A DNA stretch of 51,430 bases from a virus, in IMG/VR virus record IMGVR_UViG_3300046714_000185, positions 1 to 51,430 of that record. One strand, 5' to 3'. The position numbers were made by a program, and so were the translations under genes. Under the pieces are notes generated by a model that searched no databases, had not been told where the DNA came from, and saw only the letters and a list, made by a program, of their open reading frames with translations. How positions within the stretch are numbered: position 1 is the stretch's first letter; each line of letters starts with the position of its first letter. Positions 1-51,430 of this stretch are shown here, in pieces.

Positions 1-2139
1 ACCTGGGTAGAAGTTACTGCGGTAGGCAAGCGCGTCTATATGTCGCGCGACGAAATGAAGAAGCGTTTTGGCAATACAATTGGTAATGCCATTCCGTTGA
101 AGAAGGACGACCGTGGCGATCGCAAGCTGACGAGCGCCATACAAAACCTTGATGAAGACAAGGGGCAGATTTGGGAACTGTGGGACGCAACCACAAAGAA
201 AGTTTACTGGGTTTGTGAGGGGTATGAGTGGCTATGCGATCTTAAGGAAGATCCTCTTGCGCTTGAGAACTTCTTCCCAGTCCCTGAGCCATTGTTTGCA
301 AACGCAACCAATGAAACTCTGATCCCTGTTCCTGAGTACATTGAGTATCAGGACCAGGCGCTGCAAATTGACGAGCTGACCCAACGCATCGCCATGCTTA
401 CCAAGGCGTGCAAGGTCGCTGGCGTTTACAATGCTGCGGCAAAGGACATTCAACGCCTCTTCCAGGAGAGCGTTGAGAACGAACTTATCCCGGTTGATGA
501 CTGGGCGGCCTTTGCTCAGGACGGTGGTGTTGAAGGCAACATCTCCTGGATCCCAATTGAGCAGATCATAAAGACCATCAATGAATTGATGATGGTCAAA
601 CAGAAGCAAATTGAGGAGATGGATAGGCTTACTGGTATCAGTGACATCATGCGTGGCACGACTGATGCTCGTGAGACACTGGGAGCGGTCAGGATCAAGA
701 CCAATACGTCAGGCACACGTATCAGCTCGCGTCAAAATGAAGTTGCCCGGTTCGCATGTGACACTTTGCGGATCATGGCTGACATCATGTGCCAGCACTT
801 CAGCGTCAAGAGCCTGATCGATGCATCAGGCGCCCTGTACGCCGAAGGTCTTGGGCCAGAGGACCTGCCTAAGCTTAGTGAAATGAACAAAATGGTCCCC
901 CCGAAGCCCCCAATGCCGGGGCCTCAGGGCATGCCGGGCGTACAGCCCCCGGGCGGAGCGCCTCCTATGCCGCCTCCCCCAGCCGGTGCACCAGGGGGCA
1001 ACGTGGTACCGTTTCAGCGTCCGGGCATGCCACCCCCCGGGGCGCCCCCAGGCGTGGCCCCAGGCGGCCCTCAGGGCTTGCCAGGGCAGCCTCCAATGGG
1101 TGGACAGCCGCCTATGGGCGCGCCACCTCCAATGGGCGGCCCTCCAATGCCCCCGCCAGGGCAACCGCCAGAGCCTGATCCTGAGACAAAGGCCAAAATG
1201 GATGGCCTCATCCGGATTTTGAAGGGGATTGTATTGCTTCGTAACGAAAGACTGCGCGGATTCCGCGTAGACATCGAAACTGATAGCACGATCTACCCTG
1301 ATCAAGCGCAGGAGAAGCAGGATCGCAACGAATTTATCCAGTCAATCACTAAATTCATGCAGGTTGGTTCTGCGATGGGGCAGACGATGCCTGAATCTAT
1401 CCCGCTCATGGCGAAAATGCTGCAATTCGCAGTGCGTGGGTACAAGGTTGGGCGTGATCTTGAGACCGCCATCGATGAATTCTGTGATGTAGCACAGGAT
1501 AAGAGCAAACAGCTTCAACAGAAGCAGGAATCTGAGCCCAATCCGCAGGAAGAGAAGCTCAAAGCTGAGACTGACAAGATCAAAGCACAGGCTGAGCAGG
1601 CCCGTGCCAGCGGTCAAAAGGTTGGAGCTGACGTTCAGATAGCCAAAACCAAGTTGGAGTCGGATCAACAGCAAGCACAGGCTGAAGTTCAGCGTCAGCA
1701 GATTGAAAATCAAGGCGAACAAGCCAATTCTCAGGCTGATCTCCAAATCAAACAGCTCGAACTGCAAATGAAGCAGATGGAAATGCAGATCGAGGCAATG
1801 AAAGCCATGTTTGAAGCTAAAAAGATCAACATGGAAGGCGAAATGAAGCAGCGTGAAGCGCAGATGCAGGAGCAGCAGGATGTTCGTGATCAACATATGC
1901 AAAGTCAGCAGATGGAAATGAACGAACGTCAAGGTCAACGTGACGAGGCATTGGCTCATCAGCAAATGCAGCACACGGAGCGTCAGGCACAACGTGACGA
2001 TACGATGGCGCAGCACGACATGACCTTGAAAACTGCTCAGGCGCTGCAACCTAAGCCGGTGGCGGGGCAAGTACAGCCTCGTCAGCCACACCAGACTGGC
2101 AGTATGCCAGCGAAACCTAAGACCATAGGCCAACCTTGA
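1..2139 (+). CDS. portal protein, 5' truncated by window edge
   Basis: The frame is open from base 1, so the gene starts left of the window; 712 residues are visible. The first ~290 residues look like the C-terminal part of a tailed-phage portal, the dodecameric ring at the packaging vertex (motifs WIPIEQI, RLTGISDIMRGTTDARETLG; that segment is typical of portals). Next comes a Pro/Gly/Met-rich stretch (~300-390) with collagen-like PPG/PMGG repeats, then a helical region, and a long Gln/Met/Lys-rich probable coiled coil (~510-680). The disordered insert and Q-rich tail are unusual additions to a portal core. The next gene follows after 12 bp. Portal identity is by sequence impression and by position before scaffold and capsid; no search was run. 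Confidence 0.8.
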   Translation, partial: TWVEVTAVGKRVYMSRDEMKKRFGNTIGNAIPLKKDDRGDRKLTSAIQNLDEDKGQIWELWDATTKKVYWVCEGYEWLCDLKEDPLALENFFPVPEPLFANATNETLIPVPEYIEYQDQALQIDELTQRIAMLTKACKVAGVYNAAAKDIQRLFQESVENELIPVDDWAAFAQDGGVEGNISWIPIEQIIKTINELMMVKQKQIEEMDRLTGISDIMRGTTDARETLGAVRIKTNTSGTRISSRQNEVARFACDTLRIMADIMCQHFSVKSLIDASGALYAEGLGPEDLPKLSEMNKMVPPKPPMPGPQGMPGVQPPGGAPPMPPPPAGAPGGNVVPFQRPGMPPPGAPPGVAPGGPQGLPGQPPMGGQPPMGAPPPMGGPPMPPPGQPPEPDPETKAKMDGLIRILKGIVLLRNERLRGFRVDIETDSTIYPDQAQEKQDRNEFIQSITKFMQVGSAMGQTMPESIPLMAKMLQFAVRGYKVGRDLETAIDEFCDVAQDKSKQLQQKQESEPNPQEEKLKAETDKIKAQAEQARASGQKVGADVQIAKTKLESDQQQAQAEVQRQQIENQGEQANSQADLQIKQLELQMKQMEMQIEAMKAMFEAKKINMEGEMKQREAQMQEQQDVRDQHMQSQQMEMNERQGQRDEALAHQQMQHTERQAQRDDTMAQHDMTLKTAQALQPKPVAGQVQPRQPHQTGSMPAKPKTIGQP

Positions 2140-2151
2140 GGAGAAAGTTAG

Positions 2152-2478
2152 ATGGCTACGTTTGTTATCAGAGACGGCGAGTTGGTTTTGAAGGAATTGG
2201 CCGGACCGCCCCCACAAGAAGGGAAAATCCTTGGTGAAGCTCCAATGGTGATCTCAGATTGCATGTCTGAGACTCGACACATGGCGGATGGTCAGTATTA
2301 TACATCCAAATCTGCGTTCCGGAAGGCTACGAAAGCTGCTGGCTGCGTTGAAGTTGGGAATGAAATGTCTACCTTGACGAAGGCCCGCCCTCGCGTTCAG
2401 TTCAGTAAGGAAAAGCGGGTGCATGACATCAAGCAGGCTGTAGAAATAGTACGCAAACGAAAGAAAAGGCGAAGATAA
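2152..2478 (+). CDS. hypothetical protein in head module
   Basis: 108 residues behind a strong Shine-Dalgarno (GAGGAG, 8 nt spacing). No domain recognised. The protein has a mixed N-terminal half and a very basic tail ending in a run of Lys/Arg, suggesting nucleic-acid or acidic-protein contact. It lies between portal and scaffold and overlaps the next start in a TAATG arrangement, so it belongs to the head operon. Function unknown. Confidence 0.7.
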   Translation: MATFVIRDGELVLKELAGPPPQEGKILGEAPMVISDCMSETRHMADGQYYTSKSAFRKATKAAGCVEVGNEMSTLTKARPRVQFSKEKRVHDIKQAVEIVRKRKKRRR

Positions 2479-2807
2479 TGGATCCAACAGACATGATGGC
2501 TGGCGCTTTGGCTGGCGGCGCCCCTCCAGGTGGGGCCCCACCCCCAGGAATGCCAGGAATGCCACCTAATCCACAAATGGCCCCAAATGGGGCTGGTGGC
2601 CCCATGGGCATGATGGGCTCGCCCAAAATGAGCCCGTTCGGTGGCTTGCTTAGCCCGATGGGCGGTAACCTCCTTCAGCAACTCACGCAAGGTGGTGGAC
2701 CGAACTCCATCTTGAAACTCTTGCAAAACGCGCAACCTCAGACTACGCCAGGATCAACCCCATCTCCGGTTAACCCGGGGCAAATGCCGCAGGGCATGCA
2801 ACAGTAA
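2478..2807 (+). CDS. small Pro/Gly/Met-rich head-module protein
   Basis: 109 residues, starting in a TAATG overlap with the previous stop. The first ~55 residues are almost entirely Pro, Gly, Met and Ala (PPGGAPPPGMPGMPP); the rest includes a short segment LLQQLTQGG and NSILKLLQNA that could be amphipathic helix. The composition is very like the disordered insert in the portal immediately upstream and like the proteins at 23173 and 23793, so it is probably a disordered virion or assembly protein. No family recognised. Confidence 0.65.
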   Translation: MDPTDMMAGALAGGAPPGGAPPPGMPGMPPNPQMAPNGAGGPMGMMGSPKMSPFGGLLSPMGGNLLQQLTQGGGPNSILKLLQNAQPQTTPGSTPSPVNPGQMPQGMQQ

Positions 2808-2819
2808 GGAGAATGCGTC

Positions 2820-4076
2820 ATGTTTATTGGTAAATGGGCCCCCGTGTTTGAACAGGACATGGAAACCGGTGTTGATGATGGCAGCGTCGGTGGTGATCGA
2901 GTCATCCCGACCCCGCCGCCTCAGCCTGCCGAAGGCCCCGGTAGTGGCCGCAGCAAACTTCGCGCCGAACTTGAAACCAATATGCGGAGTGCCAATGAGG
3001 CAGCTGAGAAGGTTGAGAAAAAGGAGCCGACAAAGAAAAAGGGCAAAGCTCCTATCAGCCGCGCTCGACAAGAGATGGCGGAAGAGGAGCCTGACGACAC
3101 GCTCCTTGCAGGTGACGAGGGTGAGGTTGAGGCTCCAATTGAGGGTGAGGAAGAGGAACAGGCTCTTCAAGCTCCGGCCGCTTTGTCCAGGGAAGCCAAA
3201 GCTGAATGGGCCAATACCCCACCAGCCGTCCAGGCTGCCTTCCTGAAGCGTGAGAAGGACATGGAGACGGGCGTTGCTGCCCTCAAGCAGAACTACGCCG
3301 ACATCGACAAGGCGTTGCAGCCCCGTTTGCAGACCATCAGGGATCAGGGTCATACCCCGGCTGAAGCAGTCAATCAGCTGTTCCTGTGGTTTGAAGCCCT
3401 TACTCTTGATCCGCAGCGCATCCAGGCTGGTCAGGCTCCCATTGCGCTTCTGGCGCTGGCCCATTCATTTGGCATTGATCTGAACAATGGCCAATTGATC
3501 CAGCAAGGTGAGCAACAGCAGTCTGCGGCCGGTCAGCCCGACCTTGGCGAAATTCCGGATTCTGTGAAGCAGTACATTGGTGGGCTTGAGCAGAAGCTCA
3601 ATCAGCTTGGCGGAATGGTGCAGGGCGGGTTCCAGAACTTCCAGTCCACTTTCCAGCAACAGGCGATGAAAGAGACCACCTCCATCATGGAGCAGTGGGC
3701 CAAGGGCAAGCCGTACTTTGAGGAAGTGCGCCAGCAAATGGCTCACATCATTGGCACGCGCATGATCCCACCGCTGCCGGATGGGTCAGCCGATCTTGAC
3801 ACCGCGTATGATAGGGCGATGTACATGAATCCTGTGGTTCGGGACAAGGTGCTTGCCGATCGACGCAAGGCAGCGCTTGAGAAGCGCAAGAAGGCTGAGG
3901 AGGCTGAGAAGGCTGCTCAGCAAGCCGCAGCTGACAAGGCGCGTCGGGCTGGTGGTGGTGTACTCCGCCCAAGCTCGCCGGGCGCTACTTTTGCCAACGA
4001 TGACAAGGCGAAGAAGCGCGGCAAGAGCGTGCGTGAGAGCCTTGCGGATGCAATGGAAGAGATCGGAGGTCGGTAA
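2820..4076 (+). CDS. probable scaffold (capsid assembly) protein
   Basis: 418 residues with Shine-Dalgarno AAGGAG. It sits between portal and major capsid, the usual place for a scaffold. Residues ~50-120 are highly charged and disordered; ~130-260 contain a conserved-looking helical segment (EWANTPPAVQAAFLKREKDM, then FEALTLDP); ~330-380 are Lys/Ala/Glu-rich coiled coil (EKRKKAEEAEKAAQ); the C-terminus is basic. This is the general plan of internal scaffolds, where a basic helical end contacts the coat protein. The PAVQAAFLKRE pattern occurs in many podoviral scaffold-type proteins as I remember them. Expected to act in procapsid assembly and then be released or cleaved. Confidence 0.7.
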   Translation: MFIGKWAPVFEQDMETGVDDGSVGGDRVIPTPPPQPAEGPGSGRSKLRAELETNMRSANEAAEKVEKKEPTKKKGKAPISRARQEMAEEEPDDTLLAGDEGEVEAPIEGEEEEQALQAPAALSREAKAEWANTPPAVQAAFLKREKDMETGVAALKQNYADIDKALQPRLQTIRDQGHTPAEAVNQLFLWFEALTLDPQRIQAGQAPIALLALAHSFGIDLNNGQLIQQGEQQQSAAGQPDLGEIPDSVKQYIGGLEQKLNQLGGMVQGGFQNFQSTFQQQAMKETTSIMEQWAKGKPYFEEVRQQMAHIIGTRMIPPLPDGSADLDTAYDRAMYMNPVVRDKVLADRRKAALEKRKKAEEAEKAAQQAAADKARRAGGGVLRPSSPGATFANDDKAKKRGKSVRESLADAMEEIGGR

Positions 4077-4324
4077 TGGACCCCAGTGATTTCACTTCGA
4101 TTGCATGTGCCACACTGAAGGAAGGCGGCTTCAACTTTGAAGCCGCCAATAACGTCAGCCAAGACGCTGTCTACATTATGGCTTGGCGTGGTGAGGATCC
4201 TCTAGGCGTTGTCATCGTCAGTGCTTCCGGCCTTGAACTGCTTCAGAATGAAGGATCAGCGATCAGAGATCTTGCTGAGACAAGAGCCAAGAATGCAATG
4301 AGCAGCTACGATGCAGCTGTTTGA
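4076..4324 (+). CDS. hypothetical protein before the capsid gene
   Basis: 82 residues; the start overlaps the scaffold stop (TAATG) and has a GGAGG Shine-Dalgarno inside the scaffold end. A compact alpha/beta composition with VYIMAWRGEDPLGVVIVS looks like a small folded domain. No family recognised. It is the last gene before the 220-bp structured leader of the major capsid gene. Confidence 0.6.
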   Translation: MDPSDFTSIACATLKEGGFNFEAANNVSQDAVYIMAWRGEDPLGVVIVSASGLELLQNEGSAIRDLAETRAKNAMSSYDAAV

Positions 4325-4365
4325 CCCTCGACAAGCTGAGATCGTTACTGGTAGAAGAAGGAACA

Positions 4366-4463
4366 CCCTCACAGCGGTCGTGAGGGCACCCCACAGGGTG
4401 CGAAGGGACTCGCAATAGAGCGTAGCATTCCTGACGCCGACTTGTGCCATTAGCTTCGGTCAG
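4366..4463 (+). promoter_or_regulatory. structured leader with three hairpins upstream of the capsid gene
   Basis: The 220-bp gap 4325-4544 has no convincing gene. It contains three consecutive inverted repeats: CCCTCAC/GTGAGGG (4366-4386, 7-nt loop), GCACCC/GGGTGC (4386-4401, CACA loop) and CTGAcgCCGA/TCGGTCAG (4431-4463, one bulge). None is followed by a T-run, so they do not look like simple terminators. A clear Shine-Dalgarno (AAGAGGAG) precedes the capsid ATG at 4545. The region could stabilise or process the capsid mRNA or raise its translation. I saw no convincing promoter hexamers. Confidence 0.45.
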
Positions 4464-4544
4464 AACAAGCGTACCGTAAGAGCGAAAAGCAAAGTAGGGT
4501 GGTGCTGCAAATAGCTTTGGATAGGGAACTAAGAGGAGCCATTT

Positions 4545-5576
4545 ATGGCCTTCCCGAACCTAAGTGAAATTGTCACCACGACCCTGCGCAATCGCACAGG
4601 CGAATTGGCTGACAACATGAGCCGCAACAACGCCGCACTCCTGCGGCTGTCGCGCCGTGGCAATATCAAGACTTTCAGCGGTGGCCGAACCATCGTCCAA
4701 GAGCTGAACTACGCTGACAACCAGACCTTCCAGTGGTATTCCGGTTATCAGTCGCTGAACATCGCGCCGTCCCAGGTCTTCTCGGCGGCTGAATACCCTA
4801 TCCGTCAGGCAGCGCTCGCTATCTCCATCAGCGGTCTGGAAGAGCTCCAGAACTCTGGCGAAGAGGCGATCATCGATCTGCTTGAGTCGCGCATTGCGAA
4901 CGGCGAAGACACCTTCATGAACGGCCTGAGCCAGGGCATCTATGGTGACGGCTCGGTGACCAACTCAGTGGGCGGCCTTCAGCTGCTCGTCGCCAACGCG
5001 CCTACTTCCGGCGTTGTGGGCGGCATTGATCGCGCGGCTTGGACCTTCTGGCGCAACCAGAAGTGGTCGGCAGGTACCGATGGCAGCACTTCACTGAGTG
5101 TGGCGACCATCCTGTCTCAGATGGATGCTTTGTGGCCGCAGCTGATTCGTGGCCGTGACTCGCCTGATCTGATTGTCATGGATAACACCATGTGGCGCTT
5201 CTACCTTGGCGCGCTACAGAGCATTCAGCGCATTCAGACTGAGTCTTCCGCGCCTGACATGGCCGAGTACGGCTTCCAGACGTTGAAGTACCTCACGGCT
5301 GACGTTGTGATGGATGGTGGCTTCCAGGGCTTCAGCGGTGACCCGCTTCCGACGCAGCTGTCTTCCAGCTCCTCGTCGGTTGGCGGCGCGCCTGCAAGCA
5401 CGGCGTACTTCCTCAACACGAAGTACATCTTCTGGCGCCCGCACGCCAAGCGCAACATGGTCCCGCTTGATCCGGATCGCTTCTCGATCAACCAGGACGC
5501 CATGGTCCGCCTGATTGGCTGGGCTGGCAACATGACGTTGTCCAATGCCTTCCTCCAGGGTGTCCTGATCGCCTAA
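4545..5576 (+). CDS. major capsid protein
   Basis: 343 residues behind Shine-Dalgarno AAGAGGAG. The N-terminal segment LSEIVTTTLRNRTGELADNM followed by NNAALLRLSRRG, a strand-rich middle and an ending in RLIGWAGNMTLSNAFLQGV match the phage major capsid family with an HK97-type fold as I recognise it from podoviral genomes. It forms the icosahedral shell around the DNA. Location after portal and scaffold, isolated leader and length all agree. There is no sign of an N-terminal delta domain, consistent with the separate scaffold gene. Confidence 0.85.
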   Translation: MAFPNLSEIVTTTLRNRTGELADNMSRNNAALLRLSRRGNIKTFSGGRTIVQELNYADNQTFQWYSGYQSLNIAPSQVFSAAEYPIRQAALAISISGLEELQNSGEEAIIDLLESRIANGEDTFMNGLSQGIYGDGSVTNSVGGLQLLVANAPTSGVVGGIDRAAWTFWRNQKWSAGTDGSTSLSVATILSQMDALWPQLIRGRDSPDLIVMDNTMWRFYLGALQSIQRIQTESSAPDMAEYGFQTLKYLTADVVMDGGFQGFSGDPLPTQLSSSSSSVGGAPASTAYFLNTKYIFWRPHAKRNMVPLDPDRFSINQDAMVRLIGWAGNMTLSNAFLQGVLIA

Positions 5577-5603
5577 TCCGGCGTCAAACTAGGAGGATAC
5601 AAA

Positions 5604-5993
5604 ATGGCTACTCAAACTGCACTTGCGGGCGTCGGCCTTGCCGCAATGGCCGCTGCTGTTCTGGGGAATGAGCCCTCGACAGCTGTGGCTACCGGTACCG
5701 GCTCCCAGGCAAACGCGGTCCTGATCAAGTCCAGCTTAGCCCGACTTACTGCGGCGGGTGGTACGGATGCGTTTATCCTGCCAGCTTCCACGGCTTGGGC
5801 AGACGAGATCGGTAAGCCCTACTTCCTGTTGAATACATCGGGCACCACAGCAGTTGTCTTTGTTCCTGTTGGTGCAACGTTGATCAACGCTGGCGCTTCG
5901 ACCCTGAATGGCTCACTCAGTGTGACCAACAATAAGATCGCGCTTGCCATTCAAGTAGCTAAGAACGTGTGGGCTCTGTCGTTGCTGCCATAA
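5604..5993 (+). CDS. putative capsid-associated (decoration-type) protein
   Basis: 129 residues, Shine-Dalgarno AGGAGG 7 nt before the ATG. It has an Ala/Gly/Ser/Thr-rich, strand-rich composition without charged clusters (LNTSGTTAVVFVPVGATLIN), typical of small capsid or head-decoration proteins, and lies directly downstream of the capsid gene. The repeated beta pattern suggests a trimer-forming shell protein, but no family can be named. Inference from composition and position. Confidence 0.6.
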   Translation: MATQTALAGVGLAAMAAAVLGNEPSTAVATGTGSQANAVLIKSSLARLTAAGGTDAFILPASTAWADEIGKPYFLLNTSGTTAVVFVPVGATLINAGASTLNGSLSVTNNKIALAIQVAKNVWALSLLP

Positions 5994-6006
5994 GGATGGA
6001 TGTGAC

Positions 6007-6099
6007 ATGACAACCGTTGTTGATCCATTCGGTACCCCCGTTCCGCCTTTAGGAAGGTATCAGGGTCTAATTGGGAGAAGATCTAAAGAATCTACCTGA
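6007..6099 (+). pseudogene. 30-residue ORF, possible 5' remnant of a structural gene
   Basis: A short reading frame with start MTTVVDPFGTPVP follows a purine-rich AGGATGG site just after the previous stop. This opening resembles, from memory, the first residues of a widespread small phage protein that normally continues with a beta-rich domain. Here a stop comes after 30 codons and no plausible continuation was found in the other frames. It is best read as a decayed gene start, though a functional leader peptide cannot be excluded. Confidence 0.35.
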
Positions 6100-6126
6100 T
6101 CGGGTACCAACTCGTTCGGGCAGGTG

Positions 6127-6163
6127 GCGGGGGCTGGGTAGAAACCAATTTACCCACCCCCGC
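6127..6163 (+). other. strong GC-rich hairpin in the 6100-6229 gap
   Basis: GCGGGGG-c-TGGGTA pairs with TACCCA-CCCCCGC around a 10-nt loop (13 bp with one bulged C). No T-run follows, so it is not a canonical terminator. It may be an mRNA stability or processing element between two highly expressed virion genes. Confidence 0.5.
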
Positions 6164-6229
6164 GCAAGCGGACACCTTCAAGAACCGCTCGGGCTGTAGA
6201 ATTAAACACTAACGGAAAAGGAAACAGCT

Positions 6230-6790
6230 ATGGCTGCTCCTACCCAGTGGTCCGTCGCAAGTAAAGAAGGTGTCGACGTCACCACCTACTACGCTAACAT
6301 TTCGGCGTCTGTGTCACCTGAGACACCGGCGCCTCCGTTCGCTGTGGGCGACATGGTCCATGGCAACCAAGGCAGTGAGTTCATCTTTGTTCAGGCTTCC
6401 ACATCGATCACCCTTGGTGATTTTGTGGTAGTCACGAACAATTTCTTCGCGAACTCAATGACCACTACCAACATTGCAAGCACCCTTGGCGCCGATATCG
6501 CACAGGTGGGCGCAATCTTGGCTCAGTCGGTTACGTTCATCCCGGCCGGTGCCTTCTTCTGGGCAGCGCTCCGTGGGCACAACTTGCCGGGCAACGCTAA
6601 CGATGCGGTTGTTGCTGGTGCGCCTGTTCAGCTGTTCACGAGTGCCACCGCTGGTATCGTCACCTCTACTTCGGGTGGCGTTGGCCTTGCGGGCATTGAG
6701 GTTATCTCTTCGGTCACGCCACTCTTCAAACTGACTTGGCCGCGCGCCTCCGTCAGCAACAGCTTGGCGGCTCCGCTCAGCAACGCTTAA
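6230..6790 (+). CDS. putative virion protein after the capsid gene
   Basis: 186 residues, preceded by AAAGGAAACAGCT. Ser/Thr/Ala/Val-rich and beta-rich with no charged tails; segments such as FAVGDMVHGNQGSEFIFVQA and a late GLAGIEVISS suggest a capsid decoration or head-fibre-type protein. It is followed 29 bp later by a strong intrinsic terminator, which makes it the last gene of the head transcription unit. No specific family recognised. Confidence 0.65.
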   Translation: MAAPTQWSVASKEGVDVTTYYANISASVSPETPAPPFAVGDMVHGNQGSEFIFVQASTSITLGDFVVVTNNFFANSMTTTNIASTLGADIAQVGAILAQSVTFIPAGAFFWAALRGHNLPGNANDAVVAGAPVQLFTSATAGIVTSTSGGVGLAGIEVISSVTPLFKLTWPRASVSNSLAAPLSNA

Positions 6791-6818
6791 GTTTACGTCC
6801 ATCTTGCAAAGTGCTACG

Positions 6819-6845
6819 AAGCGGGGCAGTATTGCCCCGCTTTTT
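6819..6845 (+). terminator. intrinsic terminator closing the head module
   Basis: AAGCGGGGCA pairs perfectly with TGCCCCGCTT around a GTAT tetraloop and runs straight into T residues (five after the GC stem). It is the clearest rho-independent terminator in the window, between the last head-associated gene and the sugar cassette. The next start codon is only 25 bp downstream. Confidence 0.9.
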
Positions 6846-6869
6846 AGTTCCCAACAGGAGATCTGTGTC

Positions 6870-7817
6870 ATGTCAAAATGGCAGTTTAGTTACGAAGGAT
6901 GCACTGAAACCGATATCACCAAGGCACCGTCGATCATCGATCGGTCTACCAACAAAGTTTTCATTCCTATCAAGTACAACCTCCAAAAACCAAAGAATCC
7001 CGATGGCACCTTCCGTGACCAAACCGGCCAAGCCGCCGCTAACATGCGTCACGCTCACTCCTTGGGACTCCCAGAACTTGCCTTCCGTCAGACCCCACGC
7101 TTTGGACGTGCGATCATTGTGGGTGGGGCCCCCTCTGTTAAAGCACATTTGGAACAAATACGAGCTCTCGCAGCCGATCCCGATAACTGGGTATTTGCCA
7201 TCAATTGGACTCACACTTGGCTGATCCAAAACGGGATTGTCCCCAAGGGCTGTGTGTTTTTTGAGATTGACGCTGAGCCCGGTACTGTCCTCAAGAATGC
7301 TCACAAGGATTGCACCTACTTCATTTGCTCTCACTGTGAAGCGGTTACTTTCAGTGCCCTTGAGGGCTTCAAGCGCGTGTTGTTCCACAGCCCCCCTAAC
7401 TCAGATGCAGAGCGGCTTGTGAATGAGGAGCTGTTCAAGGACAGCTACCTGATTGGTGGCGGTGTAGGCACATTCACACGGACACTTACCGTAGCGCTCA
7501 CCATTGGGTTTAGGGGCATCGAGCTTTTTGGTGTGGATGGATCATTCCCTCAGGAATCAAAGTCAACTCACGTTGAGGGCTACGAAACGGTCAACAATGT
7601 CAGCACCGATGCTTTTGACGTGATCGCACAAGTTACCAATGATCACACAAAGATGCGGAAGTTCAAGACTGTGGGCTACCTTGCCCTACAGGTTGATGAA
7701 TTCCAGGAATACTGCCGCATCAACCACCAGCATTTTGCCTGTCGTATCCATGGTGATAGCCTCATGCGCTTTGCACATGAGAACTACTTCCCAGAGCAGT
7801 ATGATTATTCTCGCTAG
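6870..7817 (+). CDS. DUF115/Maf-type putative glycosyltransferase
   Basis: 315 residues from the ATG at 6870, which has an AGGAG Shine-Dalgarno; an earlier in-frame ATG at 6804 would put the terminator inside the gene and is rejected. Core motifs are RAIIVGGAPSV near residue 80 (nucleotide-sugar-binding-like Rossmann loop), an acidic segment VFFEIDAEPG, and GGGVGTFTRTLTVA then IELFGVDGSFP, the hallmark pattern of the DUF115/MAF_flag10 family. In that family Maf proteins transfer nonulosonic acids to flagellin Ser/Thr. The gene opens the cassette with NeuB, NeuA, LegC and NeuC homologues, so transfer of the CMP-activated sugar is the likely role. Acceptor unknown: virion protein, other protein or glycan. 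Confidence 0.65.
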   Translation: MSKWQFSYEGCTETDITKAPSIIDRSTNKVFIPIKYNLQKPKNPDGTFRDQTGQAAANMRHAHSLGLPELAFRQTPRFGRAIIVGGAPSVKAHLEQIRALAADPDNWVFAINWTHTWLIQNGIVPKGCVFFEIDAEPGTVLKNAHKDCTYFICSHCEAVTFSALEGFKRVLFHSPPNSDAERLVNEELFKDSYLIGGGVGTFTRTLTVALTIGFRGIELFGVDGSFPQESKSTHVEGYETVNNVSTDAFDVIAQVTNDHTKMRKFKTVGYLALQVDEFQEYCRINHQHFACRIHGDSLMRFAHENYFPEQYDYSR

Positions 7818-7828
7818 TGAGGAACACC

Positions 7829-8270
7829 ATGAAGTATCGTAAGAAGCCGGTCGTTATTGAAGCCACTCAGTGGTTCAAGAATGGTGATCACCCCCAAGGA
7901 TGGGGTGGGTGAGGATGCTACGGACCCAATTTTTGGGGGTACCTACAAGCGCCTTGAGGGGGCTGTAGTAAGGTTCTACAGGACCCCTGGCAGCTGGAAG
8001 GCAACTTGCCAGCATTGCAAGGGTAAGATGGACGATCACGGCTGGATTGACACGCTTGAAGGTAGTCACACTGTCTGCCCTGGTGATTGGATCATCACTG
8101 GGGTCAAAGGTGAGATGTACCCCTGCAAGCCTGATATTTTTGCAGCCACCTACGATCCAGTTTCTGAGAGCCGACCAACCATTGATGAACTGGAAGCGAT
8201 CTTGAACAGGGAAGATGACGATGAGGAAATCGTCATCTTCCCTGATGGATCAATCAGCACCAAAAGTTAG
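7829..8270 (+). pseudogene. frameshifted small conserved phage protein
   Basis: A good start (AGGA then ATG at 7829) opens [16 protein letters not shown], the very common beginning of a family of ~140-residue phage proteins, but this frame stops at 7906. The rest of the same family continues in the next frame to 8270, including [19 protein letters not shown] and [16 protein letters not shown]. The join falls at the run of five C at about 7891-7895: removing one C restores DHP-KDGVGE and a single ~146-residue protein. Two Cys pairs could bind metal. This is a one-base insertion, a sequencing or assembly indel, or less likely +1 frameshifting at CCC-C. Function of the family is unknown. Confidence 0.7.
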
Positions 8271-8277
8271 GTAATCG

Positions 8278-9174
8278 ATGATCAAGATCCTTCAAGCCGC
8301 CAGAAACTCTGACGAATGGGAAGCTTTGGTTCCTGACGACCCGCACTACTCACCGGCCTACTACAGAGCTTTTGGCGAAGGTCAGCTTGCGGTCATGGAT
8401 GGCCCGATTGGGCCTGTGATCCAGCCCTTCAGGCATCAGGAAGGGAACTGGATCGGTAACGCATACAACTATGGGGGCCCTATCGGCCCCTATAGTTCTG
8501 CCTCACGCTACCGTGAAGAATTTGGTGAATGGAAGAACAAAGCCGGACTCAATGAACGTTGCACCCTGTGCCCATTCCTGATGAACATCCATGCTGGGCA
8601 CAACCTTGAACGGCGGGATGTGGTGCTGGCTGATCTTACTGCCATCAAACTTCGCACCACTACCCGGCACATGGTTGAGAAGGCTCTGCGGGCCAAAGCC
8701 AAGGTGAATTTTTTTGGCGCTGATGATCTGACGTACGTCACTGAATTTGAGCAGATGTATCAAACTGCAATGAGCCGAAAGAAGGCCCGGGAACATTGGG
8801 TCTATCCTGATGGATTCTTCTACAAAGTATTGAAAGAACTCGGGCCCAAGAGATCCGCCTTGGTCATCACGTCCTTGGGTGACATGATCGAGTCAGGATG
8901 CCTGCTCATATTTAACGATAAGATTTGTTACTACCATTGGGCTGCCACTCACGGTATCAAAAGGGATTCCGGAGCCAACCACTTCCAGGTGTCATCAGTG
9001 ATGAATTGGGCTCAGGAACAGGGCATGTCGTATGTCCATCTTGGAGGCGGGCTGACACCTGAGAAGGACAGCCTTTGGACGTTCAAATCAGGATTCTCAC
9101 CGATCACTAGGACTGTGTTCACTTACGCAACAAACTGTAAAAAGGTGGATCATGACCGTAACGATAGTTGCTGA
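8278..9174 (+). CDS. FemAB/BioF2-like GNAT acyltransferase
   Basis: 298 residues. The pattern of an N-terminal half with NYGGPIGP and a C-terminal half ending in YVHLGGGLTPEKDSLWTFKSGF matches FemAB-like (peptidoglycan/exopolysaccharide-type) GNAT proteins; the LGGG...DSL..FK signature is frequent in sialic/legionaminic gene clusters. It probably N-acylates an amino-sugar intermediate, in the role of LegH/PseH, or adds an acyl group to the finished nonulosonate. Its end overlaps the synthase start by 23 bp, so translation is coupled. Exact substrate is inference. Confidence 0.65.
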   Translation: MIKILQAARNSDEWEALVPDDPHYSPAYYRAFGEGQLAVMDGPIGPVIQPFRHQEGNWIGNAYNYGGPIGPYSSASRYREEFGEWKNKAGLNERCTLCPFLMNIHAGHNLERRDVVLADLTAIKLRTTTRHMVEKALRAKAKVNFFGADDLTYVTEFEQMYQTAMSRKKAREHWVYPDGFFYKVLKELGPKRSALVITSLGDMIESGCLLIFNDKICYYHWAATHGIKRDSGANHFQVSSVMNWAQEQGMSYVHLGGGLTPEKDSLWTFKSGFSPITRTVFTYATNCKKVDHDRNDSC

Positions 9175-9985
9175 GGCAGGTTTGAACCACGGAGGTCTTC
9201 TTACTAATGCGCTCCGTTTGGCGGATGTTGCCAAGCTTGCCAAGGCTGACATTGTGAAGTTCCAAACTTATGATCCTGACAAATTGATGCGTCAGAATGA
9301 TCCTGATTTTAAGCTGCTCAGCTCCCTCGCCCTCACACGCGATCAATTCGTCGTTCTTGCCAAGCACTGTGAAAGCATTGGCATTGAGTTCATGACCACG
9401 CCGGGTGAGTTGGACAGCCTCAAGTTTGCTGTTGAAGAGCTTGGCGTGAAGCGGATCAAACTTGGTTCTGATGATCTCACCAATTCACGTCTTCAGTGGG
9501 CAGCTCGTCAAACCGGGCTCCCAAAGATCCAGTCAACAGGTATGGCCACTTTGCCTGAGATTTTGGAAGCTGTTTCAGCCCTGGGGGCTGAAAAGCTGAC
9601 ACTTCTGCATTGTGTCAGTTCCTACCCATGCCTGCCAGCAAAAGCGAACTTGCGTGCCATGGCAACCATGCGTCGGTACCTTGCTGAGCGCCTTCCTGAT
9701 GAAATTCCTATTGGGTATTCCGATCACACTCGTAGCCATAGCGTATGTCAGGCGGCTGTGGTTCTTGGCGCAACCATGATTGAGGCGCACATCATGCTCA
9801 TGGAGGGGAAGCCTCCTGTTGATGAGTGTGTGTCCTTCACCCCAATGCACTTCTCCACCTTGGTGAAAGGCATCCATTTGGCAGAGCTGATACTTGGCTC
9901 TGGCATCAAGCTGCCAAATGACGACGAACTGAGACTCATCCCCAAAGTCCGGAAAGGCCCGGACGGATTCAGAGGAACCCCATGA
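9152..9985 (+). CDS. neuB: NeuB-family nonulosonic acid synthase (lacks SAF domain)
   Basis: 277 residues with AAAGGTGG Shine-Dalgarno. The TIM-barrel motifs are all present: AEAGLNHGG (7-15), VKFQTYDP, EFMTTPGE, KLGSDDLTN, STGMATLPEI, LLHCVSSYPC, IGYSDHT and GATMIEAHI. The family condenses phosphoenolpyruvate with a six-carbon 2,4-diacetamido or N-acetylmannosamine-type sugar to give a nine-carbon sialic, legionaminic or pseudaminic acid. Typical NeuB is ~340-350 residues; this one stops after the barrel and lacks the C-terminal SAF (antifreeze-like) domain that covers the partner active site in the domain-swapped dimer. Overlaps the next gene by 4 bp. Confidence 0.9.
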   Translation: MTVTIVAEAGLNHGGLLTNALRLADVAKLAKADIVKFQTYDPDKLMRQNDPDFKLLSSLALTRDQFVVLAKHCESIGIEFMTTPGELDSLKFAVEELGVKRIKLGSDDLTNSRLQWAARQTGLPKIQSTGMATLPEILEAVSALGAEKLTLLHCVSSYPCLPAKANLRAMATMRRYLAERLPDEIPIGYSDHTRSHSVCQAAVVLGATMIEAHIMLMEGKPPVDECVSFTPMHFSTLVKGIHLAELILGSGIKLPNDDELRLIPKVRKGPDGFRGTP

Positions 9986-10611
9986 AAATTCTTGCCTTGA
10001 TCCCTGCACGCATTGGTTCGCAGCGTTTGCCCCGCAAGAACCTTCTTGATCTTGGTGGCAAACCGTTGCTCCGGTGGACTATTGATGTTGCCAAAGAATC
10101 AATGGTCTTTGATGACATTGTGGTGTCAACTGACGCTCATGAGATCAGCACTTTGGCGAAGGCTAATGGGGTATTTCCTCTAATTCGTCCAACGTCTTTG
10201 GCTGATAGCGTTGCGCCGATGTTGCCGGTGGTCAGGCATGCGGCTAATAATTTCCCAGGTGACATTATCGTGCTCCTTCAACCGACCTCACCATTCAGAT
10301 CAGTTGAGGACATTCACGGCTCCTTGGAGCTGATGAAGAATTCCGGTGGTGACGCTGTGATCTCAGTTGGTGTCCCCGAGCCCGACTATTGCTTTGAGCG
10401 TGGGCATGCACAACGGCTTCGAGAAGCTAAGAACATTGTAGTAGCTAACGGGGCGTTGTACCTTATTACCCGTGAGCATCTCATGGTTGGCGATTGGTAC
10501 AACGGGATCACATATGCTTACGAAATGCCCCCCGAGCGGTCGCTCGACATCGACACAGAAATGGATATCACGATTGCTAGGGCGATGGTCAAAAGTGGAC
10601 AACCTTGTTGA
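9982..10611 (+). CDS. neuA: CMP-nonulosonic acid cytidylyltransferase (NeuA/LegF type)
   Basis: 209 residues. Signature motifs: IPARIGSQRLPRKN at the N-terminus (CTP-binding loop), LLQPTSPFRS, ANGALYLI and the metal-binding SLDIDTEMD near the end. The enzyme activates the free nine-carbon sugar with CTP to CMP-sugar and pyrophosphate. The length is normal for the short single-domain forms. ATGA overlap with the synthase at the start and 17-bp overlap with the aminotransferase at the end. Confidence 0.92.
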   Translation: MKILALIPARIGSQRLPRKNLLDLGGKPLLRWTIDVAKESMVFDDIVVSTDAHEISTLAKANGVFPLIRPTSLADSVAPMLPVVRHAANNFPGDIIVLLQPTSPFRSVEDIHGSLELMKNSGGDAVISVGVPEPDYCFERGHAQRLREAKNIVVANGALYLITREHLMVGDWYNGITYAYEMPPERSLDIDTEMDITIARAMVKSGQPC

Positions 10612-11716
10612 TGCTATCGATAAATGCCTACCAGGAGAACGGCCCATTTATCACCACGCCCCGTGCATAGGGGCATCTGAACAGGGCTACATTCACGCGG
10701 CGCTCGCCAACGTCAGCAATGACATTACGCAAAACAAGCTTGGCTGCGAACTAGCCAAGTATTGTGGTGTTGAGATGGCGGTGCCCGTCAGCAGCGGTAC
10801 GACGGCCCTACAGCTGGCTCTGCTGGCTTGTGGGGTAAAGCACGGTGAGGAGGTCATTGTGCCCACCCTCACCTTTGCTGCCACTGCTGCGGCCGTTGTC
10901 CATGCGGGGGCAGTGCCTCACTTTGTGGACGGAACCACCTCAATCAATGCTTACAAGCTCAGGCGCCATCTTGAGAGCATCACTGCCCCCTCACACACCA
11001 AGAGGGGGCGGCTTAATGTCAAAACTGGGCGTGTCATTTCAGCCATCATCTTCGTCGACCTCCTCGGGTTCCCGGCGGATGTAGTTAAATTGACTGAGAT
11101 AGCCCGTGAATTCGGTCTCATCATCATTGAAGATGCGGCTGAAGCATTGGGATCCAGCCTTCAAGGCAAACGTTGTGGTTCTTTTGGTGACGCTGCGATC
11201 TTGAGTTTCAACAATAACAAGATAGTAACTGCTGGCGGTGGTGGGGCGGTGCTCACCAGCGACGAATGGGTTGCTGCTCAGGCGTACAATCTGGCAAACA
11301 CTTGTCGCGTGCAGCATCCATGGCTGGTGGAGCATAGCGGCGTTGGCTTTAACTACAGGATGCCAACCTTGAGTGCTGCGCTCTGCTTGTCACAGCTTGA
11401 GAAGATTGATGGTTTCCTAAAGGCCAAAAAGGCTCTTTGGGATCGCTACTCAAAAGCAGGGGCTGTGATGCTTGCCCCAAGTGAGTGGCAGGGGGAACCT
11501 AATTATTGGCTGAGCACGATGCTGTGTGGTGAGCGTGATCTGGTTTTGAAGAAGCTTCATGATCGTGGAATTTACGCACGGGCTCTGTTCACGCCGCTGC
11601 ACAAGCTTGAATGCTTCAAACGCTACCCAAGGCATACCAATCTAATGCAGGCAGAGGATCTGTTTGCAAAGGCTGTCTGTCTACCATCAGGTAAAGGAGC
11701 AATCTCATGGACATAG
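10595..11716 (+). CDS. DegT/LegC-type PLP sugar aminotransferase
   Basis: 373 residues from the GTG at 10595, with AGGG upstream; the longest frame from 10472 would overlap the cytidylyltransferase heavily and its extra residues look non-coding. DegT/DnrJ/EryC1 features: VSSGTTALQLAL (PLP phosphate region), EVIVPTLTFAATA, IIIEDAAEALGS (Asp to pyridine N), and SFNNNKIVTAGGGGAVLTS with the PLP lysine at about residue 209. The NKI-TxGGGG form, rather than the usual TEGGM form, is typical of the LegC subgroup that makes the 4-amino group of legionaminic acid precursors. Next gene overlaps by 10 bp. Confidence 0.85.
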   Translation: MDNLVDAIDKCLPGERPIYHHAPCIGASEQGYIHAALANVSNDITQNKLGCELAKYCGVEMAVPVSSGTTALQLALLACGVKHGEEVIVPTLTFAATAAAVVHAGAVPHFVDGTTSINAYKLRRHLESITAPSHTKRGRLNVKTGRVISAIIFVDLLGFPADVVKLTEIAREFGLIIIEDAAEALGSSLQGKRCGSFGDAAILSFNNNKIVTAGGGGAVLTSDEWVAAQAYNLANTCRVQHPWLVEHSGVGFNYRMPTLSAALCLSQLEKIDGFLKAKKALWDRYSKAGAVMLAPSEWQGEPNYWLSTMLCGERDLVLKKLHDRGIYARALFTPLHKLECFKRYPRHTNLMQAEDLFAKAVCLPSGKGAISWT

Positions 11717-12888
11717 TTGTTATTTCAGGAAGCAGAGCCGATCGTGGGCCACTCAAGCCGGTGGTGGAAGCCCTCAAAGCTGAACTGATCTTCCTGCCTC
11801 ATTATGAGGTGTCAAATCCCTCAGATGCTGCTTTGTCTGCCTCTCATGCGTGCCACCAAACAGTATCTTTACTGTATGAAAGGGAGGTACCTGACTTTGC
11901 CATTGTGCTTGGTGATCGCCACGAAGTTTTGGGGGCGGTGACTGCCCTCAACTTGATGAACATTCCTATCGCTCATCTCAGCGGTGGTGACATCACTGAA
12001 GGGTCGCAAGACAATGCCATGCGTCATGCTATTACCAAGCTTTCACACATTCACTTTCCCACCAACACGGATGCTGCTGCCCGCATTATTGATATGGGAG
12101 AGGAATCTTGGCGGGTCTTTACTGTAGGCTGCCCGGGGATTGACAAGGTGTTGGCTACTGAGTTGATACCTAAGGAAGAGGTATGCAGGCGTTTGGGTAT
12201 CACAGCCCCTTACATTCTTGTATCCTATCAACCAGCTACCCTAAGTGATGACCCCATTGAGGAAGCACAGATACTTCTTGACTACCTCAGTGTTGCTGGA
12301 ATGCCTTGTGTGTTTGCGTCAGTTAATCCTGATGCTTTCAGCACTCACATTGGCCAAATGTTTGCGAACTTTTCTGTTCGGCACAATGGCATCATCTTTG
12401 ACATGCCGCAGCGACTGTATTTGTCAGCAATGAAGCATTGTGAGTATATGATTGGGAATTCTTCATCAGGGTTCTATGAAGCTCCAACTCTCAAGGTGCC
12501 TTTTATCAACATTGGTGATCGTCAGAAGGGTAGGATTGCAGCTGCAAATATTCTGAGTGTTCAAGCCAAAGATATTGCGGCTGCTGTTACCCATCTACAT
12601 GGGATTAAGATGTTACAAATAACGAATCCATATGGTGATGGTCACGCAGCTGAGCATATCGCCTCAATCATGCGGTCGGTTGGGACGATAAATCGAAGGA
12701 AACTTCTCACAAAACGATGGGTGCAACATGACGTTCAATCAGATATGGGAAAAGACTCACCAGGAAAAGACTTGGGGATCTTACCCGAGCGAAGACTTGG
12801 TGCGTTGGATATTCCGGTCATACGGTCACTCCAAGGAATCCCACTCGAAACTTCATATCCTAGATCTTGGTTGCGGTCAGGGGAATAA
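11707..12888 (+). CDS. hydrolysing UDP-sugar 2-epimerase (NeuC/LegG type)
   Basis: 393 residues. GT-B fold epimerase motifs: ISGSRADRGPL, VLGDRHEVLGAV, IPIAHLSGGDITEGSQDNAM, and YMIGNSSSGFYEAPTLKVP with NIGDRQKGR. NeuC/LegG enzymes invert C2 and release UDP, giving the free ManNAc- or 2,4-diacetamido-mannose-type substrate of NeuB. Homologues normally end near NPYGDGHAA; here the frame runs ~60 residues further, through 161 bp of the methyltransferase gene, and the extra tail has the look of a shadow frame. The native stop was probably lost by mutation or indel. Confidence 0.88.
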   Translation: MDIVVISGSRADRGPLKPVVEALKAELIFLPHYEVSNPSDAALSASHACHQTVSLLYEREVPDFAIVLGDRHEVLGAVTALNLMNIPIAHLSGGDITEGSQDNAMRHAITKLSHIHFPTNTDAAARIIDMGEESWRVFTVGCPGIDKVLATELIPKEEVCRRLGITAPYILVSYQPATLSDDPIEEAQILLDYLSVAGMPCVFASVNPDAFSTHIGQMFANFSVRHNGIIFDMPQRLYLSAMKHCEYMIGNSSSGFYEAPTLKVPFINIGDRQKGRIAAANILSVQAKDIAAAVTHLHGIKMLQITNPYGDGHAAEHIASIMRSVGTINRRKLLTKRWVQHDVQSDMGKDSPGKDLGILPERRLGALDIPVIRSLQGIPLETSYPRSWLRSGE

Positions 12889-13348
12889 TACGTGGTTCCT
12901 GGCCCGGGAGGGCTTCAAAGTTTTTGCCGTTGACGGCAGTCATGCTGCCGTCCGGAAGACCATGCGCAGGATGATTGATGAGGCATGTAGTAAGTATGTG
13001 GTGGGAGGAGCTTTTGATTTTACAAAGCTGACTTGTCACAACGAAGTATTTGACGCGGTGGTTGATGTAGTCAGTTCGTGTCACAACAACATCCATGATC
13101 TGCCTGACATCTATAGAGAAGTAGCCCGGGTACTGAAGCCGGGGGGTCGCTTTTTCCTGATGTGCCCTACTACTGGAAGCAGCCAAGAACCATTCTTGGA
13201 CTACGGGGCAGTCAGTTTCATCGACGAGCTGGACCTTCGATTGCTCCTTCAGGAGTGGTTTGATATATTGGAGCTTACAAAGAGCTCATATCAACCATCA
13301 TCTGGGTGCAAGGTTGAGCACTGGGTCGTGAGCGCCACAAAACGATAG
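12728..13348 (+). CDS. class I SAM-dependent methyltransferase
   Basis: 206 residues. SAM-binding motif I is ILDLGCGQGNNTWFLA (~44-59), followed by FKVFAVDGSHAAV, the acidic post-I strand, a DAVVDVVS motif IV region and LKPGGRFFLM: a type-11/25 methyltransferase core of normal length. As the last gene of the sugar cassette it may O- or N-methylate the nonulosonate or a carrier glycan. Its first 161 bp are overlapped by the extended epimerase frame. Substrate is inference from context only. Confidence 0.8.
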   Translation: MTFNQIWEKTHQEKTWGSYPSEDLVRWIFRSYGHSKESHSKLHILDLGCGQGNNTWFLAREGFKVFAVDGSHAAVRKTMRRMIDEACSKYVVGGAFDFTKLTCHNEVFDAVVDVVSSCHNNIHDLPDIYREVARVLKPGGRFFLMCPTTGSSQEPFLDYGAVSFIDELDLRLLLQEWFDILELTKSSYQPSSGCKVEHWVVSATKR

Positions 13349-13357
13349 AGGTATGTT

Positions 13358-14152
13358 ATGGCTGGAGATGACACTGGCTTGCCGGGTCTGAGCGGTATTG
13401 ATTGGCAGGATTCACAGCAGATTGTCGGATTGGCGCGTTACGGCGGCGGCGACAAGAGCATGGTGGTGGTGTTCTACATGCACCCTGAACACCAGCCCGC
13501 AGCGTCTGCATCCGCAGGACGTCAGATCTTCAAGGATGTGGTTTACGTCCGAATTCAGCCCCCTGGTGAACGCCTCAACATAATTGACCGCCCCGCTACT
13601 GAGTCCGATGCCAAACGCTGGCCGTTGCAATGGGCAGCGTTCAAGCAGAACCAGATGCAGGTTCCTGATGGCACTCCGATTGAACAGCTGTATCCTGACA
13701 AGCCAGCCATCGCCGCTACCTTGCGTGCTTATGGTGTGCACACCATTGAGATGTGTGCTGAGCTATCAGGCAATGCCATCGATAACGTCGGCATGGGCTG
13801 TCAGACTTACGTCAATGATGCTCGCAAGTACATTGAGATTTCGAATAAGGGTGTCAGCAGCACTGAGATGCGTCGTGAGATTGAGAAGCGTGATCGTGAG
13901 ATCGCACGTCTCAAGGATAACATCGGCGTTTTGCAGGGGCAGGTTGACAAGCTGGTGAATGAGCGCGGTGCGTCTCCATCGCTCGAAACCGTTCAGCAGC
14001 TGATTTCTCAGGTCATGGGGCGCCCAGTGCACAGCCCCAATATGCGTCTTGATCCGCAGGCTGCGATGATCGCTGCCAATCACAAGACTACTGATATTGC
14101 CAATAAAGCGAGGAGCAAGGTCAAGATTCGGCAGCGGGGTAGAAGCCGCTAA
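13358..14152 (+). CDS. conserved virion-module protein with coiled coil
   Basis: 264 residues with AGAGG Shine-Dalgarno. N-terminal half is a folded domain (VVYVRIQPPGERLNIIDRPA, WAAFKQNQ, YGVHTIEMCAEL); residues ~170-200 form a clear coiled coil (EMRREIEKRDREIARLKDNI) and the C-terminus is basic. Proteins of this plan are frequent beside capsid/connector genes of podoviruses and are probably structural, but the precise role is unknown. It restarts the virion module after the sugar cassette. Confidence 0.7.
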   Translation: MAGDDTGLPGLSGIDWQDSQQIVGLARYGGGDKSMVVVFYMHPEHQPAASASAGRQIFKDVVYVRIQPPGERLNIIDRPATESDAKRWPLQWAAFKQNQMQVPDGTPIEQLYPDKPAIAATLRAYGVHTIEMCAELSGNAIDNVGMGCQTYVNDARKYIEISNKGVSSTEMRREIEKRDREIARLKDNIGVLQGQVDKLVNERGASPSLETVQQLISQVMGRPVHSPNMRLDPQAAMIAANHKTTDIANKARSKVKIRQRGRSR

Positions 14153-14158
14153 TACTTC

Positions 14159-14217
14159 CTCAGGGCGTCTAATATGTTGGTAGGTTCTTGAGTTAAGTCA
14201 AAGCGCCCTACCCTGAG
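14159..14217 (+). other. nested inverted repeats between coiled-coil protein and connector genes
   Basis: In the 82-bp gap 14153-14234, CTCAGGG (14159-14165) can pair with CCCTGAG (14211-14217), AGGGCG with CGCCCT (14204-14209), and GGTAGG (14179-14184) with CCTACC (14207-14212). The alternatives are mutually exclusive, so this leader could form alternative structures ahead of the GTG-started connector gene. No T-run follows. Confidence 0.4.
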
Positions 14218-14234
14218 TTCGGAGGGCCTACCAC

Positions 14235-15200
14235 GTGACCAAGACGCTTCTCCAAATAGTACAGACAGCCCAAGCTGAGCTTGGGCTTACTCAATCTGCG
14301 ACGGTAGCTGGAAATTCCGACGTCACCACCGTGCAGATGTTTGCCTTGGCCAACCGTTGTCTCGACGAACTTCGTCGGATGGCTCGTTGGACATCAATGC
14401 AATCTGAGTTTGATATGGCTGTTCCGGCCGCTGTCACCACCACGGGTAACATGCAGGCTGGATCAGCAATCATCACCAACATCCCGAATACATCAAGTCT
14501 GACTCCCGCTACCGCATGGGCGGTGCAGGGCACCGGTTTGTTGCAAGCTTCCCGTATTCAAACGGTGGATTCCGCCACTCAGGTCACTTTGAATATGCGG
14601 AACACCAACACAGCTGATGTGAATGGTTCTGTCATTGTGTTCGGGCAAGATACTTACGCAATGCCAACGGATTTTGATTGGTTCAATAACCGCACCATGT
14701 GGGATAGGACCAACCGGTGGGAACTGTTGGGGCCGGATTCACCTCAGCTTGATCAATGGCATCGTTCTGGCATTGTGGCAGTTGGGCCGCGCAGGCATTA
14801 CCGTAAAATTGGGCCGACAGGCACCAGCTTCCGTATTTGGCCAGCGCCGTTTGAGATCACGCAGCCGCTTCAGCTGGTGTTTGAGTATCTGACGATCAAC
14901 GCAGTGGCTGTGCACGGTGGGACTACTTACGCTCAGAATTTTGTCAACGATGATGACATCCCATTGCTTGACGATCAGTCTGTCATCATGGGCATCAAGT
15001 GGATGTTCTGGGAGATCAAAGGATTTGGCAGCTACGCCACGGCACAGGGTCGTTGGGTTGATTACGTCAACCGCCTGATCGCACGCGATGGCGCTGCGCC
15101 AACGTTGCAGTTGGCCAAACGCATGAATCCAATCTTCCTGTCGCCGTCAAACGTGCAGGACGGTTTTTTCCCAGGACCTAGTGGCCCTAACACAGGTTAA
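14235..15200 (+). CDS. head-tail connector (gp4-like) protein
   Basis: 321 residues from a GTG preceded by GGAGGG. The N-terminus TLLQIVQTAQAELGL and later LANRCLDELRRMARW are typical of the podoviral head-tail adaptor family (P22 gp4-like/tail-tubular-A-like), and the late segment EYLTINAVAV...DDDIPLLDDQSVIMGIKWMFW also fits. It would bind below the portal ring and join the tail hub. Position between the cassette and tail genes supports this. It is followed by a mobile endonuclease gene. Confidence 0.7.
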   Translation: MTKTLLQIVQTAQAELGLTQSATVAGNSDVTTVQMFALANRCLDELRRMARWTSMQSEFDMAVPAAVTTTGNMQAGSAIITNIPNTSSLTPATAWAVQGTGLLQASRIQTVDSATQVTLNMRNTNTADVNGSVIVFGQDTYAMPTDFDWFNNRTMWDRTNRWELLGPDSPQLDQWHRSGIVAVGPRRHYRKIGPTGTSFRIWPAPFEITQPLQLVFEYLTINAVAVHGGTTYAQNFVNDDDIPLLDDQSVIMGIKWMFWEIKGFGSYATAQGRWVDYVNRLIARDGAAPTLQLAKRMNPIFLSPSNVQDGFFPGPSGPNTG

Positions 15201-15217
15201 AATGGGTGTTTCTAGTG

Positions 15218-15246
15218 TTTACAGGTCCACAAGTTCCTTATATACA
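15218..15246 (+). promoter_or_regulatory. sigma-70-like promoter for the HNH gene
   Basis: TTTACA (15218-15223), a 17-bp spacer and TATACA (15241-15246) match the -35/-10 consensus at 5/6 and 4/6. The predicted transcription start (~15252-15254) falls inside the left arm of the hairpin at 15250-15268. By eye only; no scoring run. Confidence 0.55.
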
Positions 15247-15249
15247 ATG

Positions 15250-15268
15250 CCCTGTCGAGCAAACAGGG
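15250..15268 (+). promoter_or_regulatory. hairpin masking the HNH ribosome-binding site
   Basis: CCCTGT (15250-15255) pairs perfectly with ACAGGG (15263-15268) around a 7-nt loop, so the GGG of the Shine-Dalgarno GGGAG (15266-15270) of the HNH gene is paired. Read-through mRNA from the connector gene would be translationally blocked; mRNA starting at the local promoter would lack most of the left arm. Confidence 0.6.
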
Positions 15269-15277
15269 AGTTTTGTT

Positions 15278-15772
15278 ATGTGGAACAACGCTAAGGACAA
15301 GTTGAGTGGAGTTACTGCTGAGCAGGTGCGTGAGCTTTTTGACTATGATCCTGAAGAAGGACGTTTGCGTTGGAAGGTAGCTAGGCAAAAGATTAATAAA
15401 GGGGATGTGGCTGGATACAAAAGCAAGAGTGACGGTTACTGGTATGTTGGCTTTGATTATCATGAGTTCCTAGCCCATCGGATCATATGGCTTTGGGTAA
15501 CTGGTGAATGGCCAAAGTGTCAGATTGATCATTGGGATAGGAATAGGAGCAATAACAAGTGGGTGAATTTACGGGAAGCTACCAATAGCCAAAATGGTAG
15601 GAATTCTTCGGCACATAGGAATAGTTCTACTGGTGTGCGGGGGATTGACATAAGGCGTGGGAAATACCGAGTCAGGATACACTTTGATGGTGAGGAAATC
15701 GTGATTGGACGTTACATGAGCCTGAAAGTTGCGAAGATAGCCAGAAAACGAGCTGAGCAAAGGTACTGGTGA
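15278..15772 (+). CDS. HNH homing endonuclease with AP2-like domain
   Basis: 164 residues from the ATG at 15278, with GGGAG upstream. HNH core: FLAHRIIWLWVTGEWP, then QIDHWDRNRSNNKWVNLREA, the standard H...IDH..N..N..NLR pattern. The C-terminal part (TGVRGIDIRRGKYRVRIHFD) is an AP2-type DNA-binding domain. This family makes a site-specific cut in phages lacking the gene, so the gene spreads by homing into the intergenic site between connector and downstream virion genes. It has its own promoter and a masked ribosome site. Confidence 0.9.
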   Translation: MWNNAKDKLSGVTAEQVRELFDYDPEEGRLRWKVARQKINKGDVAGYKSKSDGYWYVGFDYHEFLAHRIIWLWVTGEWPKCQIDHWDRNRSNNKWVNLREATNSQNGRNSSAHRNSSTGVRGIDIRRGKYRVRIHFDGEEIVIGRYMSLKVAKIARKRAEQRYW

Positions 15773-15776
15773 TTCC

Positions 15777-16016
15777 ATGTTTGATCCACTTTCTCCCGCA
15801 GCATCCTTTGCTGGGATGCCTAATCAGCAGGCGCCTCAAGGCTTTATGGGGCACGCGCTCCAAAACTTTGGCATTGGGGTTGACCCAAACGTTCTGAGGT
15901 TCAGGCAGCACATGGCGCAGCCGCATGTCCAGCCATCTGATCTGATGGCAATGGCCTTGTATGGCCCGCAAGCTAGTGGCCCACAGCCTAAGCGAGGGAA
16001 AAATGCCCTCGCCTGA
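15777..16016 (+). CDS. small virion-module protein
   Basis: 79 residues; GGTGA lies upstream. Gln/Ala/Pro/Met-rich without a recognised domain (MPNQQAPQGFMGHALQNFG). Its last 14 codons cover the hairpin that encloses the start region of the next gene, so translation of this gene probably opens that hairpin. Probably a structural or assembly peptide. Confidence 0.55.
   Translation: MFDPLSPAASFAGMPNQQAPQGFMGHALQNFGIGVDPNVLRFRQHMAQPHVQPSDLMAMALYGPQASGPQPKRGKNALA
15992..16012 (+). promoter_or_regulatory. hairpin with start codon in its loop
   Basis: GCGAGGG (15992-15998) pairs perfectly with CCCTCGC (16006-16012); the loop AAAAATG carries the start codon at 16003 and the left arm carries the Shine-Dalgarno GAGGG. 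The upstream gene terminates just past it (16016). This geometry suggests obligate translational coupling. Confidence 0.6.
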
Positions 16017-16803
16017 GGAAATGGCGTCAGCGCTTATGCGCTATCCCAACTCTGAAGACGTGGCGTTTGCACGTCAGCAGGGGTTTGACTATGCACACCC
16101 TCAGTCCGAATACCTGAACAACATGCGGGCCACGGTGTACAAGAAAACACCGAATGTAGCTGGTTACTTTAGCAATCACAACGTAAACGAACTGCCCAAT
16201 CAGGATATGAGTTCAGGGAGCCCATTTTCTTTGAACGATGCACACATGAAGGCGGCTTTGGCCGCCAAAAGGAGCGCTCTCGCCACTCTTGGTCTTGATC
16301 CGGCCAAAACTGTGATGGGCATCGATGCCCCGAGGTTGATGCTTACGAAGAACGGACGACAAGTAGGTGAGATTGGTGGGGCATACATTCCTAAAACTGG
16401 TCAAACTTTCATGGCCAATCGCGATCTTGAGGAAGATCCTTCAACCATAGTGCACGAAGCCATTCACAGGGGCACACACAGGCTCATGAATACTCCGTAC
16501 TGGGACCCTGCTTGGAACCAGCTTGGAGTTCCTTTGGTGAAAGGCGTCAGTTCCAGTGAACGTTTCCCAGAGGGCAATCAAGGTGCCCATAATGAGGATG
16601 TTGTTCGTTGGTTGATGCAAAGCAAAATGGGCAATCCAGAGGGTGGCCGACCTGGATCACTTCCAGGTGCTCAAAAACAAGAAGCCGAGCAGCTTTTCAG
16701 CCCGGATTTCCAGAGTGGTCGGAACAACGCCAAGATGCTTGCTGACATGGAAGCGGCGGCTGCACGTTACCTGAAAGACAGGAACCCTAGAGGACCACGC
16801 TAA
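16003..16803 (+). CDS. virion-module protein with HExxH zinc-protease-like motif
   Basis: 266 residues from the ATG at 16003, preferred over 15961 because GAGGG lies 5-7 nt upstream. Residues ~151-160 read HEAIHRGTHR, a gluzincin-like HExxH with further His residues; an acidic residue in NEDVVRWLM downstream could be a third ligand. No other protease domain was recognised. In the ejection-protein region, such a protein could process virion components or the host envelope, or the motif may be non-catalytic. The next gene starts at its stop (TAATG). Confidence 0.6.
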   Translation: MPSPEEMASALMRYPNSEDVAFARQQGFDYAHPQSEYLNNMRATVYKKTPNVAGYFSNHNVNELPNQDMSSGSPFSLNDAHMKAALAAKRSALATLGLDPAKTVMGIDAPRLMLTKNGRQVGEIGGAYIPKTGQTFMANRDLEEDPSTIVHEAIHRGTHRLMNTPYWDPAWNQLGVPLVKGVSSSERFPEGNQGAHNEDVVRWLMQSKMGNPEGGRPGSLPGAQKQEAEQLFSPDFQSGRNNAKMLADMEAAAARYLKDRNPRGPR

Positions 16804-18332
16804 TGGATCCAGATACCGTAGCACAGATACTTGCGCAACATCGGGGTGAAGTTAAAGGTCCTTGGGAAACCCTAGGCAAGCCGATTATGCACGGCTTGTT
16901 TGGCAATCCAGAGGCCAAGGTGCAGGTGCCAGTAACTGAGAATGGCACCCCTATGGATATGAATTTGTCGCCCTCAGAGTTTCAGGCCGAATACGGTGTG
17001 CAACATCCTGTTGTTGATGCAGGCTTGCAGGGGGGCATGATGGCCACCGGAGTCGGCGCACCTCAGTTGATGAGCCGCGCCTTGTTCCCACTCATTGGGA
17101 ACGCTTTCAAGGCTGGTGTTAAGAGCGCGCCTTTGACTACGGCAGCCATCACAGGCGCCGCCGCCAATACTGCCATCCCATCAAACAGTGGCAAAACTCA
17201 ATGGGAGATGATGCAGGATCAATGGGAAGCTAGACGGCAAGCGTACCGGGATAAAATTGCGGCTGAGGACAATATTTTGAGTACTGAGGCTGACAAGCTT
17301 CAAATGAGCCCGGCTGAACAAGCCTCTATTGAGAAAATTAAGACTGATTTGATTGGCATGACCAATCGTTACGAGCAATTCAAGGCGAAGGGGCAGGCTG
17401 GGGTTAAGGGGCAAGAGGATGTGCCAGCAGCTAAGCGATTGGCTGCTCAGATAACGGCAGCCAACGCCAATATTGACCGCATGCAGAACCGTGGCGGTGA
17501 GATAGAGTCACAAAAGAAGGTGTCTGAGGGTATCACAGTCCCTGCCAGAGAGCGCCGTGCGGCTGCCGAACAGGGGATGTCTGACGTTGATAAGGAGATT
17601 GAAGCATCTCAAACTCCTATCAGGCAGGCGCACCCACTGGCAGCAGCTGCATCACTGCCTGTGGCGTGGGGCATTGGCAGCGGAGGCGGTTATCTCCTTG
17701 GAAAAGGGGTGAAAGCTGTTCAAGCTGCCAAAGCAAACAAGATGAATGATCTCATTGAGCGCACGACGCAGCATATTGCTGACACAACTGGCGGAAGAGG
17801 AGTGGCAAGCAAGTTTCAGTTCAAGAATGCTGAAGGTTCGGCACTCACTAATGAACTTGCAGCAATGTCAGGCAAACCTCGCTCTACTAATCTTATGCCC
17901 TTTACTGGGGCTGGCGTGGGCGGCCTTTGGGGTGCCGCTGAGGGCGGGGCAGTGCCCGCAGGCTTCACTGTTGGGGACGCCATGCTGGCCCCAACGGGCA
18001 GCCCAAGGCAGGAAAATGCGTCTGAGGCAATGCTACATTTGCCATGGTGGAAGCAGGCGGCGCCTGAGATTGGTTTGAACACTGTTTTGGGCGCTCTTGG
18101 AGGTTGGAAGGGGGTCAAGAGTGGTGGTGGCCCGCCCCTGCTGCCTCAGGAGCGTTTGAACTCACTTGCTTTGGTGTCGCGTGCTGCTCAGTCACCAAAA
18201 ACCATGAGTGCTGCGGGCAAGGATGTTGCTTCAGCACAGAAATCCATTCAGGCAGCGAAGGCTGCGCCAGCGAAAAAGGGAAGTGCCAAGAGCAAGGCTG
18301 CCCCTCCGTCGAATAACGTGCCGGATCTCTAA
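16803..18332 (+). CDS. internal virion/ejection-type protein
   Basis: 509 residues. The N-terminal ~130 residues have several glycine-rich hydrophobic stretches (GLQGGMMATGVGAPQLM); residues ~135-270 are long charged helices (coiled-coil-like, with EQASIEKIKTDLIGM); then LAAAASLPVAWGIGSGGGYLLG, a probable membrane-active helix, and a Lys/Ala-rich tail. Such alternation of amphipathic and glycine-rich hydrophobic segments is usual for proteins ejected from the head into the envelope ahead of the DNA. No named family. Confidence 0.6.
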   Translation: MDPDTVAQILAQHRGEVKGPWETLGKPIMHGLFGNPEAKVQVPVTENGTPMDMNLSPSEFQAEYGVQHPVVDAGLQGGMMATGVGAPQLMSRALFPLIGNAFKAGVKSAPLTTAAITGAAANTAIPSNSGKTQWEMMQDQWEARRQAYRDKIAAEDNILSTEADKLQMSPAEQASIEKIKTDLIGMTNRYEQFKAKGQAGVKGQEDVPAAKRLAAQITAANANIDRMQNRGGEIESQKKVSEGITVPARERRAAAEQGMSDVDKEIEASQTPIRQAHPLAAAASLPVAWGIGSGGGYLLGKGVKAVQAAKANKMNDLIERTTQHIADTTGGRGVASKFQFKNAEGSALTNELAAMSGKPRSTNLMPFTGAGVGGLWGAAEGGAVPAGFTVGDAMLAPTGSPRQENASEAMLHLPWWKQAAPEIGLNTVLGALGGWKGVKSGGGPPLLPQERLNSLALVSRAAQSPKTMSAAGKDVASAQKSIQAAKAAPAKKGSAKSKAAPPSNNVPDL

Positions 18333-19046
18333 ATGGCTGAGTATAACGATCCAATGTTGCGGATTTTGTTGGGTGATCCATCGGGGCGCTGGCCAGTGCC
18401 TACCGAACTGATGGTGAGCACTCTCAATCGTCCGTACCGTATTGAGGTTGAGCTTCCGGTCACCGGAATAAACTATGTTGACAAGCTTCTACAAGCGCCG
18501 GTCACCGCTCAGGTGATTGCTCATCCGATTATTGATCGGCTGCACACTGTTCCGTACACCGCAGGCGGCTCCATGCCGCTTGAGGAACCAACTACTTTCA
18601 TTGACTACAGGTTTCCACGCAGTTTCACTGTGCCCCGGCTGTCTGACCCATCAAGGAAGATTACATTCAGCCCAGATGCACCTCTGGTCATTCATGAGAA
18701 CGTCGAACAGACGGTCATGATGCACTTGATTGGAGTGGGATTCCCGCATGAGATTGCCTATAAGGTCGCACACTTCAAATTCGCCGAAGTGGCGGAAGCA
18801 AAATGGTACGTTGAACACGACATCAATCAGGAAGAAGCCGAGGAGGCTTACGAACCTTATCTGAGGAAGATTCAAACAGAGAAAGCTGACAACATTCCAG
18901 CCAATCTCTACCGTGATCCATACCCTCACGATCATCCCTGGGCTGCCCCGCACGAGGCTTACGGTGATACACCGCCAACACGCGAAGAACTTAAACAAGC
19001 GCTGACAGTGCTCCGCATGCACTTCGGCTTTGATGATTGGTACTGA
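18333..19046 (+). CDS. hypothetical virion-module protein
   Basis: 237 residues, beginning at the previous stop (TAAATG). Acidic, His- and Pro-rich, with LLGDPSGRWPVPTELM near the start and a C-terminal PYLRKIQTEKADN-type helix. No family recognised. It sits in the series of tightly packed genes leading to the gp10-like tail protein. Confidence 0.6.
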   Translation: MAEYNDPMLRILLGDPSGRWPVPTELMVSTLNRPYRIEVELPVTGINYVDKLLQAPVTAQVIAHPIIDRLHTVPYTAGGSMPLEEPTTFIDYRFPRSFTVPRLSDPSRKITFSPDAPLVIHENVEQTVMMHLIGVGFPHEIAYKVAHFKFAEVAEAKWYVEHDINQEEAEEAYEPYLRKIQTEKADNIPANLYRDPYPHDHPWAAPHEAYGDTPPTREELKQALTVLRMHFGFDDWY

Positions 19047-19048
19047 CC

Positions 19049-19222
19049 ATGGCCGACGAAAAAGATCCTTTCACCATCCACATGAAGGATGATACAGTCG
19101 TGACCAACGCATGTGTTGGTGGGGCTGCTGGTTTTGATGCTAATGGAGTACGCCTGAATAAGCCGGGTGTTCCAGAACCATCCTTGGTCCTGGATACTAC
19201 GACAAAGCAACTGGGCGAATAG
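19049..19222 (+). CDS. small hypothetical protein
   Basis: 57 residues from the ATG at 19049, just after the preceding stop; an earlier in-frame ATG at 19037 adds only four residues. Sequence MADEKDPFTIHMKDDTVVTN is compact and acidic. Function unknown; position suggests a virion accessory. Confidence 0.5.
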   Translation: MADEKDPFTIHMKDDTVVTNACVGGAAGFDANGVRLNKPGVPEPSLVLDTTTKQLGE

Positions 19223-19224
19223 TC

Positions 19225-19767
19225 ATGGACAGTGTCAGTCAAATGGCACAAGCCTTGTTGAATAAGCGCTATGACGATGTAATGGCTGAACGCAATCGCG
19301 TCATGGCGCCGGGCGGCTGGCGCGAAGTTGCCGGGAACCTTCTGAGTACAGGAGCTAGTGTTATGGCTCCTCGGAGCATTAACCCATCGGCTCTCACACT
19401 GAAACCAAACACGATGCTAAGGTCTGGTGACGGGGTTAGAAGATTTAACATTGAAGATTGGCGTGGTCGTCCAGTTGGTGACACCGTTATAGTTCAAAGG
19501 AACCCAAGTGATCTGTGGGTGGATTGGATTGGACGTCAGCAAAATGGCCCGGCAGGAGATGCTGCCAACTCACTTGGCCCTAGTGGGGTCAGGAGTTTGA
19601 TCCCTCAAATCAAAAGTCAATATCCAGATGCTCAGAGAATAGGTGGTTTTAGAGGTACAGGCGCACGAAGCAATATTACGTCTTCAAAAACTGGATGGGA
19701 GGATACGAGCCCTATGTTCGGTGCGGAGACTTGGATGCGTTTGCGACCACCAACAGGTGATCGATGA
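19225..19767 (+). CDS. hypothetical virion-module protein
   Basis: 180 residues. N-terminal helix MDSVSQMAQALLNKRYDDVM followed by a glycine/proline-rich, strand-like segment with FNIEDWRGRPVGDTVIV. The ending GARSNITSSKTGWED and its 4-bp overlap with the tail protein gene suggest a small tail or ejection protein. The middle part (VIVQRNPSDLWVDWIG) appears folded. No family recognised. Confidence 0.55.
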   Translation: MDSVSQMAQALLNKRYDDVMAERNRVMAPGGWREVAGNLLSTGASVMAPRSINPSALTLKPNTMLRSGDGVRRFNIEDWRGRPVGDTVIVQRNPSDLWVDWIGRQQNGPAGDAANSLGPSGVRSLIPQIKSQYPDAQRIGGFRGTGARSNITSSKTGWEDTSPMFGAETWMRLRPPTGDR

Positions 19768-21416
19768 GAAAAACCAAGACTGTTGAAAAGGTGCCTTATC
19801 TGGCACCTGATGTTGTGACCAAAATGATCCCTGCCCCAACGGACGGGTGGGATGCTATTTCCCCGTTGGCGACAATGGATCCAAAACGGGCTCCAATCCT
19901 TGTGAATTGGGTTTGCCGTCCTGGTTTCATTGAATTGCGTGGAGGTTATCAACCATTCAATCACACGCTCAGCACGTCACCAGTTGAATCGCTGATGGTT
20001 TACCGCAGTGCCACTACTGAGCGGCTATTCGCAGCAGCTGGTACTAAGATTTATGAGGCAGGTCTTGGCATTGCTGCTGGAACGGTGGCAGTCAGTGGCC
20101 TCACCAATGCTCGTTGGCAGTATGTCAATTTTACTCCTGCTGGTGGTAACACTGTAATCCAGTGTTGCAATGGAGCGGATGCTCTTCTTCAGTTTGATGG
20201 CACCTCATGGACTACTCCAAGCATCACCGGACTGCCGGGCGGGGCTACAACTGCCAACATTGTTAACATCAACAATCAGAAGCGCAGGCTTTGGTATATT
20301 CTTCAGAACAGTACCATTGCTGCATTCATGCCCACCGACGCTATCACGGGGGCCATTGCTGGATTTCAGGATCTCGGGGCGTTGTGGTCAAAAGGCGGTC
20401 GCCTCATGGCGATGCAGTCTTGGACCATTGATGGTGGCAGCGGGCCACAGGACTACGCGCTTTTCATCTCATCTCGTGGGCAAGTAACTATTTATTCAGG
20501 CGTTGATCCTACGAATGCTACTGATTGGAAGTTGGTAGGTACTTTTGATATTGCGCCGCCCATTGGCAGGCGCTGTGCATTGCGTATTGGTTCAGATGTA
20601 GCCTTAATCACACAGGATGGTGTGATTCCTATTTCTCAAGCGTTACCCTTTGATCCATCTGCTGATCGTTCGGTGGCTTTGACGGCTCGCATCCAGAACC
20701 AAATGGCTTCTGTAGTTTCTGGTACGCTTGATCATTTTGGTTGGCAGATGGTTAGCTTTCAGGCCCAACAATTTTTTGTTTTGAACGTGCCTCTGACTGA
20801 GAATTCTCAGCAAGAGCAGTATGTCATGAACACCTTGACGGGTGGGTGGTCACGATTTCAAGGTTGGAATGCTAATTGTTTTGAAATCTATCGTGAGGGT
20901 TTGTACTGGGGAAATAATTCTGGGGGCATTAATCAGGCTTATCAGAGTGCCATTGATTTCACCGCAAATATTACTGCTGACATGCAGTGTGCGTTTAACT
21001 GGATGGACGAGCCTGGACGCCTCAAGCGCATGACCATGGTTCAACCACTGTTGACTGTGGGTGGATCACTTATTCCAACAATAAGTGTAGATGTAGACTT
21101 TGCCTCAGCCAATTTTACGGCAACAGCTACATCTTTGACTGGTTCGGTGCTTTGGGATGTGGCCCAATGGAATGTTTCACTTTGGCCAGCTGCGACTACG
21201 ACTTTCAAAAACTGGCTTAGCGTCAATGCGATTGGCAAAGCTCTGGCTATTCGTCTGCAAGCCAATGTCAGTTCAGGAATCAATTTTACTTCGTTGTCTG
21301 TCTTTGACGTTGGGCAATTTGATCAAATGATGTTCGATACGGCAATTCCGACATCTTTGCCGGTGCTGCAAGTGAACGTGTTCAATGCGATCGTTGAAAT
21401 GGGTGGTGCCATATGA
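19764..21416 (+). CDS. P22 gp10-like tail (DNA stabilisation) protein
   Basis: 550 residues, ATGA overlap with the gene before. An N-terminal motif YLAPDVVTKMIPAPTDGWDA, then ILVNWVCRPGFIELRGGYQP, repeated short blades with W and G (VYRSATTERLFAAAGTKIYE) and NNQKRRLWYI suggest the beta-propeller-type tail hub/stabilisation family related to P22 gp10, which plugs the connector after packaging and links to the tail tip. It is a long beta protein with few charged clusters, as expected. Assigned from pattern memory. Confidence 0.7.
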   Translation: MRKTKTVEKVPYLAPDVVTKMIPAPTDGWDAISPLATMDPKRAPILVNWVCRPGFIELRGGYQPFNHTLSTSPVESLMVYRSATTERLFAAAGTKIYEAGLGIAAGTVAVSGLTNARWQYVNFTPAGGNTVIQCCNGADALLQFDGTSWTTPSITGLPGGATTANIVNINNQKRRLWYILQNSTIAAFMPTDAITGAIAGFQDLGALWSKGGRLMAMQSWTIDGGSGPQDYALFISSRGQVTIYSGVDPTNATDWKLVGTFDIAPPIGRRCALRIGSDVALITQDGVIPISQALPFDPSADRSVALTARIQNQMASVVSGTLDHFGWQMVSFQAQQFFVLNVPLTENSQQEQYVMNTLTGGWSRFQGWNANCFEIYREGLYWGNNSGGINQAYQSAIDFTANITADMQCAFNWMDEPGRLKRMTMVQPLLTVGGSLIPTISVDVDFASANFTATATSLTGSVLWDVAQWNVSLWPAATTTFKNWLSVNAIGKALAIRLQANVSSGINFTSLSVFDVGQFDQMMFDTAIPTSLPVLQVNVFNAIVEMGGAI

Positions 21417-21868
21417 GCAACGGGCTTTTGTTTGGTGCAGATCACGTGGTGGCTGAAACCTGCTTTGAGCTCTACGGGCTTGGGGCAGGATTTAAGTTCG
21501 ATGCTTGTATAGGAATCGTTGGTAACGATGGAAAATTCAAAGGGGCCATTTTGTTGCATGGTTATCAGGGGTACGATGTTCAAATGAGCTATTACGGGGC
21601 CTGGACTCTCACTCCTGGGATTGCGCGGGCCGTCGCACAGTTTATAATTGAGGAGTTTGATCCAGCTCGCCTGACTGTCATTGTCAACAAGCGCAACAAA
21701 CGCTTGATCCGTTCCTGCCTACGGTTCGGTTTTAAGTTAGAGGGCGTGCAGCCTTGCTACTACGGTAAGCAGGACTGTAACCGCAATACGGGTGTGCGTT
21801 TGGTCGGTTTCCGAAGAGAAATAGATCGCGTGGCAAACGTGCAGCATTCCACTGAAAAGGTAGCTTGA
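21413..21868 (+). CDS. GNAT-family acetyltransferase
   Basis: 151 residues, ATGA overlap with the tail gene. GNAT core with GIVGNDGKFKGAILLHG and the C-terminal RLTVIVNKRNKRLIRSCLRF then GFKLEGV: the NxxxxRLxxxxGF-type acetyl-CoA binding end of the RimJ/RimL-like subgroup. Such small GNATs recur in podoviral tail modules; they may acetylate a virion or host protein. Substrate unknown. Confidence 0.75.
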   Translation: MSNGLLFGADHVVAETCFELYGLGAGFKFDACIGIVGNDGKFKGAILLHGYQGYDVQMSYYGAWTLTPGIARAVAQFIIEEFDPARLTVIVNKRNKRLIRSCLRFGFKLEGVQPCYYGKQDCNRNTGVRLVGFRREIDRVANVQHSTEKVA

Positions 21869-21870
21869 TC

Positions 21871-22710
21871 ATGGGCGGCAGCAAACCAGCTCCTCCGTCG
21901 GCAAGTGCTGGCATCCCAGCCGCACAGCAGGTATCGGATATTCAGCAGGGCTATAACGTAGGAGCCCAGGCTGGATCAAACTACAATCAGTCTAATCCTT
22001 ACGGCAGCCTGACTTATACTCAATCAGGTGTTGGCCCTGGCGGTGTTCCTATCTACACCGCTAACACAAACTATTCTCCATCTCAGGCTGGCTTGTTTGA
22101 TATTCAGAACTTCAGCAAAGCTCTTGCTGGCGCTGGCGGCGCAAACCTACTTACGGGCGCTAATTACGGGGCCAGTTCACCTACCGATGTTATTGGGAAT
22201 CAAGCGGGGGGCATTACTGGTGGTGTCATCCAGCAAGAGATGAGCTATCTTTCTCCGTTCCAACAGACTGAACGGGCACAGCTTGATACTCAATTGAAGA
22301 ACCAGGGGCATGAGCCCGGCGATCCAGCTTACGATAACGCAATGCGTCAACTGGATACAGCACATTCGATGGCTGTGTCTAAGATGATCGGTGATACTAC
22401 GCCGCAGGCTTACGGAATCGCTCAGAATCTCTACAATACTCCGGCAATGATGGCCATGGCTTTGGGTGGTTATGGTTCACCGAACAGCCCGGCGACGATG
22501 TATGGCGCAGCAAATCCGTTGCAGCCTGCAAACATGACGGGGGCATACTCCAGTGCTCAACAAGCGGCGATCGCACAGTATCAGGCTCAGATGCAGCAAT
22601 ACTCATCCATGTTGTCTGGTATGTTCGGCATCCCAGCCGCTGCTCTTGGTGGTTACCTGAGCAGCCCAGCTGGTGGCGCCGCCGCCACAGCTGCCCTGAG
22701 CATGCTCTAG
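21871..22710 (+). CDS. virion-module protein, Gln/Ala/Tyr-rich
   Basis: 279 residues from the ATG at 21871 with AAAGGTAG upstream (a TTG at 21865 would add two residues). Gly/Ser/Tyr/Asn-rich N-terminus (YGSLTYTQSGVGPGG), a helical middle with SYLSPFQQTERAQLDTQL and DPAYDNAMRQLDTAH, and an Ala-rich C-terminal helix PAAALGGYLSSPAGGAAATA that could insert in membranes. It resembles tail-associated or ejection proteins found near transglycosylase genes. Specific function unknown. Confidence 0.6.
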   Translation: MGGSKPAPPSASAGIPAAQQVSDIQQGYNVGAQAGSNYNQSNPYGSLTYTQSGVGPGGVPIYTANTNYSPSQAGLFDIQNFSKALAGAGGANLLTGANYGASSPTDVIGNQAGGITGGVIQQEMSYLSPFQQTERAQLDTQLKNQGHEPGDPAYDNAMRQLDTAHSMAVSKMIGDTTPQAYGIAQNLYNTPAMMAMALGGYGSPNSPATMYGAANPLQPANMTGAYSSAQQAAIAQYQAQMQQYSSMLSGMFGIPAAALGGYLSSPAGGAAATAALSML

Positions 22711-22717
22711 GTGTAAT

Positions 22718-23170
22718 ATGGACGATACCGGCAAAAATATTCCAGAATCTGTGCAAACTCTTTGCGCGCAGCAAGAGCAGTTGCTTGCTGGCCGCAGGCT
22801 TGCGCAGATGTTCCCCTTGCTAACGGAGGAACTTCCGTTGCCTAATGGGTTTGAGCGAGTTGAGACCAGACGTGGCGTGTTTCACTTTGACCCGCAGTTC
22901 ATAACAAGAGATGAAGTGATTCGGTTAAGTGCGGCTCATCGTGAAAATCTTCTGCTTGGTTTTGGCCCCTACAACAAAGAAGACATCATAAGGCTTGGCA
23001 AACCTGTCCTTATTGTTACTGAAAGAACCCGTGATGGGGTAGAAGTCAAGGCGGCAGTAGGAACGCAGGGGACATTGCCGGAGCAGCTGGCAGTGTTTGA
23101 GAAGTCTAAAACCCCTGGCAACGTCATCGCCATTGAAGATCTGCTCATGGTCTTGGCGAAGAGGAGGTAA
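22718..23170 (+). CDS. conserved hypothetical protein
   Basis: 150 residues, Shine-Dalgarno AGGTG. A folded, charged protein with segments GVFHFDPQFITRDEVIRLSA and LLGFGPYNKEDIIRLG that look well conserved. Unlike its neighbours, it lacks low-complexity sequence. It could be an assembly factor or chaperone for the large ejection proteins downstream. No family named. Confidence 0.6.
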   Translation: MDDTGKNIPESVQTLCAQQEQLLAGRRLAQMFPLLTEELPLPNGFERVETRRGVFHFDPQFITRDEVIRLSAAHRENLLLGFGPYNKEDIIRLGKPVLIVTERTRDGVEVKAAVGTQGTLPEQLAVFEKSKTPGNVIAIEDLLMVLAKRR

Positions 23171-23172
23171 CG

Positions 23173-23781
23173 ATGTACGATCAAAGCCAACTTCCGCCGT
23201 GGCTTCAGCAGCAGGACAATCCCACTGCTTGGGGCGGTGTCAACAATATGGTGCGGGCGCTCATAGGCAACCTGCGGGGACGTCAGCAGCAAGCAAACAA
23301 TGCTGCCCCACCTCTGGGGGCGGGGCAAGGTGGCGCTGGTGGTAGTGCGGGGGGCGTACAGCCTCAATTCACGCCTCCTGCTTCGGGACCTTTCGCGCTG
23401 CCCCCGATGGCGGGTGGTCCGACAGGGGTTGGTGCTGGCAGTTCGTTGCCGACGCCACCATCAATGCCGGGTGTACCGGGCTCAAGCATCCCAGGTGTGG
23501 GTCTTGCGACACCAGCCCCTTACACTCCACCGCCTAGTCCTGGTTCAACGTCCATGAACCCGTTCAGTATGTTTTCATCCTTCCTTCAGCCCAAGAATTC
23601 TGAGGGTGCTTCCGCGCTGGACATGATCAACCGGTTTGGAAGCACTGTGTACCCAAGTGGTGGCGGAGGAGGGAGTAATCCACTTTCCATACAAGCTCTG
23701 TTCGGTGGTGGATCGATGGGCGGTGGCGGTGGTGGTGGTGGTGGTAGTCAGGTTCCTAGTGGTGGCGGTGGCTTCGCATAA
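23173..23781 (+). CDS. Gly/Pro-rich disordered virion-module protein
   Basis: 202 residues with GGAGG Shine-Dalgarno. Starts MYDQSQLPPWLQQQDNPTAW, then almost wholly Gly/Pro/Ser/Met (PSMPGVPGSSIPGVGLATPA) and ends in GGGGSNPLSIQALFGGG with an octaglycine-like run. Composition parallels the portal insert and the 2478 gene. Probably a flexible linker or matrix-type virion component. Confidence 0.55.
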   Translation: MYDQSQLPPWLQQQDNPTAWGGVNNMVRALIGNLRGRQQQANNAAPPLGAGQGGAGGSAGGVQPQFTPPASGPFALPPMAGGPTGVGAGSSLPTPPSMPGVPGSSIPGVGLATPAPYTPPPSPGSTSMNPFSMFSSFLQPKNSEGASALDMINRFGSTVYPSGGGGGSNPLSIQALFGGGSMGGGGGGGGGSQVPSGGGGFA

Positions 23782-23792
23782 GGTGAGATGCT

Positions 23793-26192
23793 ATGACTGA
23801 TCCTTCTGCTCTTCTTTCTACGCCAGAAGCGTATGCAACGCCGCAGCAACTTACTTCGGCGCGCGCACTTTACAATGAAATGTTGAAAAGTGGTACGTCT
23901 CTGGAGCCAATTCAGAGCAAGTGGCAAGGTGTTGCCCGCATGGTTCAAGCTTTGGTTGGCGGTCTTGGGAACGCTTATGCCAATAAAGCTGAGCGTGAGA
24001 CCAAACTTGGTGAAGGCAAAAAGGTAGTCCCAACTATCCCTGGTATGCCATCAGAAGCATCCACATTGCCGGGCATGCCCGGCGGCGCTGCTCCGGGTTA
24101 TAATCTTCAGGGTGACACCCCTCGGAAACAAGCCTTGGGTTTCAACCCCGGAGTAGTCAGCAATGATTTCAATCCGGATGCGGCTAGTAACGCTGTTTCG
24201 GGCATTGAGAGCGGTGGCAGCTATTCCTTGCTTGGGCCAAAAACCAGGTCTGGTGACCGAGCCTACGGTAAATATCAGGTGATGGGGTCGAATGTTGGCC
24301 CCTGGACTAAGGAGGCTTTGGGCAAGCCCATGACGCCTGATGAGTTCCTTGCCAATAAGGATGCTCAGGAGGCGGTGTTCAAACATAAGTTTGGTCAGTA
24401 CGCTGCAAAGTATGGCCCTGAAGGGGCTGCCCGCGCATGGTTTGCGGGCGAAGGTGGTATGAACCATCCAGGACGCAAGGATCAACTTGGTACTTCTGTT
24501 CAGAGCTATGGTGACCAGTTCACCAAAGCCTATGGGGCGCCCCCTGGTGGTCCCACGAGCCAAGCACTGCCGTTCAACGGCGAGCCTACCAATGTGGCAC
24601 AGGCAGGCACGCCTGACCCAATGGCTAGCGCTCTAACGGGTCCGGGGCCCTCAACAGTGCCAATGCCAAAGACGGTCCCTACGGTGCCGGGTGGGGCGGG
24701 TGGTAGCGCCATCCCGCCCGGCGTCATTCCTACGCGCCCACAATATACTCGCCAGCAAATCGAACACATCATGGCGAGCGATTATATCTCCCCTGCTGAT
24801 AAGCAGCAGGCACTGCAACTCTACATGATGCAGGGCCAGCCGGTCGAAGTTCAGACCATGGGCGGCAAGTACATCATTGGTCGTGATGGTCATCCGTACT
24901 ACGTGCCGGATGTCAAATGGAATCAGAACAGAGCAGGTGGTGTTGAGACCAACATTCCAACTATTATTGATCAAGGCGGCCAAGTTCGTGAGTTGCCGGG
25001 TGGCGGCATGGGTGGCGCAGCGCCGCCCGCTGCGAATGCGGTGCCTGATCTCAAGTATGCGGCCCCAGAGGGCGGGAACGCCGATCTTGGGAAAGGGATC
25101 ACCAATGAATTGCCGCCGCTGCCACCTGAAATTCTTACGGGCCGCAGCCAGTCGGCTACCGTTCCTGACATGCCTGACTTCAATGCTGAGCGGCCACCAC
25201 CAATGGCACCTAACCCGCCGCCCGATACGACGCATGGGATAGACCGTAGCTTGAAGGGCGACAGCCTAAAGGCCCCGGGGATGTTGAACTATGCTCCGCC
25301 TGATGGCAGTGACATCACCGCGCCAGCACCAACCCCCGGCAAGGCGGGCACCGCAGGCAAAACCGCTCAGGCATCTCCAAGCATGCAGCGCTTGATCGAT
25401 CTTGACATGCAAGTTAAGCATCGAGAAGAGCAGGTTAAGAAAGAAGCTGACAGCTTCCAAAAGAAGTACGACGTCATGACTGAAGGCGGACAGACAGCAT
25501 CCGGCGCCAAGCCAATGCTTCAGATGGCCCGGGACCTTACGAATGATCCGCAGTTCTATTCAGGCTTCGGAAGCAACGTTGTACTTGATTACAAAAAACT
25601 GAAGGCTGCTGTAGGTGCTGACCCTAGGGCAGCAACTGCCATGGAAGCCTTTGACAAGATCATGTCTGGGCAGCTGTTGAACAACATGAGAACTACGTTG
25701 CACGGTCTTGGGCAGGTGCGCGTGGCTGAAATTGATCTGCTCCAAAGAGCAGCGGCCAGTCTGAACATGAGCCCATCTGCCAACAGACTGATCCTTGATC
25801 TTATGATGAAAGCGATGGATAAATCTGAAGCCCTTGGTCAGATGGCTACTCATTATGCCAGAGGTGCTCGTTGGAGCTATGACAAAGGAAGTGATTCCTT
25901 CAAACCGAACCGTGATGCAAATGGTAATGTGGCCTTTGAAAAAGGGCCTCACACTCTGTCCGGCCTTGACGCTCACATTAATGAATACCTGAACAAGAAG
26001 CCCATCCTTGATGATAAGGACCGAGCCGAACTAAAGAAAATGATGGACAACCCAACGGGGTATGGTGCACCACCAGCCCCTGCGAAAAAGGGCAAGTTTG
26101 CGACGGAACGTCCACAGCCTAAGGTCATGAGTCCGCCACCGCCTCCGGCACCACGACCGGCCGCTGCACCACCAGCAGGATATGAACCGTAA
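23793..26192 (+). CDS. large internal virion protein with lytic transglycosylase domain
   Basis: 799 residues, Shine-Dalgarno AAGGTGAG. Residues ~130-250 are lysozyme-like: GIESGGSYSLLG with catalytic-type Glu ~139, GDRAYGKYQVMG, and GARAWFAGEGGM, the pattern of phage SLT/peptidoglycan transglycosylase domains that locally open the cell wall during DNA entry. The rest is Pro/Gly-rich linkers (~75-110, 270-320, 400-520) and a C-terminal helical domain (~540-720, DLDMQVKHREEQVKKEADSF). Overlaps the next gene by TAATG. Comparable in plan to gp16-type ejection proteins. Confidence 0.75.
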   Translation: MTDPSALLSTPEAYATPQQLTSARALYNEMLKSGTSLEPIQSKWQGVARMVQALVGGLGNAYANKAERETKLGEGKKVVPTIPGMPSEASTLPGMPGGAAPGYNLQGDTPRKQALGFNPGVVSNDFNPDAASNAVSGIESGGSYSLLGPKTRSGDRAYGKYQVMGSNVGPWTKEALGKPMTPDEFLANKDAQEAVFKHKFGQYAAKYGPEGAARAWFAGEGGMNHPGRKDQLGTSVQSYGDQFTKAYGAPPGGPTSQALPFNGEPTNVAQAGTPDPMASALTGPGPSTVPMPKTVPTVPGGAGGSAIPPGVIPTRPQYTRQQIEHIMASDYISPADKQQALQLYMMQGQPVEVQTMGGKYIIGRDGHPYYVPDVKWNQNRAGGVETNIPTIIDQGGQVRELPGGGMGGAAPPAANAVPDLKYAAPEGGNADLGKGITNELPPLPPEILTGRSQSATVPDMPDFNAERPPPMAPNPPPDTTHGIDRSLKGDSLKAPGMLNYAPPDGSDITAPAPTPGKAGTAGKTAQASPSMQRLIDLDMQVKHREEQVKKEADSFQKKYDVMTEGGQTASGAKPMLQMARDLTNDPQFYSGFGSNVVLDYKKLKAAVGADPRAATAMEAFDKIMSGQLLNNMRTTLHGLGQVRVAEIDLLQRAAASLNMSPSANRLILDLMMKAMDKSEALGQMATHYARGARWSYDKGSDSFKPNRDANGNVAFEKGPHTLSGLDAHINEYLNKKPILDDKDRAELKKMMDNPTGYGAPPAPAKKGKFATERPQPKVMSPPPPPAPRPAAAPPAGYEP

Positions 26193-27934
26193 TGGCCGAC
26201 TATCAGGAAGGTCAGATTCTGACCCACAAGGGTACTGGTGACCGCGTTCAGTTGCAGAACGGAGAATGGGTATCTATTGGTCCGTCGTTTGGGACTGAAG
26301 TTAAGAAATCTACGATTCCATCGCTGATCCGTGGGGCAGTTGGTACATCCACTGCCCCACGTGGTGTGCTTGATCTGGCCAAGCGGGGCATTGCTTACGG
26401 CACTGAGAAGCTTGGCTTTCCTGAAACAGCTGAGCGGATGCGGGCTGACATTGACAAAGGTTCCTACATTGGGCCGGGGTTCTTCTCTACGCCGCCCGGC
26501 AAAGTCATGGATGCTATTGAGAAAGTCACTGGCCCGCTGTATCACGCACAAACCACGCCTGGAAAATTCTATTCAGCTGCGGTTGAAGGCGTGCCTGGGA
26601 TGGGCATGGGCGGAGCTACCATTCCCAATGCTATCAAAACTCTGACAAGTTCACTCGGCTCCGAAGCTTTGGGGCAGATGGCGCAAGGCAGTGACTTTGA
26701 AACGCCAGCACGTCTAGTTGGCAGTGCCCTAGGCAACAAGGCTCCTTCGGCAGCACGTCGTGTTATCACCCCGATTCCAGGTGATCCTGCACATATGGCG
26801 CAGGCCAGAAATGTTGAGGCTGGTGGTGTTCGTCTTGGTGCCGGTCAGTTCACCGGCAATCCTAGTTGGAATGCCATTGAGGCACCGATGCGTACCATGG
26901 TGTCCAATGAGAGCCGGTATACGCCACAAGCTCAATCTGAGGATGTTTCACGTGCCTTGATGCGCCGTACCGGTGCCAATCTCAATCAGCTGCCAACGGT
27001 CCCAAATGTCAGAGCGCGTGCTAGGGAACTGGGGCAAGAGCGTGAGCAATTGGCTAACCGCACTACAATGCCAGTTGATCCGCAACTGCACACTGATCTG
27101 ACGAATGCTTCCAATCAGTACCGTCTTGACATGGGGCTTGCAAGGACTGGGCGTTCCAGCGGAGTTCCGCCGCCTCCTTTGGATCAGTACATAAATCCTA
27201 ATGGGCCTAACAGCATTGTTGGACCAGCTGGCCCTGGTGGTGGTGGCGCGGCGCCCTTTACTACAAGCGGCCGATTCGGCAACAGGTATCTTGAGTTGCG
27301 GGATCAATTGCGTCAGGCAGCTGAGACTGAGAGATCTCCTGCTCTTAGGCAGGCTTATTACAGGCTGCGTGATGCAATGGATTCAGCAATGAATAGGGGC
27401 ACCGTTGGTACGCCTGATGAGGGGGCTTTCCCCCGCATTCATGGGCAGATGGCTGATACCAGGGCTCTTCAAACTGCGGCTAGTGCTACAAATCCTGATG
27501 CTGCTCGTGGTGTTGTTGATCCGGCTGCGTTTGCCAATGCGCATTCTAATCCTACTTCACCGTCAGCGACTTTTGCGCGAGATACAAATGCTGTTCTGCA
27601 TCCACCAAGCGGTGCTGACAGGGCAAAGGCAGGGGCGTGGTCCACCATAGGTGGCGCCGCTATTGGCGCTGGTGTGCCCTACCTTGCACATCATGCAGGC
27701 TTTACGGGTGTTCCTGATCCTGGGATTTATGGACTCCTGCTAGGACCTGCCCTAGCAGGAGCACCATACATTCCTCCAGTTGCCAAGGCGGTGATGTCAC
27801 CGCCTGTTCAGAGCTACTTGAGGAATCAGTTAATTCCTCCGTCCAGAGACAGGCTTAACGTCTGGAACAGGCCTCGGAGGATCATCAACAGTGTGGTTTC
27901 TCAGCAACCGCGAGCTGAGGACGAGGCTCAGTAA
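26192..27934 (+). CDS. large internal virion/ejection protein
   Basis: 580 residues starting in a TAATG overlap. An N-terminal small strand-rich part (GQILTHKGTGDRVQLQNGEW) is followed by a long Ala/Gly-rich helical body, a disordered Pro/Gly linker (~335-365), a charged helix RNRYLELRDQLRQ-like segment, and near the end two glycine-rich hydrophobic stretches (WSTIGGAAIGAGVPYLAHHA and IYGLLLGPALAGAPYIPPV). Those helices suggest membrane insertion during ejection. No catalytic domain recognised. Its last 105 bp are overlapped by an opposite-strand ORF. Confidence 0.65.
   Translation: MADYQEGQILTHKGTGDRVQLQNGEWVSIGPSFGTEVKKSTIPSLIRGAVGTSTAPRGVLDLAKRGIAYGTEKLGFPETAERMRADIDKGSYIGPGFFSTPPGKVMDAIEKVTGPLYHAQTTPGKFYSAAVEGVPGMGMGGATIPNAIKTLTSSLGSEALGQMAQGSDFETPARLVGSALGNKAPSAARRVITPIPGDPAHMAQARNVEAGGVRLGAGQFTGNPSWNAIEAPMRTMVSNESRYTPQAQSEDVSRALMRRTGANLNQLPTVPNVRARARELGQEREQLANRTTMPVDPQLHTDLTNASNQYRLDMGLARTGRSSGVPPPPLDQYINPNGPNSIVGPAGPGGGGAAPFTTSGRFGNRYLELRDQLRQAAETERSPALRQAYYRLRDAMDSAMNRGTVGTPDEGAFPRIHGQMADTRALQTAASATNPDAARGVVDPAAFANAHSNPTSPSATFARDTNAVLHPPSGADRAKAGAWSTIGGAAIGAGVPYLAHHAGFTGVPDPGIYGLLLGPALAGAPYIPPVAKAVMSPPVQSYLRNQLIPPSRDRLNVWNRPRRIINSVVSQQPRAEDEAQ
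27734..27761. repeat. perfect 11-bp inverted repeat inside a coding region
   Basis: CTCCTGCTAGG (27734-27744) and CCTAGCAGGAG (27751-27761) are exact inverted copies with a 6-nt loop, in the segment coding for LLLGPALAGA. It could fold in either mRNA. There is no adjacent T-run on either strand. Confidence 0.6.
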
Positions 27935-28060
27935 CCACATGAAGAACTCACCCAACAGCTTCAGTAGGAATAGGGTGAAGCTCAGCACATGGTAGAGGGC
28001 AGCCAGTAAGAACAGGCTACCTATCATCACAGTCAGAACTATGATAAAAAGCGTTATCAT
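27830..28060 (-). CDS. small membrane protein encoded antisense to the virion genes
   Basis: 76 residues. The start at 28060 is preceded on the - strand by AGAGGAG with 8 nt spacing, one of the best ribosome sites in the window. Residues 1-50 are almost continuously hydrophobic (LFIIVLTVMIGSLFLLAALY then LLGEFFMWLLSLVLS), giving two probable transmembrane helices; the last ~25 residues overlap the end of the 26192 gene in antisense. Opposite orientation within a 32-kb + block is unusual and suggests a late-acquired or independently expressed gene. Function unknown. Confidence 0.5.
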   Translation of the reverse strand: MITLFIIVLTVMIGSLFLLAALYHVLSFTLFLLKLLGEFFMWLLSLVLSSRLLRNHTVDDPPRPVPDVKPVSGRRN

Positions 28061-28088
28061 CTTCGTACTCCTCTTCTGGGGTTAGACT

Positions 28089-29246
28089 ATGCCAAGAAAT
28101 GGAACTAACGGTAACTACTCTTTGCCGGTCCCGCCGTTCACCCCGAACACGGTGATCTCGTCATCCGACGTAAACTCAGATTTTTCTGACATCGCAACGG
28201 CTTTGACCGCATCGCTTTGTTCGGATGGTCAAACTGCGCTTACTGGACAATTGAAAGGTGCTGTTGGAACAACGCCACCCTTTACGGCTACGGGCGTAAC
28301 GACCAGTGGTTTTGGCATCGCTGCTGGCCCAATAGCTTACATGATGGTGGCCAACGTTCAGATCGTTGCTGCTAGCGCGGCTGGCGCGGCCGTTACCGGC
28401 ACTTTGACATCGTCTGGTGCGCTGACAGTCAGCGCTGGTGGTGCGAACGTTTCAGGGGCATCATCCTTTTCTGGTACTCTAACAGTATCGTCTGGTGGTG
28501 TAGCGGTTACCGGCAACTCAACTGTGACCGGTACGCTGACTGTTTCAAATACTCTGACAGCATCTAGTGGATTTACGGTCAGTGCCGGTCCTGTGGCCTT
28601 CCCGGCCGGTTCCATTGCACGTGCAGCAATGGCCGCTGGATTTCCAACGGTCCAAAGATTTACTACTGGGGCAGCTAATTACACGCCTTCAGCTGGCGTT
28701 ACCTACATTCGTGTCAGAATGTGTGGTGGTGGCGGCGGCGGCGGCAGCGCAACAGGAGCTGCCGGGACGGCCGGCAATAATTCCTCGTTCGGCTCATGGA
28801 CCGCTATCGGCGGAAGTGCCGGACCAGGAAACGTAACCACTGGTTCCGGCGGCGCAGGCGGTACAGGAGGCGTGGATGGCACTGGAACGCAGGTTGTCAG
28901 GCTTCCTGGAGGAAGAGGGCTGGCGATGACTCAATGTGGGGCGTCAGCGCAAGACGCCGGTGGTGCCGGCGGCGCAAATCCATTTGGCGGCGCGGGCGCA
29001 CCGGCCGGAAACGCTGCGGGTAACAATGGCGCAACGAACACAGGCGCGGGCGGTGCCGGCGGCGGTAGCAATAATAGTAACATGGGCTACGGTGGCGGCG
29101 CGGGAGAATATGTCGAGTTCTTCGTCAATGCGCCTGGGACTATAGCCTATAGCGTTGGAGCTGCGGCGAACGGCGGCGCTGCCGGAACGAATGCAGGCGG
29201 CAACGGAGCCGCAGGCATTATTATCGTCGAAGAGTACTACACCTAA
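28089..29246 (+). CDS. tail fibre/adhesin with glycine-rich C-terminal domain
   Basis: 385 residues. The first ~60 residues (PFTPNTVISSSDVNSDFSDI) form a conserved-looking virion-attachment segment; residues ~95-175 have Ser/Thr/Val repeats with periodic TLTVS/GALTVSAGG motifs, a beta-helical shaft; from ~210 the chain is extremely Gly-rich with GGGGGGG, GSGGAGG and GNNGATNTG segments, ending IIIVEEYY. Gly-rich motifs like this form the polyglycine-II receptor-binding domains of some phage adhesins (phage S16 gp38 is the known example). Likely the receptor-binding protein. Confidence 0.7.
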   Translation: MPRNGTNGNYSLPVPPFTPNTVISSSDVNSDFSDIATALTASLCSDGQTALTGQLKGAVGTTPPFTATGVTTSGFGIAAGPIAYMMVANVQIVAASAAGAAVTGTLTSSGALTVSAGGANVSGASSFSGTLTVSSGGVAVTGNSTVTGTLTVSNTLTASSGFTVSAGPVAFPAGSIARAAMAAGFPTVQRFTTGAANYTPSAGVTYIRVRMCGGGGGGGSATGAAGTAGNNSSFGSWTAIGGSAGPGNVTTGSGGAGGTGGVDGTGTQVVRLPGGRGLAMTQCGASAQDAGGAGGANPFGGAGAPAGNAAGNNGATNTGAGGAGGGSNNSNMGYGGGAGEYVEFFVNAPGTIAYSVGAAANGGAAGTNAGGNGAAGIIIVEEYYT

Positions 29247-29258
29247 GGAGTATTACTG

Positions 29259-29771
29259 ATGCCTTGGAGCGCAGCCGGAACTTATACCGCGCCAGCGGCA
29301 GCCACCTCAGCCTTTGCTGGCAAGGTGCTGGCTTCTGCTGACTGGAATGCCATCTTTAATGATCTGGTGAGCGGGCTGAATTACCGCAACGGCATCTACA
29401 CGTTTGTAGCTGCCAACGTGAATATGAATTCGGTTGCGGATACTACATTCACGATCACACTTCCGGCAGGCTTCACACGTTACCGCGTTCGTACCATTCA
29501 GATAAGTAAAGCATCTGTTGATTTAACGGCTGCAACGCAAGTTCAGGTGGGCTTGTTTACGGCGGCAGCTGGCGGTGGAACTGGCATTCTTACAGCTACA
29601 GCTGTGACGGTGTCCGCCACCGCTGAAAGCACGAACAACAACGCTCAATTCATCACACCCACGCTTGCGAACGCGAGCTTCAACAACGCATCCTTGTTCT
29701 TCAGGGTGACTACGGCGCATGGTAGCGCTGCAACTGCCAATGTTGCGATTGAGATTCAGCCAATGCTGTGA
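29259..29771 (+). CDS. putative tail fibre-associated protein
   Basis: 170 residues with AAGGAG Shine-Dalgarno. The N-terminus has SAFAGKVLASADWNAIFNDL, similar in kind to the N-terminal part of the preceding fibre (a DVNSDFSDI-like segment), which suggests a common virion-docking element. The rest is strand-rich (FTITLPAGFTRYRVRTIQIS). Probably a short fibre or a fibre cap; last gene of the tail group. Confidence 0.6.
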   Translation: MPWSAAGTYTAPAAATSAFAGKVLASADWNAIFNDLVSGLNYRNGIYTFVAANVNMNSVADTTFTITLPAGFTRYRVRTIQISKASVDLTAATQVQVGLFTAAAGGGTGILTATAVTVSATAESTNNNAQFITPTLANASFNNASLFFRVTTAHGSAATANVAIEIQPML

Positions 29772-29777
29772 AAATAC

Positions 29778-29806
29778 TTGAGTACCGTCGAATCCTTTGG
29801 TATGCT
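29778..29806 (+). promoter_or_regulatory. sigma-70-like promoter for the lysis region
   Basis: TTGAGT (29778-29783), 17-bp spacer and TATGCT (29801-29806) lie in the only gap before the lysis region; each hexamer matches 4/6. The following ATG at 29845 has an AAAGGAG ribosome site. By eye only. Confidence 0.45.
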
Positions 29807-29844
29807 CGTACATACAATCAGGGCGCGCACCAAAGGAGTAGTTC

Positions 29845-30225
29845 ATGAAACTCACTCATGCTTTCTGGTTCCTCATCGCCATCCTGCTTGCAATCCAGCC
29901 GCTACGAGTTAAGGCGCACGATCACGATCATCCAGAACTTGACCAGTGGTTCAAATCACTCACTAATCAAGGGGGTGGTTCCTGCTGCGATGGTTCGGAT
30001 GCTTATAGCGTCCTAGCTGTTGATTGGGAACACACTGACGATGCTGAGTGGCCTTTCAAAGTTTTATTTCAAGGGAAATGGCTTAAGGTCAATAAAAGTA
30101 GCTTAGTCAAAGGCGTTAATAAAACTGGAATTTCCAAGCTATGGCCGGTTCAGCAAACTGATGATGGTGGGGAACCTGTTGGCGAATGGGCTGTACGTTG
30201 CTTCATGCCTGGATCGGAATCATAA
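29845..30225 (+). CDS. secreted Cys-containing protein of the lysis region
   Basis: 126 residues. A clear signal peptide (MKLTHAFWFLIAILLAIQ, then cleavage near KAHDHDH) precedes a mature domain with HPELDQWFKSLTNQ and GGGSCCDGSDAYSV, a C-terminal KLWPVQ and VRCFMPGS. This small secreted family is common in alphaproteobacteria and their phages as I recall it. The Cys residues may form disulphides in the periplasm. Function unknown; it lies between the lysis-region promoter and the endolysin. Confidence 0.7.
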   Translation: MKLTHAFWFLIAILLAIQPLRVKAHDHDHPELDQWFKSLTNQGGGSCCDGSDAYSVLAVDWEHTDDAEWPFKVLFQGKWLKVNKSSLVKGVNKTGISKLWPVQQTDDGGEPVGEWAVRCFMPGSES

Positions 30226-30226
30226 A

Positions 30227-31033
30227 ATGCTTCACCCATATGAAGTTCTGAGACCTGAGTACGACAGTCTGCTGACCAGCATGATTGTCACCCGCCCCGA
30301 AGCCATTGAACATGCAGCTTTGTCAGTGCTGCGCAACATTGACAGATATCTTGCCGTTGAGAATCAGACCAAGGGCGTGCCAGCTGCCCTGATAGGCACG
30401 CTTAATTACCGGGAATCAGATCAGGACTTCCGCACCGGTCTTGGGCAAGGAGATCCTTGGGACAGGGTCTCCACTCATGTGCCGCGTAACGAAGGCCCCT
30501 TCAAGTCGTGGGAAGACGCGGCCATTTTTTACGTTCACTACGATCATCTGGACGACAATTCGGCACCGTGGACGATGCCCTATGTTTGTTGGAAGGGTGA
30601 AATCTGGAACGGCTTCGGACCTCGCAACCATGGCATCCACACCGGATATCTTTGGGCTGGCACCAATCACTACACGACGGGTAAGTATGTGGCGGATGGT
30701 GTTTGGGATCCTCATCATACTGATACTCAGCTTGGCATTATTCCTATTATGTCCGCTATGTTCGCACATCGCCCAGACCTCAAGCCCGGAGCTTGGCCAG
30801 TCGCAACTACGCTGCGCGTAGTGCCGAATGTTCCAACACCAATGCTGACCAACACGGCCGCGCTGCAAGCCGCTTTGAACAAGCTTATGGGGGCTAGCCT
30901 TATAGTAGACGGCAGCTATGGTCGGCGCACCCGTGAAGCTGTGAGGGCGTTTCAGGTGCAACATAACCTGACTACCGATGGTCTTGCTGGTCCAATGACT
31001 TGGGAAGCTATTAACAAAGCTCTAGGAGCCTGA
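30227..31033 (+). CDS. endolysin with peptidoglycan-binding domain
   Basis: 268 residues from the ATG at 30227 (the longer frame from 30161 overlaps the preceding gene). The N-terminal ~190 residues form a lysozyme-like catalytic domain with IGTLNYRESDQDFRTGLG (Glu ~63) and later WKGEIWNGFGPRNHGIHTGYL. Residues ~205-268 match a PG_binding_1 domain: LNKLMGASLIVDGSYGRRTR then AVRAFQVQHNLTTDGLAG. The enzyme degrades the cell wall at lysis. It has no signal peptide, so it probably needs a holin. Confidence 0.85.
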   Translation: MLHPYEVLRPEYDSLLTSMIVTRPEAIEHAALSVLRNIDRYLAVENQTKGVPAALIGTLNYRESDQDFRTGLGQGDPWDRVSTHVPRNEGPFKSWEDAAIFYVHYDHLDDNSAPWTMPYVCWKGEIWNGFGPRNHGIHTGYLWAGTNHYTTGKYVADGVWDPHHTDTQLGIIPIMSAMFAHRPDLKPGAWPVATTLRVVPNVPTPMLTNTAALQAALNKLMGASLIVDGSYGRRTREAVRAFQVQHNLTTDGLAGPMTWEAINKALGA

Positions 31034-31036
31034 GTC

Positions 31037-31060
31037 GATGCTTGCTAGATTGTAAGCATC
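31037..31060 (+). other. hairpin between endolysin and holin-like gene
   Basis: GATGCTT (31037-31043) and AAGCATC (31054-31060) form a 7-bp stem with 10-nt loop, 27 bp before the next start. No T-run follows. Confidence 0.4.
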
Positions 31061-31086
31061 CAGTAAACGCAAAATAGGAGTATGTC

Positions 31087-31284
31087 ATGATGACTGGTTA
31101 TCGTACGTTGATCGCCGCTGGAATTGTTGCTGCCCTTGGTGTGCTTCAGGGGTTTGATTGGATCACCCTTGTATCCACTCCAAGTGGGTTCGGTTGGTCG
31201 GCTGCTGGCACTGCCCTGTTGTTTGCAGTTCTTCGCGCCGTCACCACGACTCCAGTTGGCACTGCCCCGCCCGCGAGCAAGTAA
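31087..31284 (+). CDS. small membrane protein, holin candidate
   Basis: 65 residues, AGGAG Shine-Dalgarno. Two hydrophobic segments (LIAAGIVAALGVLQG and AAGTALLFAVLRAV) separated by a short polar turn, ending in a polar tail. Placed directly after the endolysin, a normal position for a class II holin. Could instead be an accessory lysis or membrane protein. Confidence 0.55.
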   Translation: MMTGYRTLIAAGIVAALGVLQGFDWITLVSTPSGFGWSAAGTALLFAVLRAVTTTPVGTAPPASK

Positions 31285-31285
31285 C

Positions 31286-31534
31286 GTGAGTTGGGCGACC
31301 ATATCGGCGTTCCTCCAGGCCCTTCCTGCTATCCTGAAGCTCTTCCAGTCTATTGCTGACTACGCAGAGACTACGAAGGCAACAGAGGCAGGGAGGGCCG
31401 AAGCCGTGGCTGAAGCGGCTACCATTGCATCACAACAACTTGATGCTGCTACCAAGGCCCGGCAAGAGGCGGACGACGCCCATCGAAAGAATCCAACTAC
31501 TGATGATGGTTTTGATAAGGACTTTCAGCGATGA
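31286..31534 (+). CDS. small helical protein of the lysis cassette, spanin candidate
   Basis: 82 residues from the GTG at 31286, 2 bp after the preceding stop. Starts with an amphipathic/hydrophobic segment (ISAFLQALPAILKLFQSIAD) and continues as an Ala/Glu/Lys-rich coiled coil (EAVAEAATIASQQLDAATKA). This could be an inner-membrane spanin-like or holin-associated protein. The start codon is inferred; no clear ribosome site. Confidence 0.45.
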   Translation: MSWATISAFLQALPAILKLFQSIADYAETTKATEAGRAEAVAEAATIASQQLDAATKARQEADDAHRKNPTTDDGFDKDFQR

Positions 31535-31731
31535 CCTGTACAGGCATTGCTTTTATCTTTGTGTACATCACCTGTCAGCAGCCTTCGCCGCCACCCACAA
31601 CTGCCGGTGCAACGTTCTGCACTGTGTACAAGCCAATCTACTGGAGCAAGACTGACACAAGGGAAACCAAAGAACAGGTTGATAGCAACAATAGAGTTTG
31701 GAAGAGGCTCTGCTCAACGCCTAAGAAGTAA
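31531..31731 (+). CDS. small Cys/Pro-containing secreted protein, o-spanin candidate
   Basis: 66 residues, ATGA overlap with the gene before. Short hydrophobic N-terminus (CTGIAFIFVYITCQQ), a Pro-rich stretch PSPPPTT, and a conserved-looking FCTVYKPIYWSKTDTRETKE with an ending VWKRLC. The hydrophobic start followed by Cys and prolines resembles an Rz1-type outer-membrane lipoprotein, but the lipobox (YITC) is imperfect. The nested ordering after a coiled-coil gene also fits a spanin pair. Confidence 0.5.
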   Translation: MTCTGIAFIFVYITCQQPSPPPTTAGATFCTVYKPIYWSKTDTRETKEQVDSNNRVWKRLCSTPKK

Positions 31732-31741
31732 GGGTCTAACA

Positions 31742-32047
31742 ATGAAAGATTTTCTGTCTAATGTGGGGTTAGAACTATCAGATATCGTTGCAGGTTTCTT
31801 TGGTGGTGTGGTAAATGCGTTGATTTTCAAAAAGCCTGACCCTTGGTCTATCGCCAGTTCTGTGGTAGTAGGAGCACTCACTGCGGCTTACTTTAGTGCT
31901 TGGATGTCTTTACAGTTCAATATCGGTAGGGGTACAGCTGGCTTTGTGGTGGGCTTATGCGCCATGGCCATCTGCCAAGGCATAGTTGAAATGGTAAAGA
32001 ACAAGATACGTGGAGTAACAGAGGAACCAACCAATGAGAAACATTGA
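31742..32047 (+). CDS. small membrane protein of the lysis region
   Basis: 101 residues from the ATG at 31742 with AGTAAGGG upstream. Three hydrophobic segments (IVAGFFGGVVNALIF, IASSVVVGALTAAYFSAWM, AGFVVGLCAMAICQG) and a basic C-terminus: a holin-like or antiholin-like topology. Overlaps the next gene by 14 bp. Exact role unknown. Confidence 0.55.
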   Translation: MKDFLSNVGLELSDIVAGFFGGVVNALIFKKPDPWSIASSVVVGALTAAYFSAWMSLQFNIGRGTAGFVVGLCAMAICQGIVEMVKNKIRGVTEEPTNEKH

Positions 32048-32414
32048 GTTGACGTCCATCATGCCTCTGGTGACCGGCCTCAGTGCCATCTTGGCGCTTA
32101 TCGCCATGCAAATTGTAACAGCTGGATCTACTTTTAAGAATCCGCATGGGAGGCTTCATTGGTGTCAAAGGCTCTCACTTGCTGCGTTGTCGGCAGCCCT
32201 GGCTTACGACACGTATGACCAACTGACAACCATGAGCTACCCATCACTGTCTGATTTACTTCTACACACAACGTTGTTTGGTGTATTGGCGTGCTGGGCT
32301 TATCGAAGATATCACATTGAGAATTTAAGGCACAAAGTGCGATCCTTTACCGTCTTTGACAATCCTAATCACACCGGCAAACCCACCAAAGTCAATCACG
32401 TGGTGATCGATTAA
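32034..32414 (+). CDS. membrane protein, last gene of the + strand block
   Basis: 126 residues overlapping the preceding gene by 14 bp. Hydrophobic segments near residues 8-30 (IMPLVTGLSAILALIAMQIV), 48-60 and 75-90, with a soluble C-terminal tail KVRSFTVFDNPNHTGKPTKV. Its TAA stop shares two bases with the end of the opposite-strand HNH remnant, so there is no intergenic space at the convergence point. Function unknown. Confidence 0.55.
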   Translation: MRNIELTSIMPLVTGLSAILALIAMQIVTAGSTFKNPHGRLHWCQRLSLAALSAALAYDTYDQLTTMSYPSLSDLLLHTTLFGVLACWAYRRYHIENLRHKVRSFTVFDNPNHTGKPTKVNHVVID

Positions 32415-32625
32415 AGAACGTGCTTCCAGTATTTTTTGGCCTTTATTTCACTTACAGCCCCACGGCCTATGTCATAGGCACGAGCTATGTTGCTATTTAT
32501 CCAGTTGTATAACTTGAGCCTTTCCATGGCCAACAATCATCCGGCCCGCCTTTCACAACTTTAGCCCAAAATGCTTCCATCCGTTGAGCAGCCGAGTATT
32601 TTCCACCCCCTCTACCTTGAGCCAT
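32411..32625 (-). pseudogene. internally deleted HNH endonuclease remnant
   Basis: Read on the - strand from 32625, the sequence encodes an N-terminal piece with RMEAFWAKVVKGG and DDCWPWKGSSYTTG, the standard beginning of a family of phage HNH endonucleases, then stops at 32497. In another frame up to 32411 comes SNIARAYDIGRGAVSEIKAK then YWKHVL, the standard DNA-binding end of such proteins. The catalytic HNH middle is missing. The start overlaps the SbcC-like stop by 14 bp. This fills the ~200-bp gap between the two strand blocks. Confidence 0.75.
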
Positions 32626-34471
32626 TGTGTATTTCCGATCCTGATTTATTTTTTACGATAGTGATTACCCCGGCAAATCCACCATAATCAAACACGTTAT
32701 GATCTACAATAAATATACGTTTGTTTTCTGTCTCCGCCCTATGGGCTAAGGTTTCAACCAAATCTTGCATTCCTTCGGCTGATAGATGGGTCGTAACCTC
32801 ATCATAAAACTCAATCTGGTTCTCAAGCCCTGCCCGCTCCATGATCAGGTTGGACAAGCCAATGTCAGCAGCGGTGCACAGGCGTTGTGTCTCACCACCG
32901 CACCAGGACTCAAAGCGTACCGGCTCCTTGTGATCAGGGGCGTGCACAAACACGCTGAAACCCTTGGTGACGCCCCCTGACTTGTTCTCACGCTCAACGT
33001 CAAGATTAATGGTCCAGTCGGGCATGCCCAGGCTGGCAAGATTATTGTTGATCTCAATTTCCAGTGCCTTAAGGGTTTGCTCAATGATGAACAAGCGTAT
33101 CTTTTTGAAGCCTGCGATCCAGGGGTGTACTGAAGCGTGCTCTTCCTGAGCTTCCTTCAGCTGCTCAATGAGCCTGACTTCGTCTTTCCTGAACTTGTGC
33201 CAAGCCTTGCGTTTCTCTTCAAGGAACTCAGTGTGTGGATTCTCAGCTACCTTCAATCCAGCGATCTGTTTGCTTGAAATCTCAATTGCTTGGCTCAACA
33301 TTGCTTTGTCACGCTCAGAATTTGAAATAGCTGCTGTTGTCGCAGCACGCTTATCCATCACCTCAAGCTTGGCAGCTTTCATGTGCCCTATTACCCGGAA
33401 TATTTCCTTCTGACGTTGGCGCTTTACATCAATGTTGGCTGATATCTCAAAAGCATTGGTCTGACAAGTGCTGATCAGGGTGTTCCAATGCTTTGTCTCA
33501 GTTTTCAGGTGGGACGGATCAAGCTTCTGACGGCAACGGGGGCACGTGGCCCCGGCCGCAGGCAGTTCAATAAGCTTCTGCCTTGCATTGCTTATGTCGC
33601 TGTTGGCTGCCTGGAGCTCACTATCCAGCCTGCCCAAAGCCGTGTTCAGTTTTGCAAGTTTATCTGCATATTCATCCATTGTCTTGTCATCTTCGGACAA
33701 AGATGCATCGTGATCCTTACAAGTCTGACGGAGCTTTGTGAGTGCAGCGTCAATATGGGAGATCCTGTCCTCAGCGTCACCAATTTCATTACGTTTGCTT
33801 TTGATCTGATCCTTACGGGTTTTTTCAAATGCCTGAGCCTGAGGTTCGATCTTGGTGATGTCCTCAGCAAGGATCTCAATTTGACTTCTACAGACTTCAA
33901 GCTCCTGAGCCAGATCAACTACGCTTTGATAAATCTCATCGGCTAGTTCAGCTGCAAGCTTTGACTTCTCGAGCCAAAGATTGAGTTCAAGGATATCTGA
34001 GAACAGACTCAGTTTGGCTGCTGATGTCAACTTCAGGAAGGACTCACCAAACTGAGGGCGCATGACTGATGACAGGAACCCCTCCGCATTGAGCCTCAGG
34101 GCCTTGGTGACGGCGTCCTGGTCTACCGGCCTGCCCTTCTCACCTTCAGTCAGCGACAAGCTGTTGGGCGACTGTGTGCGGGTTACGGTGATAGGCACAC
34201 CACCAACATTAAGATCAACTGACACGCGGCAGTACTTGCGCCCCCAGGTGACCACATCGCCAGCCTTGAGCCCACGTGAGGTGCGGCCGTAGAGGCACCA
34301 GCAGATTGCATCCAATAGGGTGCTTTTGCCTACCCCATTGGGTCCAAACCGTGGATTATCTTTGTTGATACCGGTTACAAGGTAGAGGCCGGGGGCCTTT
34401 GGGAACGTAAATTCGTGCTGACCTTTGAACCGTTTGAAATCCTGAAGATCAATCTTCTTGATTGTGAACAT
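32612..34471 (-). CDS. SbcC/Rad50-like ATPase (T4 gp46 type)
   Basis: 619 residues. Walker A FGPNGVGKST (~42-51), long coiled coils flanking a zinc-hook CPRC (~310), an ABC signature WCGGETQR, and Walker B-type IEFYDEVTTHLS near the end. SbcC-type proteins pair with an SbcD nuclease (encoded two genes upstream) in processing DNA ends for recombination-dependent replication. The signature has Cys-Gly-Gly rather than the usual Ser-Gly-Gly. Starts behind AGGGTC. It is the last intact gene on the - strand. Confidence 0.9.
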   Translation of the reverse strand: MFTIKKIDLQDFKRFKGQHEFTFPKAPGLYLVTGINKDNPRFGPNGVGKSTLLDAICWCLYGRTSRGLKAGDVVTWGRKYCRVSVDLNVGGVPITVTRTQSPNSLSLTEGEKGRPVDQDAVTKALRLNAEGFLSSVMRPQFGESFLKLTSAAKLSLFSDILELNLWLEKSKLAAELADEIYQSVVDLAQELEVCRSQIEILAEDITKIEPQAQAFEKTRKDQIKSKRNEIGDAEDRISHIDAALTKLRQTCKDHDASLSEDDKTMDEYADKLAKLNTALGRLDSELQAANSDISNARQKLIELPAAGATCPRCRQKLDPSHLKTETKHWNTLISTCQTNAFEISANIDVKRQRQKEIFRVIGHMKAAKLEVMDKRAATTAAISNSERDKAMLSQAIEISSKQIAGLKVAENPHTEFLEEKRKAWHKFRKDEVRLIEQLKEAQEEHASVHPWIAGFKKIRLFIIEQTLKALEIEINNNLASLGMPDWTINLDVERENKSGGVTKGFSVFVHAPDHKEPVRFESWCGGETQRLCTAADIGLSNLIMERAGLENQIEFYDEVTTHLSAEGMQDLVETLAHRAETENKRIFIVDHNVFDYGGFAGVITIVKNKSGSEIHNGSR

Positions 34472-34673
34472 TTTTGACCCTGAATGCGCGTTTGTAGTGT
34501 TCTGAGCACCAACTTTGTTGCCTGAAGTTCCTGACTACAGTTTGTTTCCCACAATACAAACTGCAATCAAGATTTGCAGGCCAGTGGCAGTGATTGCTGG
34601 TCAGCTCCATAATTCCTACTGGTTGGCGCTCAGGCGCTTTTTCGCGTTTCAAAATTCTTCTCTCGTGGCTCAT
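34449..34673 (-). CDS. small Cys/His-rich (zinc-binding-like) protein
   Basis: 74 residues placed between the SbcD- and SbcC-like genes, with ATGA overlap to the former and 23 bp overlap to the latter. The sequence has HCHWPANLDCSLYCGK followed by WCSEHYKR, giving Cys/His positions suited to one zinc site. Similar short proteins accompany phage replication genes, but no family can be named. Real by position and coupling. Confidence 0.6.
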   Translation of the reverse strand: MSHERRILKREKAPERQPVGIMELTSNHCHWPANLDCSLYCGKQTVVRNFRQQSWCSEHYKRAFRVKNVHNQED

Positions 34674-35671
34674 TTTTCGGTCAGGATGATACGTCCGGCC
34701 TCACGCTGTGCTGACGGAATCTTTTCCTGCTTACAGTAAGCATCAAACACTTCCGCCTTCTCCAACAATGTACGTTCGCTGGTTTTGACATCGTTCCGTT
34801 TTGCTGACTGGAGCACTTTCAGGGTTACCCCAAACACTTCAAGCTTGAAGTATCGGCAACGTTCAAGAAGCTTGCGTCTAAATTCTGGCCACTCAACTAC
34901 TTCCTCACGGGTCAGGGCGCAGGTCAGTTTTATCTGATCACCTTCACGAAGTATCTTATCGTTAAATAATGCCTCAACATCATCTGGGTCTTGAACAACG
35001 CGGGCCCACTTGCGAGGAGCTGGAAAATGCAGATCCTGACTACCTGTGTCTGACACAACTAGCACCCGGGGTATGAATCGGTCGCCGAACTTAACATGGT
35101 AGGGGCTGCCCACGTAGGTTATAGGGCCGCTACGCTGCGGCTTGTGCACATCACCCGCCCAGACACCGGCTGCGCCCTTAAACGTGGCCAGTGAGGCGCT
35201 CAGGCCGGACAATTGCACCCCAGATTCAGCTATTGCCCTCTCAAAGGTGTTGTGCAGCATTACCCCTGCACATTTTGCCGGTATTATTTTACATGCCTCA
35301 TCAAACTCAGCCTGAGTGCGGCAATGAGGGATGAAAGCTATCGCATATTCCTTATTGAAGCAGGGCTTAACAATAAATCGCAGCCCATCGATGCTGCTGA
35401 GGAACCTGAAGAAGGGACAATCCGGGTTGTTCCCGTCATGGTTTCCTCTGAGTATAAAAACGGGCGGTCGCAGCCGCTTGAGGGAATCAACAATTTTGTT
35501 GACGAGAATTGAGGAATGCTTATCTTTGTTTTCGGTGATGTCACCAAGGATGAAAGTAGCCTGAACATCCAACTTCTCCTGCTTTTTGGCCAGCCAAGGG
35601 AATAGCCCAAAGCGATATTCATCTTTGGGGCGGTCAGATAGGTGGATATCTGAGGTTATGAGCCAAGTCAT
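34670..35671 (-). CDS. SbcD/Mre11-like metallophosphoesterase (T4 gp47 type)
   Basis: 333 residues from the ATG at 35671. Metallophosphoesterase motifs: TSDIHLSD (motif I), FILGDITENKD (II), LRGNHDGNNPD (III) and GVWAGDVHKPQ near ~165 (motif IV/V region). The SbcD/Mre11 family cuts DNA ends with the SbcC ATPase encoded just downstream. The longer in-frame start at 35698 lies in the preceding gene. Stop overlaps the next start. Confidence 0.88.
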   Translation of the reverse strand: MTWLITSDIHLSDRPKDEYRFGLFPWLAKKQEKLDVQATFILGDITENKDKHSSILVNKIVDSLKRLRPPVFILRGNHDGNNPDCPFFRFLSSIDGLRFIVKPCFNKEYAIAFIPHCRTQAEFDEACKIIPAKCAGVMLHNTFERAIAESGVQLSGLSASLATFKGAAGVWAGDVHKPQRSGPITYVGSPYHVKFGDRFIPRVLVVSDTGSQDLHFPAPRKWARVVQDPDDVEALFNDKILREGDQIKLTCALTREEVVEWPEFRRKLLERCRYFKLEVFGVTLKVLQSAKRNDVKTSERTLLEKAEVFDAYCKQEKIPSAQREAGRIILTEK

Positions 35672-35672
35672 A

Positions 35673-36245
35673 TCATCTAAATTTCCGTGTGCCCCCAAGG
35701 GCTACGTGAGCCGAATCTTTCCATTCTTTGTTCTTTTCCACAAAGCGCGCATACTTAAGGAAGTCCTCAAACAGTAATATGTTCATCCCCAATTGTGGGG
35801 CAGTTAGGACGCAGCGCCCCTGGTAAATTTTCAAGGTCTCAAGGCCAGAATGGCTCAGGCAGGCAATTACCGGGAGCTGGTTCTGCTTGGCAATCAGGAA
35901 TGGGAGCTTCTCATAACGCTTGGCCTCGGCTTTGGCTGTATCCCAAAACGTGGCTAGCTGGCCTGTACCGGTCATCAGCCCATGGAACTTGAGATCTCTG
36001 TAGAACTTGCATTCCACATAAAAGGTCTCAATGAAGGGGGCCCCTACGCGGCTGACAGCTGAGATGTCACCCGCCTGCTGAGCAAGGCTCTTGCCTTTGG
36101 CAGCCGCTACTGTTGAGCGGCCACCCGAAAGTGCGCTTCTCCAAAAGACGTCTTCCTGAGTACCATTGCTGATCCAAAGTGATAACTGAACACACACATT
36201 CCTTTCAAATTGACTACCCTTCTGCTTTCCTCCGCCTTTCCTCAC
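35673..36245 (-). CDS. PD-(D/E)XK-type nuclease (Holliday-junction-resolvase-like)
   Basis: 190 residues from the GTG at 36245, chosen for its GGAGG site 8 nt upstream; a TTG at 36260 is possible. Motifs: KGSQFERNVCVQLSLWI (N-terminal helix, Glu), FWRSALSGGRSTV, AGDISAV (catalytic Asp) and FYVECKFY (ExK): the layout of small phage PD-(D/E)XK nucleases often annotated as Holliday junction resolvases. It sits beside RecA-like and SbcCD-like genes, so a role in branch resolution or packaging is plausible. Substrate is inference. Confidence 0.75.
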   Translation of the reverse strand: MRKGGGKQKGSQFERNVCVQLSLWISNGTQEDVFWRSALSGGRSTVAAAKGKSLAQQAGDISAVSRVGAPFIETFYVECKFYRDLKFHGLMTGTGQLATFWDTAKAEAKRYEKLPFLIAKQNQLPVIACLSHSGLETLKIYQGRCVLTAPQLGMNILLFEDFLKYARFVEKNKEWKDSAHVALGGTRKFR

Positions 36246-36301
36246 AACACATGCCTCCAATGTTTATTGGCACTCAGGAACTGGTTTCCAACCTTCACGT
36301 C

Positions 36302-36511
36302 TCACTTGCAGATCCTCGCCCTGACAGCACAGTCCTTGGCCTCAAGCAGCTTGCGCAGCGCAACGGTGCGCTCCGGATTTGACGGCAGCTCGATGGCGAT
36401 CCAATTAGCCAAACTGGCAAAGTGGAGGCTGATTGATTGAAGGTGCTCCGGAAGGTGCTTGTACTCAAAGAACTGGAGCATGCGCTCGGGTGCTGGTACT
36501 TGATCGCTCAT
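36302..36511 (-). CDS. Acb2/Tad1-domain-like small protein (candidate anti-CBASS/Thoeris sponge)
   Basis: 69 residues, ATGA overlap with the RecA-like gene. The pattern PERMLQFFEYKHLPEHLQ, a middle helix FASLANWIA and the ending NPERTVALRKLLEAKDCAVR corresponds, from memory, to the small two-helix family annotated Acb2/Tad1 domain. Characterised members form hexamers that bind cyclic dinucleotides, cyclic trinucleotides or gcADPR and so neutralise CBASS and Thoeris signalling. Being placed within the replication operon suggests expression with those genes. The family assignment is by sequence memory and needs a profile search. Confidence 0.6.
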   Translation of the reverse strand: MSDQVPAPERMLQFFEYKHLPEHLQSISLHFASLANWIAIELPSNPERTVALRKLLEAKDCAVRARICK

Positions 36512-37497
36512 TTGTACTTTCTCCTGGTTGGCAGGAAAGAGGTTTCAATTTCAGCCCATGCTTGTTTCACCTGAGCATCCAAGGCTATACGCTCAGCTTT
36601 GTATTCCTCATCTGAGGCTTCAGTAATCTCCTTCAGGTAGGCTTTGGCACTCACACCCAGCTTGGATACTTCATCAAGCCACTCAATGGATGCTTTGACA
36701 TCATCAATGCCGTACCCAAATACGAAATCAAATTCACACGTCCGGAACGGAAGCCCAACTTTGTTCTTTTTGACCTGGGCTTTGATCCGCACTCGGTCAG
36801 GGCGCTCAACCTTGTTCACAACACGCTTCTTGGCGCCAAGATTGGCCAGCCACACTACTTGTGAAGCATAGAAGTCCAGGGCCCGGCCACCGCTGCGTTT
36901 GTGCTTCTCACCAAACATCGCGCCAATGTTGTCGCGCACTTGGGAAACTATAAGCAGCAGGGTCTGAGTCTTCTCAATCTTACCTTTCATCTTTCGGAAC
37001 ATGGTGCTGAGTAGCTTGGCCTTTTTGGTGCCGTAGCTGGCTGCGCCTATTTCCTGCTTCATCTCGTCTTCATCAGATAAGGAATCAAGGCTGTCTAGCA
37101 CGTAGATGCTAGGGCCCTTTGCCTTATCAAGGAAATCATCAAAGTCGGCGGCAAATTGTTCCACCGTTCCCATTTGATCGTCTTCATTCCCAAAATCAAT
37201 CTTGTCTATTGGGAGCCCCATGGCAGCGGCATAGCCTTTGTCATAGGCCGCCTCACAGTCCCGGTAGGCATAGCGCCCCTTAGGGTAACGCTCTACAAAG
37301 TTGATCAGTGCTTCGGTGGCCAAGGCAGTTTTGGCGGTGCTTTTGTCACCCACTACGTTGGCAATGCGGCCAATGGCCCAGCCACCACCTAACGCACAAT
37401 CCAATAGCCCACAGCCACTGGGGCAAAACTTTATATCGGTTTTGTCTGATACAAAGTAGCTGCCAATGGGCTTTTCAATCTTTATTCTCTTTCGCAC
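36508..37497 (-). CDS. RecA-like recombinase
   Basis: 329 residues from a GTG with CGGAG upstream. Core features: Walker A GDKSTAKT (~50-57), acidic YAYRDCEAAYD, Walker B-type SIYVLDSLDSLSDE, and LLLIVSQVRDNIGAMFG with SGGRALDFYAS, the L1/L2 and ATP-cap region of RecA/UvsX-type proteins. It catalyses strand exchange. The P-loop has Ala where Gly-Lys is usual. The gene neighbours the SSB-like, nuclease and SbcCD genes. Confidence 0.88.
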   Translation of the reverse strand: MRKRIKIEKPIGSYFVSDKTDIKFCPSGCGLLDCALGGGWAIGRIANVVGDKSTAKTALATEALINFVERYPKGRYAYRDCEAAYDKGYAAAMGLPIDKIDFGNEDDQMGTVEQFAADFDDFLDKAKGPSIYVLDSLDSLSDEDEMKQEIGAASYGTKKAKLLSTMFRKMKGKIEKTQTLLLIVSQVRDNIGAMFGEKHKRSGGRALDFYASQVVWLANLGAKKRVVNKVERPDRVRIKAQVKKNKVGLPFRTCEFDFVFGYGIDDVKASIEWLDEVSKLGVSAKAYLKEITEASDEEYKAERIALDAQVKQAWAEIETSFLPTRRKYK

Positions 37498-37807
37498 GTA
37501 TCACTCCGTGACGTCCAGTAGCTTTCATAAGGCGATTGTTGCGTTTGACGTTCAGTTTATCAAGCTCTTCTTTCATGACTTTTGGGTTCTTCATAGCGCA
37601 TTCGAAGCACACCCACTTCCCACCAGGACCAAAAGGATTAAGCTCATGAGTTCCAAAGCAACCCTCACAGTACCCCATGGGGACATCAATGCGATCTAGA
37701 CGGTATACCTTTCCGTAACGTCGGCCTATCAAACGATCGTACCAATAACGTTTCCACTCATCAGTCATCATGGCTTTGGCCGCCATGATGATCTTTTTTG
37801 ATGTCAT
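37475..37807 (-). CDS. Cys4 zinc-finger protein in the recombination operon
   Basis: 110 residues, ATGA overlap with the gene before and 23 bp overlap with the RecA-like gene. Contains YCEGCFGTHELNPFGPGGKW and then VCFECAMK: two CxxC pairs around a 17-residue loop, a zinc-ribbon layout. N- and C-terminal parts are basic. Probably nucleic-acid binding; no named family. Confidence 0.6.
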   Translation of the reverse strand: MTSKKIIMAAKAMMTDEWKRYWYDRLIGRRYGKVYRLDRIDVPMGYCEGCFGTHELNPFGPGGKWVCFECAMKNPKVMKEELDKLNVKRNNRLMKATGRHGVIRAKENKD

Positions 37808-38091
37808 TGCTTCAACCGTGATTTTAACAAGTGCTGCCAGCCCCTGTACCCCATGCGCCTGATGGTTTCACGCTCACGTTCCCAACGGGCATAGGGTATC
37901 TCGTCTTTCATTATTTCTTTGAGGGGGCGTTTATCCCAGCGGAGCGGGTCTATACCGCTCCGCCGGAGTAGCTCAGTCCTGCGGTCAGTCGTCGTCGGAC
38001 TCAGACGACCTTTTGCGAGACTTGATCTTGTCCCTGAGGCTGCCGCCCTTTTTGGGGGGCGGGGCATCCTCCTCTTCATCATCATCATCAT
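37804..38091 (-). CDS. small basic protein overlapping the SSB-like gene
   Basis: 95 residues as the longest frame; the start is uncertain because its first ~35 codons lie inside the charged tail of the SSB-like gene in another frame. The conserved-looking part is ELLRRSGIDPLRWDKRPLKE to ARWERERETIRRMGYRG, a highly basic helical protein. Stop overlaps the next ATG (ATGA), which supports translation. The start could be any of the ATGs at 38077-38091, a non-ATG codon downstream near 38015, or an ATG at 37917. Confidence 0.5.
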   Translation of the reverse strand: MMMMMKRRMPRPPKRAAASGTRSSLAKGRLSPTTTDRRTELLRRSGIDPLRWDKRPLKEIMKDEIPYARWERERETIRRMGYRGWQHLLKSRLKQ

Positions 38092-39187
38092 CAGGCTCAG
38101 CCCGAGCCTTCACCCGTTTGCGGGGTGCCGGTTCATCATCCTCATCATCATCGTCAGCAGGCCTCTTGGCCTTTTTGCGAGGAGCTGGCTCATCATCCTC
38201 ATCATCATCAACCGGCTTCTTGCGGCGCTTGGGCGTAGGCTCATCGTTCTCATCATCATCAGTATCAGGCTCGTCCTCATCGTCATCACGCGATGGCTTC
38301 TTCTTGGACTTGGCCTTTGGCGGCGGTGCGTCATCCTCATCATCATCAGAGGATTCATCCTCATCCTCATCAAAAGGGGGCTTCTTGCGCTTAGGCTCGT
38401 CGTCCTCATCATCCTCATCATGACGCGCCTTGGTAGAACTCTTCCGGGTCTTCACATCATCCTCCTCATCGTCATCATCCTTTCGGCTCTTCACAGAGCC
38501 ATTGAACACCTGTGAGATATAATCGTAATCATAGAAGTTAAGGCAGTCAGGCAGTGGATTCTCAGTGATGAAGTCCAGCCACTGCTGTTGCTGTTCAGCA
38601 TCCTCACTGATACGACTTGGCTTCTGCAAGCGTATCTTTGAGCCCTCATATTTGGTGTTCAACCCCTTTCCAGTGCGGTAGAAGCGGACGTCACAGCCCC
38701 TGGTAGGGTGGTCAAGCGGCACAATCTCACCGGTATCCTCATCAAATGAGACGTCAGCAAAACCCTTGTCTACTGACACCGGGGCATCCATGATCTGAGG
38801 CCCTTCATCCTCATCCTGCCGGTCAATGACCCACATGAGGATGCGTTGTCGGGGCTTGAGTTGCTTGTCGAGCTCTTCGTCATCATCAGCCTTGGCCTCA
38901 AGGCGTGCCTCAGCAATGGGGTCCTTGCCCTTGCCGTGCTTGGACAACGACAGGAAGCTGTTGTTGTCGGGGCCAATCCCATAGTTGAGCCACACATCAA
39001 ATCCGTAATGATTGGCGCCTTCCCAGGTGGCCGGAAGGATGCGGATGTTGTTCTTACCGTCTTTGATCTTGTAGCGTTTGTACTTTGGCTTGATGAAAGT
39101 GTCGTACCCGCTACCAGCGGCACGTCCTTTGACATCATCAGCAGTACGACTTTGGTAGTGAAACCCACGCTTAGCTGTGCGCGCCAT
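37985..39187 (-). CDS. gp32-like ssDNA-binding protein with long charged tail
   Basis: 400 residues; GAGGAG ribosome site. The N-terminal ~230 residues resemble the phage ssDNA-binding/gp32-like group (NNIRILPATWEGANHYGFDV, then RQRILMWVIDRQDED). From ~235 on the protein alternates acidic and basic blocks, with 5-6 irregular repeats such as DDDEDDEPAPRKKAKR, and ends SSESDDD. SSBs use acidic C-termini to recruit replication partners; this one is far longer (~165 residues) than usual. The repeated GAT-rich DNA is prone to slippage. Position with RecA and clamp genes supports the call. Confidence 0.7.
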   Translation of the reverse strand: MARTAKRGFHYQSRTADDVKGRAAGSGYDTFIKPKYKRYKIKDGKNNIRILPATWEGANHYGFDVWLNYGIGPDNNSFLSLSKHGKGKDPIAEARLEAKADDDEELDKQLKPRQRILMWVIDRQDEDEGPQIMDAPVSVDKGFADVSFDEDTGEIVPLDHPTRGCDVRFYRTGKGLNTKYEGSKIRLQKPSRISEDAEQQQQWLDFITENPLPDCLNFYDYDYISQVFNGSVKSRKDDDDEEDDVKTRKSSTKARHDEDDEDDEPKRKKPPFDEDEDESSDDDEDDAPPPKAKSKKKPSRDDDEDEPDTDDDENDEPTPKRRKKPVDDDEDDEPAPRKKAKRPADDDDEDDEPAPRKRVKARAEPDDDDDEEEDAPPPKKGGSLRDKIKSRKRSSESDDD

Positions 39188-39188
39188 T

Positions 39189-39686
39189 TTAGCTCCTCAT
39201 CCTATCCTGTTTACGTGCCTGGTCCATTTTCATCCGCCTTTGCATATATACGGCGGTGTCTTGACGATCAGTTCCTCGGAACGAGTTTTGCTCGTAGTAA
39301 TTGGCAACATATAATTCACAAAGATGCTTGAGCATGCTTGCCCGTTGCAAAAATGATTCCTTCAACACCCCTAATCTATCCGCTTTGCGTTTTGCAACTG
39401 CGTAGGCCCGATAAGCTATTTTACGTTTGGGGTCGCTTCTTACACGAGCTTTCACCCCGTCATTAGTGATCTTTTCATCACGAAGATCTGCTTTGTCCCG
39501 GATTTCATTATCCAGTTCCGCCTCAATTATGCCGAGATCTTCCTTGAGAGCATCGCGCTGATCCACAGCCTCAATGTAGGCTTCGCCTACATTGCAAAAG
39601 ATCTCTGACTGGTGGACCAGTTCATCATCAAGGGCTGCCTTGTTGATCGCAAGGTAGCCCTTGAGTTCTTTCAGGTTGATTGTCAT
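39189..39686 (-). CDS. hypothetical helical protein between SSB-like and SPFH genes
   Basis: 165 residues, mostly helix/coiled coil (ELDNEIRDKADLRDEKITND) with a basic C-terminus. No family recognised. The start overlaps the SPFH stop (ATGA) and the stop is next to the SSB-like ribosome site. It could be a recombination mediator-type partner of SSB/RecA by position only. Confidence 0.6.
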   Translation of the reverse strand: MTINLKELKGYLAINKAALDDELVHQSEIFCNVGEAYIEAVDQRDALKEDLGIIEAELDNEIRDKADLRDEKITNDGVKARVRSDPKRKIAYRAYAVAKRKADRLGVLKESFLQRASMLKHLCELYVANYYEQNSFRGTDRQDTAVYMQRRMKMDQARKQDRMRS

Positions 39687-40870
39687 TTGGCCTTAGCTGC
39701 GTCTATGATTGCTTGTATCATGCCGGGGGTAATGACCATGGGCAGACCTTTGGTTGCCAAACCAGCCCCAAGCCCTTCCTGCACCTTCAGCTGTGCCAGG
39801 GCCTCAAGAACGGGCATCAACGGCCGCATGGTTTGAGCCATGTATTTGTCGTTGACTGCTTTCTGTACGTCCTCATCAAACTCAAAGGTATCGCCCCAGC
39901 CAATGAAGTCCAGGGTTATTCCTACAGAGCTGAAGAACTCACGGGCCTTTTGCTCAACAGTGGTGATAATCAGGTTTGTTTCGGCGTTTGCCTGATCAAA
40001 CGTTCGGCTGGTGATCTCAGAGCAAACCAGGGTCTGCACCTTCTTGCGGCCAACATCATCCATGACTTCCTGAAGGCTTCGGCCGTAGTAGACCGACGTG
40101 AAGATCACCTCAGGATTGGTGCGGTCGGCTGGCTTGCCTTTGACGTCCAAAGGTGGATTGACTCCAAACCGGTACAGGAACTTGGCAGCGTCACGTTCCA
40201 TGACCGATGTGCCGATTGAAACACCGGCAATGATGTTGAGCCCCTCCTTTGATTGACAAGGGAACCCTTCTTTCTTTTTGGACGTGCCCCGGTCCTCAGC
40301 ATCCACCCATTCACGTGAATAGGGGGTACGGTCAACAATGATCAGGCGTCCGGAAGGTACATAGTAGTCCCACCCAATGTAACCACCTGAATTGTTCAGC
40401 TTGGCGTGTGGGATCAAGAAGCGCTTGATTGCCAGCTTCTTCTCGTTTAGATAACCTTCACTATCAAGTTGAGCCTGTGAAGACTTGTTATCCCCCACAT
40501 CTGGGATCCAAAATGCCGATTCATTCGGCATTATGGTATAGGCTTCAGTGCGCTCAGTCTTCTCGTAGAAGGCTTTGGCGTTGTAGATGGGAAACATCAG
40601 AACTGTCAGGGCTGCCATAGCAGCAACCCACTTCCTGATTGGCCCCCACCAAATGCCAAGCAGTACTAGGCACGTTAGGAACCAAAGTATCATATGCCCC
40701 CACCCAAACATCCTGCTGAGAGCGAGAAAGTTCAGGTAGGACATATCGCTAGGCTCGAATTGACTGCCCGCAGCTTTGCCGACCATCAGCGTTTCAGCTG
40801 TACTGGTGACAAAAGTTAAGACGCCAACAACAAACAAAACCAGGGCAGTCGCTACCCCACGTGTAAACAT
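39683..40870 (-). CDS. SPFH/prohibitin-like membrane protein
   Basis: 395 residues; AAAGGAG ribosome site. Three N-terminal hydrophobic segments (residues ~5-25, 52-75 and 82-97) precede a domain with NIIAGVSIGTSVMERDAAKF, VIFTSVYYGRSLQEVMDDVG, QTLVCSEITSRTF and ITLDFIGWGDTFEFDEDVQK, typical of the stomatin/prohibitin/flotillin (Band 7) family. Members oligomerise on membranes. Here it sits between the clamp loader and SSB-like genes. It may tether the replication machinery or alter the host membrane; role inferred. Confidence 0.75.
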   Translation of the reverse strand: MFTRGVATALVLFVVGVLTFVTSTAETLMVGKAAGSQFEPSDMSYLNFLALSRMFGWGHMILWFLTCLVLLGIWWGPIRKWVAAMAALTVLMFPIYNAKAFYEKTERTEAYTIMPNESAFWIPDVGDNKSSQAQLDSEGYLNEKKLAIKRFLIPHAKLNNSGGYIGWDYYVPSGRLIIVDRTPYSREWVDAEDRGTSKKKEGFPCQSKEGLNIIAGVSIGTSVMERDAAKFLYRFGVNPPLDVKGKPADRTNPEVIFTSVYYGRSLQEVMDDVGRKKVQTLVCSEITSRTFDQANAETNLIITTVEQKAREFFSSVGITLDFIGWGDTFEFDEDVQKAVNDKYMAQTMRPLMPVLEALAQLKVQEGLGAGLATKGLPMVITPGMIQAIIDAAKAK

Positions 40871-40872
40871 GA

Positions 40873-41829
40873 CTAATCTCCTTTGTCTAGGTTGAGGGCC
40901 AGTCCCAGGGAATTAAGCAACGGACCCTGCTTGTCAGATTGATTATACGGGGTCAAAAAAGGGTCCATCAACATTAGTATGGCGCGGGCTTTGCGGTCAC
41001 TGTTAGCGCCTTTCAGTACTGCGGCCAAGTAGTTGACAATTACGATTCTGATGCTTTCAGGGTCGGTACCCTCCATAGATTTGAGGAGCCTCATGCACTG
41101 TGGCCAGCCCCCTTGAGGCTGCATAAGGAAACGACATAGCTTCACTACATCACCACTGGCCTGCCCAGCGCTTTTCATAATGGCGCGCGCATCAGCAGCG
41201 CTCTCGGCATATACGCAAGCCTCAAGAAACACCAGAGCTTGGCGTGGGCTTCCACTTGAAGCCTCGGCAATGGCCTCAAGTACAGGGTCGCTTGTGTCAA
41301 TGCCCTCAGCTTCTCGGACCTTATCCAGCAGCTTGAGTAGAATCTCTTCAGATACAGGCTTGAGGCTGTATGTAAGACACCTAGTTTCCATGGTCTTAGG
41401 TATCTTTGCAGCCTCAGTTGTACAAAGCATCCAGTAAACGTGCTTCGGGGGTTCCTCAGTGGATTTTAGCAGCACGGTCCAGGCAGCGGCTGAAAGACGG
41501 TGCGCTTCATCTATGATGATTGCCTTTATTGGTGAATTTCCGATAGCACGGTATTGTGAACGGGTTATCACCTCACGCATGGCATCTGCCCCTGAGTTGG
41601 TGGCGGCATCTACCTCAATTAGGTTTCCAAGCCCCACCTCACCCCCCGCTAGCTCATTAGCCACTATGCGGGCCAGGGTGGTTTTGCCAATGCCTGAGGA
41701 ACCAACAAACATGAATGTATGTGCTCGTTTGTCCTTGAGCACCTGTTTGAGGCTTTTGACTACCTTGGGATGCCCAAGGACTTCCTCAAACGTCTTTGGC
41801 CGGTACTTTGTGTGCAGCGAACTGGTCAT
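40873..41829 (-). CDS. clamp loader ATPase (DnaX/T4 gp44 type)
   Basis: 318 residues. N-terminus HTKYRPKTFEEVLGH, Walker A FVGSSGIGKTT (~42-52), Walker B IIIDEAHRLS, sensor-1 CTTEAAKIPKTM and the TRC motif (family SRC) are diagnostic for AAA+ clamp loaders, which open and load the sliding clamp using ATP. No separate small subunit was recognised nearby. Works with the clamp encoded at 45388-46428 and the polymerase fusion. Confidence 0.92.
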   Translation of the reverse strand: MTSSLHTKYRPKTFEEVLGHPKVVKSLKQVLKDKRAHTFMFVGSSGIGKTTLARIVANELAGGEVGLGNLIEVDAATNSGADAMREVITRSQYRAIGNSPIKAIIIDEAHRLSAAAWTVLLKSTEEPPKHVYWMLCTTEAAKIPKTMETRCLTYSLKPVSEEILLKLLDKVREAEGIDTSDPVLEAIAEASSGSPRQALVFLEACVYAESAADARAIMKSAGQASGDVVKLCRFLMQPQGGWPQCMRLLKSMEGTDPESIRIVIVNYLAAVLKGANSDRKARAILMLMDPFLTPYNQSDKQGPLLNSLGLALNLDKGD

Positions 41830-41951
41830 CTGACAGTTGTCCTAAACCTATGGACGCAAGGGCTGATTGTGCGTCTGGAAATATCCCTACGATTGAACGT
41901 TAGTTTTGCTTCTTTTGCTTTATCCCACATACTCATTTCTAGGATATCCAT
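41826..41951 (-). CDS. small coupled ORF after the polymerase
   Basis: 41 residues from the ATG at 41951. Starts inside the last codons of the polymerase gene and ends in an ATGA overlap with the clamp loader start. The protein (MDILEMSMWDKAKEAKLTFN, then RRDISRRTISPCVHRFRT) is basic. The exact start is unsure because 41936 and 41930 are also possible. Reality is supported mainly by ATGA coupling. Confidence 0.45.
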   Translation of the reverse strand: MDILEMSMWDKAKEAKLTFNRRDISRRTISPCVHRFRTTVR

Positions 41952-44649
41952 ATTCGCGATGACTCCAGAATTTTCCGATGGGGGCAACGTCTGCCCAATT
42001 TTTGCCAATGGATACTTCCACTGAAAGTGGAACGTTTATCCATTTGAATGGGAAACAAAGCATTTCACGCATGATGATTTTCAGTGAGTCCTCAAGAACA
42101 CGATCGTCATCCGGAATGAAGAACGTCAGATCATCATGCACATTCAGCCTTGGGTGGATGTGCGGCTGATTGGTTTTCAGTGAGATGTAGCTGAGCCGGT
42201 TCATGGCGTCACACACCAGTTCCGCAGCTGTGCCCTGTACAGGCATGTTGATGGCTTGGTTCTTGCTCAGCGGGTAGTGGTGCTTGCGCCCCTGCATCGT
42301 GGCCACATAGCCTTCATCATAGTAGCGGCTCATGGTCTTTTTCTGCCATGACGCCATGCCACTGAACGTTGACCAGAATTCATCCATGCGCCTGTCGACT
42401 ATCTTCTGGCTCAGATCAAAACCTGTAGCATTGACCAAATAGCCGTGCACGGACTCATTGGCAGCCCCAAAGAACGCTGGGAACACCATCTTGTTCTTGA
42501 TCAGGCTCCGGAAGTTCTTCATGGCAACCGGGTCCTTCAGGTACTTCCTGCCGCCAATGAGCCCCGGCTCGTCATGAGCAAACTTCTGAGCCCATTCCAT
42601 GTGGATGTCATAGTCATTCCACAGTGCCTTGGTCAGGTACCTGTCCCTGGAACACATGGCACCTGTACACGCTTCAAGCTGACCGTAATCCACAGCTACC
42701 ACTACCTCATCCTTCTCGGCTTCAACTTGATTGCGGACCCAGGCATCCTTCCTCTTGGGATAGTTCTGAAGGTTTGGCTCGTCGGAGCTGAGGCGGCCGG
42801 TTTCAGTTGCGGTCGTGTTGAATGAGGTGTGCAAGCAGCCATCCGGGAACACCACGGCTTTGGCTGAGCCTTTGCGCATGACATCCACGTAGGTGGACTT
42901 GATCTTGGCAACGCCGCGCAACTTCAAGAGTAGCCTGGGCAATGGATGGTTAATTTGACTTAGCACAGCCTTATCAACGGATATGCGTGCTTTTGGCCCA
43001 CCCTCATCGCGTGTCTTGCGCTTGCCCTCTGCGGGCTTGTTGAAATCATTCACCTCATAGGATTTCTCATGGATGAATATCTCACTGCTTTTCAGATAAT
43101 CCCTGAAAATCTTGACTACATCCTTATTAGATTGCCAATTGAATTCCTTGTTGTCCTTCTTGAACTGCTTGACCACCTTTAGGCGGTAGAGCTGTGTTTT
43201 GTAGCGAAATAGCTTGGGGCGGAGCTTCCGTTGTGCTGCCCTCACAGCCTTTTGGCTGACTGGGACACCCAAGTGCTGCATCAGTGCAACTGTGGGGTCC
43301 TTGATCACCGATTCAAGGTAGGCATCCATTAATCCTTCGGCAACGATAAGTCGCTGCTGACGATGATAGAGTTTAAGGGTAAGTTTAGTGTCGGCGGCGT
43401 TATAGATAAGGATCTCTGATAGATCACTTTTCGTGAGATCTCGCTTGTCGACCTTAAACAGATGTTTATACTTGATACCGAAGTGCTGGTTAATAAGGAA
43501 GTCAAGGCCCTGGTAGCGGTTCGCTTTGCTGTAGTCCTCACGGTACTTCCCCTTGCGTTCATCCAGGAAATGGGCCTGCATCATGGTGCATTCCCATGAT
43601 GTGTGATTGACCACTTTGGGGCCCAAGTACCAGATCAGCCATTCAAGCTCAAACGGCGCGTTGTGAGCCACCTTTTTGGTGTCATCCTCAAGCAGACGAA
43701 AAAGCGTCTTCTTCAACCGTGCTTTTTCATCCGGTGCCCAGCCTGATTTTGGATGATCCAGAGCAAAGGCAAAGTTTGTACCCCCGAAGCTGAGAGCTAC
43801 ACTCATGATGGCCGCGCCAGCCGTGTAGGGGCGCAGGAACCTGGTCTCAAGATCGATGGCTTTGGCAGGCGCTTTGATTGCTTCCTCAAGCAAGTCTAGC
43901 ACTATTGGGAAATGTTCATCTCCATGTCCGTCAAAAGTATGAAGATTTGACCTTACGTCAGCTTCATTGACTATTTCAGGGGGCCCAAGTTTGTTGACCA
44001 GCTTGAACGCCTTCTTAATATCCATCCTGAAGCAATGCCCCAGACGTGACTGAAGGGGCTTATCTTTGTCGTAGGCTATCCTCATAATGAATGAGGGGTG
44101 ATATGTAGGCAGGAACCAGCATTTGTGGTTACCTATTTTGACGGCAAATAGGCGTCCGCGCAGCCCCGCCATATCTGCGGTACCGATAATCGCCTGCATG
44201 GGTACTGCACCCAATCCCACAATGAGCTTGGGCTTGCTATCTTCGATCCACTTGATACGACGTGGCCTACAGCATTCAATTTCGGCAAATACCGGTGTTC
44301 TGTTGTCAGGGGGCCTGCAATTGACGACGTTATCAAAAGAACAAATATGCTCAGCACCATCAGGTATGCAAGAGCGCAGTAATCGTCCAGATGGGCCTGT
44401 GAGTGGTTTGTGTGAACGTTCATCCTCATCCCTGCCCGGTGCCTCAGCCAGGAAGTAAATTTGAGCCCCATGGGCCAGAGTGGGGGCCATTTTGGGCGTG
44501 CTTATGGGGGCCTTGTTCAGAGGGCATGCTTGGCAGCCTAGCCGGTTCAATACAGCAGCGTTTTGCTTGGCATTCGTTGACTTAAAATTTGCAGTTGTGT
44601 TGCGCTTGAACTTCCGTTCCTTATCTTTCTTAACAAAGAAAAAACTCAT
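41920..44649 (-). CDS. fusion of uracil-DNA glycosylase, 3'-5' exonuclease and family A DNA polymerase
   Basis: 909 residues; GAGAGG ribosome site. Residues 1-200: UDG-like domain with cysteines at 39, 42, 111 and 126/127, spaced as in the Fe-S family 4, plus AEAPGRDEDE and TYHPS. Residues ~255-450: DEDD exonuclease with IDLETR, HNAPFELEWL and YNAADTKL. Residues ~460-900: PolA with TETGRLSSDEPNLQNYP, VVVAVDYGQLEACTGAM (motif A), KNKMVFPAFFGAA (O-helix), QGTAAELVCDAM and NVHDDLTFF (motif C). It replicates the phage genome; the UDG part might remove uracil or sense it at the fork. A complete reading frame with no helicase or 5' nuclease domain. Confidence 0.92.
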   Translation of the reverse strand: MSFFFVKKDKERKFKRNTTANFKSTNAKQNAAVLNRLGCQACPLNKAPISTPKMAPTLAHGAQIYFLAEAPGRDEDERSHKPLTGPSGRLLRSCIPDGAEHICSFDNVVNCRPPDNRTPVFAEIECCRPRRIKWIEDSKPKLIVGLGAVPMQAIIGTADMAGLRGRLFAVKIGNHKCWFLPTYHPSFIMRIAYDKDKPLQSRLGHCFRMDIKKAFKLVNKLGPPEIVNEADVRSNLHTFDGHGDEHFPIVLDLLEEAIKAPAKAIDLETRFLRPYTAGAAIMSVALSFGGTNFAFALDHPKSGWAPDEKARLKKTLFRLLEDDTKKVAHNAPFELEWLIWYLGPKVVNHTSWECTMMQAHFLDERKGKYREDYSKANRYQGLDFLINQHFGIKYKHLFKVDKRDLTKSDLSEILIYNAADTKLTLKLYHRQQRLIVAEGLMDAYLESVIKDPTVALMQHLGVPVSQKAVRAAQRKLRPKLFRYKTQLYRLKVVKQFKKDNKEFNWQSNKDVVKIFRDYLKSSEIFIHEKSYEVNDFNKPAEGKRKTRDEGGPKARISVDKAVLSQINHPLPRLLLKLRGVAKIKSTYVDVMRKGSAKAVVFPDGCLHTSFNTTATETGRLSSDEPNLQNYPKRKDAWVRNQVEAEKDEVVVAVDYGQLEACTGAMCSRDRYLTKALWNDYDIHMEWAQKFAHDEPGLIGGRKYLKDPVAMKNFRSLIKNKMVFPAFFGAANESVHGYLVNATGFDLSQKIVDRRMDEFWSTFSGMASWQKKTMSRYYDEGYVATMQGRKHHYPLSKNQAINMPVQGTAAELVCDAMNRLSYISLKTNQPHIHPRLNVHDDLTFFIPDDDRVLEDSLKIIMREMLCFPFKWINVPLSVEVSIGKNWADVAPIGKFWSHREYGYPRNEYVG

Positions 44650-44987
44650 CTGTTGGCCTCTCGTTTGGAGGCACTTATTCGTTGTTTTGATATATTTGAA
44701 TGTTTTCTCCCAAGGAAAGTTGGAACCCTGGTTTTCATTATGTCCGATCTATGCTCTGTAAAGAGTACAATTCTAACGTTTCTTGGTGAGAATGGCCCAC
44801 GATCACCAATGCGCTCCATGCAAAACCTTCCCTTGGACTTGCCACGAAGTTGAAGCCAATCTGGGCCTAAAGCACATTCCCAATATTTACACCAACTCTT
44901 GAGCGTGAAACGCCACTTTGCCCCCCTTTCAAGGGCATGAGCACGCTGCCTGTGGTAAACCCTTTCAATGGGGTTAACACGGGGCAT
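44646..44987 (-). CDS. homing-endonuclease-like protein upstream of polymerase
   Basis: 113 residues; ribosome site GGGGGGTGAG. Motif series HRQRAHALERGAKWRFT, GPDWLQLRG and RIGDRGPFSPRNVRI resembles the His-Me/HNH variant seen in small phage endonucleases with a D-GPY-NV ending, and the C-terminus has one NUMOD3-like repeat, GRKHSNISKQRISASK. The usual His before the D-R element is not obvious, so activity is doubtful. It overlaps the polymerase start by ATGA and shares its domain with the gene at 48182. Confidence 0.65.
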   Translation of the reverse strand: MPRVNPIERVYHRQRAHALERGAKWRFTLKSWCKYWECALGPDWLQLRGKSKGRFCMERIGDRGPFSPRNVRIVLFTEHRSDIMKTRVPTFLGRKHSNISKQRISASKREANR

Positions 44988-44989
44988 GG

Positions 44990-45073
44990 CTACTCACCCC
45001 CCTTGGTTTTGGCAAACGCACCAGCGGGCCGCGCAGGGCGTTTCTTGGCCTCCTTGTGAAACCAGAAACTCAT
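44990..45073 (-). CDS. 27-residue ORF resembling the polymerase N-terminus
   Basis: Starts in an ATGA overlap with the DnaA-like gene and stops just before the endonuclease start. The peptide begins MSFWFHKEAKKR; the polymerase begins MSFFFVKKDKER, with 7 of 12 positions identical. It is Lys/Arg/Pro/Ala-rich. It could be a relic of an earlier polymerase start displaced by the homing gene, or a small coding leader. Too short for function calls. Confidence 0.45.
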   Translation of the reverse strand: MSFWFHKEAKKRPARPAGAFAKTKGGE

Positions 45074-45384
45074 CTTTGATTACGCTGGTGGGCCTTTGAT
45101 ACTTCTTCAATTATGACATTTATCTTATTCAATAGCTCTGAGTCCTTTTTGGAGTTGGCCTCAACTTTCCTCATGCTTGCAGCAATTGTGCCCCGGTCCA
45201 GTTCAAATGGTTCCTCTAGTTGACCATATGATAGAAATGTCAACTTTTTGGATATTAGGGCAGCTACGCCTCGCGCTTGGCATACCTGAGGGGTGCGATA
45301 TTTGGTATCTTTTATTACCTCAATGGGGACGCCAAAATACTTGTGTGTGGCTGCCAAGATTTCTTCGACGCTTGGGATGCTCAT
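45070..45384 (-). CDS. DnaA domain IV-like DNA-binding protein
   Basis: 104 residues. The stretch VEEILAATHKYFGVPIEVIK, then QARGVAALISKKLTFLSYGQ and FELDRGTIAASMRKVE follows domain IV of DnaA (helix-turn-helix that reads DnaA boxes: ILxxVxxYFGV...R...ARxxAxYLxxxLT...S...IG..F.RDHxTV). No AAA+ domain precedes it. Such stand-alone domains might recognise origin-like sites. It lies between the clamp and polymerase genes with tight overlaps. Confidence 0.7.
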   Translation of the reverse strand: MSIPSVEEILAATHKYFGVPIEVIKDTKYRTPQVCQARGVAALISKKLTFLSYGQLEEPFELDRGTIAASMRKVEANSKKDSELLNKINVIIEEVSKAHQRNQR

Positions 45385-45387
45385 GGC

Positions 45388-46428
45388 CTACTTGTTCATG
45401 TTGGAGATTATCTGAAGGAGAGCCTCTCCTGACTGGCAAGCTACGCATCTGCTGGTGATGGCTATTTCATCACAGATAGCGATAGATCGCTGTATCAGCT
45501 CGGCGTTAACATCAGCTGTGACATCGGGATGATCTGACAAACTAACGGAATCACGAACGATCCCCATTTGGGTTTCAGTGAATAGCTTCAGCTTGCCTCC
45601 CTCAGCTGTCAATACGGTTCGTGCTGTCTCATTTTTGGTGACCACCTGAGCCCTGGTGAGGGCTTCATTGAAGCCCTCAGGTACCTTGAAAAACTTCGGT
45701 TTGTTTTTCAGCACTCTGGTAATTACGTCCTCATGGTTGAGGGGGTTATTGTTCTCAACAAGATGCCCGTGAACTTCATATCCATCCGTTATCTGGGCCC
45801 TGACCCAATCTTTGCTGACACTCAGCAACGCCTGCTTTCCCAAGCCGACTGTGCTGGCAATTTTTACCAATGCTTCGCAGAACTTGATGGGCAGCATGAT
45901 ATCTGGGCCAGCTCCATTGCTGGTTTTGGTGTCATATCTGGTGAGGGCATCACCATCACAGGAATAGAACTTGATAGTTTTGGACCTGTTAACGGTCACT
46001 CCCCAAAGAGCTGCTTTGGTAGCATCCCGTGAAGCAGTCATCAGGCAAGCTTGAATGCCTTTGATCAGAGCCTCATCAATGGGGTGACCAAAGGTGGCTC
46101 TGTTCTTGTCTCCAGCAAAAACAAAGGCCCCCTCTTCCATGTAGGGAAGCTTGAAGTTGCTTCGGCCGGTCTTGATTACAACGTCATTGTCTGACGTAAT
46201 AAATTCAACCTCATCCCCGGAACTGTTGCTCAGCAGCCCCAACAAGGTTTTGCCATCAACGGCAAAAGCTTCATCGGTCTTGCAAGTGATAGTGACCCCT
46301 ACCACACCATCTGTGGCTGACAACTTTGTACCAGTGAACATGAAACACTGAAGGATGGGAACTGTGTTGTTGTCAGCTAGGGCAAGACTGGCCAATTGAA
46401 GCTTGTCTACTAGGTCTGCGCGGTTCAT
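45388..46428 (-). CDS. DNA polymerase sliding clamp (DnaN-like)
   Basis: 346 residues from the ATG at 46428, in ATGA overlap with the upstream gene; the longer frame from 46554 runs through that gene. Features: start MNRADLVDKLQLASLALADN, KLSATDGVVGVTITCK, strand-rich three-subdomain architecture with later ITDGYEVHGHLVENN and NETARTVLTAEGGKLKL. The family forms a ring on DNA and increases polymerase processivity. Sequence is divergent; context with clamp loader and polymerase is strong. Confidence 0.8.
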   Translation of the reverse strand: MNRADLVDKLQLASLALADNNTVPILQCFMFTGTKLSATDGVVGVTITCKTDEAFAVDGKTLLGLLSNSSGDEVEFITSDNDVVIKTGRSNFKLPYMEEGAFVFAGDKNRATFGHPIDEALIKGIQACLMTASRDATKAALWGVTVNRSKTIKFYSCDGDALTRYDTKTSNGAGPDIMLPIKFCEALVKIASTVGLGKQALLSVSKDWVRAQITDGYEVHGHLVENNNPLNHEDVITRVLKNKPKFFKVPEGFNEALTRAQVVTKNETARTVLTAEGGKLKLFTETQMGIVRDSVSLSDHPDVTADVNAELIQRSIAICDEIAITSRCVACQSGEALLQIISNMNK

Positions 46429-46628
46429 TTGAATTCTGTTCCTGCTTGAGCCAGCTTTTGTATGATGGTGTCGTAGTCGCATTCCACAACGTAAAGATGC
46501 CCCAAAACCAATATTTGAGTTTGAATATTGCCACCACTTGCCCGACTGTCCCAAACAGCCCCAATGTGGTCTACGTTGACTGCCAATTTTTGGCCCTCAT
46601 AGATTACTTCGATAAAAACTCGTTTCAT
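46425..46628 (-). CDS. small hypothetical protein upstream of the clamp
   Basis: 67 residues, AAGGATGG ribosome site, ATGA overlap with the clamp start. A compact strand-rich protein (VFIEVIYEGQKLAVNVDHIG and QILVLGHLYVVECDYDTIIQ) resembling small phage proteins of unknown role. Coupling to the clamp gene suggests a replication accessory. Confidence 0.6.
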   Translation of the reverse strand: MKRVFIEVIYEGQKLAVNVDHIGAVWDSRASGGNIQTQILVLGHLYVVECDYDTIIQKLAQAGTEFK

Positions 46629-46630
46629 TT

Positions 46631-46825
46631 TTAGCCATCCTTTGCCCTGTAAGAACCTGGATTGTCACAATGACGGTGTTCCATCGTTGTGATGTCCTTT
46701 ACCGTGATGTAGCGCCACTTATCGTGGCGCTGAATTGGTTTTTTGCATCGGTAGCATATACGCTGCGGCTCAGCTTTTGCCTGGAGTAGTTGTTTGCAGC
46801 ATGGGCACCTATTTATCTTTGACAT
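46631..46825 (-). CDS. zinc-ribbon protein
   Basis: 64 residues from the ATG at 46825 (46843 is an alternative, but overlaps the previous gene more). Two CxxC pairs: NRCPCCKQLL and ICYRCKKP, followed by a His-rich part with EHRHCDNPG. Typical one- or two-zinc ribbon, probably DNA/RNA binding or structural. Function unknown. Confidence 0.55.
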   Translation of the reverse strand: MSKINRCPCCKQLLQAKAEPQRICYRCKKPIQRHDKWRYITVKDITTMEHRHCDNPGSYRAKDG

Positions 46826-47288
46826 CATCAGGTCCCGGATCATTCATGTTGATGATCGTACCGCCCGGCTTCAGGAGCGTAGGGAGGTGATCCCTAATGT
46901 ATTCGTCAATCATTTCTTGTTCTACCTTACTATCTGTTTCGTAAGGCATGATTACAATTTCTCTGAAACGATGACCTGTCATGGCTGTACTGAATGTTAC
47001 TTTTTCAGTATTCATCCAACGCCCTATCAGGCTCCTTCTTGAAGCCTCATAAGTACGAAACACAAGCAGTGTCTCTGACATTTGTATCTTCAACGTCCTG
47101 GGTGATGGCATCACTACTGACGAGACAACACTCACAAGGGGTCCATGTATCTGCACAGGACCCGGGGGGTTCTTTATCGGTACAGGCATCCATTCCTCTG
47201 CGTGTGCTATGAGGTAGCTAAAAATAGCTATAAAACCGAATATACCAATGAATACAGCAACCCCCAAAAAGATTTGCATTTGATCCAT
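46809..47288 (-). CDS. membrane-anchored hypothetical protein
   Basis: 159 residues from the ATG at 47288, with AGGAG upstream inside the end of the methyltransferase gene. N-terminal transmembrane helix (IFLGVAVFIGIFGFIAIFSY) followed by a soluble domain with KTLKIQMSE-like strands and an MIDEYIRDHLPTLLKPGG ending. It may sit in the inner membrane with a cytoplasmic or periplasmic domain. No family recognised. Confidence 0.6.
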   Translation of the reverse strand: MDQMQIFLGVAVFIGIFGFIAIFSYLIAHAEEWMPVPIKNPPGPVQIHGPLVSVVSSVVMPSPRTLKIQMSETLLVFRTYEASRRSLIGRWMNTEKVTFSTAMTGHRFREIVIMPYETDSKVEQEMIDEYIRDHLPTLLKPGGTIINMNDPGPDDVKDK

Positions 47289-47292
47289 TGAA

Positions 47293-48084
47293 CTACTCCT
47301 GTGGTTTGCGGAATACAAGGAGAAACTCATGGATGGGCACTAGTTTGAGCCCTTTCCAGCTGTTGGCGCTGCGCTTGGCAGCTGAGCCAAAGTTTTTGCT
47401 CAAGATCACTTCTTGATGAAACACAAATCCAGCTTCACGGAAGTTCTCAACTGTGTGAGACCTGAAATCCACAATCTCACCTTTCTTGTCTCTGAAGTTG
47501 CCGACAACAATGCAAGCAAACGCCCCGGGCTTCAGATGTTTGAAATGAGCGTTGGCGCTGAACTGCATCCCAGCATTGAATTCCCAATAAGTGCCAAGGT
47601 TGCTGAGATCATTGGGCAGATCGCTGTACTGTTCCAGATCGTAATAGGGTGGGCATGTCAAGGCACAGTCAAATTGACTATCTTGTCCATGTCCCTTAAG
47701 ATCGATAAAGCGGCCATCACCAAGTACATAATCAGCACCAACCAAAGAAAGTCTCTTAAGCACTTTCCGGTTCTCATCTATTTGCTCCTGTCTGATCTCA
47801 ACTCCTGTGTACTTATACCCCATGATAGTTGAAACCACCCCTCGAGGAGGGCCGCCTGCAAACGCATCAAGGATTGTGCCTCCTTGAGGTGCATAGCGCA
47901 GAAGTATCCACTCCACCAAAGGGGCAGGGAAAACGGAATGGGTGCCAGTGTAAACGCTGTCATGATCTGGCCTGAAATCCTCTGCCCGTGTTCCTGTGTG
48001 GCCGTCCTCGCCTAGTAAGCGCCGCCAGTCACGCACTGAGCGCCTGATAAGTTCATCCACACGCCACACGGTGGTCGTGGTCAT
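47293..48084 (-). CDS. DNA methyltransferase (N6-adenine or N4-cytosine type)
   Basis: 263 residues from the ATG at 48084 with GGGTAAGG upstream; the longer frame from 48192 adds 36 residues without a good ribosome site. SAM motif I region: ILDAFAGGPPRGVVSTIMG, next strand KYTGVEI; catalytic motif IV: CPPYYDLEQYS. PPY motifs define amino-methyltransferases of adenine-N6 or cytosine-N4. The phage could protect its DNA from host restriction or regulate expression. Upstream lies a homing-type endonuclease, leaving ~98 bp without a recognised gene. Confidence 0.85.
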   Translation of the reverse strand: MTTTTVWRVDELIRRSVRDWRRLLGEDGHTGTRAEDFRPDHDSVYTGTHSVFPAPLVEWILLRYAPQGGTILDAFAGGPPRGVVSTIMGYKYTGVEIRQEQIDENRKVLKRLSLVGADYVLGDGRFIDLKGHGQDSQFDCALTCPPYYDLEQYSDLPNDLSNLGTYWEFNAGMQFSANAHFKHLKPGAFACIVVGNFRDKKGEIVDFRSHTVENFREAGFVFHQEVILSKNFGSAAKRSANSWKGLKLVPIHEFLLVFRKPQE

Positions 48085-48181
48085 GAACCACGCCTTACCC
48101 TTCCCAGGACGGGAATAACTTTGACTTGGGGAAATTAATAGCGGCCTGGAGGTGACAAGGGTTTTCCCATGCGCTTGTCTT

Positions 48182-48670
48182 TTAATGAGCATTTTGTGCT
48201 CGTTTATTAGCGTGATATCGTTTCATTGCTTCTGATTTACGTTTGCAAGCCTCAGGTGATTGCTTTTTGCCTAGTTTTGCCTTGCGTATAGCTTCTCGCG
48301 CTTCGGGTGTGTGGTGCCCTCCGTAGAATGGATTACCCTTACCCTTAAATTCTTTTCTGAACCTTTCAGTTCTGCCTTTGGCCCATGGGTGTGCTTTGAG
48401 TGGACATTTCTTGCCCCTTGTTGCATCACTTGCATTTTGCTCCTGACGAATGCAAATTACATTATCTTTGGAGTAGGGCCCTTTATCACCCTTTCGGCCC
48501 ATTTTAAATTGCCCTTTGTATCTACCCCTGAGTTTAAGCCAGTCGCGGCCTATATTATCTTCCCACCACGTGACCCATTCCTCAAACTTAAAAAGGAAGT
48601 CAATGCCTCGGCGTGAGGCATTGGCTTTCTGCGTGCGGTAGAGCCTATGTGCGCGGCGCTTAACCAGCAT
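48182..48670 (-). CDS. homing-endonuclease-like protein with NUMOD3-like repeats
   Basis: 162 residues. The first ~90 residues parallel the gene at 44646: RRGIDFLFKFEEWVTWWED, GRDWLKLRGRYKG and RKGDKGPYSKDNVICI, an HNH-variant-like core. The C-terminus contains NUMOD3-type DNA-binding repeats (HTPEAREAIRKAKLGK then QSPEACKRKSEAMKR). The start overlaps the upstream gene end by 11 bp. Hairpin GTGCC-GGA-GGCAC at the upstream ribosome site may limit translation. Presumably a mobile element. Confidence 0.7.
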   Translation of the reverse strand: MLVKRRAHRLYRTQKANASRRGIDFLFKFEEWVTWWEDNIGRDWLKLRGRYKGQFKMGRKGDKGPYSKDNVICIRQEQNASDATRGKKCPLKAHPWAKGRTERFRKEFKGKGNPFYGGHHTPEAREAIRKAKLGKKQSPEACKRKSEAMKRYHANKRAQNAH

Positions 48671-49070
48671 TGGGTGGGGGTGCCTCCGGCACGGGCGGCG
48701 TTGGTGGCTGCGCGCCCATCATCATATTGATAGTGGCCTGCATCTGCTGCTGCTTGGCATTCATGATGGCCTGAATACTCTGCGCCAGAGTGGCGTGGAG
48801 CTTTATGGCCGTTTCGAGATTGATGAAAATGCCAAGACGTGCCTCAACGTTTTGAGTACCTTCCCCAAACGATTCCGCAAACGTGATCCTGACCCCCTCA
48901 AGGGTGAACATGCTCAGGAAAAAGTTTGAGTACACCGCTGGTGTTTTGGCCAGCAGTTTGATGAACTCTGAGGCGTCATGGAGCGGCGTGCCGGGAGCAG
49001 CTTCAGCCAGCTTTGGCTCTGGTTGTGATACCGGAGCTGTCGCTTCGTTCAGTTCTTTGTTTTCGTCCAC
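48660..49070 (-). CDS. conserved hypothetical (DUF3467-like) protein
   Basis: 136 residues from the GTG at 49070, chosen because AAAGGAA precedes it; an ATG at 49103 is also possible. Core NFFLSMFTLEGVRITFAESF and VEARLGIFINLETAIKLHAT recall small phage/bacterial DUF3467-type proteins; the C-terminus is Met/Gln then Pro-rich (PPTPPVPEAPPP). Function unknown. Confidence 0.55.
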   Translation of the reverse strand: MDENKELNEATAPVSQPEPKLAEAAPGTPLHDASEFIKLLAKTPAVYSNFFLSMFTLEGVRITFAESFGEGTQNVEARLGIFINLETAIKLHATLAQSIQAIMNAKQQQMQATINMMMGAQPPTPPVPEAPPPNAG

Positions 49071-49236
49071 TAGATGATTTCCTTTCACTGGATTGAGTGT
49101 CAAAATGGGCTGCCAAGACCTCCCGCCAAAGTGGCCTATCCTCCACCGGTCCTTTTTTCATCATCAATCTGGCGTGCGCAATGCGTTGCTCACGCTTCCA
49201 TTGCCGTTCTGATTTTAGTAATTCCTGAAGTGTCAC
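49003..49236 (-). CDS. small basic hypothetical protein
   Basis: 77 residues from a GTG with GAGGG six nt upstream. Strongly basic helical N-terminal half (LLKSERQWKREQRIAHARLM); the last ~35 residues (Ser/Arg/Lys-rich) overlap the next gene in another frame and may be of low importance. Overlaps the exonuclease stop. Function unknown. Confidence 0.5.
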   Translation of the reverse strand: MTLQELLKSERQWKREQRIAHARLMMKKGPVEDRPLWREVLAAHFDTQSSERKSSSGRKQRTERSDSSGITTRAKAG

Positions 49237-49685
49237 GATAGGCCCTCATTGTAGGAGTTCGTTGTTCTGATGTGCCAATCCATCAATGCTCTGGCATCAG
49301 CCAGGGCATTGTGAGGCACCTTGGAAACTGGTTCCCCCGGTGGGGTTTTGAGTAGGTGAATTTGACAAGCAAAATCCAGGCTGCTGCCAAAATCAGGTCC
49401 TTCAAGGAGCTTCAAAAAGTGAACGGCATCCGCGTGCCAATCACAAATGATGGTTGGGTTTTGATATTGACGAATAAATTCTTGGACTACAATCCTAAAG
49501 GTAGGGTAGGAGAGGGGCTCTTCGAAATCAAGCACTGGAACTACGTGCTGAGCAACCCACGGATCTAATGGATCTGGGAGGGTCTTCACCACATACAGGG
49601 TGGGGCCCATAGGTGACACCAGGGCCAGTGAGATCAGTTGGCCGCCATGACCGTTGAACTCAGTATCCAGGTAAAAAGTATTCAT
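49233..49685 (-). CDS. DEDD-type 3'-5' exonuclease/exoribonuclease
   Basis: 150 residues. Motifs: FYLDTEFNGHGG (Exo I, Asp/Glu), ICDWHADAVHFL (Exo II) and HNALADARALMDW (Exo III with His five before Asp, DEDDh). The short single-domain form resembles the Rv2179c-like exoribonuclease family. It may act on RNA or DNA ends in nucleotide salvage. ATGA-type overlaps on both sides. Confidence 0.8.
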   Translation of the reverse strand: MNTFYLDTEFNGHGGQLISLALVSPMGPTLYVVKTLPDPLDPWVAQHVVPVLDFEEPLSYPTFRIVVQEFIRQYQNPTIICDWHADAVHFLKLLEGPDFGSSLDFACQIHLLKTPPGEPVSKVPHNALADARALMDWHIRTTNSYNEGLS

Positions 49686-49924
49686 TTTACTGTCCTCTCT
49701 TTGATCACTATTTCAAGATCGTAGCCTAACGCACTGGCTATGCGGCACAGCATTGGAAAAGAAACATTTACGGTAGTGCGGCTCTCTACTTTGGAGAGAG
49801 CCGTTTGACGGGAGCCTATCATCTTTGCCAATCGCACCTGAGAGACCCCCTTCTTAAGCCTGATACGTCTTAGGTCAGTTACGACCCTTTCTATGATCAG
49901 GGATCTCTCAGATGTTTGAGGCAT
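49682..49924 (-). CDS. XRE-family helix-turn-helix regulator
   Basis: 80 residues from the ATG at 49924. Helix-turn-helix of the Cro/C1/XRE type: VTDLRRIRLKKGVSQVRLAK and MIGSRQTALSKVESR, then PMLCRIASALGYDLEIV. Compact enough to be a stand-alone regulator or an antitoxin-like protein without a recognisable toxin beside it. It could control the replication operon. A longer in-frame start exists upstream but lies inside the neighbouring gene. Confidence 0.8.
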   Translation of the reverse strand: MPQTSERSLIIERVVTDLRRIRLKKGVSQVRLAKMIGSRQTALSKVESRTTVNVSFPMLCRIASALGYDLEIVIKERTVK

Positions 49925-49928
49925 GAGG

Positions 49929-50810
49929 CTACTTCTTTTTTGACTTTTTGGCCGGGGCGTTGAGGTTATCCTTGTGTGTAACTTTGTATACGCCGCCTTC
50001 AAGCTTCTCAACGCGATGCCCGAACTCAGCGAGCCGCGTAAGCACGTTGCGGTGCTTGCCTCCAAGGACGCTACTGACATGTTTGACTGTGGCGCCCTGT
50101 TCATACAGGTGAGCCGCTTTGCTGGCCTGAGTGCCATCATACAGCCCAAACTTGTCCTTGGCGCCGCTCAGCCGGTCATACGGGGTTTTCGCCACTGCGG
50201 GCTTTTTGGGCTTTTTCGGCTTTTCGTCCTCATCATCATCCTGTGGATCACGTTCAAGGGTGTATTCGTCAGCAACCTGTTTTGTGGCTGCCTTTTTGGC
50301 CTTCTTTTTAGTTTTGGCTTCAGCTTCAGCTGCAATATCCTCAGATTCCTTGGATACACGCTTCTTGGTCTTGGGCGGCGGAGCTTCATCAGCTTCATCC
50401 TCCTCAACGCTGCCCTCATTCACCTCATCATCATCATCATCATTATTATCTTCATCCCCTTCAGGATCCTCAGACTCAGAATTGTCATCATCATCCTCAT
50501 CATCAGTATCGGCCTCTGCTTCATCAGCCTCATGATCGTGGTCATCAGATGTTTCCTCATCATCCTCATCGGCAGACCCCTCGAACTGGTCAAAATCAGG
50601 GAGATCCTCATGCTCATTCATGGCGTCAGCAGCGGCGTTGTACCAATTGGCTGCGCCATCACTGATCGTGTCAAATTCCTTATTCGGGACTTTCTCTATG
50701 GCCCGCAATATGTCTGCCAACTCATCCTGGCGATTTGGGTATGTCTTAGGCTTGAGTTTGCCGACCTCAAGAAGCTCTTGCTCAATCTCAGTGCGTTCCG
50801 TAGTAGCCAT
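49929..50810 (-). CDS. acidic protein with small C-terminal DNA-binding-like domain
   Basis: 293 residues from the ATG at 50810, with GAGG upstream; ATG 50822 in ATGA overlap with the sigma-like gene is an alternative. Residues ~80-150 are nearly pure Asp/Glu (DEDDDDNSESEDPEGDEDNN), followed by Lys-rich/Pro-rich linker (~150-220). The C-terminal ~70 residues (DKFGLYDGTQASKAAHLYEQ to HRVEKLEGGVYKV) look like a small winged/HTH domain seen in phage replication regions. Possibly an SSB- or nucleoid-mimic-like regulator; unknown. Confidence 0.6.
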   Translation of the reverse strand: MATTERTEIEQELLEVGKLKPKTYPNRQDELADILRAIEKVPNKEFDTISDGAANWYNAAADAMNEHEDLPDFDQFEGSADEDDEETSDDHDHEADEAEADTDDEDDDDNSESEDPEGDEDNNDDDDDEVNEGSVEEDEADEAPPPKTKKRVSKESEDIAAEAEAKTKKKAKKAATKQVADEYTLERDPQDDDEDEKPKKPKKPAVAKTPYDRLSGAKDKFGLYDGTQASKAAHLYEQGATVKHVSSVLGGKHRNVLTRLAEFGHRVEKLEGGVYKVTHKDNLNAPAKKSKKK

Positions 50811-50818
50811 CTGCTGCC

Positions 50819-51403
50819 TCATGCTGTTAGGAGTTGTCTTAGTTCTGCGTCCAACCTGAAATTATGTAACCCAAGAACCCGGCTTACCCTCATGTTGAGG
50901 TTCTCCCGGTGATACTCGTGTGGGTCAGCATTCAGGATGGCTGGATTCTGAGTTACCAAGGTGAGGGCACGTTTGACTTGCTCCGGGGCCCGGGCAAGTA
51001 AAGCGCTGAGAAAACCACCATTGGTGAGTTCACCCACGCGCTCAGCGAAGCACTCAGAAACGTCAGAATCTGTGTCTTCGTGCAAAACCCGTTTCCGCTG
51101 CATATAGCGGGCGTGATCGTGCAATTTGTTTCTGAGGGTAGTCTTGAAAAGCGACATGAAGTGCCTGGGATCATTGACACGTGGGTACCGTTCACAGATC
51201 TTGACGAACCATAGATAGGCATCCTGCATCAGGTCGTCAAATCCGTGGATGCTGTCGCAGCGCCATTGGTTCTCACGTATGTGTTTGGCAGCCCAATTTT
51301 TGACTGCCCCTTCCCAGGTAGGGGTGAAGTTGAGTTTTGCCTTGTAGCGACGAGTTATCTTCACGCGGCGATGACGCCGACGTCCGCACTTCTGCTTTGC
51401 CAC
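50819..51403 (-). CDS. sigma-factor-like protein (region 2)
   Basis: 194 residues from a GTG with AGGAG 10 nt upstream. The middle has FDDLMQDAYLWFVKICERYP and SLFKTTLRNKLHDHARYMQR, fitting sigma-70 region 2 (core binding and -10 recognition) of ECF-like factors; the ending RVSRVLGLHNFRLDAELRQL may be a weak region 4-like HTH. Start and end residues are basic. It might direct middle or late phage transcription, though the low conservation leaves other DNA-binding roles open. Last gene in the window; bases 51404-51430 hold only its ribosome-binding region. Confidence 0.65.
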   Translation of the reverse strand: MAKQKCGRRRHRRVKITRRYKAKLNFTPTWEGAVKNWAAKHIRENQWRCDSIHGFDDLMQDAYLWFVKICERYPRVNDPRHFMSLFKTTLRNKLHDHARYMQRKRVLHEDTDSDVSECFAERVGELTNGGFLSALLARAPEQVKRALTLVTQNPAILNADPHEYHRENLNMRVSRVLGLHNFRLDAELRQLLTA

Positions 51404-51430
51404 TTATGGAATCTCCTGAGCGGGAGGCCA

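Follow-up and report, generated by a model that had tools for sequence, protein, structure and literature searches.

Sialic-acid-like sugars are known from bacterial flagella and capsules, and a set of genes for their synthesis among the head genes of a phage raises the question of where the finished sugar would go. The window analysed here, a stretch of 51,430 nucleotides from the IMG/VR record IMGVR_UViG_3300046714_000185, carries in positions 6870-13348 a DUF115 gene, a broken small gene and genes for FemAB, NeuB, NeuA, LegC, NeuC/LegG and a methyltransferase, in that order, with virion genes on both flanks, head genes on the left and the connector on the right. We propose, with a probability of roughly 0.6, that this cassette is a phage-borne protein-glycosylation island which works like the bacterial flagellar ones and serves the phage's own particles.

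Gene order and flanking virion genes

All genes described lie on the plus strand. The major capsid protein gene (4545..5576; phrog_9953 major head protein, E 2.8e-103), which forms the left flank of the slot, is followed by a gene for a Ser/Thr-rich head protein (6230..6790; phrog_29386 virion structural protein, E 6e-07). The right border is a conserved gene (13358..14152) whose family profile matches Mx8 p50 (E 1.6e-48), and beyond it lies the connector, an SU10-type adaptor (14235..15200; PF24175 32.5 bits, cut-off 27). The nearest capsid among phage isolates is that of a Bradyrhizobium phage (53%). Neither tRNA genes nor Rfam matches were found in the window. The preliminary description placed eight genes, seven intact and one broken, between capsid-associated genes and the connector, and both the positions and the location were confirmed. 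The five pathway genes, which it had described as each overlapping its successor, do so by 4-161 nt: FemAB/NeuB by 23 nt, NeuB/NeuA by 4 nt, NeuA/LegC by 17 nt provided that LegC starts at GTG 10595 (the start chosen here; the longest ORF runs from 10472), LegC/NeuC by 10 nt and NeuC/methyltransferase by 161 nt. The broken gene (7829..8270) is spread over two frames, the first open for 27 codons from 7829 and, judging by its N-terminal motif, putatively the start of the same small phage gene, and the second (7857-8270) matching phrog_419 (E 7.7e-23); this gene probably stands outside the sugar pathway.

The record is metagenomic and truncated, with a portal gene that lacks its 5' part: the ORF is already open at base 1, and when read from base 40 it aligns to its PHROG profile from position 206 of 715 onwards. 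Such a record might hold an assembly chimera or a host fragment, an explanation that we rejected, as phage genes with conserved synteny form both borders and two further records have the same arrangement. With this cassette recurring in a second and a third phage of the group, chance or chimera is very unlikely.

Enzymes of the nonulosonate pathway

The legionaminic acid pathway runs through LegB, LegC, LegH, LegG, LegI and LegF, and its LegC, LegG, LegI/NeuB and LegF/NeuA members are all represented in the window. Searches against Pfam and NCBIfam upheld the enzyme families of all seven intact genes, although among the NCBIfam scores only that of NeuC_NnaA lies above its cut-off, those for NeuB, NeuA and LegC all lying below. 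The LegC-type aminotransferase (10595..11716, with the start as chosen above) matched DegT_DnrJ_EryC1 (E 3e-73) in Pfam, and its best NCBIfam model was TIGR04181 of the LegC family (321 bits, though below the cut-off of 420), against 193 bits for PseC. The NeuC/LegG-type hydrolysing 2-epimerase (11707..12888; Epimerase_2, E 3.3e-57) scored 273.7 bits with TIGR03568 (NeuC_NnaA; cut-off 235.9); its profile matched 5xvs in the PDB (E 1.9e-58), and its best PDB match was the N,N'-diacetylbacillosamine 2-epimerase with 202 bits, ahead of 4zht, a bifunctional GlcNAc 2-epimerase/ManNAc kinase, with 159 bits. The NeuB/LegI-type synthase (9152..9985; PF03102 187 bits, E 4.2e-55) scored 209 bits with NeuB_NnaB, below the cut-off of 399.65, against 134 with PseI, and matched 6ncs and 1xuu in the PDB. 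For the NeuA/LegF-type cytidylyltransferase (9982..10611; CTP_transf_3 PF02348, 94.7 bits, E 9e-27) the best PDB match of the profile was the CMP-Neu5Ac synthetase 1eyr (E 6.8e-33), and the best NCBIfam model was PseF (104 bits, below the cut-off of 205.7). A SAM methyltransferase (12728..13348; Methyltransf_25 PF13649, E 4.2e-16) ends the cassette.

The preliminary description had taken the genes for a CMP-nonulosonate pathway of legionaminic type, an assignment that agrees with the higher score of LegC over PseC and with a LegG-type 2-epimerase as the nearest solved relative of NeuC. Its further statement, that the genes provide exactly the steps needed after a 4,6-dehydratase, holds for the enzyme families but left out N-acetylation by LegH. 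From these sequence matches we infer active enzymes and a legionaminic-type CMP-nonulosonate as their product. Reduced activity of NeuB and NeuC in the window is possible, since NeuB lacks a SAF domain (no second domain match in Pfam) and the tail of NeuC, whose last ~40 residues run into the methyltransferase gene, is unconserved. The window NeuB has 277 aa, the median of its bacterial relatives being 355.5 aa.

The cassette in related phages

In two further records of the group, L012 and L061, the slot holds these genes in the order seen in the window, with protein identities to the window of 35-55%, namely 48 and 49% for NeuB, 55 and 48% for LegC, 54 and 54% for NeuA, 43 and 54% for DUF115, 48 and 35% for FemAB, and 44 and (by tblastn) 49% for NeuC. 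In quick trees of 160, 84 and 81 sequences, from which those longer than 520 aa were left out, the three records formed one clade for NeuB (98), LegC (99) and NeuA (89), respectively. They did not do so in a first NeuC tree; in a second quick tree, with three long-branch rows left out and the window NeuC shortened to 352 residues, they grouped with two other phage records, L246 and L247. L246 carries FemAB-NeuB-NeuA-LegC-NeuC-methyltransferase beside its terminase, has a portal of the phrog_113 type (phrog_12082 in L061 and the window) and encodes a NeuB with SAF. Relatives of the methyltransferase were found in the cassettes of L061, L246 and L247, and none in L012.

These relatives surfaced through a capsid scan and three-sequence profiles, a single-sequence NeuB scan of viral contigs having returned none. 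From 70 capsid-related records 50 were taken, the 20 left out including one (L052) with DUF115 in the slot; NeuB was found in the window and 3 of the 50, and DUF115 in 18 of the 51. The phage isolate records (n=50,697) gave three weak matches for NeuB and none for DUF115. Among 79 viral NeuB loci, drawn from the best 80 of 91 confirmed (a set that is not exhaustive, L246 having come from a LegC scan instead), only L072 and L073, which are the L061 and L012 records again, had within the flanks retrieved a relative of the window's DUF115 or FemAB that tblastn could detect. Of the other 77 loci 50 were tested for PF01973; 24 gave a match at E 0.001, one of them above the cut-off, and there may be a wider Maf/sialyltransferase link in these viruses.

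N-acylation and the 4,6-dehydratase

The FemAB-type protein (8278..9174) matched Acetyltransf_6 (PF13480; 29.1 bits, cut-off 22); with the FemAB model proper it scored only 14.5 bits, short of the cut-off of 24. Foldseek, run with a low-confidence model (mean pLDDT 59), was led by FemX, the aminoacyl-tRNA-dependent Sba18 and MprF-type proteins. PF13480 occurs in 4 of 29 records, exactly those that have NeuB, NeuA, LegC and NeuC together, and is absent from the other 25; a scan with FemAB returned two already known records and no others. No Hexapep match indicative of LegH was found in the four cassette records, which may be incomplete, and Acetyltransf_1 was seen in them inside the L061 FemAB only. 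FemAB is the sole candidate found for the missing LegH step of N-acylation.

A 4,6-dehydratase is encoded in L061 between terminase and portal and scored best with PseB (221 bits; LegB 65 bits). PF02719 and PF01370 gave no match in the window, whose record begins inside the portal gene; the L012 record, 93 kb long, yielded no dehydratase, and PF02719 had no match in L246 or L247. The PseB-like dehydratase, the proximity of NeuA to PseF among NCBIfam models, the resemblance of the low-confidence FemAB model to aminoacyl-tRNA-dependent transferases and the terminal methyltransferase would all fit another ulosonate, a pseudaminic-type, aminoacylated or methylated nonulosonate in place of legionaminic acid. 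This variant is compatible with the island proposed here and deserves consideration, but we hold it to be the less probable identity of the sugar given that LegC scores over PseC and a NeuC/LegG epimerase is present.

A putative Maf-like transferase at the head of the cassette

The first gene (6870..7817) encodes a protein of 315 aa with an MptE-like/DUF115 domain (PF01973 47.5 bits, cut-off 34.6). Its profile matched Maf 5mu5 in the PDB (E 3.4e-14, 55.7 bits) ahead of a pterin kinase (28.4 bits), and its structure model (pLDDT 80.6) had Maf 5mu5 as best match (Z 22.2 over 224 residues, 17% identity), followed by the Methanocaldococcus pterin kinase (Z 14.5), sialyltransferases giving Z of about 8-10. 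The alignment covers residues 238-502 of the 632-residue Maf chain, and further Maf regions outside this central domain are not present in the phage protein; according to the available part of PMC13317340, further regions of full-length Maf take part in acceptor binding. Because the alignment is limited in this way, we do not file the protein as a Maf, and on the modelled structure it is Maf-like by its central PF01973 fold. It may transfer the CMP-nonulosonate to Ser/Thr.

A DUF115 protein need not be a glycosyltransferase: the Pfam family is named after MptE and also includes a pterin kinase, second in the fold search, and a kinase or structural protein here would leave the sugar genes as unconnected cargo. 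We regard this as improbable and rank a pterin-kinase function below Maf, which comes first in both profile and fold; moreover, DUF115 is present in all four NeuB carriers among the 51 records, including G018, which has a different nonulosonate-like cluster elsewhere.

The slot beside the capsid and the candidate acceptor

The slot from capsid to right border is spanned in 33 of the 70 loci, near-copies (L003/L004, L023/L024, L043/L065) included; L061 is not among these, and the right side of its slot was taken from L072. DUF115 occupies 15 of the 33 slots and a TPR-glycosyltransferase 10, and no slot holds both. Eight of the 10 TPR proteins were aligned, and all eight showed a GT9 signal (E up to 0.1, best 3.4e-6); among 10 slot proteins tested, five were without any match. 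Since the fold is Maf-like and the slot holds either DUF115 or a TPR-glycosyltransferase but never both, glycosylation of a virion protein is favoured. Decoration of virions or of the cell surface, as suggested in the preliminary description, thereby becomes more specific (Maf core fold; 25 of 33 slots), and is still something that we infer.

The head protein at 6230-6790, with 20.4% Ser+Thr, is a candidate sugar acceptor; its family profile matches Mx8 p49, annotated as major virion structural protein (E 9.3e-13). A gene of this family was called in 26 of the 33 slot loci, and mean Ser/Thr was 23.4% in 11 DUF115 loci, 21.5% in 10 with a TPR-glycosyltransferase and 15.3% in five with neither. 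We set Ser/Thr content aside as proof of glycosylation: relatedness confounds it, and a value of 24.9% is reached by the head protein of ppBjS10J-1, in whose slot no glycosyltransferase is annotated. Nor is one annotated in the slots of the other cultured relatives, Mx8 and BUCT555.

The same CMP-nonulosonate might instead be destined for LPS, capsule or flagellin of the host, blocking superinfection or altering the infected cell. L246 and L247 have sugar genes, and neither DUF115 nor, in a search without positive control, a TPR-glycosyltransferase was found in them; the best 80 of 539 confirmed bacterial NeuB relatives sit in nonulosonate clusters (NeuC in the flanks of 75, LegC of 68, NeuA of 62); and phage glycosyltransferases that alter host surfaces are known, according to the available parts of PMC10955285 and PMC10202952. 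The position in the structural module, the Maf-like first gene and the alternation with a TPR-glycosyltransferase beside a head protein speak against such a target, which we consider unlikely.

Discussion

In the proposed virion-glycosylation island, phage enzymes would act, presumably late in infection, on UDP/GDP-linked 4-keto-6-deoxy-GlcNAc supplied by the host or by a phage 4,6-dehydratase as in L061. LegC would aminate C4, the FemAB-type enzyme would take the part of LegH and acylate the amine, NeuC/LegG would hydrolyse the nucleotide and invert C2, NeuB would condense the sugar with phosphoenolpyruvate, and NeuA would add CMP to give an activated, putatively legionaminic-acid-like nonulosonate. 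The Maf-like DUF115 protein would then place the sugar on Ser/Thr of a virion protein, for which its neighbour at 6230-6790 is the simplest choice, and the methyltransferase would modify the sugar or a precursor. The order of the pathway steps is established. More tentatively, the six genes may form a mobile, phage-specific virion-glycosylation module in several groups, in which a FemX-like transferase replaces LegH and yields an N-aminoacylated nonulosonate, joined in one group to the slot beside the capsid, filled now by a Maf-like and now by an FlmG-like enzyme, to give a sugar-coated head.

Should the proposed reading hold, phages would both make sialic-acid-like sugars and attach them, a chemistry that bacteria are known to use on flagella and capsules. 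Viral Maf/DUF115 genes would then be read differently, a Maf-like core with a short head protein would offer a simple two-part model for nonulosonate transfer, and charged head glycans might help the particle to stay stable, to adsorb or to evade recognition by the host. The cassette presumably benefits the phage. Virion glycosylation in mycobacteriophages is not known to involve a nonulosonate pathway or a Maf-like enzyme.

Mycobacteriophage virions do carry sugars (Freeman et al. 2023, as cited in the available part of PMC10955285). Among the matches listed from the open-licence PMC literature, by titles and the starts of abstracts, no phage nonulosonate/Maf virion system appeared, and the available parts of PMC4870245 and PMC11360552 contain nothing on one. 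Acinetobacter prophage O-acetyltransferases, which in the accessible text of PMC6586298 act on capsule nonulosonates, are likewise phage-encoded enzymes concerned with a nonulosonic acid, but unlike the window cassette they modify a host polysaccharide. FlmG, the flagellin glycosyltransferase of Caulobacter, is laid out as TPR plus GT-B in the part of PMC7591256 at hand, and the TPR-glycosyltransferases in 10 of the 33 slots resemble it by domain layout; the window has no such protein. With the flagellin glycosyltransferase Maf (5mu5) the DUF115 protein shares the core fold, but it corresponds to the central part only, 315 aa against a chain of 632 residues. Unlike the bacterial flagellar islands, the cassette is phage-borne among head genes, with a short NeuB and without flagellin, and it has a FemAB-type protein, LegH not being found. 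Like the Leg/Pse islands described in the available part of PMC13317340, it combines aminotransferase, 2-epimerase, synthase, cytidylyltransferase and methyltransferase, and, as maf lies by flagellin there, its Maf-like protein adjoins the gene of a structural protein.

Organization of the cassette

The virus record comprises 51,430 bases and its left end falls within the portal gene. From this incomplete portal gene the plus strand continues with the genes for the major head protein (4545-5576) and, at 6230-6790, a virion structural protein. The cassette occupies 6870-13348, with all its genes on one strand, and a conserved gene (13358-14152) separates it from the gene for an SU10-type adaptor (14235-15200). 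The minus strand carries genes for RecA and DNA polymerase. ORF positions together with Pfam, NCBIfam and PHROG profile matches bore out the eight cassette genes and families named in the preliminary description (DUF115, a broken small phage gene, FemAB, NeuB, NeuA, LegC, NeuC/LegG and a methyltransferase), and the overlap claimed there holds between neighbours throughout the six-gene run from FemAB to the methyltransferase. The last overlap, between NeuC and the methyltransferase (12728-12888), measures 161 nt in the window versus 4 nt in the related phage record L061, and the NeuC tail within it is unconserved. On the replication side, a phage protein encoded at 39683-40870 on the minus strand gave a weak SPFH/Band 7 match (23 bits, cut-off 23.6).

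Distribution of the cassette among phages

Among 70 viral loci fetched by related capsid protein, the window's order DUF115-FemAB-NeuB-NeuA-LegC-NeuC recurs in two, L012 (93 kb record) and L061 (88 kb record), where it again lies between the 6230-type protein gene and the 13358 and adaptor genes. Two small ORFs are inserted in L012, where no methyltransferase relative was found; the L061 cassette includes a methyltransferase, another DUF115 gene and further inserted genes. Identities to the window in L012 and L061, respectively, were 48% and 49% for NeuB, 54% in both for NeuA, 55% and 48% for LegC, 43% and 54% for DUF115, 48% and 35% for FemAB, 44% and 50% for the 6230 protein, 56% and 62% for portal segments and 83% and 75% for the capsid protein; in L012, NeuC reached 44%, the 13358 protein 51% and the adaptor 61%. 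In quick trees the three phages grouped together for NeuB (support 98, 160 sequences), LegC (99, 84 sequences) and NeuA (89, 81 sequences); their NeuC proteins formed no clade of their own, falling in a clade with those of L246 and L247 (support 99). Of 7 relatives tested for Group I introns (Rfam RF00028), 5 had a match within or next to their split major capsid gene (L061 11784-12003, L062 10033-10268, L071 11124-11337, L051 9764-9997 and L040 11021-11292), and in L061 a GIY-YIG/HNH homing-endonuclease ORF follows just downstream (12417-13535).

L246 is a phage of different structural type, with a phrog_113 portal versus phrog_12082 in L061 and the window, and its Pfam-confirmed FemAB, NeuB, NeuA, LegC, NeuC and methyltransferase genes stand ahead of terminase and portal. 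In L247, a cluster cut by the contig end, the end of NeuA, LegC, NeuC and methyltransferases precede a terminase similar to that of L246. No FemAB relative was found by tblastn in the fetched flanks of bacterial NeuB loci (best 80 of 539). This absence and the arrangement in L246 and L247 suggest that the sugar module travels among phages.

Destination of the sugar

The DUF115 model (pLDDT 80.6) aligned best to Magnetospirillum Maf, across 224 residues (Z 22.2, 2.6 A), compared with Z 14.5 for a pterin kinase and about 8 to 10 for sialyltransferases, and sequence profiles agree. The slot, that is, the interval between the 6230-type and 13358/adaptor genes, was surveyed in the 33 loci that span it, three pairs of which are near-copies: 15 hold DUF115, 10 a TPR-glycosyltransferase, none both and 8 neither, a mutual exclusion with probability 5e-4 if independence is assumed, an assumption to which the near-copies run counter. 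The C-terminal part of the TPR protein is GT9-like, with signal in 8/8 aligned members (E up to 0.1, best 3.4e-6). Caulobacter FlmG is described as a flagellin glycosyltransferase with a TPR and a GT-B domain, in a species without Maf (PMC7591256). Ten slot proteins were scanned; other matches were to DUF5672, Glyco_trans_1_2 and GT8 (below cut-off), and five had no match. Slot proteins of L052 (5042-6454) and L053 (11545-12900) fuse a DUF115 to a methyltransferase domain (Pfam), with a weak match to the flagellin modification protein PseD. On its upstream side the slot is bordered by a gene of the family that includes Mx8 p49, a protein annotated as major virion structural protein; the two slot-border genes adjoin each other in the cultured relatives Mx8 and ppBjS10J-1, and between them BUCT555 carries genes for holin, endolysin and small hypothetical proteins.

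From the Maf-like fold, the alternation of DUF115 with the TPR-glycosyltransferase and the p49-family neighbour, a virion protein would be the most likely acceptor. A sugar aimed at the host surface is a serious rival, since L246 and L247 carry sugar genes without DUF115. A further sign of the nonulosonate-DUF115 link comes from G018 (locus L239, 40.6 kb record), whose slot holds DUF115 and which has, outside the slot (6750-11237), a second, different nonulosonate-like cluster of a NeuB-type synthase (32% identical to NeuB of the window group), a methyltransferase-like ORF, a weak cytidylyltransferase-like gene, a DegT aminotransferase and an SDR. DUF115 is present in all four NeuB carriers, including the window, versus 18 of 51 records overall (probability 0.012 assuming independence). 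PF01973 was weakly matched in 24 of 50 other viral NeuB records (among loci L074-L126), once above cut-off; perhaps Maf- or sialyltransferase-like genes occur in other NeuB-carrying viruses too.

Identity of the sugar

LegC is nearer the LegC than the PseC model and NeuC lies above the NeuC cut-off (NCBIfam), its best solved relative being a hydrolysing N,N'-diacetylbacillosamine 2-epimerase; a legionaminic-type route would thus fit better than a pseudaminic-type one. No 4,6-dehydratase was found in the window, which lacks the terminase-portal region, or in the L012 record; that of L061 (PF02719, 265 bits), nearest to the PseB model, is located exactly between terminase and portal. No LegH, the N-acetyltransferase of the legionaminic acid pathway, was seen, with Hexapep in 0/4 cassette records and GNAT only within FemAB. 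PF13480 is confined to 4 of 29 records, exactly the four combining NeuB, NeuA, LegC and NeuC (probability 4e-5 assuming independent records), which makes FemAB the best candidate for the acylation step; it was not found in L247, cut at the contig end, or in G018 with its different cluster. As the FemAB model (pLDDT 59) is closest to FemX and other aminoacyl-tRNA-dependent enzymes, the acyl group might possibly be aminoacyl.

Comparison with known systems

Glycosylated phage particles have already been described for mycobacteriophages (PMC10955285), and we did not meet, in the open-licence literature searched, a phage nonulosonate pathway coupled to a Maf-like enzyme within a head module. Islands combining Maf with nonulosonate genes have already been described for flagella (PMC13317340), whereas in the window the nonulosonate pathway and the Maf-like enzyme sit in a phage head module.

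Follow-up and report, generated by a model that had tools for sequence, protein, structure and literature searches.

The locus at positions 36302 to 36511 (minus strand) raises the question whether a 69-residue protein, encoded in a phage recombination operon, is a counter-defence protein of the Acb2/Tad1 kind. An earlier note had proposed this on the basis of a length of about 70 residues and of a signature, NPERTVALRKLLEAKD, which corresponds to residues 45-60 of the protein. Acb2 and Tad1 are phage sponges, soaking up bacterial immune signal molecules: Acb2 (Vs.4 in T4, p26 in PaP2) is a hexameric cyclic nucleotide sponge, and Tad1 is a Thoeris and CBASS sponge. The window, i.e. the whole stretch of DNA analysed, is an entire virus record of 51,430 bases, and encodes a portal, a major head protein, a DNA polymerase, a processivity factor and a clamp loader. 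The product of the locus is called here the hairpin protein, after its predicted fold.

The open reading frame runs on the minus strand from an ATG at 36511 down to 36302, and its translation is MSDQVPAPERMLQFFEYKHLPEHLQSISLHFASLANWIAIELPSNPERTVALRKLLEAKDCAVRARICK, followed by the stop. The start codon shares four bases with the stop of the preceding recA-like gene (ATGA, 36508..36511, minus strand) and is preceded by AGGAG: the Shine-Dalgarno-like AGGAGAAAG (36517..36525, minus strand) lies inside the end of the recA-like gene, where the sequence upstream of the ATG reads ...CCAGGAGAAAGTACAA. When the gene is compared with six relatives, at 60-69% DNA identity, synonymous sites are near saturation (pS 0.57-1.03) and nonsynonymous change is rare (pN 0.16-0.24): the gene is under strong purifying selection, acting at the protein level. 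The overlap with its AGGAG, the existence of relatives and the pS and pN values thus confirm that the frame is a real gene and not a chance occurrence.

Location in a recombination operon, also claimed by the earlier note, is borne out by the flanking genes, all on the minus strand. A gp32-like ssDNA-binding protein with an acidic tail (37985..39187; phrog_1192) is followed by two small genes, by a RecA-family recombinase directly upstream of the hairpin gene (36508..37497; PF00154, 6e-39) and by the hairpin gene itself; directly downstream are a PDDEXK endonuclease (PDDEXK_15, 35673..36260; PF24608, 9.5e-16), an SbcD/gp47-like calcineurin-type phosphoesterase (Metallophos, 34670..35698; PF00149) and an SbcC/gp46-like AAA_23 ATPase (32612..34471; PF13476). 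Some features of this region were recorded separately. The gp32-like protein has a very long Asp/Glu-rich C-terminal tail with imperfect repeats (DDDEDDEPAPRKR...), apparently exceeding the usual acidic tails; a 74-aa frame with several Cys and His residues (34449-34673, minus strand) separates the SbcD-like from the SbcC-like gene and overlaps each of them slightly; in the replication operon, an SPFH/Band_7 protein with N-terminal hydrophobic segments (39683-40870, minus strand) is encoded immediately next to the clamp loader gene. Further away, a DNA methyltransferase (47296-48192, minus strand; phrog_498) is possibly involved in anti-restriction.

The four bases shared with the recA-like gene and the place in the operon are what might be expected of a RecA-coupled recombination modulator, RecX- or DinI-like in role, and the closest relative (L001, 78% identity) keeps the hairpin gene in the same module. 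There the gene comes after the ssDNA-binding protein and before RecA, with another gene in between; it has therefore moved within the module between the two phages. This is, on the other hand, the only one of the 80 viral relatives examined where RecA is found nearby: the recombination module is absent from the remaining viral loci, unrelated genes adjoin the hairpin gene elsewhere, and the protein has neither a RecX or DinI nor any other Pfam match. A role as RecA partner was rejected from this synteny, and a modulator of RecA appears quite improbable. The same data bear on the proposal that the protein is made while host sensing starts, which depends on placement in the recombination module: the position holds in the window phage and in one close relative, whereas elsewhere the gene is often found beside lysis, terminase or ssDNA-binding genes.

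The hairpin protein belongs to a very large family. Relatives were found by tblastn in 317 phage records (E<=0.01); IMG/VR supplied at least 589 stretches with a relative, and species genomes 209, the record titles of the latter including Alphaproteobacteria, Vibrio, Streptomyces and other Actinomycetota, Planctomycetes, Leptolyngbya, Bacteroidota, Verrucomicrobia and Chloroflexia. The annotated relatives examined carry hypothetical-type names, and a literature search found no description of the family. Its direct counterparts among PHROGs are 1761 (E 5e-26) and 5120 (E 4e-20), both of unknown function; PHROG 1761, unlike the 69-aa protein of the window, also covers a fused N-terminal domain.

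The signature quoted in the earlier note is contained in a family-wide pattern, xLQFFxYxHLPxHLQxVSxPFxxLAxxIVxxLPRNPERTVALRKLLEAKDCAVRA. The most conserved stretch, residues N45-R64 (NPERTVALRKLLEAKDCAVR; codons at 36320..36379, minus strand), covers the turn and the initial portion of the second long helix. Near-invariance is seen in the family alignment at R53, K54, E57, K59, D60 and R64. Because the IMG/VR and genome relatives were fetched by peptide patterns (e.g. LRKLLE[AS]KD, NPERTVAL), conservation of those motifs is inflated, while that of S28, A35, V63 and R64 is less affected. Among six divergent members obtained by tblastn, free of patterns, EAKD is kept in five (phiAS5, Acj133, R3177, AD45, Vincenzo gp72) and EE36 has EAKN. 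In 177 non-redundant members S28 is Ser in 98%, the position of Y17 is aromatic (Y, F or W) in 96%, and F15, H19 and L20 reach 99-100%. The N-terminal half (PERMLQFFEY), which had been taken as unusual for this lineage, is thus conserved throughout the family, in the pattern xQFFxYxHLPxHLQ; in hairpins classified in PF24729, the aligned counterpart of this pattern is their N-terminal F-x-[YF]-H motif. Residues 11-17 (MLQFFEY), which contain the greater part of the short N-terminal helix and the aromatic Y17, have their codons at 36461..36481 (minus strand).

Direct searches do not place the protein in any known sponge family. At E<=1 it has no match in Pfam, including PF24729, the family profile called for by the earlier proposal, PF13876 (Acb4), PF11195 (Tad2), RecX and DinI; Tad2 and Acb4 have different folds. 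PF24729, whose membership is set by a Pfam cut-off of 27 bits, is not reached by any of 66 close relatives: their best E is 0.064, and the best divergent relative reaches 18 bits (E 0.0034), under the cut-off. In NCBIfam there are weak DPS and GLDHase matches, at E 0.027 or worse and far below the cut-offs; a phmmer search of PDB chains yielded no relevant match and no known Acb2. Occludin_ELL matches (E about 0.05-0.1) were taken as chance. PHROG 1454, likewise of unknown function, is matched weakly by the window protein (0.0016) and also by T4 Acb2 (0.0007), and the two matches imply the same register of the last helix, with VALRKLLEAKDCAVRARI over IAKTKLKEASMWACRAVF. When the family was compared by hhalign with Acb2 of the T4/PaP2 type, the result was 0.2%, not significant, and a set of 7 Acb2 sequences gave no signal.

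Profile comparison with PF24729-type hairpins gives a different outcome. The family scores 82% (P 1e-5) against 11 such hairpins, and still 77-84% when members of this small set are left out one at a time; with 105 PF24729-type hairpins the 177 non-redundant family members score 92.7% (P 4.4e-7), the 55 aligned columns taking in the N-terminal F-x-Y motif. A representative subset of these hairpins, 45 in number, passes PF24729 without exception. In the same test the positive control, PF24729 hairpins against Acb2, gives 86.5-90.5%, while reversed profiles give 0.1-0.9% and the best of 200 column shuffles reaches 3.7% with the small set and 16.6% with the deep one. At the level of profiles, homology of the family to PF24729 proteins is therefore statistically significant.

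The hairpin profile was also used to rank the complete set of 39,548 ORFs from the loci, with a similar picture. The top 100 are made up of 97 family members and three PF24729/Acb2-type proteins, T4 Acb2 taking rank 34; no unrelated ORF appears before rank 114 (E 0.24). By this test the link of the family is as good as that of T4 Acb2. The window protein itself comes 110th, at E 0.23, a value which is not convincing by itself, so that its membership is carried by its close relatives.

These results bear on the possibility that the resemblance arose by convergence, the protein being a generic helical hairpin which shares neither ancestry nor function with Acb2/Tad1. Such a reading would account for the missing PF24729 match of the window protein and for the weak direct link to Acb2; against it, reversed and shuffled controls never come near the observed profile score, the hairpin profile places the family above all unrelated ORFs, and the match reaches into the N-terminal motif. 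Convergence is therefore scarcely credible. The kinship proposed from the signature stands at the level of the superfamily, where profiles, ranking and predicted fold agree, and is without support in the direct comparisons with Pfam, PDB and the T4/PaP2-type Acb2 profile: the family is supported as a divergent branch of the Acb2/Tad1 hairpin superfamily in its broader sense, while filing it as Acb2, Tad1 or PF24729 is inappropriate, since the Pfam cut-off and the direct Acb2/Tad1 tests failed.

An AlphaFold2 model of the window protein, built with 66 family sequences, has a pLDDT of 91 and helices at residues 10-15, 22-41 and 46-68; an accepted PF24729 member, modeled in the same way, has helices at 4-9, 20-40 and 45-67. 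The protein is accordingly predicted to consist of a short N-terminal helix and two long antiparallel helices, in a topology like that of PF24729 hairpins. When viral models (BFVD) were searched with Foldseek, direct relatives came first, followed by 12 named Acb2/Tad1 hairpin proteins within ranks 7-40 (7, 8, 12, 13, 15, 16, 18, 19, 23, 26, 27 and 40), which predominate among the matches that carry a name; these matches have E values of 0.045 or worse, with probabilities up to 1.0, and some superpose with a deviation of about 1 A across 43-44 columns. Foldseek against PDB returned no Acb2/Tad1 for the window model, and the accepted PF24729 control also came back empty, so that little can be read from this search.

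The closeness to known proteins can thus be stated feature by feature. PF24729 proteins, such as Paenibacillus phage LunBun gp76 and Mycobacterium phage Rahalelujah gp48, have the length and three-helix layout of the window protein, and have in common with its family the F-x-Y start motif and the LP...E+(S/T)..A..KLxEA core; the window family differs in being sub-threshold in Pfam and in its set of invariant residues. The C-terminal helical hairpin of Tad1 belongs to the same superfamily. Tad1, however, has an N-terminal beta-sheet region (PMC12043709), which is missing from the three helices of the 69-aa protein, though in some relatives other small domains precede the hairpin. With Acb2, the predicted topology, an aromatic residue (Y17) and an arginine (R64) at aligned positions are in common, while other pocket positions are changed.

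The comparison of pocket residues is read from a merged alignment at low identity, as an alignment inference and not a structural measurement. Y17 is aligned with Y8 of T4 Acb2, whose mutation disrupts cyclic dinucleotide binding (PMC12657218), and R64, in a (V/C)RA motif, with T4 R79. S28 (I27-S28 codons at 36428..36433, minus strand) occupies the position of a Lys in Acb2 (N-x-I-K motif) and of an Arg in PF24729 hairpins (VR motif). D60-C61 lies over the Met/Phe-Trp pair of Acb2 and PF24729 proteins, the Trp position being C61, and I67 takes the position of T4 F82, a residue that stacks on the base (PMC12657218). Ser28 in place of a basic residue, Cys61 in place of Trp and the near-invariant charged set suggest that the ligand is probably unlike that of T4 Acb2: an altered ligand preference, as anticipated by the earlier note, is plausible from the aligned residues.

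Immediate neighbours of the hairpin gene, across 160 loci, are mixed: they include endolysins, spanins, terminase small subunits, ssDNA-binding proteins and two Tad2-like proteins, and are mostly lysis, packaging and replication genes. Two Tad2-like proteins and one crAss001_48 are the anti-defence genes found among 149 neighbours, in a scan which is weakly informative; Tad2-like genes are present in 5 of the 160 loci, in all cases within 1.7 kb of the hairpin gene. Vibrio phage 1.205.O encodes the hairpin as a fusion to an N-terminal domain, which in many other phages joins Tad2-like domains (PF11195), and the product of the adjoining gene combines crAss001_48 with a Tad2-like part. Tad2-like domains thus have with the window family a fusion partner and sometimes a neighbourhood in common, which lends modest support to a counter-defence link. 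A domain of about 70 aa, YIGTKxVxAxPMTRxxYNxYRGWxLPxDENGxDEGYLVEYxDGGxxxxxxxxGYISWSPKEQFDNAY (L089:2770-3192, L182-L247), is found fused in turn to Tad2-like, crAss001_48-like and hairpin domains; it has no Pfam match in the one protein examined, and may be a module common to phage sponges. In other loci (L141, L164, L147, L137, L011) different small N-terminal domains, of a beta-rich GxYxxxDG type or zinc-ribbon-like (CxxC..CxC), are fused to the hairpin or lie in an open frame that runs into it.

Taken as a stand-alone, divergent branch of the superfamily, the hairpin protein is judged, with moderate confidence, to act as a sponge for nucleotide signals. By analogy with Acb2 and Tad1, it would assemble during infection into a hexamer-like oligomer, whose pockets between protomers would bind nucleotide-derived immune signals through Y17 and R64; the bound signals would be sequestered rather than degraded, and effectors of CBASS, Thoeris or similar systems would stay off. 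Counted against such a role were the near-invariance across hosts of many phyla, unlike that of a sponge engaged in an arms race, the loss of the aligned basic residue and Trp, and the prevalence of lysis, packaging and replication genes among the neighbours. Together with the changed pocket, the near-invariance leaves room for a different ligand or for a macromolecular target.

If the target is a macromolecule, fold and ancestry would be in common with Acb2/Tad1 but function would differ: the protein would be a small adaptor, whose charged face binds a conserved host or phage protein or nucleic acid, for example as a helper in host takeover or DNA metabolism. The near-invariance of R53, K54, E57, K59, D60, R64 and H19 in phages of many host phyla, the loss of the aligned Lys and Trp of Acb2, and the frequency of lysis, terminase small subunit and ssDNA-binding neighbours all point in this direction. 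Against it stand the retention of the aromatic aligned with T4 Y8, the N-terminal domain in common with Tad2-like proteins, some Tad2 adjacency, and the scattered occurrence as a small accessory gene, which is typical of counter-defence genes. An adaptor is considered somewhat unlikely. If the ligand is a different one, the near-invariant family could be a sponge for a widespread, as yet undescribed, nucleotide-derived immune signal, bound in a pocket (Ser28, H19, R53/E57/K59/D60/R64) unlike that of Acb2/Tad1; this version remains tentative and is regarded as rather doubtful.

Finally, if the hairpin protein is indeed a sponge, hundreds or more of hypothetical phage and prophage genes (PHROG 1761/5120) would become candidate sponges, missed by Pfam-based searches. 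Its sharply different and very conserved set of residues could reveal either a new immune-signal ligand or a use of the hairpin other than as a sponge.
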